Below, in pieces: positions 1 through 64,000 of a DNA stretch of 64,000 nucleotides. The notes under the pieces were generated by a model, which was not told the origin of the DNA, searched no databases, and saw only the letters and a list, made by a program, of their open reading frames with translations. Numbering within the stretch: the first letter of the stretch is position 1; every line of letters starts with the position of its first letter. Source of the DNA: Magnolia sinica (taxonomy: Eukaryota; Streptophyta; Magnoliopsida; Magnoliales; Magnoliaceae); NCBI RefSeq assembly GCF_029962835.1, contig NC_080574.1, positions 26,882,001-26,946,000 on the forward strand. Reading direction: 5' to 3'. The position numbers were made by a program, and so were the translations under genes.

Positions 1-420
1 CCAATTTCCCCTTGAATCTTTCCACCACTTTGTCCCAAAGATGTTTTGCTGGTTTACCTAAACAGAGGGGGAGACCCAAATATGACGAGGGAAAAGAACC
101 AGCCTTGCATCTGAAGAAGCTTGCAGAGTTATCAACTTCTTCCTTATCCAAGTGGATTCCTAGCATCTCACATTTTGCCAAATTAACCTTTTGCCCCCAC
201 ATCGCTTCAAAACATCAGAGAATCATGCTTATATTGTCAACCTTAGCTTTGTCCGCCTCACAAAAAAGAATCGTGTCATCCACAAACTGAATATGAGATA
301 TTGGGAGAAGCTCTTGGCTCACCTAGAGGCTGGAATCCTTTGAATGACCAACCTCCTCATAAGAGGCATTCCCAACCAGTACATAAAACATAAGATATAT
401 CCATCTTTGACAGAGACATA
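1..420 (-). repeat. L1-type LINE fragment (reverse transcriptase part)
   Basis: Read on the minus strand, about 270-300 encodes FVDDTILFCEADK, the catalytic F-x-D-D block of a plant L1 reverse transcriptase. It is followed by residues like VNLAKCEMLGIHLDKEEV, the conserved stretch just after it. The match continues to the left window edge, so the element runs on outside. Stop codons interrupt the frame, so it is a dead copy. No target duplication can be seen because one end is outside. Confidence 0.75.
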
Positions 421-804
421 AAAGACATATATGGGGTTCCCATCAGCTGTTCCTCAGTGCTTTTGCTTGTTTAGTGTCTTTCTTTTTTTTACTTTGTTTT
501 CAACAAAATTGCATTTACCGTCTCAAAAGAAAAAGGAAAAAAAAAAGTGTTGTGAAGCATTAAAAAATATGAGTTGCCAGCAAGAAATATCAAAAGACCC
601 CTTTAGTGGACGGGAGTTTTGTTGCTTTTTATTAAGTTGAAAATATTTTCAAAGAAAATTTCCAGGTAGGCATTTCTGCAATAGCATGCTTAAAAGCAGT
701 GGAAATAAAATCCAAATTGAAATTTCTTTTGGGATGTCACCATGCATAGCTATTTCAGCTTGAGAGCACAGAAACATGGTCAACTGCCACCATGCAAATG
801 TTAG

Positions 805-888
805 TCTTTTTCTTCTTCTTCTTTTTCTTCTTCTTCTTCTTCTTCTTCTTCTTTTTTCTTTTTTTTTTTTAATTTTTTTTAAAGATGC
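805..888. repeat. (CTT)n microsatellite with T-rich tail
   Basis: A run of TTC/CTT triplets passes into a T-rich stretch. It produces a spurious arginine/lysine-rich frame on the minus strand and a leucine-rich one on the plus strand. Confidence 0.9.
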
Positions 889-1505
889 AAATGTTAGAAT
901 CTTGTGGGACATTTGGGGACGACAAACTTTTGTGACTTTTCTAAGGTGTGATCCAAGCCTGGTATGTGATTGTGGCATCAGCTCGGATGCTTCTGAGAGG
1001 GAAATGCTCCAGCTAAGCTTCAACAAGGTGATGTTGCATTGATTATTCATAGACTGAATTAGCATCTCTTTGAACTAAAATACAACAGACCGGGTAATGT
1101 GTTCGTAAAGCCAACAAAGTGAGAGCGCTAGTAGAAATGGGCGCCTCCATTTCAAACGAAGAAGGTACTAGTAGTATGCTTGCCTAGGATAGCAATCAGG
1201 AATATGGATAGTAGGAAACATATATTAGCGTTCTGAACTTGGATCAGATTCCTTGCTAAGGTTCCTGGGACAATCATGTGACCTGCTGTTCATACCAAAA
1301 ATCCTATCTGGTGGCTTTCTGGCACAATATAAAATCTGTGTTGGAGCAAGTATAGGAAAGGTCCTGAACTGATATATCTCAGTACCAGTCAAACAAGTAG
1401 CTACATGTGTCATGAATCCATTTGATGCAACCACAATCAAACAGTAGGAATGTCACTTCGGTACCCAATTTTGCACAAGAGTATTCCTATTTTTAATCGG
1501 TAATC

Positions 1506-1567
1506 TGGGCTAGAACACAATACCACAATGCGGAAACACACCCTATCTACCATTGAGCTACGAGCCC
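1506..1567 (-). repeat. tRNA-like sequence, probably a degenerate tRNA or SINE head
   Basis: On the minus strand the piece starts GGGCTCGTAGCTCAATGG, which has an acceptor-like start and a good A-box (TAGCTCAATGG). A TTCTAGCCC stretch about 50 bases on resembles a poor B-box. The 3' side does not pair with the 5' acceptor strand, so I do not call a working tRNA. Confidence 0.25.
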
Positions 1568-3058
1568 AAACCCGGCAATTGAATGGAACCGTGTTTTGGA
1601 TAAGTCTTTTTCCTTCTCAAAACTCCATAATTTCAGCTTTCCCATTTGGTTTTAACTTTCGGTACAGGAGTAGCACCATATTAGGTGTTTTTTCTTCTTT
1701 AGTTATGGACAAATGAGGTAAATTTAGTAGAGATTTTAGCAGTGTTGTCATTAGCTAATTGTTAAAGGTAGTCCCTTATCGCAGTTGTCTTCCTAGCAGG
1801 ATTAGAATTAGGAGTTTTATGAGTCTGCTTATACATTATATTCACTTTGGTAGTTACATGACAAAGGTCGAATGCAACGGGTTTCCTTGTAGCCTACAAT
1901 GAAACCGATTTATTTTGTAGGGAACCATGAGAATTCTTGGTTGAAATATGGTTGGCAGGATTCATAAACGGGACTCGAACTACCTGGGATAAGGATGATG
2001 ATGACAGGCCAACCATCAACCTAGACTATCCATTTGGTCAAGACCATTCTTTGTTTTTCAACAAGTTTGGGCAAGACCATCTTCTAAGGCCATTTGCAAA
2101 ATCACACCAATTGGATGCTCGTAGGCATCCCAATGTTTACTTTTTGTTCTAAATAACTTCAAATTGTTGGCCGGTCAGATTGTTAGCATTGTTTGAACAG
2201 TGTGATTATTTGAATCCATATTTAATCCAAGGTGGGATCCAGAAAATGGAAGCTCCAAATAGATGGTTAGGGTTGATGATTGGACCTATTTTCTCATAAA
2301 TGAACTTCACCATCCAATTAGATGGTTGGGCCATCTGACCAGTGTGATTTTTTGCACAGTGGCCTGTGAAATGTGGACTGGATCAAATGGACACTCCAAA
2401 AGCCAAATTGACAATCAGACTGTTCAAGCACAACTTGTTGTGATGCATCCTACAATGCAAATAGTTGCACTGAATCTTTCCCTTATGTGAATTCATTGTT
2501 CGTTGTTTCGGTAGAATTTTGTTTATTGTGAAGTTTCTACTTTCTACATAAACCCTAGCAGTTGAGAAATTTCTCCTAAAACACATCTTGGTGCTCTCAT
2601 ATAGAAAAGACTTACAAATACATGTACTGTTAGGGACAAGAATATAATATGCTTCATATTAGACAAGGATTTAACCATGCTCATGGAGAGATTTCCATTT
2701 TGACTTTGTAGTTGTTGTGCAATTATTCATTGATCCAAGCAATGCGAACATATGAGTACTCCTCTCCAATAATGTTTTTATCAGTTCTTCAAGAAAAACA
2801 ATGTTAGGTTAGAGTATAGAATTCGACATTGAAGAAGAATTACTCCCTAATATTGAATCTAAAATAACCAAAAATTTTCCTTGACAAGCAAGAATTTCTT
2901 TTCCCTAGTAAATTTCACATTTCATGTTCTCTCTTCATTTCTTACATTGAAATCTTACCAATGCCTCAGATAAATCTACATCTTTCTTTCCAATAAGATC
3001 AGAAGTAAAAATTGGAGAGATTAACCAAAAATCAGAAGGCATCGAACACAGCTGAAAA

Positions 3059-3060
<2 letters not shown>
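1568..3060. other. No gene recognised
   Basis: Short frames occur on both strands, but none has family motifs, convincing splice sites or codon structure. The sequence is AT-rich and looks like ordinary intergenic or intronic DNA. Confidence 0.6.

Positions 3061-3061
<1 letters not shown>

Positions 3062-3137
<76 letters not shown>
3062..3137. repeat. (AT)n microsatellite
   Basis: A perfect AT dinucleotide run of about 76 bases. It gives long Tyr-Ile frames on both strands that are not genes. Confidence 0.98.
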
Positions 3138-3139
<2 letters not shown>

Positions 3140-3484
3140 GAGGCAAAATATGAGAAATGAAGAGAGAATGACACATACCAATTGGTGTGACACATAAGAA
3201 CACGCAAAATATCAAACGAGGAAGCAGAATGACACATACCATTTCAAATAACGGAAACAGATAGATTTCCATGAACTAAAATCGACAAATGCAAAATTCT
3301 CGGCATGGATGCGAAGTCAAGCAATGGATGTAACCACACCGAATGAAGGATTCGAATTCTGTGATTTTCCGATCTTAAACGATGATGCATGAGGGAATGG
3401 AGAGATAGGGTTTTGAAAGGGAGCGAAAACGAGAGCTTTGAAATGAGATAAATAAAAAAGAGACATAAAGGAGCAGATACGTAC

Positions 3485-3544
3485 CTTATAATGTCTCTGA
3501 GCCGTTCGACGATATTCTCTGCAACGAATTTCCCTCTCTTGCAT
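3485..3544 (-). CDS. Possible first coding exon of an unidentified minus-strand gene
   Basis: An ATG opens 20 codons (MQEREIRCREYRRTAQRHYK) that end exactly at a strong donor, AAG|GTACGT, on the minus strand. A gene start transcribed toward the left is possible. No second exon with a recognisable product could be found between here and the window start, and the peptide belongs to no family I know. It could equally be an untranslated first exon or chance. Confidence 0.25.
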
Positions 3545-3545
3545 T

Positions 3546-4889
3546 CTTCCTTCTTCTAACTAAAACGATACATAACTACCGTCTTGTTCGCTCCTAAGTG
3601 CCTTCCTTTGCTTCCCCATCTCCGATGTCCACGTGTCTGAGTGTGCTGATCCAGACCGTCCGTTCTTGGGCTCCGTCGAGCGTGAGAAATGGCTTAGCTT
3701 AGTGACCGCATCAATACTGGACCGTCCGATAAGTGTCATCCAGGATCGGATGGATATAATCCATCGATTTGGAGGATAGAATGGTCACACTCGGTATTTC
3801 TTTTTAGGTGTAGCCCACCAGGATCGGATGGACGATCTAGACCTATGTGCATGGTGACGGACGTCTGGGATGACCGTTCATAAACGACGAAAAGGAAGGC
3901 AAAGATGGGGGAGAAATTGGGAAGCGTGCTTCGTGCAATGAAGTACGGTGCATTGTTTTTTTAAAAGCCACAAGCCTCGTACGTGTAAAAATTTCGCACG
4001 TGTCCAGTGTCAGAGCCACACATCCTGCGATCCCCACGTTATTAGATGCCTCGTCTCAAAAGTCAATGCCGATTCAATCGTTGGGTGGGCCACGAGTAAA
4101 AAATGGGGTAGTCAATGTCCATATGTTTTGTTCACGTGCGGCACGTATTATAATAAGATCAGCAAAATCAAGACATACTCTCGTTAGGGTCGCCTGATAA
4201 CGGCTCAGATCTAGCACCTGAATACTTCGTTTTCCACGGTTGAGATCAGCTCCAAAAAACTCTGCACCCCCTCCGATGCACTTAGCATTGTGAGTGCGCG
4301 GCGTACTTTTCGAATCAGAGATGCCACGTGTTTGGGCCTTGGGGCATCCAAGCCGTCCAAAACATGGGCCACGCCATGAGATCACCTGCTGTGAAAATGA
4401 GGCAGGTCCACTCATTAGGCTAATGTTGATTTAGACCATCATCCGTCCATCAATTTCGCCGATGTGGCCTAACCATTTAGTGGAGCATTCTGATTCTGTC
4501 CCCGCCTCTAAGGCTATCCTCACTGTGGGGTCCACCCTTCTGATGTGCTATATGAGCGGTACGTTGGCGAGAAATGCAAGGGTACATTTGAAATTTCACA
4601 TCTATACTTTATCTAATTATTCTGATTTTTAATTAATTTGTGAAAAGCTTTGATACTATGACGTTGTGATGGATCATGCGCATGCACTAGCAATTGCGAA
4701 ATATTTTGGAGAAATACACTCCGTTCATCCGTTTTAGTAGATCATTTTAGGACATGTGACCAAAAATTAGGTGGATCCAAAGCTCAAGTGAGCCACAAGA
4801 GAGGAAACAATGGGGATTCGGTGAGCACCGCTGAAACATTCTTATGGACATGAAAGTTCTGTATCAGGATTTTTTTCGGTTCTTTCACT
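3546..4889. other. Intergenic, no gene recognised; scattered fragments of GGGCCC-type repeats
   Basis: The stretch holds phrases typical of the dispersed repeats of this window (for example CAGACCGTCCGTTC and GCCCACCAGGATCGGATGG), but I could not define an element end. Frames here are short and without motifs. Confidence 0.5.
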
Positions 4890-5240
4890 TTATCCTATTG
4901 AGAGTGACCTTATAAACGGTTTGGATGGCCCATAGACATCAGAATGGAGCCCAGGAAGGTTTCAACGGTACAGATTTTTTTCCCCAATTTTCCCTCTTGT
5001 GTGACTCAATTGAGTTGTGGATCTAACTTATTTTTTATCAAACGTCCTACAATGAGCTATAAAAATGTATAGATGGGGTGGATTGATCAAAAACATCGTA
5101 GTGGGCCCCACCCACCATCCTTGCGCAGGAACTTGATGCCAAAGGCTTTCGCAGGAAATCTGCGTCCCGGATTGCTTGGAAGCCTGGTGACCTGACTTGT
5201 GGGCCCCACCGTGATGCAAGTGTTTTATTCACATTCTAAC
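4890..5240. repeat. Dispersed GGGCCC-type repeat, family R1 (copy 1, partial)
   Basis: R1 is my name for a family seen at four places here. Shared landmarks are a water-mark-like phrase GGGCCCCACC, then GCAGG..., and an end near GCAATCCGCGTCC or GCAAATCTGCGTCC. This copy ends with CTTTCGCAGGAAATCTGCGTCCC near 5170. No transposon protein is encoded, which fits a MITE-like non-autonomous element. Confidence 0.5.
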
Positions 5241-6239
5241 CGTTTTGTCGGATCATTTTAGGAAAGAATGAGGCAGATCCAAAGCCCAAGTGAGCTGGAT
5301 TAAACAGTCCAAATCATGATTCCCGGTTTAGATAAGTTACGATAAAAAAACTTAAGCGTATTTGATTATCTGATTATCTTATTATTAAATGTTTATTGGA
5401 CGATTAAAATGAAAAATATCTAATAGTTATGTTTCCCTGAACAAGTGTCCACTAATCAGCAGATAGGATTGCTCGAGCAATCTAATTTCGGTACTTTGAC
5501 TTGGCTACAGTTGGTAGCGAGATTTAGTCAGTCTAATCGAAGTAAAATTATGGCACGTGTGCAATTTCTGATCGCCTGTGTATTAAGTGTTATACACTGC
5601 CTGACTATCATATCAATCCCCATTTTCTTTCAAGATGCGTGGTTTGGTTAATGATGCCGTCAACGTGCCTCCGTAGACTATAATTCAGTGATCTAAGCCG
5701 TTGATCTGGTGTCCCCTCGATGGATGGAGGATCACTCTAAATTACCCGATAAGATACTAGTACCGGGTAATAAGATCTGGATAAGTCGATTGGTGGGAAT
5801 AACAGATATCTAATCATCCTCTTCCAATTTCAAAGATTTTTGGTCCATCGCACAGGACCCATCAGATTAATGATCCACATCACATATCCATGACCTCTGC
5901 AATAATATATAAGTCACGCTCACCTGCGCACTTGTGCATGTGTGCACCTTTGCACACGTGTAATGGACGTATTATCCGAACCGTGCTGATCTAAAATTCT
6001 GGTGAGCCACGTAAAAAAAAATGCAAATGGCGGGAGGAAATTGTTTTAATTTTTTACCACCCAACAAAGTTTTAAATCAAAGTAAAAATTTAAAACGGGA
6101 TGAGGTTGGTTTCACGTCCACTGCACCGTTCATATTCCAGAGTCACATCACATTTGTACGAGTTCTAACAAAAAAAGTGGTGTGTGAATTAGTGCACGGC
6201 TGAGCAGAGAAAGGAAATGGTCATGTGCTGTCGACATAG
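5241..6239. other. No gene recognised
   Basis: AT-rich sequence with small frames lacking motifs. The phrase TTGATTATCTGATTATC near 5360 recurs in altered form near 38140, which hints at a dispersed element whose ends I cannot place. Confidence 0.5.
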
Positions 6240-6530
6240 TGGGAACTTCGCATGAGGTCGAGTTATATGGGCCCATTGTGATGCATGCCGAACATCAGCA
6301 TCGTGTATTTGATGGGTCCCATTTAAATCATGGGATATCCCAAAAATCAGCCCCATACAGGACTCATGTGGTCCATACCATTAAAAATCATGTAAAGGCA
6401 TACCTAAAATATATAAAAGTACTTAGTGGGGGCCCATTTGAAATTTGGATGCTTCTTAAACTTAGCTTAACCCTTCGTACAAGTGGGACACACATAATTG
6501 GATGGGCTGTTTTGCACTAATACTTTTAAA
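6240..6530. repeat. Dispersed repeat, family R2 (copy 1)
   Basis: It shares an ordered set of phrases with 7670-8100: GGGCCCA..., a CCCAAAAATCAG block followed by a CAT/AC-rich stretch (CCATACAGGACTCATGTGG here), and TTAAAAATCATG/TTTAAAAGATT. It is non-coding and MITE-like. Confidence 0.4.
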
Positions 6531-6666
6531 TTGTTAATGCCAACCTTGGGCTAAGAGTTGAAAATACAAGTACAAATAATAATAAATATTTTACAATGAA
6601 TTGAAGGAACAACCCCCCCTCATAGAGGCTCATTACTTCAGCTAGAGTCACATGTTCCTAGGATGG

Positions 6667-6830
6667 ATCCCTCCTTCTTTTTTTTCTTTTTTAAATTATA
6701 ACACACGCAATTGACAATACACCCACGCAGGCCGTAGTGGGATTTCACCACTTATGGGTCTTGAACCCAAGACCTGATGTGGAAACTCCTTTGAGGTAAG
6801 GACGCGAATGGATCTCTTACTTGCTGAGAC
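6667..6830 (-). repeat. tRNA-derived SINE, minus-strand copy
   Basis: On the minus strand it reads CAAAGGAGTTTCCACATC, GGTCTTGGGTTCAAGACCC (a B-box-like TTCAAGACC) and AAGTGGTGAAATCCCACTACG. It ends in an A-rich tail (T-rich on plus at 6670-6690). The same order of parts occurs at 28989-29118 on the plus strand, so these are two copies of one family. This copy is more diverged and I cannot fix its target duplication. Confidence 0.65.
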
Positions 6831-7039
6831 GGTCACCTATCATAGCTGCATCTGTCCGCATGCTTATAAAACTTATGTATTTTGGCCTGGGCAGCTGCTG
6901 CCTTGCTTGTAATATACCTTTTCAGGAGGTAACTCTACTGAGGACTGAAGGGTGTTCTATGGGCCATAATGATGTATAAGTTTATGCACGCTGTCTATCT
7001 ATTTTTGAATTATTATTTTAGGACATGAGCCCAAAAAAT

Positions 7040-7440
7040 GAGGCAAATCTAAATCAGAGGTGGACCAGCACACAAAACAGCAGTGACTGAATGCCCATTG
7101 TTAAAAATTCTAGGGTCATTGTAGTGTTTATTTGTCATCCAACATGTCAAACAAAGATCTAGATGAAAGGAAAACATGAACCGCAGCTTGATTCGAAACT
7201 TTTGTGCCCCCAACAAGTTTTTAATGGCAGGCATTCAATCACCACTGTTTCTCATGGTATGGTCCACCTGAGATTTTTATCTACTTTATTTTTGTGCTCC
7301 ACTACTAAAATGAGGTGGCAAAATGGATGGATGCCATGGATCAAACACATACATCATAGTGGGGCCACAGAGCATCGACCAGTAGCCCGTTCCCACCGGT
7401 AATGTTAGCAGGCAATCCGTATCCCTCTTCTAACACTTGC
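7040..7440. repeat. Dispersed GGGCCC-type repeat, family R1 (copy 2)
   Basis: The order of phrases is AATGAGGCAAATCTAAATCAG, GTGTTTATTTGTCATCCAAC, CAAGTTTTTAATGGCAGGC, ATTCAATCACCACTGTTTC, GGTCCACCTGAGATTT, ACATACATCATAGTGGGGCC, ending with GCAGGCAATCCG. The same order is seen at 32455-32815 and, more loosely, 40300-41066. It has no coding capacity. Confidence 0.65.
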
Positions 7441-7669
7441 ATTTTAATTCGTAGCCAAAACAAAGTACCAACAAAATATGCCATGTCAGCAATTGGATGG
7501 TCCTCTCTATCAAATCTGACTCTGATGGTGTGGTTCCTTTCTTCCAGATATACAACAACGGTCCACATTCAACATAGGACTAAGCTGGGCGGCTAGAATT
7601 TACCAATCAGTTATTTATTTATTTTAACAGCGGAAGGTAAAGAGGACTCCTCCACGTGACCTTTTGAAG

Positions 7670-8100
7670 GTAGTGGATACAACGCCTGAGCTCTGTGGGG
7701 CCCACTCTGTTGCGTGTTTGTGTGAAATCTACTCCATCCATCAGGCGTGCCACTCGATGCTAGGCCTGGGGCCAAGATCAGTCCAATCCATAACTAATAT
7801 AAGTCACCACACAAGGATCAGTGGGAGGGAACACCACTCACATGTGGGGCTCAAAATGGTATATTTATTCCATCTAGCCTGTCCATCAGGTGCCCATGAT
7901 GGAGGGAAAACCCAAAAATCAGACCGATACAAAATTCACGTGGACAACAGTGCACAAACTTTAAAAGATTTTAGATGATGATTTTACAATGTTAATCACG
8001 TTGTCGCCCACATGAGTTTTTGAGCTTGCTGATTTTTAGGATGCAGTGAACGTGAGAAGTCACAGCTGATAGATGTAGTGGAGCTTGGGAGTGGATATGC
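7670..8100. repeat. Dispersed repeat, family R2 (copy 2)
   Basis: It is GGGGCCCACT-rich, with ATGGAGGGAAAACCCAAAAATCAG and an AACTTTAAAAGATTTTAG block, similar in order to 6240-6530. Ends are not clearly defined. Confidence 0.4.
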
Positions 8101-8373
8101 CATCAACAGACAACTCTGTGAAAAATAACCAAAGATGAAAATTCAGCAAATGAGTGTCCACTGATGAGATATTTGGAGTAGAAAATCAATCTGATCGACG
8201 GCTATATGCCAAACATTTCCCACAAATTAGGCAATTTAGCTCAAGATACAAGCATCAACGTGTAATTGTGTAATTGAGTAGTGGATAAACAGTCAGGATC
8301 ATGTACATGTGTCCCACACTTGCAGAGATGTAGTGCTTGATAACCCAAATACATATCAGGTGGAGAACTTTGC

Positions 8374-8461
8374 TCATCTTTCCCCTCTTTGCTCAGGTGT
8401 AAGTCCTCCCTTCCCACAAACAGGGCAACTCTTCAGTCCGAAACCTTGACAATCATAACAC
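8374..8461 (-). CDS. Exon 4 (last) of the BSD2-like gene
   Basis: Acceptor TGTTTCAG|GTGTTA after a 270-bp intron. It codes zinc motifs 3 and 4 and the C-terminal LTPEQRGER, then TGA. Confidence 0.93.
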
Positions 8462-11400
8462 CTGAAACAATCACACCAAAATCCCATAAAATTTAGAAAC
8501 GCTCCAAAATCTCAAGATGCAATGATCTTGGGCCGGAGCTCTCAACATCCATTTATCATGGGTGGGAATCCCCGCTCACGTCCCACCACCTCTTCCAAAA
8601 TTGTTCGAATGCATAATAGAATTCCCGCCCACTACTGATGGATGAACGGTGTGACACATGATCTCACGTAGCTAAGGGAAACATTGGAGTTGTGTGTGCT
8701 TTGTGTTCATAATTAAAAGATAAAAACCTACTTCCATCGCTCGAAGATGTTACCATTCTTCTTGTTTTTTCCAGTTCCCTGGGCAGATATGAACTTGTTA
8801 GTATTGGCCTACAAGTAGAAAAAGATGACGTCTTAGAGACTAGTTGTAGATGAGAATTTCGCCTCGGGTCTATTATACATGGCATACAACTGTTCAAAGG
8901 GATCACTCTACTATGAAAATAGGACGATGAAAAATGAGATTGATCCGATCGTCCGGTGGGAATACCACAAAAAACAATTGGCAACCACCCAAAAACTTCC
9001 ACAGTCAAGCAATGGCCCACCAAATGGTTGGATTGCCCGGATTTTTTTGGGCATCTTACTGACATGTGGTGAGCTAAGTGAGCCTGCTGGAAAGATTGGG
9101 TTCTATATATATAGGTGGTCGACGCATGCATAAATGACATAAATGATACACTACAAATAGCTGCTTATGAGCCATTCTCCAGATAAAAAGGTGGACTACA
9201 TGACATAAATGATACACTACAAACCAAGTGAATTCTGATGGGGTTTTCCTCCTCAATTCAGAGGAGAGATAGTGCAGCCGGTTGAAAATCGGAGTGTTTT
9301 ACCGCGCTACTCGACCAATCGAGAGTCACTCGACTCAAAGTCCAGCGAGCTCAGTAAACAGTGCTCGGCCAGTCAAGTGAACGGTGCTCGACCAGTCAAG
9401 GACTCTGCTCGAATAGTCAAGGCTATGCAGATTCAGTCCGGATTTTATGCGGACTGCGTAAATCTGAGGCAGTTTCGCAAGAGGTGCGAATGAGAGTTGC
9501 CTAAACTATAAATAGGGTTCTTAGGGCTTTTTTAGGGCATGCAAGAGGGTTTCTTAAAGCTTTGCAAGGGTTTGCTAAAGGGTTTAGGGCTATCAAAGGC
9601 GTGAGAGATAGAGAGAGAGAGAGAGGAAGCTTGTGGAGGTGATCTATTATGCAATCAACATCTCAGCGCTTTTACATCATTGTGATCGGTGAGATCTTTC
9701 CGTTTTTCTTTTATTTCTTATTGTTTATCCGCTCCTGTGTGAGTGAAGAAGGTTTGATTCAAGCGGTGTGTGCTTATGATTGGTTGTAACGTTCTATTTC
9801 ATAGTGGATTGTTGATCTGAACAAGGTTCCGTGGTTTTTACCTCTTTAAGGTTTTTCCACGTAAAAATCTCTTGTGTTGTATGTTTTGTGCTTTGATTTA
9901 TTTCATTGCTTTATTATCCCATAATTCTGGTGTTTTTGGGAGGCTAGGTCCTAAGGTTTTGTGCAAAGGCCCCCAACAAAGTGGTATCAGAGCTAAGTTC
10001 ATCGAACAGAGTGGGATCGGTTCTGAATTATGGAAGGTGGCTTATCAAAGATGATCAGCCTAAATGGTTCTAACTGGACCATATGGAAGGCTAAGATGGA
10101 GGACTTGCTTTATTGTAGGGACTTGTATTATCCAATTAAAGGCATATCAGCAAAGTTAAGGGATATGACAGATGATGATTAAAAGAAATTGGACTGGAAG
10201 GCGGTGGAGTTTATTAAACAAGAGTTGGACAATTCCGTCAGCCGTTAGCCTATGGTTAAAATTGTAAGGGTTTTATGAGAGGATGACAGCCGGCAATAAG
10301 ATTTTTCTGATAAGACGACTTGTGAATCTTAAGTTTGAAGATGATGATTCTGTGATTGAGCACATGAATGAGGTTAGTAATATATTGAACCAGCTCTCCG
10401 CTATGAAGATGATCCTGGATGATGAATTACAGGCTTTGCTATAGCTTAGCTCATTGCTTGACAGTTGTGAAACATTGGTGGTATCTCTAAGTAACTCCAC
10501 GCTAGACGGAAAGGTATCCATGGAATAGGTAACTAGTTGTCTCTTCAATGAGGAGATAAGGAGGAAGTCTTATGGGTTTACTCAGCAAGAGGCCCTTGTG
10601 ATATAAGATCGAGGGAGAGGAAAAAACAAAAAGGGCGGGAAGGCTTAAGATAAATTAAGAGGCAAGTCGAGTACCAGGAAGGATGTTGAATACTGAAATT
10701 ATGGCAAGGACTACTATAAGCATGAATGTCGTAAGAATCAGAATGATAAGAAAGGAAAATGAAAGGAAAAGGAAGATAAATTAGATTCCACCGCGGTTGC
10801 TTCAGATGGTGATGTTGTAGTTATTCTTTCAGTAAATCATGATGTTTGTCTCATAGTTACAAGTCAGGACACCGACTAAGTGATAGACTCGGGAGCCTCG
10901 TTTCATGCAACTCCACGCAGGGACTTTTTCACAAGCTACAAGTCAAGTGACTATGGGACCGTGAAGATGAGAAATTCTGGTATATCGAAGATCGTAGGGG
11001 TTAGTGATATTTGTGTGAAGACCGATGTGGGCTGCACATTAGTTCTTAGGGATGTGAGGCATATCCCAGACCTTCGTCTCAACTTGATGTCGACGAGAAG
11101 GTTGGATGATGATGGCTATGAAAGTCGATTTGTTGGTGGGCACTAGAAGCTCATCAAGGGTTCATTGATCGTGGCCAGAAGAAAGAAGTATTGCACCCTT
11201 TATAAGGTAAGTGTCGGTATGTGCAAGGGTGGGTTGAACGCAGCGGAAGGCTCAACTATTGACATGTCGCACAAGCGTCTAGGCCACATGAATGAAAAAA
11301 GGGCTTCAGCTACTAGCAAAGAAGCGGCTCCTTTCAGACATGACAGGTATACCTCTCAAAACCTCCATTGATTGTTTATCAGAGAAACAACATAGAGTTT

Positions 11401-14400
11401 CATTTATTAAATCTATTTCTCATGTTAATAAAGTGCATGTATTAGATTTAGTTTATTCTGATGTTTATGATCCTATGAGAACAAAAACCTTGGGTGGGGC
11501 ATTGTATTTTGTCACTTTTATAGATGATGCATCTAGAAGGGTTTGGGTTTATGCTTTGAAATCCAAGGATGAAGTCTTTGGTGTGTTTAAATTGTTTCAT
11601 CTTATGGTTGAGAGAGAGACATGTAGATCATTGAAGTGTATCCGCACTGACAATGGTGGTGAATACATCGATGACTTTCATGAGTATTGTAAGTCCCTGG
11701 GTATACGACATGAATAAACGGTTCCTAAAACCCCCTAGCATAATGGTGTGGCTGAGCGAATGAATCGCACCATTGTAGAGAGAATCAGATGCATATTATC
11801 CCATGCGAGGTTGCCCAAGACGTTTTGGGAAAAGCAATGCATACAGCAGTGTATTTGATAAACAGGTCTCCATCAGTCCCTTTGAATGGAGGAATACCTG
11901 AGAAGGTGTGGACTGGACAAGATTCATAGTACAATCATCTCAGGGTATTTGGATGCAGGACATCCGTGCACGTACTAAAGGATGAGAGGTTTAAGCTCAA
12001 TATGAAGATCAGACAATGTGTGTTCTTGGGGTACGGTGATGAAAAGTTCAGCCACAGATTGTGGGATCCGACTAAGAAGAAGCTCGTCAAGAGCAGAGAT
12101 GTGGTATTCTTTAAAGATCAGTGTATAGAGGATATTGGTAAGCTAGAGAAGAACCGGCTTAGTTTAAGTGAGCTAGAGGACATGGATTTGGTTATCCCTC
12201 TCGTGGTACCTAATGACGGGAAAGTACAACAAGTTGTAGATGACGAGAAGTTTCTATAGAAGATGGACTAGGGGAGCAGCCCCCACTTGATCCACCTATT
12301 GAGCCATAGGTGAGGAGGTCATCTATGGACAGAACCATCCAAGAGGTACTCGCCACATGAGTACATTATGCTCGCTAATAGGGGAGAGCCAGAAGATTAT
12401 TTTGAGGCCCTAGCCGATGAGCATAATGGGGAGTGGTTGAAAGCTATGCAAGAGGAGATGAAATCCTTGCATAAGAACCATACCTATGATATGATGAAAT
12501 TTTCTAAGGCCAAGAAAGCTCCGAGCAACAAGTAATGCAAGAGGAAATGAAATTCTTGCATAAGAACCACACCTATGATATGGTGAAATTTCTTAAGGGC
12601 AAGAAAGCTTTGAGCAACAAGTAGGTGTTCAGAAAGAAGATTGGACAGAAGAATTGTAAGACCCGTATCCTAGTCCGTACTATTTCGTCGACTCCCGCGA
12701 TCCTTTCCATTGAAGTCCGACAATCCGCGACCTATAATCGATGTTTGCGCACGACCCTAAGTTGTATCCTGTAGATTTGAGTTGGCTTAATCCAAGACTT
12801 CTACCATTGCGACCGCACCGTCGCCGTGACTCGCGCACCGATCCGATGCCCTGGCAGGGAGATGTGGGCCGACGTTTATTTCGAAGAAAATACCGCACGT
12901 TTGCAATCCCAATAGAATCTCTATATCATGTTAAATCAATTCAATCAATCACCTCACATATCAAGTACATGTCCCATCCCCAAAAGCAACCCCAAAGTCA
13001 ACTCTCTCTTACCCTCTCTCTTACACACCCATACATGTCAAGTACACCATCACCTCACCCATCACTCACATCCATCACCCATCTCTCACTCACTCTCCTT
13101 ACAACCCTCTCTCTCTCATTTCTCAACACACTTTTCAAGCAACCAAAAATGGTGCACGTCCAAGCCTTTTCCCAAGAGAAAAATGTGATTTTGGTGGCCC
13201 ACCTTCCCATCCCCAAAACCTTCATCCTAGCCATTCATTTTTCATCTTCCATCATCAAAGTGAGACACAAGGAGATCGGCTTTCTAACGAACCAAGAAGA
13301 TCGAACGGTGGGTACTTCTATAGGCTAGTTTTTATGTTTTTATGATGGGCCAAGTGAGGCCCACCGATCAATGGTATGGATCTCACTTTAGACCCTAAGA
13401 TGTGACCAATGGCCCACCTTAATTATCATGATCATTCCATGATGGGGCCATTCTCCATGGACCTCATCATGATGTTTACTTTCTAAGTTGGAAAAAGGTC
13501 ATCAAGACCTTCCATTTTGGTAAAGAATGGATCTCCACCGTTGATCTTTGATTTGATGGGCCCACATGTATTGGGACCCACTTGATGTATGTTTTAAATC
13601 ATGCAAGGGAGGGCCCATAATGCCGGGGTCCCTCCATCTCACGTGCATCCCACCTTTTCTCTCTCTCTCTCTCCATCTCTCTCTTTCATTTTGTTTCCCA
13701 TTGTGTGTGATGATGTGGCCGTGTGGCCCGTCCGGATGGACCCCATCATGAAGCATGTATTTTTCCCAAGCCATTTGTAGGTGAGGCCCACTTTATATAT
13801 GCATGGTACCCACACCATTTACCATTTGGTGGCCCACCTGAGCAGGGCCCACCTTATGTACGTGGCTTGCCCAAAACGTCCAGCGTCCAGGGACGCTGGA
13901 CATCAATTGAAAATACAAAATATCAGCTTGGCTCAAAGCTTCGGGGGTGGGCCACTCATGTAAGCCCTACCTTGATGTACGATTCTAATCCAAGCCATCC
14001 ATTCCATTCTCCAGATTATTTTATGCGTTAAGCCGAAAAATGAAGTCAATCTGGTTTTTTGGTGGGCTATAGCTTAGCAAACAGTGTGTCTACCATTGAA
14101 ATCCACCCTGATGTTTTGATGCACCAAAATATATCGAATATTGGGCTTGTTTGGCTTGTCTTAAGGCGTAGGAGCTAGTGGACAGGTCGGATTCTCCTGA
14201 TGAGGGCCCCACCTAGGAAGTTCTTCAGAAAAACTACTTTTCAAAAAAAAAAAGTTTAAGCAGCAGGCGTCCTGCTGCATTTGACGTTGGACGGGCAGTG
14301 ACCACGGGTCCCAGCCGTGGGCCCCACGTGATGTGTGTGGGACATCAACACCATGCATTTGGTGGGCCACTTTTCAAACAATGCCCCCCCCTTTAAATCA

Positions 14401-14722
14401 GCTGTATCCACAGCTCAGGTGGCCCACACGGCAGGGATTAAACGTCTGCCATTGAAACACTTTTTGGGTTGCAGAAGCTTTGAATCAATATGAAATTTGT
14501 TTTTCCTTCCAGCCAGGTCAGCGTGACCTTCTCAACAGGTTGGACAACATATAAGCATTATGGTGGGCCTCACGTGGGACCCACTGATGTATGTATTATG
14601 TTCCACACCGTCCAGATGACTGGACGGTGGAACCCACTATGGTGTATGTGTCTTACCCACACCGTCCATAGTACTGGACGGTGGGACCCACCACACGTGT
14701 GGGGCCTGCACCTGGTGTGTTT

Positions 14723-14756
<34 letters not shown>

Positions 14757-17700
14757 TGTATTATATTGTATATATTATATACTATATAATATATTCCTGA
14801 TGGTGGGCCCTTCATGGAACCCACCTGTTTCATCCATGCCATCCGTCTATATGGGCCTTGATGGTGGGCCCTTCATGGAACCCACCTGTTTCATCCATGT
14901 CATCCGTCTATATGGGGGCCACCATGATGCATGTGTTGCATCCAAACCATCCAACCTTTTGGGCAAGCTCATTTTAAGGCTTAAAACGAAATAAGACAGA
15001 TCTATCTATCAAGTGGACCACACGACAATGTGAGCATTGAAATGCCTACCACTGAAATCACCTTGGTATATGTATGGGGCCCATCTTGTAAGACCCGTAT
15101 CCTAGTCCGTACTGTTCCATCAAATCCCGCGATCCTTCCCGTCGAATTCCGGCAACTTGCAATTGAAAATCGACGTTTGTGATCGATCCTAAGTTGTATG
15201 TTGTAGATTTGAGTCAGCTTAATTCAAGACTTGTACCATTGCGACCGCACCGTCGCCACTGTTCCAACGCCGCGACTCGTGCACCGATCCGATACCCTAG
15301 AAGGAAGATGTGAGCTGGCGTTTATTTCGAAGAAACACCGCGCGTTTGCAATCCCAAGAGAATCTCTACAACATGTCAAATCAATCCCATCCATCACCTC
15401 ATGTCAAGTACAAAACAACCCATGCTTTCTCTCTCCAATGTCAACCCTTTCTCACCCTCTCTCTTACACACCCATGCTAGTCAAGTACACCATCACCTCA
15501 CCCATCACTCACATCCATCACTCTCTCTCTCTTTACATCCCATCTCCCTCTCTCTCTCTCTCTCATTTCTCAACTCAATCCTAAGCAACAAGTGAGCTCA
15601 CGTCCAAGCTTCTCCATGTGAGAGAAATGTGATTTTGGTGGCCCACTTTTCCATCCCAAATCCTCCATCCTAGCCATTCACTTCTCATCTTCCATCGTTG
15701 AAGTGAAGCTCAAGGAGATCGGATTTCCAACGGACCGAGAAGATCGACCGGTGGGTGCTTATTAGACTAGATTTTTCATGTTTTATGATGGACAAAGTGA
15801 GGCCTACCGAATCAATGGTATGGTCTCACTTTGGACCACTAGGTGTGGCCGATGGCCCACCTTGATGCTCATGATCATTTCATGAGCCTACCGAATCAAT
15901 GGTATGGTCTCACTTTGGACCACTAGGTGTGGCCAATGGCCCACCTTGATGCTCATGATCATTCCATGATGGGGCCATTCTCCATGGACCCCATCATGAT
16001 GTGCACTTAGGATGTCCTTGGGTGAAAGTCTCAGAACCTTTTTGGTACCAGGAGATGCTCCAACGTCTAGACCGAGTGGATACACGAGCGCCCTAGTGCC
16101 GAATACCAGTAGGTCGCGTCTCCCACTGTGTCATGGTCGATTGGAAGGGGGTGTGGCCTTATCCGCCCGAGTGACGGGGCTATAAGATAGGCTGAGTTTG
16201 ACCAGCTCGTAAATGAGTCCGCTATCGACGAGCCGGGTAGGTATTGGCAGACTACTGGTTAGGCGGATAGTGTGATCTCTTCCACTTGCTTGACTGTGCA
16301 GCTAGGGAGGAGACAGTCAGTGTGAGGTGTATTAGACCCCGGTGATATCCAAAGAGAAACTGTATTGATATGATGAGTACTGGCACGCTTGCTTTGCATC
16401 TCGCATATAACATTTGACTACATAGGCCTCGCATCGCATGGCCTTGGTATGGCCGATAGCATTCATGCCTTGCATCACATGGCCTTGATATAGCTGATAG
16501 CATTCATGGACTTACCGCATATTTTCGCATTACTCTGATATTATACATTTGGCACTCGCCTTACACACACTTTCACCACCCTCTAAGCTTTCTATAAGCT
16601 TATGCACGATAGATGCGTGCAGGTGGCGTTAGGTTGCAGCAGCGTTGAGCTTGTAGCGTGTAGCTGAGCTTCTGGAGTTTCTTTTACTTTCATTATATTG
16701 TATTTCCCTTTCATACGCATTGTACTTAAAGTTTTTGATATAGTGGATATGTGATGTTGTTGTTTTGTGACTTGGTTATGCTTGTGGTTATGCTCCATTA
16801 CAAAAAAAAATTATACTGAAAATCCTCCTTGTAGGATCCCAGGATCGGAATCTGGCATGAGAGTGCCGGAATCCGAGAATGGGGCACTACGGAGGCTGTT
16901 GGCACCGGATTCGGCGATCGAAAATTTTGTGAGCCTCATACATATACCCTTAACGTTTATGCCTTCGAGAATGAATGGGTTTCGGGTCTGAATAACTTAA
17001 TGATTTTTCGACATAGACCCTTAACGTTTATGCCTTCGAGAATTCTCAAGGCTGATAGGCCCTTGTTCCTTCCTATAGGACATAATGGCTAGAAGATCGA
17101 CCCGAGCGAATCCCGCTCCTCCACCTGCGACTCCTGCTCCTCCACCTGCGGCTCCCGCTTTACCACCGGCGACTCCCGTTCCGCCACCAGATATTCCTGA
17201 TTTCCAGCCCGAGGATGCCACTCATTTACTTGAGACCAGTGCGGATCCGACCGTACCTGTGAGTGCCACCCAGGTGCAGCAGATGCTTTAGGCGATGATC
17301 GCGATTCTTCAGGGGCAGAGTAGGCGTCCCACTGTTACACCAGCTGAGGCCGAGCAGGAGCGTGCGAGCGCCCTTCTCAAGGACTTCCGACAGCACGATC
17401 CTCAGCGTTTTCGAGGTGAGCCTGATCCTACTGCAGCAGAAATATGGTGCTCCGAGGTGGATAAGATATTCGAAACCATGAGATGTACGACTCAGCAGCG
17501 AGTCTCATTAGTTGTATTCCTTCTCCAAGGTGAGGCTCAGCATTGGTGGGCATCTGTGGCCCGATCTGTAGCGGCCAATTTCGAGTGGACCTGAGAGGAC
17601 TTTGTGGACTGGTTTGACCGGAAGTTCTTTCCCGAGCATGTGCGCCAGCAACGCGCACTAGAGTTTGAGACTCTGGTCCAAGGGGACATGACTATGTCCC

Positions 17701-20700
17701 AGTATAAGGCTCGTTTCATTGCACTATCGAGATTCGGGACGTATCTTGTTGATGATGAGGGGCGGAAGGCCCGCCGTTTTGAGAACGGTTTGCGTCCTGC
17801 CCTCAGGAGTCGTGTGATTGGACACATGCTTCCGACTTTTGAGCAGATTGTGGAGAGGGCCCAGATTTATGAGTCAGATTGGGCCAGTTTGCAGAGAGCC
17901 CGTGACCATAGGGGAGATCAGAAGAGGAAGGTGCCCTCTGGTAGTTCCCAGCTGCAGCAGCATCGTTTACAGCAGCGACACATGACCCGCCCAGCATTCC
18001 GAGCCCCAGCAGTACCCCCAGCACCACCTTCGGGACCATTTACCGGTACCTGCTTTGGATGCGGTAGGACAGGTCATCGCGTGCACGAGTGTCCCCATCC
18101 GCAGCAGTAGCCGCCGAGGGCACAACATCCACCTCCGCGACAGCCACCACAGCATCAGCAGCCGAGGGCACCATATCAGCCTTCGCGACAACCCCCATAG
18201 CAACAGCAACGACAGCAGCACTAGCCTCTGGGACCTCTCCCGCAGCAGCAGAGACCTCAGAGGGGACCTGCACCTCCCCAGCAGGCCCACGGTAAATTTT
18301 ATGCCGCCCAGCAGGACCCTCAGTCATCAGGAGCAGTTGTCGACGATTCGCGTGACTTAGCCCCTACACCGTCTTCCTAGATTGTTCATGAATGAGGTGT
18401 CCTGGGAGTTAGAGCTTGAGATTTGTGGGCATTATCCTTATCCCTTAGATGTTTGATTATGTTGGTATGTTGTGTTCTGATTATATATATATAGCGGTGT
18501 GGTTTCCCTCTCTTGATAAGCTTTGTATTGGTTATGTTATGATTTAAATTTCGAGGACGAAATTTCTTATTAGGTGGGGAGAGCTGTAAGACCCGCATCC
18601 TAGTCCGTACTGTTCCATCAAATCCCGCGATCCTTCCCGTCGAATTTCGGCAACCTGCGATCGGAAATCGACGTTTACGATCGATCATAAGTCGTATGTT
18701 ATAGATTTGAGTCGGCTTAATTCAAGACTTGTACCATTGTGACCGCATCGTCGCCGCGGTTCCAATGCCGTGACTCGTGCACCGATTCGATACCCTGGCA
18801 GGAAGATGTGAGCCAGCGTTTATTTCGAAGAAACACCGCGCGTTTGCAATCCCAAGAGAATCTCTACAATATGTCAAATCAATCTCATCAATCAATCCCA
18901 TCCATCACCTCATGTCAAGTACAAAGCAACCCATGCTTTCTCTCTCCAAAGTCCACCCTTTCTCACCCTCTCTCTTACACACCCATGCTAGTCAAGTACA
19001 CCATCACCTCACCCATCACTCACATCCATCACTCTCTCTCTTTACATCCCATCTCCCCCCCTCTCTCTCTCTCATTTCTCAACTCAATCCCAAGCAACAA
19101 GTGAGCTCACGTCCAAGCTTCTCCATGTGAGAGAAATGTGATTTTAGTGGCCCACTTTTCCATCCCAAATCCTCCATCCTAGTCATTCACTTCTCATCTT
19201 CCACCGTTGAAGTGAAGCTCAAAGAGATCGGCTTTCCAATGGACCAAGAAGATCGACCGGTGGGTGCTTATTAGACTAGATTTTTCATGTTTTATGATGG
19301 ACAAAGTGAGGCCTACCGAATCAATGGTATGGATCGCACTTTGGACCACTAGGTGTGGCCGATGGCCCACCTTGATGCTCATGATCATTCCATGATGGGG
19401 CCATTCTCCATGGACCCCATCATGATGTTTATCTTCCTTGCATGCATAGGGTCATTTAGACCATCTATTTTGGTGGAGAAAGGATCTCCACCGTTGATTT
19501 TCAATTTGATGGGCCCACGTATAATGGAACCCACTTGATGTACGATTGGATGCTTGAAACGGAGGGCCCATAGTGCCGGGGTCCCTCCATCACACGTGTC
19601 CCACTATCTTTTTCTCTCTCTCCCTCTCTTGTTATTTATGTATTTTGTGTATGATAGAATGGCCATATGGCCCACCCGAATGGACCCCACCATGAAGCAT
19701 GGTTTGGACCCAATCCATTTGTGGGTGAGGCTCATCTTGCATGTGTATGTGATCCACACCACCTCACCATGTGATGGCCCGCCTAAGCAGGGCCCACCCC
19801 AATGCACGTGTTATGTCCAGACGTCCAGGGACGTCCCTGGACGTTAATTGAAAACACAAATATTAGCTTTTCCAAAGCTTATTGGGTGTGCCATTCATGT
19901 AGGTCCCACCTTGATGTAAGTGTTCAATCCACGCCGTTCATTCTATTCTCGAGTTCATTTTAGACGTTGGATCGAAAAATGAAGCTGATCCGAGTATCTG
20001 GTGGGCCATAGTATGAGAAATTGTGATGGTTGCCGTTGAAAAATCAACTACTATTTTTATCCATAAAAATATATTCAATATTGGGCTCATTTGCCTTGTA
20101 TTAAGCCATGGGACCCAATGACAGGGTCAAATTCCACTGATGTGGGCCCCATACACAAAAAACCACGACATTTCGTGTTTTCAAAAAAAAAAAAAAAATA
20201 TACATGCAGCAGACGCTGCTGCTGTCAGAGACGCAGGCAGCGCCTGCTGCTGGCGGGCGGGCGGACGCAGCAGACCCACGGCTCCAGCCGTGGGCCCCAC
20301 CATGATGTACATTTGTCATCCAACCCGTTCATTCGGTGGGCCACCTCCTGAGGCGGGCCCCCTCCAAATTTCAGCCTCTTCCAAGACTCAGGTGGCCCAC
20401 ATCATGGGAAACAATGCGATTGAACGTCTGCATTTGAAAACTTTGTTTGGGCCACAAGTTTTGGATCAATCTGAAATTTTTTTTTACTCTTCGTCCAGGT
20501 CTATGTGACCACATGGACAGATTGGATGGTGAACAAACATTACGGTGGGCCCCACGTGGGACCCACAATGATGCATATATTTTATTCATACCGTCCACAG
20601 GCAGTGGACGGTTAGAGCCCACAGGTGATGTATGTGTTTTAGTCACACCGTCCAGGCAGACGGTGGGACCCCCCCTTCATGTGTTTTATTCACACTGTCC

Positions 20701-23700
20701 CATGACAGTGGGGTCCATCATGATGCATGTGCTGCATCCAAGCTGTCCAATCATTTTGAAAGCCCACTTTAAGGCTTGAGACTAAAAATAAGATAGATCT
20801 ATAGTTCAAATGGACCCCACCCTGGTATATGTTTGGGGCCCATCTTGATTTACTTATGGCCGTCCATTAAGGCTCACCTTGGTATATATCTAGGGCCCAT
20901 ATGATTAGGCCCATTTGGTATGCATAAGGCCCATATGATTAGGCCCATTTGGTATGCATAAGGCCCCATATGATTAGGCCCATTTGGCATGCATAAGGCC
21001 CATGTTACAAGGCCCATTGTGATGTTTTCAAAGGCCCATGGGACATGGCCCATTGCAATGTACATAAGGCCCATTGATGCGGCCCACTTGATTTATATAA
21101 GGCCCTTATGAGGTGGCCCATTTGATGTATCTGAGGACTATGGGTCGAGGCCCAATGAGATGTATATAGGTCCATTGCAATGTGTGATTCCCTATGGTTT
21201 GTGCAATGATATTTTATGGCGAGCCATGCCTTGGGAGCAATGTTGGTTTGACGTCCACATTGTAAGTACAATGTTGGTTAAATGTCCGCATTGTAACTCT
21301 CCTTAAGGCCCATTGATAGGCTCATACTTGTTGATAGTTCATTACTTTATAACATGCTTAGTGCACTTCCATGATTCATGCCCATACGCATCATATGTAT
21401 GCTTGAGATGAGGAATATTTGATCATAGCATAAGCCGTTGGGCTGAGACATTTACGGGACTCTTTATGAGACGGAGTGCCCCGCATGATCGCGTGGTACG
21501 CGCAGGATTGCTGCATGATTGTACGGTGTGACTCATGCATCTCGCATATGTGTGACTTGATCACTGCACGCCCTAACGACATCAGGGTCGTGGCTCCATA
21601 GACATATCGTGGATGGCCGTATCGGATACTGGAAATGCTTGGTTTTAGCACTGTGGGCACTTAGGATGTCCTTGGGTGAAAGTCCCAGAACCATTTTGGT
21701 ACCAGGAGATGCTCCAACGTCTAGACCGAGTGGATACACGAGTGCCCGAGTGCCGAATATCAGTAGGTCGCGTCTCCCACTGTGTCGTGGTCGGTTGGAA
21801 GGGGGTGTGGCCTTATCCGCCCGAGTGAGGGGGCTATAAGCTAGGCTGAGTTTGACCAGCTCGTAAATGAATCCGCTATCGACGAGCCGGGTAGGTATTG
21901 GCAGACTACTGGTCAGGCGGATAGTGTGGTCTCTTCCACTTGCTTGACTGTGCAGCTGGGGAAGAGGCAGTCAGTGTGAGGTGTATTAGACCCCGAAGAT
22001 ATCCAGAGAGGAACTGTACTAATATGTGTACTTGATGAGTACTTGCACGCTTGCTTTGCATCTCGCATATGACATTTGGCTACATAGGCCTCGCATCGCA
22101 TGGCCTTGGTATGGCCGATAGCATTCATGCCTTGCATCACATGGCCTTGATATAGCTGATAGCATTCATGGACTTACCGCATATTTTCGCATTACTCTAA
22201 TATTATACATTTGGCACTCGCCTTACACACACTTTCACCACCCTCTAAGCTTTCTATAAGCTTATGCACGATAGATGCGTGCAGGTGGCGTTAGGTTGCA
22301 GCAGCGTTGAGCTTGGAGCGTGCAGCCGAGCTTCTGGAGTTTCTTTTACTTTCATTATATTGTATTTCCCTTTCATACGCATTGTACTTAAAGTTTTTGA
22401 TATAGTGGATATGTGATGTTGTTGTTTTGTGACTTGGTTATGCTTGTGGTTATGCTCCATTACAAAAAAAAATTATACTGAAAATCCTCCTTGTAGGATC
22501 CCAGGATCGGAATCTGGCATGAGAGTGCCGGAATCCGAGAATGGGGCACTACGGAGGCTGTTGGCACCGGATTCGGCGATCGAAAATTTTGTGAGCCCGT
22601 TTTCCGAGTTTGGGGCGTGACACATCTTGATTTATTTGTGGCCGTCCATTGAGGCCCACCTTGGTATATGTATGAGGCTCATCTTGATTTATTTGTGGCC
22701 GTCCATCGAGGCCCACCTTGGTATATATAAGGCCCAAGTGATTAGGCCCACCTTGTCATATTTATGGCCCATTGTTGAGGCTCACCTTGATGAGTATGAG
22801 GCCGTTGTTGAGGCCTACTTTGATGTGAACGTAAGGCCCATGTTATGAGGCCCATTCAATGTATTTATGGCCCGTGGTTGAGGCCCACTTTGATATATAT
22901 AAGGCCCATGTTACGAGGCCCATTGTGATGTATTTAAAGGCCTATGGGATATGGCCCATTGCAATGTACATAAGGCCCATTGATGCGGCCCATTTGATGT
23001 ATTTGAGGCCCATGAGTTGAGGCCCAATGGGATGTATACAAGGTCTATTGCATTGTGTGATTCCACCATGGTTTGTGTAATGATATTTATAGCGGGCCAT
23101 GCCTTGGGAGCAAATGTTGGTTTGACGTCCACATTGCAAGAATAATGTTGGTTAAATGTCTACATTATAACTCCCCCATAGGGCCCATTGATAAGCCCAT
23201 ACTTGTTATGTGTTAGCCGTCTAGGCCCATTTACATTGTAAGGATAGTTCATTACTTTATAACATGCTTAGTATAATTCCATAACTCATGCCATACGTAT
23301 CATCTGTGTGCTTGATATGAGTAGTGACTGATCATTGCATACGCCATTGGGCAGACGGAGTGCTCACATTATCGCGCCATATGCGCAGGATTGCTACATG
23401 ACTGGATGGTGTGACTCATGCATCTCGCATATATGTGACTTAATCATTATACGCCCTAGCGACATCAGGGTCATGGCCTCCACAGACACATCGTGGATGG
23501 CCAGATGGGACACCGAAAATATTTGGTTCTAGCACTATGGGCACTTAGGATGTCCTTGGGTGAAAATTTCAGAACCTCCGAGGCCAGGAGTAGCCCCAAC
23601 GTCTAGACCGAGTGGAACATGAACGCCCGAGTGCCAAATACCAGTAGACCGCATCTCCCACTGTGTCGTGGTCGGTTGGGAGGGGGTGTGGCCTTATCCG

Positions 23701-26700
23701 CCCGAGTGAGGGGGCTATAAGCTAGGCTGAGTATGACCAACTCATAAATGGGTCCGCTATCGACGAGCCGGATAGGTATTGACAGACTACTGGTTAGGCG
23801 GGTAGTGAGGTTTATTCCGCTCGCTAGGCTGTGCAGATAGGGAGGAGGCAGTCGGTGTCGAGTGTAATAGACTCGGTGATTTTTTCAGAGAGCAACCGTA
23901 CTGATATGTGGACTTATTGAGTAGGAATTGCATATCCATTCATTTATTCATTCACTATCCACTCAGGTTGGTGGTGCGTAATTATTTGTTACGTGTACCA
24001 TTGCATGGCCAGGATTTCGGTTGGGCGCGCGACTAACCTGAGATTAGGAGTTTACCACATTATGTCTGACTATCCAAATTTAAGTATGAGACTGGTTTCG
24101 ATAGAGGTCCTTTATGATTGACCCCATAGCCTGTGATACTTCGTACTATCATCCCGACTTCACATTTTAACATGGTCATTTCATTTGCACCGCATATCAC
24201 ATTGCATCTGCAGTACTTAGCATTTTAGGTTACTATGTTTTTGCACTTATATGGCCTAGATGAGGTTGATGGTATTCGTGACTTGTCAGGATTTGCATAT
24301 TGCATTGTATCCTCAGCATATTTTATTGTCTTATTATGTTTTGCATCGCATGGCCTTGGGGCTGATAGCACTCATGGACTTAAAGCATATTTTCGCTTAC
24401 TCTAATACCATATGATTCATGATCTTATCAGTTTTTCGCTTATTCTGATGATGTATGATTTATGAGCTTTATTGTACACTTGACACTTATCTTGTGCATA
24501 CAATTTCACTACCCTCTAAGCTTTTGTAAGCTTATGCACGATAGATGCGTGCAGGTGGCGTTAGGTTGCAGCAGCGTTGAGCTTGGAGCGTGCAACTGTC
24601 CTCTAGAGCTTTGATTTCGATATATGTATTCCCCTTTCAGCATTGTATTCAAATGATTATATTAGTGGATATGTGGTGATGATGTTAACTTTATGATTTG
24701 AGTATACTTGTAGTTATGCTTCTTATGAGACAAATGTACGTTGGAAAATCCTCCTTGTAGGATCCCAGGATCGGAATCTGGTATATAAGTGCCGGAATTC
24801 GAGAATGGGGCACTACGAAGGCTGTCGGCGCCGAATTCGACGATCGAAAATTTTATGAGCCCGGTTTCCGAGTTTGGGGCGTGACAAGAATTCACAGACG
24901 AGGTTCAAGGCCAGACTTGTGGTGAAAAGATTTGGTCAGAGGAAAGGCATAGACTTTGAGGAGATTTTCTCGCCATTGGTGAAGATGACATCTATACGGG
25001 CGTTGCTTGAGCATTCCTTATGGGGGGATACAACCTGAAAATCACCCTCAATAGATAGTCCAATCCTTAAGTTAGCCATGGTTTTTACAGTCATCTATAT
25101 TTCGAGTCACAGATTGGATGGTTAAATCCATGATGGAGCACAATAAATAGATGGATGCAATTGTTACAGAGGCCTAGATTCCTGGAACTCATCTTGACCT
25201 TTCATTTTATAGGCTATTGATCTAATGGTTATAATCCCTAGATTGGTGTGAATTTTAGATGGTAGGCAAAGAAATGTGTGATGAACCAAATGGATAGCCC
25301 TGATTGGTCGTTGGACTGTCGAAGTGTCCTGATGCAGCTAAGAGCACTGTAATATGGAGATAGAGCAGTTAGATGTTAAAACTGGCTTTCTCCATGGTGA
25401 CCTGAAAGAAGAGATCCACATGCACCAACTAGAGGGGTTCGAAGTCAAGGGCAAAGAGTATATGGTGTGTAGGCTAAGGAGGTGCTTGTATGGGCTGAAA
25501 CAAGCTCCAAGGCAATGGTACAAGAGTTCGACTTATTCATGTTAAAGCATGGGTATGACAGAACGGAGTCGGACCACTGTGTGTTTACGCATAAGTTTTC
25601 AGATGTTGATTTCTTAGTTTTGCTATTATACGTTGATGACATGCTCATCGTGGGAAAAGACATCAAGAAGATCGACAGGCTGAAACAGGAGTTGAAAAAG
25701 TCGTTCACGATGAAAGACTTGGGCCCAGCTAAACAGATCTTAGGAATGGATATAACCCGTGATAGAAGCATTAGGAAGCTTTGGCTGTTACAAGAATGAT
25801 CTATTGAAAAGTCCTAGAGTGGTTCAATATGAATGTAGCGAAGCCGGTCAGTACTCCATTAGATGGTCACTTTAGATTGAGCGACAGACAGTGTCCCAAG
25901 ACGAAGGCAGAGGTGGATGAAATACAGAAGATACCCTACACGTCAGCAATAGGAAGTTTGATGTATGCTATATTGTGTACGTGCCCAAACATAGCATATG
26001 CGGTTGGTGTTGTCAGCCGGTATCTTACCAATCTTGGCAATGAGCATTGGGCAGCGGTGAAATGAATACCGCGGTATCTAAGAGGCTCATCCAGTTTGAG
26101 CCTATGCTATGGTGACGGAAAACTTGTGTTAAAGGGCTACATAGATGCAGATATGACAGGTGACATAAACTCTAGGAAGTCTACATGAGAGTTCATGTTC
26201 ATGTTTGTAGGAGGAGCGGTTTCTTGGCAGAGCAAGTTACAAAAGGTCGTAGTATTGTTGACGATAAAGGCCGAGTACATTGCAGTCATAGAGTTCCTAT
26301 AGGAACTTAACCTGAAACAAGAGCAACACATAGTCTATTGCGATAGTCAAAGTGATATACACTTGAGCAAAAATCCAAATTAGCACTCCAAGTCGAAACA
26401 CATAGAGATTCGGTATCACTAGATCAGGGATACTTTGGAACAGAAGGTATTACAGCTTGAGAAGGTCCACATGGATGATAATGAGTTAAACATGATGACC
26501 AAGGCTTTGTTCAAGGGCAAGTTTAAGGTTTGTAGAAACCGGACTGGCTTGAAGAAGGCGAATTTCTCTTGAGTCGGAAAGGAGAAGATTTGATGGGGTT
26601 TTCCTCCTCAGTTCAGAGGAGAGATAGTGCAGCCGATTGAAAATTGGAGTGTTTCATCGCGCTGCTCGACTAGTCGAGTGGATTGCTCGACTAGTCGAGG

Positions 26701-28651
26701 TTCACTTGACTCAAAGTCCAACAAGCTCAGTAAACAGTGCTTGACCATCTTAACTAGTCGAGTGGATTGCTCGACCAGTCGAGGTTCACTTGACTCAAAG
26801 TCCAGCAAGCTCAGTAAACAGTGCTTGACTAGTCGAGGGCCTGGCTCGACCGGTTGAGTAAACAGTGCTCGACCAGTCAAGGGCTCTGCTCGATTAGTCG
26901 AGGCTACGCAGATTCAGTCCAGATTTTGTATGGATTGCATAAATCTGACGCGGTTTCGCAAGAGGTATGAAAGGGAGTCGCCTAAACTATAAATAGGGGT
27001 TTCTAGGGCTTTTCTAGGGCATGCGAGAGGGTTTCCTAAAGCTTTGCAATGGTTTGCTAAAGGTTTTAGGACTATCAAAGGCGTGAGAGAAAGAGAGAGA
27101 AAGAGAGAAAGATGAAGCTCGTGGAAGGGAGGTTATGCTCGTGGAGGTGATCTACTGTACAATCAACATCTCAGCGCTTCTATGTCCTCGTGATCTGTGA
27201 GATCTCCCTGTGTTTCTTTTATTCTCTTATTGTTTATCCGCTCTTGCGTGAGTGAAGAAGGTTTGATTTAAGCGGTGTGTGCCTGTGATCGGTTGTAACG
27301 TTCTACTTCATAGTGGATTGTTGATTTGGACAAAGTCTCGTGGTTTTTACTTTTTTGAGAGTTTTCTACGTAAAAATCTCTCGTGTTGTGTCTTTTGTGC
27401 TTTGATTTATTTCATTACTTTATTATCCCATAATTCTGATGTTTTTGGGAGGCTAGATCTTAAGATTTTGTGCAAAGGCCCCCAACAAATTCTTGCATAT
27501 TCCATCCATCCAGTGTCTTCAGGAAGGTGAGAGGCATTGGAATTATAGTCAAATTATCACTTATGTTTGAGCGTTTGTATAAGCTCCTTGAAATATTATC
27601 TACCCAAATTCATTGTATTAGAGATCATATTTTTTTTTTGGTAACGATTAAAAAGTCTTGATTACCAAAAAAATATGATTTTTTATATTTAATTGCAATT
27701 AACTAAAATAACATGAACTCATTTTTGGGCGTCTGACAAACAGGCCCTTAGAATAAAAATGTGGATTTGGGCTATGAGGATGTCTGATGCAAGAGAAAGG
27801 AATATCAATACCTTACAACCAGGGCACTCTATTGAACCTTGCCCACTACACGTTTGGCACCTCTTTCTAACCTGCAACATTTTCTCTTGATTACAATTAA
27901 GAAACATGGAACATTCTACCTTATATTTAGAGAACCTTGATGCTTTGTTGCTGCAATGCATGATCAATCACATGGATGACTATTTGAAGGGAAAAGAGGT
28001 GCACTAGGATAAGTTGAAGGCACTGAAGGCAGCAACTGATAGTCTCTCTATCATATTAGGGGCATGTTTATTTTTGTTTATGATGATCGTTTCAGATTTA
28101 TTTAGTTAATTTTCTGCAAGAACAAAGTTGGTTCCAGCCGCTGGATCCGCAAAGGGTGCCTGTGGCCTAGTGCTTGACACCTGCCCTGTGGGTAGTGGAT
28201 CCAAACCGTGCATCTCGTTGATCTTATCCGTTGATTGCCCAAGGTCTAAAACCACATCTAACGGACTACTCTAGCCATTTGAAAAATGAACTTCAACCAT
28301 GGGCCATTTTCCATCTCAAGACAAGACCATCTGGATGGACATTCTGGATCCACTGCCTCACCTGCCATGATATTGGCCGACGAAATACCGTTTTGGATCC
28401 AGCACATCGAATCAGAGACGTCTGTTCATTTCTTCTTCCAATTTTGTTTGTTGGTGAATTTCCAATTCTTCTTAATTAAAATTTTGAAGTGAACATACCA
28501 AATTGAAAGATGGACCACCGGATTTCATGGCGAGAATGCCAAACACCTTCTTCCTCCACGGTTGGACATTGGGTGCATTTATGCATGAGTTAGAACGGGG
28601 TGGTACTTTGGAAAGGATCTTCAAACCATTGCATGTGGAGAGCTCGGCCAT
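8374..28651 (-). CDS. DnaJ-type zinc-finger (BSD2-like) protein, four exons
   Basis: The coding exons on the minus strand are 28499-28651, 27812-27871, 8732-8778 and 8374-8461. They give 115 residues with phases that join without error (0, 0, and a split Lys codon AA|G). The protein has four CxxCxGxG-type zinc motifs: CQTCSGQG, CPGCKGTG, CYDCQGFG and CPVCGKGG, and it ends LTPEQRGER. This is the cysteine-rich zinc domain of DnaJ without the J domain, as in the BSD2/LQY1 group. From memory it is closest to Arabidopsis At5g17840. Members of this group are mostly plastid proteins that help protein assembly or disulfide handling. The basic, Ser/Pro-containing first 45 residues suit an organelle transit peptide (inference). 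An in-frame ATG at 28735 would add 28 residues; I prefer MAELSTCNG because the extra part is unlike the family. Intron 2 is 19,033 bp and is almost wholly retroelements. Confidence 0.9.
8732..8778 (-). CDS. Exon 3 of the BSD2-like gene
   Basis: Acceptor CTGCCCAG|GGAACT, donor TGGAA|GTAGGT. It supplies GTGKNKKNGNIFERWK, completing zinc motif 2 (CPGCK/GTG) across the 19-kb intron. Confidence 0.93.
9236..9978 (+). repeat. Left LTR of the copia element
   Basis: Starts TGATGGGGTTTTCC and ends GGCCCCCAACA. The U3 part carries repeats of a TCGACC/TAGTCGAG-like motif (9295-9420), and CTATAAATAGGG near 9507 is a TATA box. Confidence 0.95.
9982..9993 (+). promoter_or_regulatory. Primer-binding site of the copia element
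   Basis: TGGTATCAGAGC lies three bases after the left LTR. It is the standard plant site complementary to the 3' end of initiator tRNA-Met. Confidence 0.95.
10029..10870 (+). pseudogene. Copia gag region (fossil)
   Basis: Begins MEGGLSKMISLNGSNWTIWK, typical of a copia gag N-terminus (LNGSNWxxWK), and has a zinc-knuckle-like Lys/Cys/His stretch near 10690-10735. It is broken. Confidence 0.8.
10871..11860 (+). pseudogene. Copia protease and integrase regions (fossil)
   Basis: Protease active site VIDSGASFHAT lies near 10878. The pre-integrase HKRLGHMN block is near 11270, the integrase core with YSDVYDP and FVTFIDDASRRVWVY is at 11455-11560, and RTDNGGEY is near 11645. AERMNRTI follows near 11755. 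It is broken. Confidence 0.88.
14721..14759. repeat. (TG)n microsatellite in the solo LTR
   Basis: Run of TG with one interruption, followed by TATATTATAT sequence. Confidence 0.95.
15087..16935 (+). repeat. Left LTR of the gag-bearing gypsy-like element
   Basis: Begins TGTAAGACCCGTATCC. It matches the outer portions of the right LTR (18585-22622) closely but is much shorter. Confidence 0.88.
17085..18110 (+). pseudogene. Gypsy-type gag region (fossil)
   Basis: Starts MARRSTRANPAPPPATPAPP, with a proline-rich head. A retrotransposon-gag core follows with EIWCSEVDKIFETMRC, VVFLLQGEAQHWW and DWFDRKFFPEHVRQQRALEF, then a CCHC zinc knuckle CFGCGRTGHRVHEC near 18050-18090. The capsid-like core and knuckle are typical of plant Ty3/gypsy chromoviruses. 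It is broken. Confidence 0.9.
18111..18584 (+). other. Post-gag region and 3' purine tract of the gypsy-like element
   Basis: A CAG/CCG-rich stretch rich in Gln, Pro and Arg codons is followed by about 200 bases of AT-rich sequence. The TTCGAGGACGAAATTTC motif and GGTGGGGAGAGC come just before the right LTR. No polymerase motifs are visible. Confidence 0.75.
18585..22622 (+). repeat. Right LTR of the gag-bearing gypsy-like element (about 4.0 kb)
   Basis: Begins TGTAAGACCCGCATCC and ends GGGGCGTGACA. The first part is CTCTCT-rich. The middle is full of GGGCCCACC, TGATGTAxGTG and CACCGTCCA phrases and degenerate AGGCCCAT arrays. The last 1 kb has GTGGCCTTATCCGCCCGAGTG and GGATCCCAGGATCGGAATC blocks that are also found in the solo LTR. 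Confidence 0.9.
20865..21180. repeat. Degenerate tandem array (about 37-bp unit) in the right LTR
   Basis: Units of the form AGGCCCATATGATTAGGCCC followed by ATTTGGTATGCATA are repeated with growing divergence. Two or three units near 20890-21000 are nearly identical. Confidence 0.85.
22628..23045. repeat. Degenerate tandem array in the solo LTR
   Basis: The same AGGCCCA(C/T)-based units as at 20865-21180, in a different arrangement (for example GTGGCCGTCCATTGAGGCCC at 22640 and 22697). The two LTR copies have evolved different unit orders. Confidence 0.8.
24892..26575 (+). pseudogene. Copia reverse transcriptase and RNase H regions (fossil)
   Basis: After the nested insertion the RT region continues with FKARLVVKRFGQRKGIDFEE. 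The QLDVKTGFLHGDL block is at 25366-25405, the catalytic LLYVDDMLIVG near 25623, and an RNase H-like part with IGSLMYAI, DADMTGDINSRKS and HIEIRYH at 25950-26420. It is broken. Confidence 0.88.
26576..26590 (+). other. Polypurine tract of the copia element
   Basis: CGGAAAGGAGAAGATT directly before the right LTR, the expected plus-strand priming site. Confidence 0.8.
26591..27487 (+). repeat. Right LTR of the copia element
   Basis: Same ends as the left LTR (TGATGGGG ... CCCCCAACA). It is about 150 bases longer, mainly because the U3 array of TCGACTAGTCGA-like palindromes (26660-26905) has more units. Confidence 0.95.
27812..27871 (-). CDS. Exon 2 of the BSD2-like gene
   Basis: Acceptor TGTTGCAG|GTTAGA, donor TGTAAG|GTATTG. 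Codes 20 residues, VRKRCQTCSGQGSIECPGCK: zinc motif 1 and the first half of motif 2. Confidence 0.93.
28499..28651 (-). CDS. Exon 1 of the BSD2-like gene
   Basis: Codes residues 1-51, the likely transit peptide, and ends AATTTG|GTATGT in phase 0. Intron 1 is 27872-28498 (627 bp). Confidence 0.85.
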
Positions 28652-28976
28652 TTCTTTGGGAGAAAGAAAAAGTAAAAGAAAATTCCTACAATGATTTCTT
28701 GATTCTAGTTGTGGTTGCTGTTGTTTTATAACCATACGAAGAGAAAGTATGACTTAGAATTTTAAAAGCAGTGAATGAGAGAGGGAATGGATAATGAAGG
28801 GATGCATGCAAACCACATGCTTTGGATGGTAGAGGGCCCTACATGTGTTTCGGAGGTTTGCTAGCCTTACTCGCCCCCTCACCTCACGCACACCACACGT
28901 GCCAATCTGGCAAGTGTGCGGAACATCTGAGAAGTGCATGAGGTGGTCCGCACCATGGATGTTACTATGTGAAAAG
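28652..28976. promoter_or_regulatory. Upstream region of the BSD2-like gene
   Basis: This stretch lies just 5' of the preferred start on the minus strand. It includes an in-frame upstream ATG at 28735 and AT-rich leader-like sequence. No clear TATA box could be fixed, so its promoter role rests on position only. Confidence 0.35.
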
Positions 28977-28988
28977 GTGAGGTGGGTC

Positions 28989-29118
28989 ACGGATCCTTAC
29001 TCCTGCTCCGGTGGTAGACTTTAGGAGTTTCAACACCCGGTCAAGGGTTTGAGTATCCATAGGTGGTGAAACCCCACTAAGGTGCGAGTGTGTGGGGGTG
29101 TGTAAAAAAAAAAAAAAA
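28989..29118 (+). mobile_element. tRNA-derived SINE with intact target duplication
   Basis: A 130-bp unit with an A-box-like TGGTAGACTTTAGG, a B-box-like GGGTTTGAGTATCC, a GGTGGTGAAACCCCACTAAGG block and a 15-base A tail. It is flanked by a perfect 12-bp direct repeat, GTGAGGTGGGTC (28977-28988 and 29119-29130). Size, promoter boxes, tail and duplication together define a SINE. The same family is seen at 6667-6830 in reverse. Confidence 0.88.
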
Positions 29119-29130
29119 GTGAGGTGGGTC

Positions 29131-29629
29131 CAAAAAATTTGACATACCTAGAGGGGTCCAAATGCCATTGGTCCATAGAATCTGTTTATAACCCCTGTAT
29201 ACGAATGACCGGTTTACTTTTGAGTGCCCCACTTGTGGGAGAAAATCAATGTTATAAATCTTATCCATTGATATGCCAGTGATGTTGATGCTCTTATGCA
29301 TAGATTATGATGGCCATAGTTATTATATAGACACATTACAATGCTATAATATGATGGAATACTTTTAAACATTTGAGATTATAGGAAAATTGAAAGAGAT
29401 TTTTATTAGAGGTGTTTGGACAATAAATTACTTTAAATAAGCTACTTATGCCATAAGTAGCTTATCCTAGTTTTTACTTAATCAATAGATAAGTATGATT
29501 GATAGATAACAAATTTATCATATAAATAGTAAAAAAGCTTACTTGGTTTCCAACATCACAAATAATTATCTTGAAAGTCTACTCCGTCTCTCTCAAAATT
29601 ATTGTCTATCATGTAGGGCTAACTTTTGA
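29131..29629. other. No gene recognised
   Basis: AT-rich intergenic DNA. AAATTACTTTAAATAAGCTACTTATG and its near-inverse around 29430-29470 give a local hairpin-like signal only. Confidence 0.5.
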
Positions 29630-30125
29630 TGTGGATGTTTATTGTGTGGGCCGTCCATCATGCAGGGGTCACATTGTTTGTGGGCCATTCTTCACTAAGA
29701 GCCGACCTTTAATGCGCATAGTCCATTAGGTAGGGCCCACCTTGGGTGTTAGTCATCCATCACATGGGGTCTTCAATAACCACTGCCCATATATCATGTG
29801 GAGCTCACCTTTGATGTGGACCATCCATCATGTGGGCCATTCATCATGCGAGACTTGCCTTGGATATGAGTCACTCATCATTAGGGCGGCCTTTGATTCA
29901 TGTGGGCCCCACCTTGATGTGGATCATCCATCATGTGGGGCCCACCATTATTAATTGCCTATCACGTGGAGCTCACCTTTGATGTGGGTTGGCCATCATG
30001 TGGGTCCCACCTTCAATGTGGGTTACCCATCATGCAGGGCTCGCCTTGGATATGGGTTATTCATCAATAGGGGTGGACCTATGATGTGGATTGTCTATCA
30101 TATGAGATCACCTTGATATAGGTCA
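29630..30125. repeat. Degenerate tandem array (about 33-40-bp units)
   Basis: Repeated units follow the pattern CCATCATGTGGGGCCCACCT, then TTGATGTGGGT. At least ten units are recognisable, with frequent substitutions. They are related in wording to the LTR arrays at 20.9 and 22.7 kb but lie outside any element I can delimit. Confidence 0.8.
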
Positions 30126-30128
30126 TCA

Positions 30129-32150
30129 TTGTTACACCCCGATATTCGAATATAAAGTGTGCACCCTCAGACTCAAGTTTCAAGTCGTAACTCATACACA
30201 AAGTATACTGATTTCATTCCATTATACGATTATTTAAAGGCAGAAGTAATATTTATTTTTACATTCCAACTAGGTACATTTACAATCATTCACACAGATG
30301 ATTTAAGCAACAACATTCATCCATTTTCAACATCCATAAACATTCAATTTGCATAAATTAGGCATCATTCATCAGTCAATACAACTTACTTGTTACAGAC
30401 CTTGAACAATTTAATTAAATAAAACTAATCGTATACTTAAAAATTCTACAACTAATACCACCATTCATTATATATAAATGAAATCATCATAATAAAGAAA
30501 ATTCTAATTAATTAATTAGGAACAATCCAAATGTGGTTAATTCCTCTCCTAACAGATACGGCCACGTCTCATATGTGTCGTACACCAGTTTAGTCACAAC
30601 TTTTTGTTCATGCACCAACTCTCATCTATACGGTTTTTCCGTCAATGAAAATGTAAGTTTGTCAGGCTTAATGAAATAATCTAGCATGGTTTATAATCAT
30701 AACAATTAAAATAATATAAGCACTGAATGTAACCATGTATGCAGAATGATATGGATGCAATGATGTATGAATGCATTAGATGGGATGATCGTCCATCCAC
30801 TTGAGTTGAAAATCATTAACCCGCACCACCCGTTGGATAGGATTCCACCTTTCAGTAGGCTTGGGCATAGCCTGCATCTGGTAACGCTTTACCAGGATCG
30901 ACATTTCTTTTAGGGAGAGCCCCTAGGATTGACCATGCATTATGTAAATGCATTGAATGATGGATAATGTATGAATGTATCATTTTCATAACTGCCATAA
31001 ATATTTGTTTTAATGAGAATATTCATATGTGAATTTAATATACAATTATTATAATCATGTAATTTGACACAAATTAACAAATGATTTACCATAGCATACA
31101 ATATTGCAACAAAACACTCAAATTAATATATTAATCAATCAACTAATAATAAATATTTTATTTTAATTCCAATAAATCATGAGACACGTTGAGTTATTCA
31201 CATGAATCTGGTAGTGTAGAATCCACAAGTTAATTAGATTGGTTTGAATTAAGAGATCCTATCAATTACATCAACAACATTATTATTCATCTGATTATAT
31301 TATAGGGTAGAGCTTAACTTTGTTATGCATTATAGGTGGTCAAACCCTAAATGATCAAATAATTAAAATTATATATTTATTAAATTTAATTATTGAAATT
31401 TAGATTTTCTTTTTAAGATATTAAAATTGAATGTCAAATAATTAATTGGGGTGGCCCACGGATGATTGAATCATCCAGATTCTTGAGGTCTTTACATATT
31501 TTGCATCTACACATTGGATAAATGGTGTAGATCTAATCACATATATATATCAATGGTACATTTTGACTTTCTACGCTAAGTGATATCAATCAGTTGCGTA
31601 GAAATCTAAACTTTTCTTATTTAAATATTTATAAATCTGATTAGTGTGGCCCATCCGATAGTCAGATTAATCTGAAATTCAAGGCATTATTTTTTTGTGC
31701 TCGAGATCAAATAACCCATTTAGATCTATCTTAACATAATTAGATTCCATCTATTAAATTTATTTTTAAAATATTAGTAACCAGATCTGAAATCATAAAC
31801 CATTACTTTGCTAAAAGTTTTTCTACACACCTATACAATGATCGTGTGGATGATCCACACCATCCATTGTATAAATCGAGAAAAATTAACAATATAATAT
31901 AAAATTAAAAAGATCTAAGGGTTGAAACTTACATGATTAAGTCCTCTTAGAATATCTTCTCATTTTTTTAGGGTTTCATTTTTTTATGACATTTGATAAA
32001 AAAATAATAATTTATTATTACTACTTTAAAAATCAATCCTTATACCTCTCTCTCTTAACTAAAGTTGTCTCTGCTAACTCAATTATTAACTTATTTTTAT
32101 TTTTTATTTAAAAATAAAATATGTAAATATTTATTATAATTCCTTTACTG
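30129..32150. other. AT-rich region, possibly a solo LTR in reverse orientation
   Basis: The left end TGTTACACCCCGATATTCG resembles an LTR terminus (reverse: CGGGGTGTAACA). A block near 30840-30940 (TGGTAACGCTTTACCAGGATCG) recalls the control part of gypsy LTRs. I could not fix the other end or a target duplication. No coding sequence is seen. Confidence 0.35.
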
Positions 32151-32454
32151 CATCAAAATTTAGGATCATCGTGAGGGGCCCACTATATCATCTATCCATT
32201 TGTCATATCATTTTCTAATTTCATGAACGAGGTGTTCATGGCGGCTTCACTAAGCATATTCACTGCGGAAGGATACTCCATGCTTCTATTTTAACAAACA
32301 AGTGTACCCAACCTATCTTCCGTCCATGAAATTCATGGTGATAGCGATTCTCTGAATGTATCATAAATAGGGACCCATTTATGGCTTGGAAGGTGAATAT
32401 AAGAAGTGATTGGCTGGACCAACTAAATAGGGGCAGACATATACTAGGAAATCA

Positions 32455-32815
32455 TCAACAATTAGTTGATCTTTATCCAGTACTTGAACGGCCACCATTG
32501 AAAACTTCCGAGGGCCCACTGTAACGTTTATTTGCCATCCAACCTATTGACGAAGGGATAACACAAATATCAGCTTGATCGGAAGCTTTTTTGGCCCTTC
32601 GGAGGTTTTTAATGGGGGAAGTTCAATCACAACTGTTTTCTTGTGGTGTGGTCCACCTGACATTTGGATCCACCTAGCTTTTGGGACCATGCATCAAAAT
32701 GATGTGAAAAAAATGTATGGACGGCGTGGATAAAAGCATACATCATGGTGGGGCCCACACAGCACCGACCAGTAGCGACATCGGTACGGGCATCGTCAGT
32801 ACGCAATCCGCGTCC
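32455..32815. repeat. Dispersed GGGCCC-type repeat, family R1 (copy 3), directly upstream of OTP43
   Basis: The same phrase order as at 7040-7440: GTAACGTTTATTTGCCATCC, AGGTTTTTAATGG, TTCAATCACAACTGTTTTC, GGTCCACCTGACATTTGG, CATACATCATGGTGGGGCCC, ending ACGCAATCCGCGTCC. It stops less than 100 bp before the OTP43 start codon. Confidence 0.7.
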
Positions 32816-32911
32816 GCTGCAATCGGAAGAGAAGCTCTCGCGGAAAATGGTCCCTCTCTCTCTCTCTCTCTCTCGTCCGCCGTTGATTTCTGTCTCTCGC
32901 TCCTATAATCA
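32816..32911 (+). promoter_or_regulatory. Short leader of OTP43 with CT tract and upstream ATG
   Basis: A CT-dinucleotide tract lies at 32853-32874, a common plant core-promoter or leader feature. An ATG at 32847 in another frame opens a reading frame that runs over the main start to 32993. If it is transcribed it could lower translation of OTP43. Confidence 0.45.
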
Positions 32912-34399
32912 ATGCTTCCGATGCTTAGATGCGTCTCACATTCAAACAAGCTTCAGTTTCTTCTTCGAAAACCCTCTCAGACGACCCTTGTAAAGCTAAC
33001 CAGACATCTCTCTCACGCCTCATCTCAAGAATCCATCATCACCGATCTAGTCTTGAAAACCGACGGAGATGCCCTAGTCCAAGCCCTAGAGCTTGAATTC
33101 AACAAAATTCCCTGCTCGCCCGACCTTGCTGATCGCGTCCTCAAGCGCCTCTGGAACCATGGCCCCAAAGCGTTCGCTTTCTTCGAATTCCTCGACCGCC
33201 GCTCCCCCAACGGCTACAAGCACACCATCTCCACCTTCAACCACGCCATCGACATTGCCGGCCGGATGCGCGACTATGGGACCCTCTGGAACCTCCTCTC
33301 CCGCATGCGGGCCCGCCGCGTCGCTCCGACGCCCCGCACCTTCGCCATCATCGTCGAGAGGCACGTCTCCGCCGGTAAAGCCGAAAAAGCTCTTCGCATT
33401 TTCCTTTCGATGCACCGGCATGGCTGTCTTCAGGACTTGTCTTCTTTCAATACCTTGCTGGATGTGCTCTGTAAGTCCAAGCGTGTTGAAATGGCGTGCT
33501 CGCTCTTGAAGACTTTCAGGCGGGAATTCGATGCCGATACCATCAGTTATAACATAATTGCCAATGGATGGTGCCTGATTAAGAGGACGCCGAAGGCGTT
33601 GGAGACTCTCAAGGAGATGGTGGAGAGGGGCTTGATCCCAACCATCGCCACATATAATATCTTGCTCAAGGGTTTTTTCCGGGCTGGGCAGGTGAAGGAG
33701 GCTTGGGAATTCTTCTTGCAGATGAAGAGGAGGGGATGCAATCCCGACATTGTCACATATACGACAGTCGTTCATGGGTTTGGGCTCGTGGGTGAAATCG
33801 AAAAGGCTCGGAGAGTCTTTGATGAGATGGCTGAGCATGGCTGCCTTCCGTCTGTTGTGACTTACAATGGCTTGATTCAGGTTCTTTGTAAGAAGGACAG
33901 TGTGGAAAACGCCCTTGTGGTGTTCGATGAGATGGTGCAGAAGGGATATGTCCCCAATTCTACAACTTATAATGTTTTGATCAGGGGGCTCTGCCATGCA
34001 GGAGAGATGGACAGGGCGTCGGAGTTCATTGAGAGGATGAGAGATGATGGGTGCGAGCCGAATGTTCAGACATATAATGTTTTGATCCGGTATCTGTGTG
34101 ATGCCGGAGAGATTGAGAGGGGTCTCGATGTTTTTGGAAAAATGGGTGATAATTGCTTGCCAAATTTAGACACCTACAATATTTTGATTAGTGCATTGTT
34201 TGTGACGAAGAAGGCGGATGATGTTCTGATGGCTGGGAAGCTGTTGATGGAGATGGTGGGAAGAGGGTTTGTTCCTCGAAGATTCACTTTCAACCGTGTC
34301 GTGAATGGGCTTCTATTGTCTGGGAATCAAGGTTTCGCGAAGAAGCTCTTGAGAGTGCATAGTAGGTGTGGTCGTCTCCCTCGGAAGATCAGATTGTGA
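32912..34399 (+). CDS. OTP43: OTP43, P-class PPR protein for mitochondrial nad1 intron 1 splicing
   Basis: A single uninterrupted exon of 495 residues. An in-frame TAA at 32906 sits two codons before the ATG, which fixes the start. The first 40 residues are rich in Arg, Ser, Leu and His and lack acids, as in a mitochondrial presequence. From about residue 108 to 490 there are ten to eleven 35-residue PPR units of the plain P type, with signatures such as TYNILLKGFFRAGQVKEAWE, VVTYNGLIQVLCKKDSVENA and TTYNVLIRGLCHAGEMDRAS. There is no E, DYW or SMR domain. Order and wording match Arabidopsis At1g74900 (OTP43) from RVLKRLWNHGPKA to the final RKIRL (recalled, not aligned by program). In Arabidopsis OTP43 is needed for trans-splicing of nad1 intron 1 and so for complex I. 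Lack of introns is usual for PPR genes. It looks intact. Confidence 0.95.
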   Translation: MLPMLRCVSHSNKLQFLLRKPSQTTLVKLTRHLSHASSQESIITDLVLKTDGDALVQALELEFNKIPCSPDLADRVLKRLWNHGPKAFAFFEFLDRRSPNGYKHTISTFNHAIDIAGRMRDYGTLWNLLSRMRARRVAPTPRTFAIIVERHVSAGKAEKALRIFLSMHRHGCLQDLSSFNTLLDVLCKSKRVEMACSLLKTFRREFDADTISYNIIANGWCLIKRTPKALETLKEMVERGLIPTIATYNILLKGFFRAGQVKEAWEFFLQMKRRGCNPDIVTYTTVVHGFGLVGEIEKARRVFDEMAEHGCLPSVVTYNGLIQVLCKKDSVENALVVFDEMVQKGYVPNSTTYNVLIRGLCHAGEMDRASEFIERMRDDGCEPNVQTYNVLIRYLCDAGEIERGLDVFGKMGDNCLPNLDTYNILISALFVTKKADDVLMAGKLLMEMVGRGFVPRRFTFNRVVNGLLLSGNQGFAKKLLRVHSRCGRLPRKIRL

Positions 34400-34429
34400 G
34401 ATTTGATTGACCAATGGTGTTATGTCTTG

Positions 34430-35370
34430 TGAATTTTTTTATGGCAAGCAGCTATATGTTGAAAGTGCCAATGTGATTTGCAACTATGAGGAAGAAAATG
34501 GTTCCCATCTCTTCCTTCATTGTCCAGTGGCAACAGTTGTGTGGATGGTTTTCTTCTCTGAATTCCAGATCTAGTGGTCAAAAGATATTCTCTTGAAGAA
34601 AAGTCTCTTGGTGGTGCAGTGGTCCGGCTAATAAAATGGGCAGTGTTTGTGGAACCTTGTTCCATGTGCAATATGGTGGGAGATATGGAAAGAGAGGAAT
34701 AACTGGATTTGCAAGGATGTTCAGCTGTCCATGTTCTCTCTCATCGGAAAAATACAAGGGTTGATCATCGAGCAGGCATCGCTGTCCACTAAATTCAGTG
34801 GGTAGACTACATCAGATATTCTGCGTGATTGACTGTTTAGCGGCGAAAATTCATGAAGCCTCTCAGTTCTCTGTCTGATAGGATGCCTTCCCCGCGGCAG
34901 ATATTCTGCGTGATTGGCCCAGTTTAATGGTAAAAATTCACAAAGATTATCAGGCGCTATTCTCTTGAAGAGAAGTCTCTTGGTGGTCCAGTGGTCCGGC
35001 CAATAAAAAAGGGGCAGGGTTTTGTGGAACCTTGTTCCATTTGCAAAATGCTGGGACATGTGAAGAGAAAGGAATAACTGGATTTTGCAGGGATGTTCAG
35101 CTGTCCACATTATCTCTCATTGGAAAAACAAAGGGTTGACCATCGAGCAGGCATCGTTGTCCGCTAAATTCAGTGGGTGGACTGCGTCAGATATTCTGCG
35201 TGATTGGCCCAGTTTAGTGGTGAAAATTCACAAAGCCTCTCAGTTCTCCTTCGTGTGGGATGTCTTCCTTATGGCGGATATTTTACGTGATTGGTCCAAT
35301 TTAGTGGCAAAAATTCATGAAGCCTCGTGGGATGGTTGTCTTGGTAATTTAGGTAAGGTTTAAGGTGAGA
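34430..35370 (+). repeat. L1-type LINE 3' remnant with internal tandem duplication
   Basis: The sequence translates in broken frames to phrases typical of the zinc-knuckle and tail part of plant L1 ORF2 (PISSFIVQWQQLCGWF; VVRLIKWAVFVEPCSMCNM). Two blocks about 374 bp apart (from 34587 and 34961) share long near-identical stretches, for example TCTCTTGGTGGT and GAGCAGGCATCG. It begins only about 30 bp after the OTP43 stop. Confidence 0.6.
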
Positions 35371-37204
35371 GGATAAAAAGATTTTCTTTTAAGCATATTT
35401 AAATAAGGGTATCATAACTAAAGTCATCATCAAGAAGTGGAAATCCAATTTACAGCTATGATCTTTGACCAAATCTTGACATAGGACTAATTGCCCGTTG
35501 ATTGCAGGACCACCTGACAGCCTCTGGAGGAAGAAAAGGTGGGAGTGGATTTCCGCCTCTGCTATTTTTGAAAGCTTACTATTTTTGGAACCAACTAATT
35601 TTGGCGGGGGCGAATTTTGGATTTCATTTTCGGCCAAGTGGCCCGTTTGGCCTTATTTTGGGGTTTGGATGGCTGGAGTCAGGCTCTGGTGACAGTTCAG
35701 ATTGGATTGAGGGTGATTTGGATGGACTTGTACTGATTTATATGGAGTTGGACAGGGGTATGTGGTTTAGGGTTTCTGTGTTAAAACTGATCCTTCTAGT
35801 TGGGCGCAATCGATTAGTCCATTATGGGTAGGGTGTCTATACATGGTATAAAGTTTTATGCAATTCATGGAAGAACTACAACACGAAGCAACATTATAAG
35901 CGATAATGTAGGAGATCAATCAAGATTGTTAAATTTGTTGCAAAGACTAGAAAATAACTTTGTAAAAATTTGTAAGTTTGTGGAATGAAATTTGGGATTG
36001 CATTGTCGGGATGTGGAACGCCATGTCTTACTTGATCAACTCACAGTTGTCTGGATACATAATGCCACATGCTATTCAATAACCTATCATAGCACTTTTC
36101 ATTGGTTGAATTCTGATTGAACGTCTACTTTGATAAACTCATTGAACTGCATTTACAAAAGGAAATGTCATTTTCACTTCAATAGACTAATTATCAGCAT
36201 GGAAAGTCCCTTAAAAATATATGTATATTCAGATGGAAAAATCACAATAGATTGTGTTCTTTTATTTATTTGTTTGTTTTTTTTTTTAGTAGAAGAAATT
36301 TACTCTTTTTCTGAACTATGGTGTAACCAGCCTGTGATCCCTACACTACCTTTTCCCTCTCCGTCTTAACTTAAGTTGGGGCATATTTGGGTGCATGGAA
36401 CCCAAGAAAAAAGAAAAGAAAAGAATAAAAAGATAATAAAGCTTTCTAATGGTGATTTCCATGGGTGCTATTGTAACGTGGTTTCTAATTTTAGAGTTCT
36501 TGTTTGGATAGAAAGTGGAAATATCACGTTTCACTACACTCACCTAATTTCTTGTGCCCAAGAATACAGAGTATGGAAAAGTGTTATATTTGCCTTATGG
36601 AATCCTTCTTTTTCTTTGCCATCCAAATAATAGAAATTGTCACATCAAAGGATGACCCTTTTCCTTTTGCATTGTTTGGCATGGAATCATCGCAACCAAA
36701 CATGGCCTTGGAGGAATAGAACCTTTGGAAGTTTCTCTAGTGATATTTCTATCTTCATAAAAAGTCTTTTTTTCTTTTTTCTTTTTTTGGTATTCTATAA
36801 TTCTTCTTTCTTTTTCTGTGCAAAACCACAAACTCTTTGGTTATTCTAACAGAGGTCTTTCAGTTTGATTTGATTTAACATGACCACATCAGCTTGTGAA
36901 CAGATACCGATTTATGAAACCCTCCTGATTTCTCCAAGAAAAGAAAATGTAGGGCTTATTCTCACATTTGAATATTGTTGGAATCCATGCGAATGCATAC
37001 ATAGACCCGTGCAGTTGTATATTGTATCATGAGAATTTTTTTCCTGCCACAATTTGGAGAATCAAGAATCTTTTAGTTCTAATATTTCTAGGTGCACTTT
37101 CTTTAACTTTAATTAGTGGCAGATGTGTTGACTGTACATTCTTCACTCACTTTGCGGAGAACATTGGCTGGCTGTTTTTCATTCTTTTGCTTTGCATGTT
37201 GCAG
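35371..37204. other. No gene recognised
   Basis: There are frames of up to about 110 codons on both strands, but they have no motif, and overlapping frames compete. Many T-rich tracts occur. An acceptor-like TTGATTGCAG at 35500-35509 is followed by an open frame (PPDSLWRKKRWEW) that I could not link to anything. Confidence 0.5.
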
Positions 37205-37322
37205 TTCTGCACTGCAAAAGAGATTGAAGGGTATTGCTTGTAAGATTGTGTTGGAGGAAAGCGAGCCGGGCAATGCAGTTTCCAAATTGGACCCAATCGA
37301 CTACATGCCGCATCGTTCCTAG
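37205..37322 (+). CDS. Orphan terminal-exon-like sequence
   Basis: A strong acceptor (TTTTGCTTTGCATGTTGCAG) is followed in phase 2 by a frame coding SALQKRLKGIACKIVLEESE, then PGNAVSKLDPIDYMPHRS and a stop. The balanced composition and tidy end look coding, and less like chance than the surrounding frames. I do not recognise the protein and found no upstream partner exon. It may be a gene fragment captured by a transposon or the remains of a lost gene. Confidence 0.3.
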
Positions 37323-38621
37323 ATATATCAAAAGTGGAGAGAGGATTGGTGGCTCGATGTAATTGGGAAGGGAAGTTTTTTTAAGAGGATGATTAGGATT
37401 CCATACCTTGTCAGCAAAAGCTCCCATTGCATGAAAGGTATGAGATCGTAATACCTCAAATATTTCTCATTATTATTAATTATTAGTATTGGATGGCACA
37501 TATTTTGCAGGATCCATTCAGCTGCTGTGTCTTGGTGTATGAGCATTTGGGAATCTCTTTAAAAGAGGTTTGTTCCACTCCAGACGACAAAAGAAAGTTT
37601 GTGTTCATCTTCTTTTCAAGACACAGAAATTGAAGCATGATAGCTGTTGAGTAAATGGACAAAACTGATACCTTTGATAATTCAACTAACATATCTGTCT
37701 TTCTTAGGTTGTAGATGCTCCTTCAGTTCTGTAAATGACCTTTCAATGTAATTAAATTAACTATTTGATGCAATCAATCATCCAAGAAACTATTGCAGAG
37801 ATGATATTATTCTCTGAGAAACATCGAGTCATCTATTTAAGGCAAAATGAACCTGAAGGAACTTAAATGTTTATTTATTTTCAAACTGCAACGTAAATTT
37901 GTAAATTACTCTCAAGCTGATAAACTCTGCCACTCTTGTTCACATGATAAGCATGTCATGATGCTTAGGGGTTAAGAGGAGGAGAAAAACTTTGATACTC
38001 TGGCTGAGGGTGATGGATGATATGCAGGCATCTAGAAATTACTTTGAAATTGCATGCTACATCAAGTAATGCCAATTGAAATGTCCCAATTATGGGTCCC
38101 AGTTTAGATGTATCTTGAACCAAATATTAAGGTTGTTTGATTATCTGACTATCAGACGGGTGGACATTTATTGGATGGTTAAAAACGGCAAATATCCAGT
38201 GTCCACTGCCCTGTAGAGGAGGAAATTTTGGAAGGGTTTTTTAAGGTGCTCCACGGTAGTTGGGTTCTTCCTTTTGGCTTGGCATGGGTGGCGGTGTTGT
38301 CTCTAACAGGAGCATTGCTTAGTGGTGCCTATCTTTTTGTGGCTTTGTGGTTGATTTGGTTAGATTGCAGTAACTACTGTTTTCGCAATCAATCCTGTAG
38401 CCTTGAAGAGGTCTTTACAGGGCAAATCTTACTTTGTGTGCTTCGGCGCTCAAGACTGTTTGCAAATGTTTCTTTTGTAAAAGTTGAGTCCTTTTGCTAG
38501 TTTGTTTTATACTTCTACCGAGTCTCCTCTTTGCTCTTTCTTAATAATTTTTTTTTTCCCACGAATAAGAGGTTAGGATTGTCCAACAATCTTATTTTAG
38601 GACAGTGACTTAATAACAACT
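37323..38621. other. No gene recognised; possible weak L1 trace at 38228-38500
   Basis: The frame at 38228-38500 (WLIWLDCSNYCFRNQSCSLEE) has the W-x-I-W and RN spacing found near the end of plant L1 ORF2, but the match is too short to be sure. The rest shows nothing. Confidence 0.4.
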
Positions 38622-39257
38622 GCCAATGGGTTTCTCAATTCGGTCTGTTTAGTTTGAGTTAATATATGCCACCTTCGTGATTTCGGTTGCCTGCATATCA
38701 AACATCATACTCTGCCAGAGTATCCCTGTTTGGTACATGGGCCTAGGTGGGATGGAATTGCATTTGGTTCCATGCAAATTCCATCCCGCCTTGGCATTTG
38801 GAAATGATTTGGTCCCACGTGGGATTTTCGGTGGATTTTGAAATATATTACATTTGTTGACATGTGTTTTATTCATGCTGTCCATCCATATGCACCCTTT
38901 ACACATGACATTCAAGTTATATACATATACAAGGTACTCATATCAGTTGTGAATTTGGTCCATTAATTACAATTCCATAGTCCACCAAACACTGGCTTTA
39001 CTCAGTGCAAATTGTCTCCGTACGAAGAATTAGATCCCAAACCCCAAACGTGGGGATTGGATTGGTAATGGTGTTAGTACCATTTAATGCAATTCTATAC
39101 CATTTGATCTCACAGACCAAACAAGCAACCAATTTATCGTGGGACTGGCAACTGGCAATGGGTTTCTCAATTCAGTCTTATTATTTTGAGTTGATATATG
39201 CCACCTACATAATTTTTGGGTGCCCGCATATCAGGCATCATACTCTGCAAGAGTATT
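38622..39257. repeat. About 100-bp direct repeats flanking a MITE-like insert
   Basis: 38622-38723 and 39156-39257 are about 85% alike by eye (both contain AATGGGTTTCTCAATTC, ATATATGCCACCT and CATCATACTCTGC). The 430 bases between begin CCCTGTTTGGTAC and carry CAGACCAAACAAGC near 39115, which looks like weak terminal inverted repeats of a hAT-type MITE. Confidence 0.5.
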
Positions 39258-40299
39258 AAATTACCATCCCAAGGCACACTGGCTCTCGGCATGTGGATTG
39301 CGTTACCTGAATAAGCTTATTTTAAGATGACAATGGATATATATTGTTTGGTAGTGCAACTACTTGATCGAGATAAGAACACGTATACTTTCTCACATCG
39401 TTACGTGTGTGAGAGATGAGTTCAATTTTTCCTTTGCACTCAATCCATACTTAAGCTGTGACGGTTTGGATTGTATTAAATCATCACAGCTTTACAAATT
39501 TTTAAGTGCATGATATTAATCACTGTACTGCACTGCCAACATCAGGGAACGACTCATTTGCATAAGATCCAAACAGTTCACCAGGATGCACCGCTCATGT
39601 CGCCCCCTATCCAAAAACTCAAATTCATCCAAAACTCATTTAGGCCAAACTATAAGTAGTTTAAAATCCTTCATAAAATTGATGTAGTGGGGCTCACCTT
39701 AATTTTTGCATGGCCTAATTTTTGGAGTGTCCCTTCATCCTGTTAGGGCTCAGAAAATCAGCGGATCAGATGACATTCAAGCACTTCCTATGGCCATAAA
39801 CACAGCTAATGTTAGATGTCTCAATGCACTTCCTATGGATCATATGAAAATTTTCACCCTACATGAGACGAAAATAGTGCGATAATTTACCCTATTTGCA
39901 TTGTCAGATTAGTGAGACAAATGCACAATAGCATACGCGGACAACATTATTCATTCGAAAGTTATTATTTACACTTAGTCTAGCATGATCAGATTAATCG
40001 GTCCAGTGGATGCTATGTGGTAGCCATGCCCAAGGTGATATAAATAAACTTTAAAAAGAGGATTAAATGCTATAATTTTATCAAAAGTATTAACTGTAGA
40101 AGGAAAAAAACTCCCTTAAACAAGTATCTCTTCAAAGAGTCTGTATACTTGCTTTGGTGGTAGACTAAAAAGGTCAGGCAGTGGGGATATACAACAAGCA
40201 TAGATGTGGGCTATGGTCAGGGCCTCACTCACTAATCCATGATGTTTGTGAGAAATAACCCATGTCCATCCGTTTACCAGACCATGACAGGAGATAGAG
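39258..40299. other. No gene recognised
   Basis: AT-rich intergenic DNA with only short frames and scattered GGGCTCACC-type phrases. Confidence 0.5.
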
Positions 40300-41066
40300 A
40301 GCGGATGGCGTGTGAGTCATATTGAGTGAACTCTATGGGGTCACGCTGTCCATCCAAATCATTTCAGGGCATGAGCTTAAAATTAAAGCATATCCACACA
40401 TCAAGTGGACCACATTATAGGAAACTGTGGGAATAATGACATTCACCTGTTGAAACTTTCTTAAGGCCCACGCAACAGGAAATTGTGGGAATATGACGTG
40501 CACCATTGAAACCTTTTTAGGCCTACGATAATGTTTATTTGGTATCTAACGTCTTCCTAAGGTCAAATGAACATGGATGACGAGAAGACCCAAATATCGA
40601 GAGAAAGCTTTCAACGGTGGACATTAAATTTCCATCATTTCCTGTGGTGTGGTTCAATTGAGCTTTGAAAAGAATAGATAAGAGACATACATCAAGGTGG
40701 GTGCCACAGAATTTACTCAATAAGCAATCCTTCTTCTTAGGCCATGGCCCCAAAAATGAGGCAGTGGGCCTCCCAACAAGAGAAGTGGCTAGGAAAATAC
40801 CTACCGTTGAAACCTTTATATGTGTTACATACGTACCGTTGATAAGTTCATTCCTACTGGATGAACTAAAAACACAAAAATATTAGCCAGTTTTGTTGCC
40901 CATGAATGCTTCAACGGTGGACGTTTAATCCTTACTGTTTCCTGTCGTGCGGCCCACGCGAACGGATAGGTGGATTTCTCACAAGCATCCCGGTGGCCCC
41001 ACCCAGCTTCCTGCCACAGTATGCTCCTGCGGAAGGCTTTCGCAGGCAACCCGCGTCCCGTCCCGG
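40300..41066. repeat. Dispersed GGGCCC-type repeats, family R1 (copy 4, probably two pieces), upstream of the EMB1417-like gene
   Basis: GTCCATCCAAATCATTTCAG, CATCAAGTGGACCACA, GATAATGTTTATTTGG, TTTCCTGTGGTGTGGTTC and ACATACATCAAGGTGGG follow the R1 order. A second run of the same phrases closes with GCAGGCAACCCGCGTCC at 41043-41059. The end lies about 290 bp before the EMB1417-like start codon. Confidence 0.65.
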
Positions 41067-41351
41067 ACAATCCCCGTTCTGACAGCTTTCCCTCCTCTCG
41101 GAATTTCAAGTGAATTCTCCTAGAAAAACCCAGAAAGAAAATCCCGATTAGGAGCTGATATGAACCCATGTCACATTGGTTTCTTGGGGGCGAGTACATC
41201 AAACCTTGGGTACGCCATAGGATTATTATTTGAATTATCATCATCATCTGAGCCTTATACCACCTACCTGGGGTTGGCTTTGTTTGAATTATTATATTTT
41301 ATTTTTTATTTTTGATCTGATGTTTACGTTCTGCGTTTGAAATTTCCCAGG

Positions 41352-41435
41352 ATGCTTAGTTTGAGATATCCACCAACCATTGCAACAAGAAGTTTTGAAT
41401 TAATTCACACTTCAAAAAGGTTGGCTGGTTTTGTG
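41352..41435 (+). CDS. Exon 1 of the EMB1417-like gene
   Basis: 28 codons, MLSLRY...RLAGFV, ending at the donor TTTGTG|GTGAGT. Confidence 0.85.
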
Positions 41436-44400
41436 GTGAGTTCCTTTAATGGTTTTTTGGTTTTATTACATATATGTTAGCCATTTCAATTTTAGTTAAG
41501 AAATGGCGCTTCAATAATCAAGACTGTCCTTTTACAGTTGTGCAATCTGATCTTGGCATCCACTCTTTAGGTTTTCTAACACTACATATTTCACCTACGA
41601 TCCATTATTCATATAGAGTGCTTTTCAATATGCCCCAGGTTTGTTCTACAAAAGGCCCAAGACCAAGATACCCTCGTGTATGGAAATCCAAAAAGAGAAT
41701 AGGGACCATTTCCAAGTCACAGAAGCTTGTTGATTGTGTAAGTTTTTTCTTGGACTTGTATTTGCTTCAACTGATATTGGTAGTTCACTGATGAAATTAT
41801 TTAGGTACTTGGATTCCTAAAAGGGTGCATTTGGTTGCACCAAATCATCATCATCATCATCTAAGCCTTATCCCAATTAATTGGGATCAGCTACATGAAT
41901 CCTTTTTTGCCATTCCACTTTATCAAGGGCCATGGCTTTAGTGAGGCCATGGGTCATCAAGTCTTTTCTTACTACCTCCACCCACATCATTTTGGGCCTT
42001 CTCCTCACCCTTTTAGAGCTTTTTGTTGGGAAACCACACATGTTTCCCTTCTATGTGCATATCAATGAGATTAACAAAATAAAAATTAATGGATAATAAT
42101 CACTTCTAACCCAAACAGGCAAATAATCAAACAAGTAGGATGCAAGGGATGCAAAGATTCTTTACATGGAAAACCCTTCCATTTTAAGGGAAAAACCATG
42201 GGACTTAGGCCGACAAAGTCCACTATAGGGTAATAATGGAGACGAGTCTTCTCTATTCTCAACTAGAAGATTCTGATTTCTGACATCAAAAGAACAACCT
42301 CTTTTGGATACACAAATTCATCACCAAAGGTGGATACAAGCAAACAAGAGAGAGGAGCATTACCACCAATTTGGAACAAAGAACCCAAAAAAGGACCTGA
42401 GGCATTGTGGATTGATCCTCACGTATCCAGAGACGAAGGTTTCATTTGTAGAAGGTGGTTGATCTTCTTCTAAAATAAAAAAGAAAAACCATTTTCTCTT
42501 CTTCTCTCTCCCCCTTTCCCCCTTTTCTCTCTCAAAATGTGTAACAAGACCTCTAGGGCAAAAAAAAGGAGAAAAAAAAAGCCCATTTTTCTTTCTTTTC
42601 ATCCCACCAAGGGGGGTTCGACCAACCGTGAGACATTTGCCCATGTACAATAGCTTCGACTTGTAGCAACTCAATCCTTCTAACTAGTGAGGTTCTTGGT
42701 CTCCATTACACATGAATAAACCATCTAAGTCTACTTTCCCCTATCTTATTACCTATTGGTGCTATTCTTAAACTCTCTTGAACGCATTCATTTCCTTCTT
42801 TGTATTTCCACTCATCAATTTCAACATCTTCATTTCAGCTACACTCATCCTATGACCATGTTGTTCCTTAACTGCCCAACAAATTGTCCCATAAAGCATG
42901 GTCTTGTAGTCATCCTATAAAATTTCATTTGAGTGGTACACGATGGTCACGTAAAACTCCAGAGGCACATCTCCATTTCTTCCGCCTTGCTTGAATTCTA
43001 TGGGCAACATCCTTCTCGATCTCTCCACTCTCATGATTCATGAATTATCAACCCAAGATATTGAAAGTAATCATTGTGGGAAACTTCTTAGTCAGCAATC
43101 TTAACTAATTCCTCGTTCCCACTCCTATTGTTACTAAAATTGCACTCTATATACTTTGTTTTAGTCCGACTAATTTTAAATCCTTTATATTCTAAAGTAC
43201 TCCTCCATAAATCTAGTGTTGTGTTTATGCCCACCCTTGTCTTGTTAATCAAAACTTTGTCATCTATAAATAACGTACACCATGGGATCTCTTCCTGCAA
43301 ATGCCTTGCTAACTCGTCCATGAATAATGCAAGAAGGTATGGGTAAACATCACGAAATTTCATTGGAATTCTACACCAAATTAAATTGATTTAATCATGA
43401 AAATTTGATGATATTTGGTGCTACCAAACCCTTTCTAATCTATAACCATAGAATAAATGAAATAGGGAATATGCACGATTTGATACAACCACGAACTTGG
43501 TATTTGGAAGTTGGTTGCAATTATACTCTTTTAAATATTTCCATAACCCTATTGTATTGAGCTGCTTCCTAGTGACATTGACAAAATTTTAAGGTTTTCC
43601 TAAATGACATTCAAAACCTACCATTGAGCCAAATTGCATCATTAATTTGACTTATGAAGAATTTTGAAGTGATATGATGATTAGTCATATATTATTTACT
43701 CATTAATTCATTTCAAATTGGAAGCATTTCAACAAAACATTTTCTATCCATCAATTTCATTGTCAATTATTGACAAACATAATTGCTGGAAAAGTGCCAT
43801 TAAAAGAAAGAAATTATAGGCCATTCAAAGACTCCTTCAAGTCTGATACGGCTCATCTGAGTTGACTCGGATTAGGTTGGACTTGAGTTGAGCCAGTACC
43901 ACGACTCTTGCAAAGGAGGGAGACTCAGACCGTCTCCGACGAGTTGCTTGAGACTCAAATGACTCAGTGTGAGTCAGTATGAGTAATTCCCATGAAACTT
44001 GACTTGACTTGAGTACTTTTTTTTTTGTGATTTCTTTCATTTATCGCCCATTTCATCTTCAAATACTTGGTTGAGGTTATTGAAGTCTCAGGAGATGATT
44101 TAGGAGCCTCCCATGAATTTATTAATTGAATATAATATTTTATTAATAATCAACCGGACACCTATTTAGCATTTTGGCATAACGAATCTATATTGTTGCA
44201 TCCTTTTATGTCACGCATTTACTATATTTTATCTTAAAATTAGCCTCAGCGCCATTTTTTATTTTCGAAAATTTTCTACATATATATATATATAAATTTT
44301 TTCCCTTATATTTAGAGAAGAAGGGGGGTGACTCAGCTAAGTCGCCCTGACTTGTTCCGTACAACTCGACTCAAAACTGAAAGAATCCAAGTCTTAAAAC

Positions 44401-47400
44401 CATGGTTAGGATTACTTTCTTAGCGATTTCCGAGGAATAAATCATGAGGTAGTTATTTGTAAGGCATGGATGTTGGGTATTGGAGGTCTATGCCCTATAC
44501 TCTACACGATAAAGATATGTTTTCTATTTCCCTTTGCCGTTCCATGACAAAACCCAACATTTAAACAATCTTCTCAATGGGAGAAGCAAGAAGATAGAGG
44601 TTAAACAGGGAGCTCTTGAAGTTAAATTTTCTTAAAACCCAATTTGTATTTGGTGCATAGATTAAGAAGTTAGTTACTTGGACTTGCACTACTAGTTTTA
44701 TGCTCTTTCGGTTGTTATGAATTTTGGATTTAGTGCTTTCTTGGCATTTTTCATTTTCTCTTATTTGAATCAAGGTCTGAATAGTGTCCCAATGTGCCAG
44801 ACCATGCAAATACGACGGATGTTTTGTTGATTGAAATTGTTGAAGTGATGCCACAAGTATCTCCCAGATTCAAACATCATGGACCTCCAATCATTGGCCT
44901 TTTCTTCAGACTACATCTATTTACAGTGCACCCATCAAAATTTTGTGTTCTTTTAACATGGGAAAATTTTGGGGCATCCCCCATCCCAGTGTTTGAAATA
45001 TCGGTATCGCGTTATGTATCGCACCCTTGGGATATGGATATGCATTGGCTATTGCATGGGATATATCGGTTGTATCGTTGTTGTTAGAAACATGGGGAAA
45101 CATTGAGAAATTGCTCGAATTTTTCGATAAAACTTCAGTCATTGTTACAAAGGACATCAATACACACCTATAAATCAAAACATTACATAAAACAAGTGCA
45201 CATAATAGGTTTTCTTTGTATGGGTCCTAATCTATGTGTTGTCTAGCTGAATTGATGCAAGTATATTCAACGTCTATTAATATAATTTATAAATGCAAGA
45301 AGACGTGTGAAAACACAAGCAAAACATTTAAAAGCAAAAGAAGAATCACTAGATCAGGTTACATACATGTTTGATTTTATATTTGGACACAAAGATTGCA
45401 ATCGATTTGCGAGAAATTGAGAAATTTTGATATATTTTTTTCAATTTTCTGCAACTTGGACCATCTCCTCCAAATCTCTTGAAATTGAAGCTCCCAATCC
45501 ATGTGGATTTGTAAAATTTAACAAAAAAGGATCAGAAATCGAAAATGCTCACCGGATTGAACATGTGGGATATATCCCGCTACTTGTGCATTTTGTATCG
45601 CATAGGTGGGATATAAGATATATTGTGGGATATATTGGCCGATATTGTTGATACTTGAAACACTACCCCATCCACAATGGAGCCCATTATTCAAGGATAA
45701 CGTGTACTCTGATGGTATGCTATATGCTAGGATGGTATTCTTGATCTGTGGTATTGTATAAGCTTCCTACATGGTAAAGTTTTTCTGGATAGGTTTAAGT
45801 AGATCTCTAGGACATCTCCAGTTAAGCTTGAGAAGGTTTCTAGATTTTCCTAAATAGATTTGAGAAATCTGTAAATGCCATTCCCTTGTATTCAATCCAT
45901 TCACTCTATCAATAAAACAATTCTATTCTTCAAGGTAGTATCAGAACAGATCCTTTGATCCGACTATCTTCTTCTGGTTTGTTCATCTAATTCCTCCATT
46001 TCTAATATTCACAATATGTATAGTTCCAGTCATCTGTTCTATTTCCCTTCAAAACCATTGTATCTTCAAAACCTATTCTTTGTCTTATAAGCCCTAACAA
46101 TACCCCCCCCCCCCCCAAACACCAAAATCTTATTCCGAGGAGTTTTTCTTCATCATTTTCTCAAATCAATTTCTCCTTTTCCTCTTATCTTTAAAATCTT
46201 TTTCTACCTAAACTTAACCCTATTCTTAAGAGTTCAAAGAAAAGAAAACTTCTTTTTCCATCCTTTAAAGAAAAAGAAGCCAACCTTGACTTGTCTTCTT
46301 TCCTTACTATCTCATCTCTTGTTCTATTTAACTAAATAGCATATATTACCTTCTTAGAGAAAACCAAATTGTCCATGTTCCCCATAGTCATGATCTCCAG
46401 GCTACATAAATGGCTCTTTTCCTCCACCTCCTCCCTTTCTTTCCTCCATTGTTGTTTCCTCCCAAATACTTAATCCATGACATCACACGGGTTAAAATTA
46501 ACTGACTGCTCAGTCGAAAGTACTGATTTTATGCTCTGTTTATTGATTGCTGCCATTACTCCTAGATTTATCCTCCACATCAAAAATCAAATTTATTTGG
46601 GTGCTTTGTTTGTTTCAAGCAGATTTTCACAGTGATTGTTGTGAATGGTATTACTCAACAGTTTCATGGACCTACACAACTCGACCAAAAGCAAGGTTCC
46701 CACTACAATGGGTGAGCAGAAATACAAGTATGTGATAGCAATTGGTCTAACTCTTCTCTTTAAAAGCAAGGTTCCCACTACAATGGGTGGATACTTTCTT
46801 GTTGACAATTACCTTATGAGCTTCTCTTCGGGTCACAGTCAGATTATGCATTCCTTTGCGTGTTTGGTTGTGCATGTTATCCCAGTATGGCTTGCACTGC
46901 ACCTCACAAATTTGCTCCTAAAGCAAAGAAGTGTGTTCATTTGATATGGAACTGTTCATAATGGCTATAGATGTCTTGACACGGTAACTGATCAATCGAT
47001 AGTTTCATGACAAGCTGTTTTTTATGAGTTATCATTTCTGTATGTGGAACTCCCTCCTGTGAATGCAACATTTTCAACCTGGGCTGCCTTTTCTGTCCCA
47101 CCTCCAGTGTCTGCATCTAGGACACCTCCAACTATTCAAATTTATACAAGGGGACCTCAATGAGTGATTCATTTCATTATCTCTAGTTCATCTGCCGTTC
47201 CATTTTCCATCTTTCACTTCTTCAGCGCCATCAACCTCTTCATCCTATGATTACATGGCCTAAGACTCATGCATTGCAAACCATCTCCTCACGACATCCT
47301 CTTTCTAATGAGTGTCAAGCTCTCCTTGCTGCTGATGCTTTTCTGTCCCCCCCTATTCTAAAGCTTCAAAAGACCAAATGACATGAGGTTATGGACAAAG

Positions 47401-50400
47401 ACTATGCTGCTCTTCTTTGGAATCAGACATGGTATTTAGTTCATTAGTCTCTCATATAAAATGTTGTGGGCTGCAAGTGGATCTATGAACTCAAGTGTCG
47501 AGATCTCTCCCTCCAGATCTCTCATGTGCCGTTGTTATTGAGTATGTGCCAGTTTATGCATGCTCTTATTACAACTGCTTTGCAGCTGTCCAACAAACTC
47601 TTCGACACTTGAAGGAATTGTTAGTCATGGATGTTACGTTCTATCCCTATTCCACCTCTGTGGCTATGGCATATAGTGATTCTGGTTGGACTGACAACCT
47701 GATGATCGTAGATCAGTTGCTGGATATTTTTGTTTATCTTGGTGTGAATCTCTCTTGTCTGCATGCTACAAGACAAGCTGCCCTTGCTTTTGCTCCAGTG
47801 CTGAAGCCGAAGACCTGTCTCTAACTTCCACAGTGGCGGACACTATGTCGATGACATTTTTCTTTGCAATCTGGGGCTCTCTCTCTACGCCCCGACCATT
47901 AATTTGTGATAATAGCAGTGCTATATCATATATGCATAGCTTTGGATCGGCCTTTCAAGCAGGCACCAAAGATAGAGGTTGTGCATCACTTTACTCAGAA
48001 GAAAGATTCTGTCGTTGAATTGAAGGTTCTGTTTTGTGAGCTCTCAACAGCAACTTGCTGACATTTTCACTAAAGCTTGTCAATGGACTGTTCAGTGGCT
48101 TAAGAGTGAGTTGACTGTTGCCTCTCTAGAGGCTTTCAACTGGAGGGGGAGTATCAAAGGATAATGTGCACAATGAAGGTGTTCTTCTAATTTCTATGTA
48201 ATTATAAGATATTTGTATAAAAGGATAACGTGCACAATGAATGTCTTCTTCTAATTTCTATGTACCTAGAGGATATTTGTGTAAAAGGATAATGTGCACA
48301 ATTAAGGTGTTCTTCTAATTTCTATGTACCTAGAGGATATTTGTGTAATTTGTAATTCGAGAATATCCCTAGTCCTAGGCATTATATCTTTTAGTTAGGC
48401 TTGAGAAGATATCTAGGACCTTGCTACATAAGCCTCAGAAAAATTTTGGTCCTTTTTTAAAATGGAAACCTAAATTTTATTAAAACTCAAAAGGAGACGA
48501 AGCATGAATGATGAGGAGTCATCTGATGAGAACAAGGCCAAGGCTCATTCACCCTTATCTATAGATTCCCTATTACTCCCAACAGCATTCACATAGCCCC
48601 AAAGATCTCAACCGGATCAGTTTTGCTTCAAAAAGTTCTGTTATTGCGCTCTTATATCGACCATTGGCAGTCAAGCAAAGAGGGGCACCAAACACCCTCT
48701 TTAGATAGACTTGAGAAAACAAATCTATTCTTCAAGGTTTTCCAACCGTAAGATTAAAGATCTGGATTGTTGATCCATGGCCCCGCTTGCACGGTGTGAC
48801 ATAACAGGAGACTGTTCATCTTATGACGTTTTAAGACCATGTGGTGGGAAAGGATGAAATTAATAGTAGAAATGCCATAAAACGTGAACCAACATCCGCG
48901 ATACAAAAACCCAAATCAGAATGAGGAAGAACAGGATATCGTGATGCAAGTCAATAATTCCTTGCATCATAGGTGTTACTGCGTCTTAAGATCCTTGGTG
49001 ACTCAACCGGGGGGGGGGGGGGGTGAGAAGATTCAAAAGAGGTGAAGGAAAGGAGGCTCTCAACCCTTCCTTTTCATCCTCAAGGGAGCGCTCCTCAAGA
49101 AAAGATGAAGAAGAAGAGAGTTCAATCGAGAATCAACTTTTGTTTATGAAGGTTTTCTCATTTAGTTACGAAAAGTGGCTGGGGCATCATGAATTTCATT
49201 ATCTAATCAGAAGAGCGTCATATTCGGAAGAGAGTATTATCAAAGCCTCCGCCTCTATCTCCGCCATGAACAGTCGTAGCACTCATTTCCCTTCGTACCT
49301 GAACAATAATATTCTAGAGGGAAATGCACCTAAGATCAAATATTTCGAACCGACTTCCGTGGAAAATTCAGACTTTCTTTTTGATGCTGTGATCGCATAA
49401 AAACATAAATTTTGAGGCTCAATAGCTAAATACATGGCAATTGAATCATGAGCCAGGATCAGCCATAAGAAGAATGCTTGGTATAAATAGCTCACTTCTT
49501 GGTCTTCGACCCCCTCAGTCACCATGAACACCCCCCGATCAGTGCAATGGGGTGTGTCATCTCTTGACTCAAAATGAGAGCATGGTTGAAAAAGGATCTT
49601 AGAGTGTCTTTCAAGCGGCTATGATGCAGGACAATTAACCACTTGCTCTAAAGCTCGAACTGTTAGAGCATGGCGAATTAATCCCTTTATCTCATACCCC
49701 AAGCCCCACATCGCATGGGTTAGGACCTCGGTCGAACCCCCCTCGTGGGCCCCAAATCACATGGGTACCGCCTCACACGAGCCACCCGCCTCACACGGGC
49801 TGCCCACCCCGAGTATGCCCCTGCATCTCACAAGTAACCCCACTCAAGCCCGGTGTGAAAATGCCCCTGCATTAATTGCCCTCGGTGAGGAGTCTCGAAC
49901 ACGAGACCTCCTGCTCTGATACTAATTTGATGTAGGACAATTAACCACTTGCTCCAAAAGCTCGAACTGTTAGAGCATAGCAAATCAATCCCTTTATCTC
50001 ATAGCCCAGACCCCACATCTCATGGGTTAGGACCTCGGCCAAACCCTCTCATGGGCCCCAAATCACATGGGTACCGCCTCACATGGGCCGCCCACCCCGA
50101 GTGTGCCCTTGCATCCCACAAGCAACCCTGCTCGAGCCCGGTATGAAAATGCCCCTTAGGCTGTCTCTAGGAAATAAAGCTAATTGGAGGAGGGATTGGT
50201 ACGATATGCAAGCAACAAAAAGTCTTTATGGCTAGATTCTCCCCAGATGGTAATCTTAATGTGGCCGATTGAGCCTCTTTTGGAATCAGTTTTGCTACAA
50301 CACTTGCTGCAGATTTGAGTCCAAAAGGCTTCGTCACGCGGGTAGGGTGTGACAGCAGCATTAGTCGCGATGTGTTCTAGCCTTGCCTTGGATTAGATGA

Positions 50401-53400
50401 CTCCCGCTCAAAGATTGATTGGTGTGGGGAGTTCACTCCTAGCAATATGGCCATCCCTACCTCTCACGTCAATCCCACAAGCCTCTTATCCATTCTCATT
50501 CGAACATGGTGAGGGAGCAAGTAAAAATAGAAAAACTCGTAGCATCAGAGGTAATCAATTCCTTCTTTGTATGTATTAGGTGTAGGATTCCGTACGATAG
50601 AATTTCATGGACACGGTCTGTGAAAAGAGATCTTTTGAAGAAAGCCGTTAGCATTGGCATTGAATGGACAAGTGCAAGTGCCAGGAAGCCTTTGATGGAT
50701 TGCCCTTATGTGGTCAACGAACTCATACTAATGCAAGGACTTTTCGCAAGTAAATTTGGAAATGAAAGTAGTTGTGAATAACTTTTGCACTTGGCTGCTC
50801 CTCTATATAAATGAGTCGGCCCCCTTGTTGTATTCATTCTCTCATAGTGAGAAGTTAGCCATTTTATATTTCACTTTTTTATTGAAGAGAATCACATGTT
50901 GTGTGTTCGCAAGTTTTTCATGGTGACTGACTTTTTGTATGAGAATGATCCCCGCTCTTCGGCTAATGCACTTTTGTCACTTGAAAAGACTCCCTATTTC
51001 CAATTCCCCGCCCATATCTTGTCACCGGATCGACCTTGTGATAGAAAGAATCATCCTATGACTATCGCCTATGTTGTTAATTCACCAGGGCTTCTAGCCA
51101 CCTTTCATCGACTAGTTTTGCGAAGCAACTTCAAATATGGAGGAAGTGGTACAAGCCCCCACCTGGCTTAGGACAATCCATTATTGGTCTTCTATCTCAG
51201 TCTTCCTAGACAAGACCCGGAATGGGTTTGATATGTGTGGGATGATCTCGTAAACACCACTAGACCAGAGGACCTACAGGTTCATGATCGGTTGGAGCCC
51301 CTCTTCCATCAATAGGTACTCCCAATGCATCGACCACACGGCCTAACATGGCCTTTCCCTGTTTCTCTTTTGGTTATCAATCAAAAGATAAATCTCATTT
51401 TCAAATATTTGATTTAGAAGGAAACCATGGAGTAAGGGACCAAATTGTCACACCCAAACTCACCATCAAGTCTAGCTCACCTCATAAGTTAGAGGTGGTT
51501 GCATCTGAAAAGACTGTTTATGCCTTTTACTTAGTGCATACTACTTTGAGAACATGGGTTTTGTTCTTTTATGAGAAACTGTAATATTGTTTTAAAAAAA
51601 ACACCCAGTTCCACATCATCAAACCAGTTACAAGCTAAAAACCTGATGAAAAAGAAGAAACATCCCTTTCTTCTGTTCGCAATGCAGAGGGACTCTGTGA
51701 CAGTTCTTTAGCCAGAGAATCTGCCGTAGAGTTCGCTGCAATGAACATTAACAAAAGAGAGATTTAGATGCATAAATCTATTGCCTCTTCGTTGAGACTA
51801 GCGATCCTCCGTGGGCACCCACTGGATCAGGCCCATCTAATAGTCCCCTTTGACAATTACAGGGATGAAATTGCCTAATCTGATGCTGATGGATGTATTG
51901 GCCTCCAATTCATTACAAGCCCAATAATTTTTGCTATGATTTTGCCCCAGTACAGGATTTTCCTCTGAAAATCCTATTGAATCTTCCCAGCCACATGCAT
52001 CAAAGCATTCCAGGATCGGTAAAACTTCCAAAAAAGCTGGCAATGGGACCAACGGCACTATACCACCATCCAGCAAAGAGATCTTCCATAGTTTCAGGAA
52101 TCACTCATTCAATATCATAACTGTAGAACAAAGAGGACCTGACTCTCTAAGCTAAAGGGAAGCACTCATTCAATATCAAAACCATCAAACAAAGAGGACC
52201 ATACTCTCCAAGCAAAAGGGCAGTGAATGAGCATGTTAGAAAATGTCTCTCGCGTGGCATAGCACATAGAACATCTATTAGTGAGAGAATGGTGACCTAG
52301 ATTAAGAATTTTGTTCAGCAGCACTCTGATTTAGAGTGGGTTGTGGACACTTTCATGTCCAAGATGGACCAGAGAAGGCCCAATCGGAGGCGGAGGTGAT
52401 CCAGACTGTCAGAACCTTACAATAGGCGTATCTCGCAAACTGGAATGAGTTACTCGATGTACCATATATGACTTTGGGGTAGGAGAAGCTACTTTAGCCA
52501 ACCAACTCGGCATAGCCGGGTTGCCCATGCCGAATTTTCAAGATTCCATCAGATCGATGGTTGAAAATCCATTTTATTTCCGTTTTTACTATTTATAGTA
52601 AGTTTTAGTTTGATTATAACTCTTCATCCTTGGAGCTTTAGGAGTTGTGTCCAACATGAAAAGTGTTTAAAAAAATTAGGAGAATAATGTGGTTAAGCCA
52701 CATAGGACACTTACTATAAATAGTAAATTTACTATTTATAGTAAGTTACGAATTTTAGAGAGTTTTAGTTGTAGTTTAATTCCGAAACTTCTTCCAAGGC
52801 TTGGTATCCCTATTTAAAGGGTTGTAGACTCATTTATTTCAATTATCAATCAATTTACGAATTTCTAGAATTTATTACTATTTTCCTTATTTTCCCTCGT
52901 TGATTCGAGAAGTCTCTGTGAGGAGTCCAGAGAAGCTCCATGGATTTGGAGTAGTTATCCCCTTGAGGAAGATGGTGATTGACCTCATCACGTTCATCCC
53001 TGCGTCACACTCTCCGGCAGAACACATTTACTGTTGATGCGGCAACTTGAAACCAGAGGCTGGAGGGTGAGGATATGACGTACCTGGACCTGTCCATAAA
53101 TACGTGAAAGAAAGAACACACTGAAAAGCTCCCCATTTGCTTCCAGATCCCAATCTTTTCTGTCTAAGTGCGGAACTAACCTTTCTCCAACGGATCAAGC
53201 ATGTAAGCCGGCAATAGGATCTGCTCACCTTGAAGATTTCTCCTAAATAATGGCACCCCCATGAATTCCACGGCAACCTGCTGGAGGATATTCTAAACTG
53301 CTTCGCCTTTATGATCTGCAATAAGGTGTGAAGTTTCAAAATCCTGCATAATGGCATGCCTCCTCACTACCCGTCTTCCCAGAACTGAATCCTGTCCCTG

Positions 53401-56400
53401 GTTCCACTCTGTCTGATGTGCGTGTCGAAATTAAGCTGAACCGATGATACTGCTCTGTGCTTGCTGAACTATATCTGATTTGCATGTTGCAACTAAGCTG
53501 AATCAATGATACTGCTCTCTGCTGGTTGAGCCTTTTCTGCGACCCTGCTGGTGTCCCAACGAACATTGCCTAAAACATGAAAGCCCCCACATTTTCTGTT
53601 CTGGATCGAGCAATCTGGATTTTGGTCATTTGCAATCAGGATCACTTTGTTTAGTGACCTGAAATTATGTCTCATCTTTTCATATAAAAATTTCAGTGTG
53701 AATCCATATATAAAACTATATTGGAAGCACAATGTATTGTAGCAATCCGACCCCTAGCATACCACGTATTGGAGGGAGTACCATACCACGTGCCCATCCC
53801 TGTACCACATGTCAAAGCAATCTGTTATCCATGTAACCTTGGTCCCAAACATTTCCTGTATTCCATACTTTTCAAGAAGGATATTTTTCAAAATCATTTC
53901 CTCCCTAAGCCACGCTTTGCCTAGCAAAGCTGAATTCACTTCTTGTTGGCCTGATACCTGGACCACCATTCTTCCTGGGCTTGCAATTCATCCTTCCAAG
54001 CCACAAATGGTACTGATGACATTCGGCAGTCATTCCATAGAAACTTCTTTTGAATAGATTCCAGCTTATCTGCTATTTTGAAAAGCATCTGAATTAGGAC
54101 AATAGATATACCGGAAGCATACTGGAGAGAACAGAACCACCTTGATTAGAAACTTTCTGCCCCCTGGCACAAGAAATCTTCTTTTCCACAACACTTAACT
54201 TTCGCTCAAACCTGTCTATCATTTAAGAATGTGAGAAGTTTTCATGCTAGACATTGTTACCAGAAACTTCTTTTGGTGATAAAAATAGGGAAACTAATAT
54301 CTAATATTCTTCAATAACTTACAAATATTAGTTTTCAGACGACCTACTGTAACAACATTTGGATTTGGTGTTTTCACAGCATATCATTAACTCTTGTTTG
54401 GATGTCTGTGCCTGCCTCTCCTTTTAATTTCTCCAATAATGACCTTTATTTCCATGCTCTCATAGATAATGGGATTGTCGAATGTCAAGGAAGAAGTTTA
54501 CGGGGCGCTAGATTCTTTCATCGCTTGGGAGTTAGAGTTCCCTCTAATTGCAGTGAAGAAAGCACTGAGGACCCTTGAAAATGAAAAAGAATGGAAACGA
54601 ATAATTCAGGTTTGTTGATTGCAGTTGAATGTGAAAAGCTTTTCTCTTAGTTGGACCAATTAGTTGTTCCATGCAGCAATTTTCACTGTTCATATCTTCA
54701 TTAACTTCTCTCATTATTCAATAATGAATTCTGGTCTGTAGGTGACAAAGTGGATGTTAAGCAAAGGTCAAGGAAAAACCAAGGGAAGTTACTACACATT
54801 ATTAAATGCTTTAGCAGAGGATGGAAGACTTGAAGAAGCTGAGGAGCTCTGGATGAAGTTATTTTCTGAAAATTTGGAGAACCTGCCTCGTGAATTCTAT
54901 AGTAAAATGATTTCAATTTACTATGGCAGAGAAATGCACGAAAAGATGTTTGAGGTATAGCTCTATGATTTTTAATCTTTTTAATAGGGATAGCATTGCC
55001 TACAGTTCTTTTTTTTTTTTTCTTCTTTTTTTCCCTGCAACATATGTAAAGACGCGTGCCTTCCCATGGTTCACATGTGCATGAAATATATTTGAGGAAC
55101 CAAGCTAGTAGGTTTCTGTGAAAGCTGATGTTGGGGGTTGGTTTCTATTTTGCGTAATGACATTTCATTCTCTCAGTCAATGTTTTAAATATCGACGATA
55201 TTGGCCGATATATTCCACGATATATCTTGTATCCCACCTCTGCGATATGAAACGCATAGGTAGTGCCAATATATTCCACATGTTTGATCGGGTGATCATT
55301 TTCAATTTTCGATTTTTTTTTTATTGAAATTATATTAAATCAATGTCAAATGGTTACAAATTCATTGGTTCTTCATGTTTTGCATGAAAAATCATAGAGT
55401 TGGAACTTTGATTTCGATATCTATTGGTTCTTCATTTTCTTCGTGTTTTTTTCGAAAACTTCCTTCAACCAGCTGTCAATTGAGACTAATTTCGAAGTAT
55501 TTGTTGAAATGATCATCACATACACTCTAATTTTGAAATTTGAGTGTAGGCGGTCCAATTTGGAAAAAAATTGAAATCTTCCCAATTTCTCCCAAATTGC
55601 TTGTAGTGTTGCACCCCAAACATGAAATCAAGCATGTATGAGGACTGATCTACTGATTTGTGAAGTCCTTGTCAATTTTCAGAAAGAAAAAAAAAAATCA
55701 TTTTTAATTAAAAATTAAAAAAATTAGTGTGTGTGTATATATATATATATATATATTCAAAATTTCCCTTCAACCAGCTATCAATTGACACTAATTTCAA
55801 AGTATTTAAGAGTGATGAAATGATCATCACATACACTCTAAATGTTATGCGTTCAATTTGAATATAGTTGCATTAGTTCAGTCAGACAATGCATAGCTTA
55901 GGACCCTATACAAAGGAAACCTAGTGCACTTCTTTTTTGAGATCTTATGATATAAAAGTGTGTATTAAGGTCTTTTTTAACAATCCCTGAGGTTTCATTG
56001 AAAAATTCAACCATTTCCCTAATGTTTCTCCATGTTTCCCAAAAAGTGCGATAAATTACTCAATACAAATGATATTTCCTGTGTGATAACCGATATGTAT
56101 ATGTATCCCAGGATGCGATACATAACGCGATACCAATATTTCAGACACTGCTCTCAGTTGAGAAATTCAAAAAAGGATGATGAAGATGAAGTATTGTTAT
56201 TTGCAATGAGACACAAATCTCAATTGTTTGACTGTTACCCCTTTTCATTGTTATGAAAGCATCCTCTTTTGACATGTTTCAGCAATTTGACACAACAAAA
56301 TTAATAAAGCATGAACACCAAATGCACCTTCCCACGCGAGTGTGTGCGCGCACACGTGTGTGCATGTTGGTCATTTTCGCCTTGCTCCTATCATAGTGAC

Positions 56401-58579
56401 AAATCTTATTCTTGGGGATTTTCTAGGGAGATTTTTGAATTTTGAGGTTTTTCTTTGGATATTTATCTGGAAAATATTGCCATTTTTAAAAATATATATA
56501 TATATATATTTTTTAATATAAATTAATAAATACTGTTTTAAATTTTAATATATAATTATAAAATGAATTAGTTAAATTCTAAGATTTCATGTTAATATCA
56601 GCATATTTCGAGATATAATCATGGAAAAATTGAAAACTGCCGATGCTTTCAAAATCTCGTGGGATCATCGTGACAATATCGTTAGTTGATTTCTCGCAAT
56701 AATATCGCGACATTTTCAACATCACAGTAATATTTTTCAAACTGGCTCCTATTTTGAATTAACCATGAAAATGCAAGTATTCCCTTCTATCCAAGTTTAG
56801 GGCTCTTAATTCATATATCCATGCCCATCATCATCAACATTCTCAAACCCTGAAAGTAGCCCTGACAAAACAAAACACTGCATTTTAAAAAAAATATATA
56901 TTTGCCCTTATGGCTTAGAAGAAAGGTAAGGTGTTGGTATATGGAAAGCTGAATGTATTGGAATGAATCTCTAAACAGGAACGGAAGAACCGCAAGTAAT
57001 GAAGTTAGATCTTTTGGTCGAATCTGAGATGTCAACTTTTATGGTCATTTTACAATATTTAGTTAACTTTCAACTGAGCGTTGGTTAACTTGAAGATTGG
57101 AATTGTTGTGGAGTATTGGACACTAAGAAGCAATGAGGAAATGAATGTTCTTGCCTGGCCTTGGTTTTTAGCACCCTTTTCTTGTTAGCTATCCTACAAG
57201 TTCATGTCACTCTGGCAGCATGGCAGGTATGATATAGTCATACTTGATGGACATTGGTTGACGCCTCTTTCTTGGTGGCTCGTCAATGACCTGGCACCCA
57301 CATATGTACATCGAAACACTTTTCTAGCCTCGAACGAGAGTTTTGAGTCCTAAAGTTGGAATCCTGTTTGCATACCTGACTGAGTCCTTAGATTTTATTT
57401 ATTTATTTATTCAAGTTGTAGGACTTGACTGAGTTGAGGAAAAACTCATGCAGTTGTTCAAATACTCGATCATGTAATTATTCCATGGTTCAAAATAAAA
57501 TGTGTCTAATTAATCTTGTTTTTAAAGACTAATGAAAGGTGCAAACCCTTATATGGTGGGAAAGAAATCTTCCATTTCTTTGGTGTATGAGTAGCTTCCC
57601 TGAACAATGCTGCAGGCAGTCCAGGTGGAGAAGAAACCTCTATGTCAGGGCCAAATTTTATATGAGATTCCTTGAGATTTAGGGCCTGTTTGGGTGCCAC
57701 TTAAAAATGAGTTCATATGATTGACAATCATGATCTCTAATACAGAATTCTGATCAACTAAATTGAGATGAACCCATTTTTGTAAGTGTCACCCAAATAT
57801 GTCCTTAGTTTATAGTTTTGAAAAAGGCCTCGAGCTTCCACTGAATCTTGTGTTTGGAGGCAAGAAAATGAAGGAATTGGAATTGTGGGTTCCTCTAAGC
57901 AGTAGGAATCAGGCGGTTGTGTTTTCTGCCTTGTGAGGGTTAGAGTGGTAGAGCCTGTGCCAGTAGTTCTGTTGGAGATTTACCAAGGGAAAAATATCAT
58001 TTAATTCCTTTGATTTTTTTGCTGTCATCCTTCTAATTGTAAAGCCAACCCCAAATAGCTGGGACAACGCTAAGATGATGATCATGGCACTTCTACTTGT
58101 AAAACCTTTTTTTTTTTTGCCTTCTTGATGGTTGCAATCTTCAGAATGATGTGTGTTGATAGTTTCACATGAAAACTGTTTCATATAGCATTAGGCAGTT
58201 GTAGTTCATGCATGGAGGGTTATTTTGGTTTGTCATTTGCTTGTACACTTTCTATCTCCTATAATGAGACTGATAACCTGAAACAACAATCTCCTAGATA
58301 TTTGCGGACATGGAAGAGCTCGGTGTGAAGCCGAACAGTTCAATTGTGGAGATGATAGGAGACGTGTTCCAGAAGTTAGGTATGCTGGACAAGTATGCAA
58401 AGCTAAAGAAGAAATATCCACCCACAACATGGGAATACCGTTACTTCAAAGGGAAGCGTGTAAGAGTTCGATCGAAGCAACCAAACGGAGCTCATGAGGA
58501 AGTTGACACTAACTCATTGAATCAACTGATTGAAGTAGACGAGGAAGATAACGCTAACTCGGTAAGTCAAGGGCACTAA
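41352..58579 (+). CDS. EMB1417-like PPR protein (At4g21190 type), five exons
   Basis: The exons are 41352-41435, 41639-41737, 54466-54609, 54742-54954 and 58298-58579. All joins are phase 0 with GT-AG introns of 203, 12,728, 132 and 3,343 bp, giving 273 residues. It starts MLSLRYPPT, a short targeting-like head. The conserved [20 protein letters not shown] block follows, then [53 protein letters not shown], and [13 protein letters not shown] with the tail [14 protein letters not shown]. Two to three PPR-like helical pairs span about residues 115-230. From memory this is the Arabidopsis At4g21190 (EMB1417) family, where loss stops embryo growth; the organelle RNA role is inferred from family. 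The last 30 residues are acidic. An acceptor (TTTCCCAG) ends one base before the ATG, so a 5' untranslated intron is likely. The gene looks intact despite very large introns. Confidence 0.92.
41639..41737 (+). CDS. Exon 2 of the EMB1417-like gene
   Basis: Acceptor TGCCCCAG|GTTTGT, donor GATTGT|GTAAGT. 33 codons, with the strongly conserved [10 protein letters not shown] block. Confidence 0.92.
41844..43370 (-). mobile_element. RTE-clade LINE, 5' truncated, in intron 2 of the EMB1417-like gene
   Basis: On the minus strand an 82-residue frame near 43360-43090 reads [32 protein letters not shown] and [17 protein letters not shown], the palm and thumb of a plant RTE reverse transcriptase. The catalytic pair is FIDD where FADD is usual. 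The 3' end is the characteristic ATTGGGATAAGGCTTAGATG followed by a (GAT)n tail at 41844-41861. The 5' two thirds are missing, and 42020-42680 is a later insertion. It is a dead copy. Confidence 0.88.
42022..42685. mobile_element. Probable solo LTR inserted in the RTE LINE
   Basis: RTE sequence stops at CCTTTTAGAGCTTTT and resumes near CTAACTAGTGAGGTTC. Between them is unrelated DNA that starts TGTTGGGAAACCACACATG, like many copia LTRs, and contains the LTR-like ACATGGAAAACCCTTCC region. The right end and a target duplication are not certain. Confidence 0.45.
43371..44978. other. Intron 2 sequence, nothing recognised
   Basis: AT-rich DNA with a short (TA)n run at 44278-44294. No motif-bearing frame. 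Confidence 0.55.
44987..45665 (+). mobile_element. hAT-type MITE with 8-bp target duplication (copy 1)
   Basis: The 679-bp element starts CAGTGTTTGAAATATC and ends as the inverse of TAGTGTTTCAAGTATC. It is flanked by perfect CCCCATCC direct repeats (44979-44986 and 45666-45673). CAGTG/TAGTG ends with 8-bp duplications are typical of hAT. It has no transposase. The inner ends are rich in ATATCG / CGATAT words. Copy 2 lies at 55178-56150 in opposite orientation. Confidence 0.9.
48155..48345. repeat. Three tandem units of about 65 bp in the copia 3' LTR
   Basis: AAAGGATAATGTGCACAATG...TTCTAATTTCTATG recurs at 48155, 48221 and 48282 with few differences. Confidence 0.85.
48440..48700 (-). repeat. 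L1-type LINE 3' tail
   Basis: On the minus strand the piece ends TTTAATAAAATTTAGGTTTCC followed by an A-rich stretch, as plant L1 tails do. It lies within the LTR-like end of the copia fossil. Confidence 0.4.
49009..49023. repeat. Poly-G run (15)
   Basis: Homopolymer followed by TGAGAAGATTC; compare the poly-G run at 62277 followed by TGAATAGG. Confidence 0.9.
49024..49628. other. Intron 2 sequence, unidentified
   Basis: A 125-codon open frame at 49023-49400 ([20 protein letters not shown]) has no start context or family I recognise. It could be part of a retroelement or of the organelle-like block that follows. Confidence 0.35.
49629..50156. repeat. Tandemly duplicated repeat, possibly tRNA-derived
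   Basis: About 230-290-bp blocks at 49629-49925 and 49932-50156 are near copies (GGACAATTAACCACTTGCTC, ATCCCTTTATCTCATA, GGGTTAGGACCTCGG). Between them GAGTCTCGAACACGAGACC reads on the minus strand as a B-box-like GTGTTCGAGACTC next to GTATCAGAGCAG. That suggests a tRNA-derived SINE or an LTR/primer-site scrap. Confidence 0.55.
50200..50335 (-). pseudogene. rpl2: rpl2-like fragment (plastid type)
   Basis: The minus-strand frame reads [20 protein letters not shown], matching plastid ribosomal protein L2 (typically [20 protein letters not shown]). At base level about 60 bases look roughly 85% like the plastid gene as I recall it. Similarity stops abruptly on both sides, so it is a fragment. 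Confidence 0.7.
51281..51361 (-). pseudogene. atp1: atp1-like fragment (mitochondrial ATP synthase alpha)
   Basis: The minus-strand frame reads [20 protein letters not shown], followed by APTDHE. This is the conserved block of mitochondrial ATP synthase subunit alpha (usually GRGALSDHE). It is flanked by unrelated sequence, so only a fragment is present. Confidence 0.75.
52408..53009. mobile_element. Solo-LTR-like sequence inside the L1 remnant
   Basis: Bounded by TGTCAGAACCTTAC and CTGCGTCACA, with GCGTATCTCGCAAACTGGAA near the start, a TATTTAAAGGG TATA-like box near 52813 and a leader-like CTGTGAGGAGTCC. These resemble gypsy or copia LTR control regions. No clear target duplication was found. 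Confidence 0.5.
52690..52750. repeat. Short inverted/direct repeats of TACTATTTATAGTAAGTT
   Basis: The word occurs at 52588, 52709 and 52728 and is nearly self-complementary (ACTATTTATAGT), so it could fold. Confidence 0.6.
54466..54609 (+). CDS. Exon 3 of the EMB1417-like gene
   Basis: Acceptor GCTCTCATAG|ATAATG after the 12.7-kb intron, donor ATTCAG|GTTTGT. 48 codons with [20 protein letters not shown]. Confidence 0.93.
54742..54954 (+). CDS. Exon 4 of the EMB1417-like gene
   Basis: Acceptor GGTCTGTAG|GTGACA, donor TTTGAG|GTATAG (a weak donor). 71 codons carrying the main PPR-like pair. Confidence 0.93.
55178..56150 (-). mobile_element. hAT-type MITE with 8-bp target duplication (copy 2, reverse)
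   Basis: The 973-bp element is flanked by perfect CTCTCAGT repeats (55170-55177, 56151-56158). Read on the minus strand it begins CAGTGTCTGAAATATTGGTA, then TCGCGTTATGTATCGCA, closely following copy 1 at 44987-45665. It lies in intron 4. A (TA)n stretch at 55739-55755 is internal. Confidence 0.9.
56159..58297. other. Rest of intron 4, mostly unidentified
   Basis: 56580-56730 contains more ATATCG-rich sequence distantly like the hAT MITEs. The remainder has no motif-bearing frame. The final 30 bases before 58298 hold an ordinary polypyrimidine-poor plant acceptor. Confidence 0.5.
58298..58579 (+). CDS. Exon 5 (last) of the EMB1417-like gene
   Basis: Acceptor ATCTCCTAG|ATATTT; 93 codons and TAA. 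A perfect donor-like GTAAGT lies inside it at 58562, 18 bases before the end, so an alternative 3' splice form is possible. Confidence 0.92.
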   Translation: MFADMEELGVKPNSSIVEMIGDVFQKLGMLDKYAKLKKKYPPTTWEYRYFKGKRVRVRSKQPNGAHEEVDTNSLNQLIEVDEEDNANSVSQGH

Positions 58580-58907
58580 AAATCCCATTTGTTTCTTTCG
58601 TTTTTTCGTTTCTTTTTGTGTATTTGAGATGAATGCATTTTAAGATTCATGTGAGTTGGGCGATTGTGAGATTTTCTGTAATTGTAATGCTCTAAAGTTG
58701 GCGTATACTCGCATACTTAGTGTAGTGTACTAATGTAAAATTTTTTTTTTTTAATGAATTGAAGGATTTGTGATAAGATGGGCTATGGATTGGGAATTGA
58801 TGACTTCTGATATTACATGCAATGAATGGAAGATTTATGGTGTTCATTATGATATGTTATGGATAGCACATGAGATGCCATTCGTCATGATCATGGTGTG
58901 CCGTAAA

Positions 58908-59130
58908 GGCCAATACGTAAAGGTAACAGTGGCAACCGTTACACGTTATGGCCCCGTTACGAAAAAAAATGACCCGTAACAGCCGTTACACTCCCGTGAA
59001 GGCCGTAACAGCCCCGTAATGGTTTATTATGGGGTCGATCCAAGTTTTTCAGGTCATTTTTCAAAACAAAAAAAAAAAGTGACTGTAAAGGCCATTACGA
59101 GGGCCGTAATAGCTGTTATAGCCCATAGAT
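58908..59130. mobile_element. MITE-like element rich in CCGTAAC/GTTACGG
   Basis: Repeated, mutually inverted words CCGTAAC, CCGTTAC and GGCCGTAA begin at 58903 and close near 59125, giving a potential long hairpin of about 220 bp. No coding capacity. It lies about 330 bp beyond the EMB1417-like stop codon. Confidence 0.55.
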
Positions 59131-62100
59131 GACATTCACACCGCAGCAATGCCTCTTTTTTTAACTTCTCTTTACTGTTAAAACTTGGAAGATATTAATG
59201 GTGTTTCATGAGAAATAATAATCTCCTAGGAACTAGTTCTTATGAGAACTCTTTAAGAACTCATCTCATGTGTAGTATATATGCAATCCAGGCCATACAA
59301 ACCCTTTTATCTGGCCTTTGTATGTAGGGTCATGCAAAAAAATCTGGTTGTTTTGCAACTTAGGTCGGCCCTGGTGAAGATCAAGGCTGGGACTCCCCTC
59401 CTACTTTGTGCCCTCTGCGGTGGCTCACCTGAGTTTTGGGTCAGGCTGATTTCTGGACCGTAGGGGTTTCAAGAGGTGATGCGTATGATAGACGGGTTAG
59501 ATTCAGTGTGCACATCATGTTGGATGAGTTCTCACTGAAGTTATTTATGAACCGGTTCTTAGGAAATTATCTCTCGTTTCATTATCATCTGGACATTTCA
59601 AGTGGGGAGCATGGTTTAAGGATCCAGACTACTGATCTGATGGGCCCTGCTGTAGATGGGGAATGACCCAAAAATCTCCCAGGTTTTAAGGTTCTAACCT
59701 TTAATCAGTGTCCTGCATATAGACGGTTGAGAAAAAAGAAACTGTGAGGGGAAAAGGGCCAAATCTTGGATGGCTACGATCCCCGAACATGGAAGATTGT
59801 CAGGGCAACTCCCATCTACAGTGGGGTGCATCGGGTCAACGGTCTGGATTGATGGACATGGGTCCCAATTTTGTGCAGGCTGCGCCGTATTATGGCACTA
59901 TCCAAATTCCATAGCATTCCTGCCAAACAAACATTTACTCTTTTGGCGAAATATGCTAGCATGGTTCGCACCTTCTGCCCTATCACATGATGATCCAGAT
60001 CGTTCGTCCATAAAGGTCCCTCCATTGATGGGGCAGATGGAAATTTTTTTCACTCATTCAAGATTGGCTGTTTCTGATCAATCTGGACAGGTGGCTATAG
60101 TGTGATGAATGGCCCAAATTCGATTGCTAAAGTCGTACCTGACTCAAATTGATTGAACACTTGTGATCTCTGGCGCCAAACTAGCTAGATTAGGACCAGA
60201 TTTGTGAAGATTGACCTGACCCTTCAGCTACCAATAATTGTTACAATGATCAAACGATTTTAGAAGGGGAGGGTTAATCCTTCATAATGTAATATTTTCG
60301 CATTGGAACCAACGACTTTTCTGTTAATGGTGATAGCGTATCGGGTTTCTTAAGAAAGCAATAAGAATTAGATATAATTAAAATTAAGGTTAAATCATAG
60401 ATTTTATTGATTGGAATGTAAAAGTAGTATAATTAGCGAGAATAAGTATCAATTAAACAGAGAGAGATAAAATACCTACGGCTACTTCTGCTGGCAAAAT
60501 GGCTGTGAAAACTACCAGATGGTCGCAGCGCGAAGTTAGTAGGATGTAACTGCCAATATATCAAGTAAGAACTCGATAATCGAGGGATTCGACGACTGGG
60601 TCATGGGTATTTAACCCACTCCTAATGCATACTGTAGCAATGCGCTACACAATAGTGATTCTAAGTTAAACTAATGGTATTGGATTTGTTGCAACATGGT
60701 TAGATAGAAGTGGAGTGACCAAAGCTAAGAAGCTAAATTAAAAGGATAAGAAATATTACGCTATATAGAGATTGATTGTTTGTGGCGAGGGCCTGAAGTT
60801 CTTTTTCGAGTATTGCTTTTATAGATTTGAAATGGCAATAGCTGCGTGTAAGTTTTTATAACGTGAGAAATTTGGATAGTTGTGAAAATCTCCTTAACTC
60901 TCCACTAAGTATAGCCTATCACGTGCGGCTACGTGTACAAGAGATCCCATATGCAATTGCAATTTCGGTCTTTCAACACTCGTTGAAAACCTTGTTGGAA
61001 TCTTGTTGTCATTTGACTCTTGTATAGAAAGCTTTGCTGGTGTCTTAACATCCTTGAATTCTTGTAGAGAGTTGATTTGATGAAAGTCTAACATTTAATG
61101 CTTGTAAAGAGTTGCTTTTGTTGAAGACTTGCTTTACAGGGAGTTACTTTTGTGCGTTAAATATTTCCAAATGTATGTCTCTAACTCATTGTGTTTAAAG
61201 TTCATCCACACCACGTGTGGCATAATTGCTGCGTGGCACTTTCTGGACCATTTGTTATGGTCGTAATCGTCCAGGTGTAAACAATGCCTCACATCCTTTT
61301 GCACTTAGAGAATGTGAAGAGATATTAAATGACTTTTTAGCAATTCTTTGTCAAATCAACCTTTGGGATAGTCATTTTGGTCGTTAAATAGGACATTCCT
61401 CGTGTGACCTAGGTGGCCGTGAGAATTTTCTTGTAGTTGGTTGTGGCAGCCATGATGATTCCCTATGCAACCATAGTTGTTTGCTTGGATCGGTCCATCT
61501 ATCTATTGCATAGATCTTGTGATAACATTGTTTAGATAACATGTGCTTAATTAAGCAACATGCTTTCTGATGGGTTATCTTCATAATAAACTAGCTTTGG
61601 ATGTGGAAAATACGGTCGTGACGATTTATCTCATGACTTATTTGGAGCATTATGTCTGTCAGTTGCATAAACCTTTTGACCATATTGTTCATATAACACC
61701 AGTGTGGGCGGTATATCTTCTTTTTTTTAAAAAAAAAAATTTCTTCATGAGGGATTGGTATTGTCGGCAACACGGGAAGTTCCCCCCTATGAAGCTCGAC
61801 TCTATAGTTGTGCGGCACTGATGGCACATGTGGTTGCCTTGCAAGCGGGTTAACGCCTAAATGGAGTTGCTCCCAGGGATATAGATGTTTTAAGAGTCTC
61901 CTTATTCTCGTTGGTCTCTTAGACAAACGTTTCTCCTTGCTATCACAAGAAGTGGTAGAGGACAACCTTGAGGTTCAACCTGACCGAGCCTCGTAATTAG
62001 AGGTTCAGCCGGTCGTTCTATCTCTAATTCATATGGAGAATTATTGACAGGTTAAAGACTTGTCATTGACAAAAACCTTTTGAAAAAGCCGTCAATAATC

Positions 62101-62276
62101 CTTGCAAGACTCTACATAGGTCTTGTTACTAACTGTTATTTATCAGAAGTCACCTCGCATGTCGCGGATGTCTATGCAACTTCTTCTAGCATAGCATTTG
62201 AAATTGCGTAGATTGTCTACCACAGCACGCGAAATCTTGACGGAGTGTAAGATTACGACTAATTCCTTTTTTTTTT
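59131..62276. other. Intergenic, no gene recognised
   Basis: Small frames only. 59640-60120 has phrases of the dispersed GGGTCCC/CGGTCTGGATTGATGG type, and 60300-62270 is AT-rich and unlike anything I can name. A 3' untranslated end for the EMB1417-like gene must lie in the first part. Confidence 0.45.
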
Positions 62277-62295
62277 GGGGGGGGGGGGGGGGGGG
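62277..62295. repeat. Poly-G run (19)
   Basis: Preceded by ten T and followed by TGAATAGG. Confidence 0.9.
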
Positions 62296-63544
62296 TGAAT
62301 AGGAACACTTAAAAATTCTTACATGCTAAAAAATAATTTACTAATTTAAAATAAAAAATTCTTACATACTAAAAAATAATTTACTAATTTAAACTAATAA
62401 GGAAAATAACACTTAGACTTCTAAGCCAAGTGGGTCCGATCATATAGACTATAATAGATGCAACTGGTATATAAATGAGATAATGAACTTGAGTGTGTGA
62501 ATCAATTAGATGTCTAACATTCAATCCATTCAAACATTCATATAATTCAACAAATCAAACTCATAAGCATGAATGGAAATGTGTTCAAATGACAATTATA
62601 AATATATGCATGTATAGTGGCTCGACTGCTTGCCTACTCCACTTCCGATGGACGCACTCTTTAAGCGTGTACTAGAGTTTCACTATCGGAGGTTTTAAAT
62701 CAAGTTCACCTCCAACCTTTATAAGTGTACACTTGCATCAGATACCTACACAAGGACTTGACGCACGTACACTCTCGTGTCAAAGAAACATGTTTCCACC
62801 CATTTTGGTGGCTTTCGCAGAGACTTAGCTAGTTTTATATTAGCTAACCAACAACCACTAACAGTTATAATCTAAGACCATACATATACTCCTGCCGGAG
62901 GCTCCCTATGAAGACTAACACGTACTTACCCATGTTCGGTAAATGCGGCCTTACACAAGAACCTATTCGAGTTTAGGTCACAAACTCTACGCTCAATCCT
63001 ACACAATGAAATAATGTGTCGACTCTAAATTAACAACCTTACTTGTTAGATTGAGTCTGTTGTTGCACCTTGTTCGAGAGCATCTTCACTTTTTAAATCT
63101 GCTACTCTTGTGCTTCCCCATTCATTGAAGTCAGTCTTCTTCTGCTTCCTTGAATCAATTACCTTGCACTTGCTCCAATAATGCTACCAAGGTAATGGGA
63201 GGATGTTTGAATCTCTTACAAGTATTGGGATAATTGGTTTCCAATGGGGATTCAGCTAGATGAGCATTATAGGAATTAAAAAATTGAATGATTTACCTAT
63301 TGGATTGGTGTCTATCTTCTAGAGAATGCAAAGAACTAAGTTCATCTTCATAAAGAACTTGGAATGCTCATTAGAGTGTTTAATCACTTGGAAGATGACC
63401 TCGATCCCTTTGGGTGAGAGCTTATAAGTATTGGACAAACTAGGGCTTCTAATTCACTCAAAAACCATTATGATGTCCAAGGTTCGTATACCCTTTATAA
63501 AGGAATCAAGTTTCAATGGTAAAAAAAAAAAGGACAGAAAAATG

Positions 63545-63715
63545 ACACATTCGATCGATTAAGTGATGCCTTCGATCGATCGAACGTCCCTTCGATAGGA
63601 TCGAGAAATTCCAAAATATACGATTTGCTTATTGGACATTTCTGACTACCTTCGATCAATCAAGCTTAGAGCTTCGATCGATCGAGAGTTCGCTCAAGAG
63701 CCATCAACAGCCTAT
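63545..63715. repeat. Array of TTCGATCGATCGA-type palindromes
   Basis: TTCGATCGAT(C/T) words occur five times, at about 63550, 63572, 63650, 63677 and, weaker, 63712. They are similar in design, not in sequence, to the TCGACTAGTCGA array of the copia LTRs. Confidence 0.75.
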
Positions 63716-64000
63716 CGATGGAATCAAGACCCACTTAAAAGCTGTTGTTTGGGCTGTATGTTTTACAACAATTGTTGACCTCTTCAAAGTCTAACTAAAC
63801 ATGTTCATTAATGGTTTAAGGATTGGTTTAGATAAGTCAAATGTTTACCCATAGGATAATTCATATAGATGTAGGTTGTTTTCGAATCTACAAAGTCTAA
63901 AGATAGGTTTACCAAGGCACCTCATGATTTACCTGTTGTCTTCAATCTCGATGCTTCAAGTCTTCAAGTCTTTAGTCTTCGATGTCTTCCTATAGAGGCT

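Follow-up and report, generated by a model that had tools for sequence, protein, structure and literature searches.

How a gene with only 348 bp of coding sequence comes to occupy about 20 kb, and whether it is likely to have stayed a working gene with such a structure, is the question raised by a locus in the genome of Magnolia sinica. We examined this locus within a window of 64,000 nucleotides (the whole stretch of DNA that was analysed, C2:26882001-26946000).

The split gene and its predicted product

The gene runs along the minus strand for about 20 kb (28651 to 8374), and its exons were located and joined by script. Its parts are the following.

28499-28651, minus strand: exon 1, codons 1-51, putative plastid transit region (joined by script; transit role from composition)
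27872-28498, minus strand: intron 1, 627 bp, GT-AG
27812-27871, minus strand: exon 2, VRKRCQTCSGQGSIECPGCK, with motif 1 and the first part of motif 2
8779-27811, minus strand: intron 2, 19,033 bp, GT-AG, phase 0, cutting motif 2 as CPGCK/GTG
8732-8778, minus strand: exon 3, GTGKNKKNGNIFERWK, with the remainder of motif 2
8462-8731, minus strand: intron 3, 270 bp, GT-AG
8374-8461, minus strand: exon 4, with motifs 3 and 4 and the stop codon

Exon lengths of 153, 60, 47 and 88 bp add up to a 348-bp frame that includes the TGA codon and encodes 115 residues, with correct phases throughout. The first-pass annotation had proposed four exons of 348 bases in all, in phase across a 19,033-bp intron, and the script-joined exons agree with it. 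Its statement that this intron divides the second CxxCxGxG motif (CPGCK / GTG) is borne out by the joined frame, in which the interruption falls between the K and G codons in phase 0. The splice sites and eight cysteines had also been described as intact: the four exons are open and keep their phase, the six splice dinucleotides are all present (GT-AG in each of the three introns), and the domain retains its eight cysteines. The donor of intron 2, AAG/GTATTG, is an imperfect match to the consensus.

The domain's eight cysteines are arranged as four CxxC pairs, of which three belong to full CxxCxGxG motifs and the fourth lies in CPVCGKGG; J-domain-less DnaJ-like zinc-finger proteins are recognised by four motifs of this type. 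When the 64-residue domain was shuffled 200,000 times, three or more full motifs never arose. When the 115 residues were compared with Pfam, the relevant matches were BSD2_CRD (E 0.0014) and DnaJ_CXXCXGXG (E 0.016), neither of which reached its curated gathering cut-off, and no J-domain was present among the six matches up to E 1. Since both matches are under cut-off, we liken the product to DnaJ-type zinc-finger proteins by its motif pattern and not by a curated profile, and on this pattern we predict a small J-domain-less protein of that type. Its N-terminal composition, the only basis for this assignment, suggests that it is probably targeted to the plastid. A sequence search of the PDB up to E 1 matched three distinct sequences, the only one below 0.001 (E 1.7e-5, two entries) being an 'Embryo defective 2737' chain, whose motifs are related. 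Prokaryote genomes were also scanned, and none of the 48 pattern matches obtained there is a relative of the protein. Cucumber CsVYL was also considered and set aside; it is a separate DnaJ-like gene, and its proteins combine two full motifs with incomplete ones.

Searches of the magnolia's own genome covered 1,838,573,281 bases in 127 contigs. The protein search, up to E 10, returned 17 matches: four are the exons described here (E 1.6e-27 to 0.009) and the other 13 have E values of 0.36 or worse. All four matches of the DNA search with the joined coding sequence are again these exons. An intron-short copy elsewhere, which the first-pass annotation had named as evidence that would count against it, was looked for in this way, and neither the protein nor the DNA search found a processed or intron-short copy.

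We rejected the identity of the gene as BSD2 itself. Both over-cut-off matches to the BSD2 cysteine-rich domain lie elsewhere, at C1:121219606-121222342, and none of the ten matches obtained with this domain up to E 10 falls inside the window. The BSD2-like gene occupies a locus of its own at C1:121.21-121.22 Mb (C1:121213800-121222800), with introns of about 5.4 and 2.5 kb inside motif 1 (at the last glycine codon) and motif 3; its exon edges were read by eye, and the exon with motif 1 is a match under the cut-off (E 6.2). Introns thus cut motifs 1 and 3 in that gene, whereas intron 2 cuts motif 2 in the present one, and because the zinc motifs of the BSD2-like gene are interrupted as well, there is nothing special about an intron that falls within such a motif. 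Elsewhere in the window, an open frame of 495 residues on the plus strand (32912-34399) contains nine PPR_2 stretches (E 8.7e-95) and is probably, by this domain content, a gene for a PPR protein. An antisense frame of 303 residues (33086-33997) overlaps it, and none of its Pfam matches exceeds a cut-off.

Three nested LTR insertions in intron 2

The anatomy of the stack inside intron 2, its three target-site duplications and its nesting order are directly visible in the DNA, and are listed here from the outside inwards.

9236-27487, plus strand: copia LTR retrotransposon including nested insertions, 18,252 bp
9236-9978, plus strand: copia 5' LTR, 743 bp
26591-27487, plus strand: copia 3' LTR, 897 bp
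9231-9235: target-site duplication AATTC, left copy
27488-27492: target-site duplication AATTC, right copy
12655-24886, plus strand: solo LTR (TGTAAGACCC...GTGACA) within the copia element, own sequence 4,691 bp
12650-12654 and 24887-24891: target-site duplication AGAAT of the solo LTR
15087-22622, plus strand: gag-bearing LTR element within the solo LTR, of the same LTR family, own sequence 7,536 bp
15082-15086 and 22623-22627: target-site duplication CATCT of the gag-bearing element
about 15087-16945 (left) and 18585-22622 (right): LTRs of the gag-bearing element

The outermost element has two LTRs, a 5-bp target-site duplication (AATTC) and an integrase placed before RVT_2, and is assigned to copia on these grounds. 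The first-pass annotation had attributed 18.25 kb to copia. This figure is right for the span (18,252 bp), but 12,232 bp of it, or two thirds, are a nested pair from another LTR family, and copia proper amounts to 6,015 bp once the nested insertions are subtracted. Nine stop-to-stop pieces of the copia element were compared with Pfam. Five have a copia-type match over cut-off (Retrotran_gag_2, Pol_BBD, SH3_retrovirus, and RVT_2 twice, at 25342-25542 and 25473-25796), two have sub-threshold matches only and two have none; the integrase core (rve) is over cut-off in one further piece, at 11292-11717. Intact copia reading frames are absent, the domains being spread over short stop-to-stop pieces in several frames and divided by the nested insert, and we therefore regard this copy as dead. 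An 89-bp tandem duplication at 12446-12623 lies in the copia pol region, adjoining the nested insertion.

Within intron 2, the insertion leaves 324 bp on the donor side and 457 bp on the acceptor side, and both splice sites are spared. The stack accounts for 95.9% of the intron (96% in the earlier estimate) and the GT-AG ends are kept, as in an LTR-expanded intron. Subtraction of the 18,252-bp element and of the 5-bp duplication from 19,033 bp leaves 776 bp for the older, empty intron, close to the 0.78 kb previously proposed, and all three elements lie on the plus strand, that is, opposite to the direction of the gene, as had been claimed. A genome search with the copia LTR gave at least 43 matches, including the window's own, with 40 of 4,560 first-look candidates scored; the copia LTR family is therefore probably abundant in the genome. 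An inverted-repeat scan of the flanks returned no pairs in 8462-9240. Eight short pairs were found in 27488-29300 (15-38 nt, 70-87% complementary), and we took none of them to mark the ends of another DNA transposon.

Both outer pieces of the middle layer align to the right LTR of the innermost element, at 71-86% by piece, and for this reason the middle layer is interpreted as a solo LTR belonging to that element's LTR family. It is a single LTR flanked by its own duplication (AGAAT), with no internal region, and its ends (TGTAAGACCC at the start, GTGACA at the end) are also the ends of the gag-bearing element. The stack is self-nested in that the innermost element lies inside a solo LTR of its own family. 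The Retrotrans_gag match of this element, at 17604-18110, is just over cut-off (24.7 vs 24.1 bits), and zf-CCHC stays under cut-off in the same stretch. About 1.6 kb separate the two innermost LTRs, which leaves little room for pol, and pol is probably absent, to judge by this short length, one frame of the stretch having been scanned. Elements of the TR-GAG-like kind are non-autonomous and are defined by two LTRs enclosing gag only, without pol; the innermost element, with one frame of its internal stretch scanned, is at most a candidate for this kind. Its LTRs are very unequal. The left one lacks about 2.2 kb and has a degraded end and an 84-bp tandem duplication, while the right one measures 4,038 bp.

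The LTRs of the copia element are 88.6% identical (11.4% divergence) over 743 aligned sites, with 73 transitions and 12 transversions, giving a K2P distance of 0.128. For the innermost LTRs, which were aligned piecewise because of the 2.2-kb deletion, the distance is 0.045 over 1,772 sites (58 transitions, 19 transversions). The larger value for copia agrees with the nesting order. At an alternative substitution rate of 7e-9 per site per year, the copia insertion would be about 9 million years old and the innermost one about 3 million. With 1.51e-9 per site per year, as applied to magnoliid relatives (PMC8626473), the corresponding figures are about 42 and 15 million years, and the rate is the largest uncertainty in this dating. 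Differences of the C/T type between the copia LTRs occur at 20 of 64 CG, 13 of 54 CHG and 40 of 246 CHH sites and are thus proportionally commonest at CG. This excess fits methylation-driven decay and suggests that the older age figures are overestimates.

Probable splicing across the stack and alternative readings

We consider it most likely, with a probability of roughly 85%, that this is an ordinary nuclear gene from which the nested LTR stack in intron 2 is spliced out whole. Under this model, a copia retrotransposon would have jumped into intron 2 in the orientation opposite to transcription and would then have received a second LTR element, which presumably recombined to a solo LTR; the solo LTR would later have taken in the gag-bearing element of the same LTR family. 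As the splice signals are at some distance from the insertions, the 19-kb intron is most likely still excised in a single piece by the spliceosome, perhaps with help from silencing of the elements inside it. The intact frame, splice dinucleotides and cysteines, together with the finding of no other copy, suggest that the gene probably still works. Arabidopsis genes that carry long methylated elements in their introns are expressed; where the heterochromatin marks on such elements are lost, downstream transcription defects and early polyadenylation are seen, the latter around the 5' part of the intronic element (PMC4417168). By analogy, a dependence on the marks of the intronic elements may hold in the magnolia gene too.

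Repeats are the usual cause of false joins, and the 20-kb span could be explained as an assembly artefact in which unrelated repeats connect two gene halves. This explanation is hardly credible given the 5-bp target-site duplications, which match in each of the three layers and are unexpected from a false join, the agreement of the exon phases across intron 2, and a contig N50 of about 45 Mb in the published assembly (PMC10999834). It is also unlikely, in our view, that we are looking at a recent pseudogene, its productive splicing ended by the insertions and its exons too young in that state to have decayed. The sole copy found does carry a 19-kb intron, and this intron contains 21 AATAAA words on the gene strand (a raw count, given without a chance expectation), each of which is in principle a potential site of premature transcript termination. 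However, the exons are still open and in phase, with six dinucleotides and eight cysteines intact, despite the 11.4% divergence of the copia LTRs, and no replacement copy was found by the own-genome protein and DNA searches.

There is a small chance that the transcript often ends within the stack, in which case the protein would be truncated, keeping motif 1 and one half of motif 2, and the full mRNA would need silencing of the IBM2/EDM2 type; this can be compatible with an ordinary gene whose intron is removed whole. Read-through from exon 2 meets a stop after 50 residues counted from the start of that exon, so that the product including exon 1 would have about 101 residues, and early polyadenylation accompanies the loss of marks on intronic elements in Arabidopsis (PMC4417168). 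Set against this, Arabidopsis genes with intronic elements are relatively highly expressed, and it was in mutants that the short transcripts rose (PMC4417168); truncation therefore need not dominate in normal plants. Quite unlikely, and more speculative in kind, is the idea that the stack works as a switch, its silencing state selecting either the full four-motif protein or a version of about 101 residues that stops within the intron and retains one and a half of the zinc motifs.

Taken as an ordinary gene with a spliced-out stack, the locus represents a clean and roughly datable case of magnoliid gene growth through nested LTR insertions, with splice sites and frame visibly undamaged. It could also be used to test whether full-length transcription across very long plant introns packed with transposons calls for special chromatin machinery. 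The phenomenon is a documented one, of which this is a fresh example that overturns nothing.

Long introns in magnolias and comparison with known systems

Long, LTR-rich introns have been described for Magnoliaceae and Chloranthus, and in Chloranthus LTR elements are named as the major contributor to them (PMC8626473). Introns of Magnolia biondii have a mean length of about 2,774 bp and a median of 525 bp, with 'exceptionally long introns' in some genes (PMC7917104), and a length of 19 kb is well above that mean. Repeats make up 56.99% of the Magnolia sinica genome, and LTR elements 48.9% (PMC10999834). As a control we used the chaperonin family (PF00118) in the same genome, in which 87 of 148 candidates were scored. 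The gap count draws on 42 of these 87 rows, hand-picked from multi-exon series, with gaps over 40 kb discarded; the 45 rows left out include isolated hits, one intronless match over the full length and numerous short copies that lie in pairs about 0.3 kb from each other. Among the 17 gaps that join neighbouring profile positions, three are at least 5 kb and one is at least 10 kb long, and as keeping the paired copies would lower the share of long gaps, these counts do not amount to an unbiased rate.

One chaperonin intron of 13.8 kb (C5:80083535-80097345) has GT-AG ends and keeps the frame, as read by eye. Its self-comparison revealed no LTR pair and instead an internal tandem array built of units of about 165 bp (C5:80093301-80097800), and that of a 5.1-kb control intron revealed no internal repeat. 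Since no LTR pair was seen in the control introns, they bear on intron length and not on LTR content. The rarity implied by the first-pass annotation is not supported, because LTR-swollen introns are prevalent in this plant group (PMC8626473, PMC7917104) and control genes also have long introns. The 19-kb intron is long, yet it is known behaviour of these genomes.

Arabidopsis AT1G22630, which we take to be a plastid protein about 110 residues long and with a domain of this kind, is presumably similar to the magnolia gene in size and domain kind, and we claim no orthology between them. It has been named 'SSUH2-like protein' (PMC9264592), and the papers found on it do not treat its function. 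The DnaJ-like zinc-finger plastid chaperones BSD2, ZnJ2 (PMC5818400), PSA2 and LQY1 likewise carry cysteine-pair motifs without a J-domain. Like them, the magnolia gene encodes a short protein with a putative transit region.

At the level of gene structure, the intronic element of Arabidopsis RPP7 is COPIA-R7. RPP7 and AT1G11270, the latter with COPIA78, are likewise apparently working genes with a retroelement inside an intron (PMC4417168). The Arabidopsis elements measure about 5 kb, compared with an 18-kb stack in the magnolia gene. The LTR-expanded introns of Chloranthus and magnoliids, from the same or a neighbouring plant group, are also long introns in otherwise normal genes. The intron described here is of the same kind, and is set apart from them by its three nested elements and by the very short coding sequence that it interrupts.
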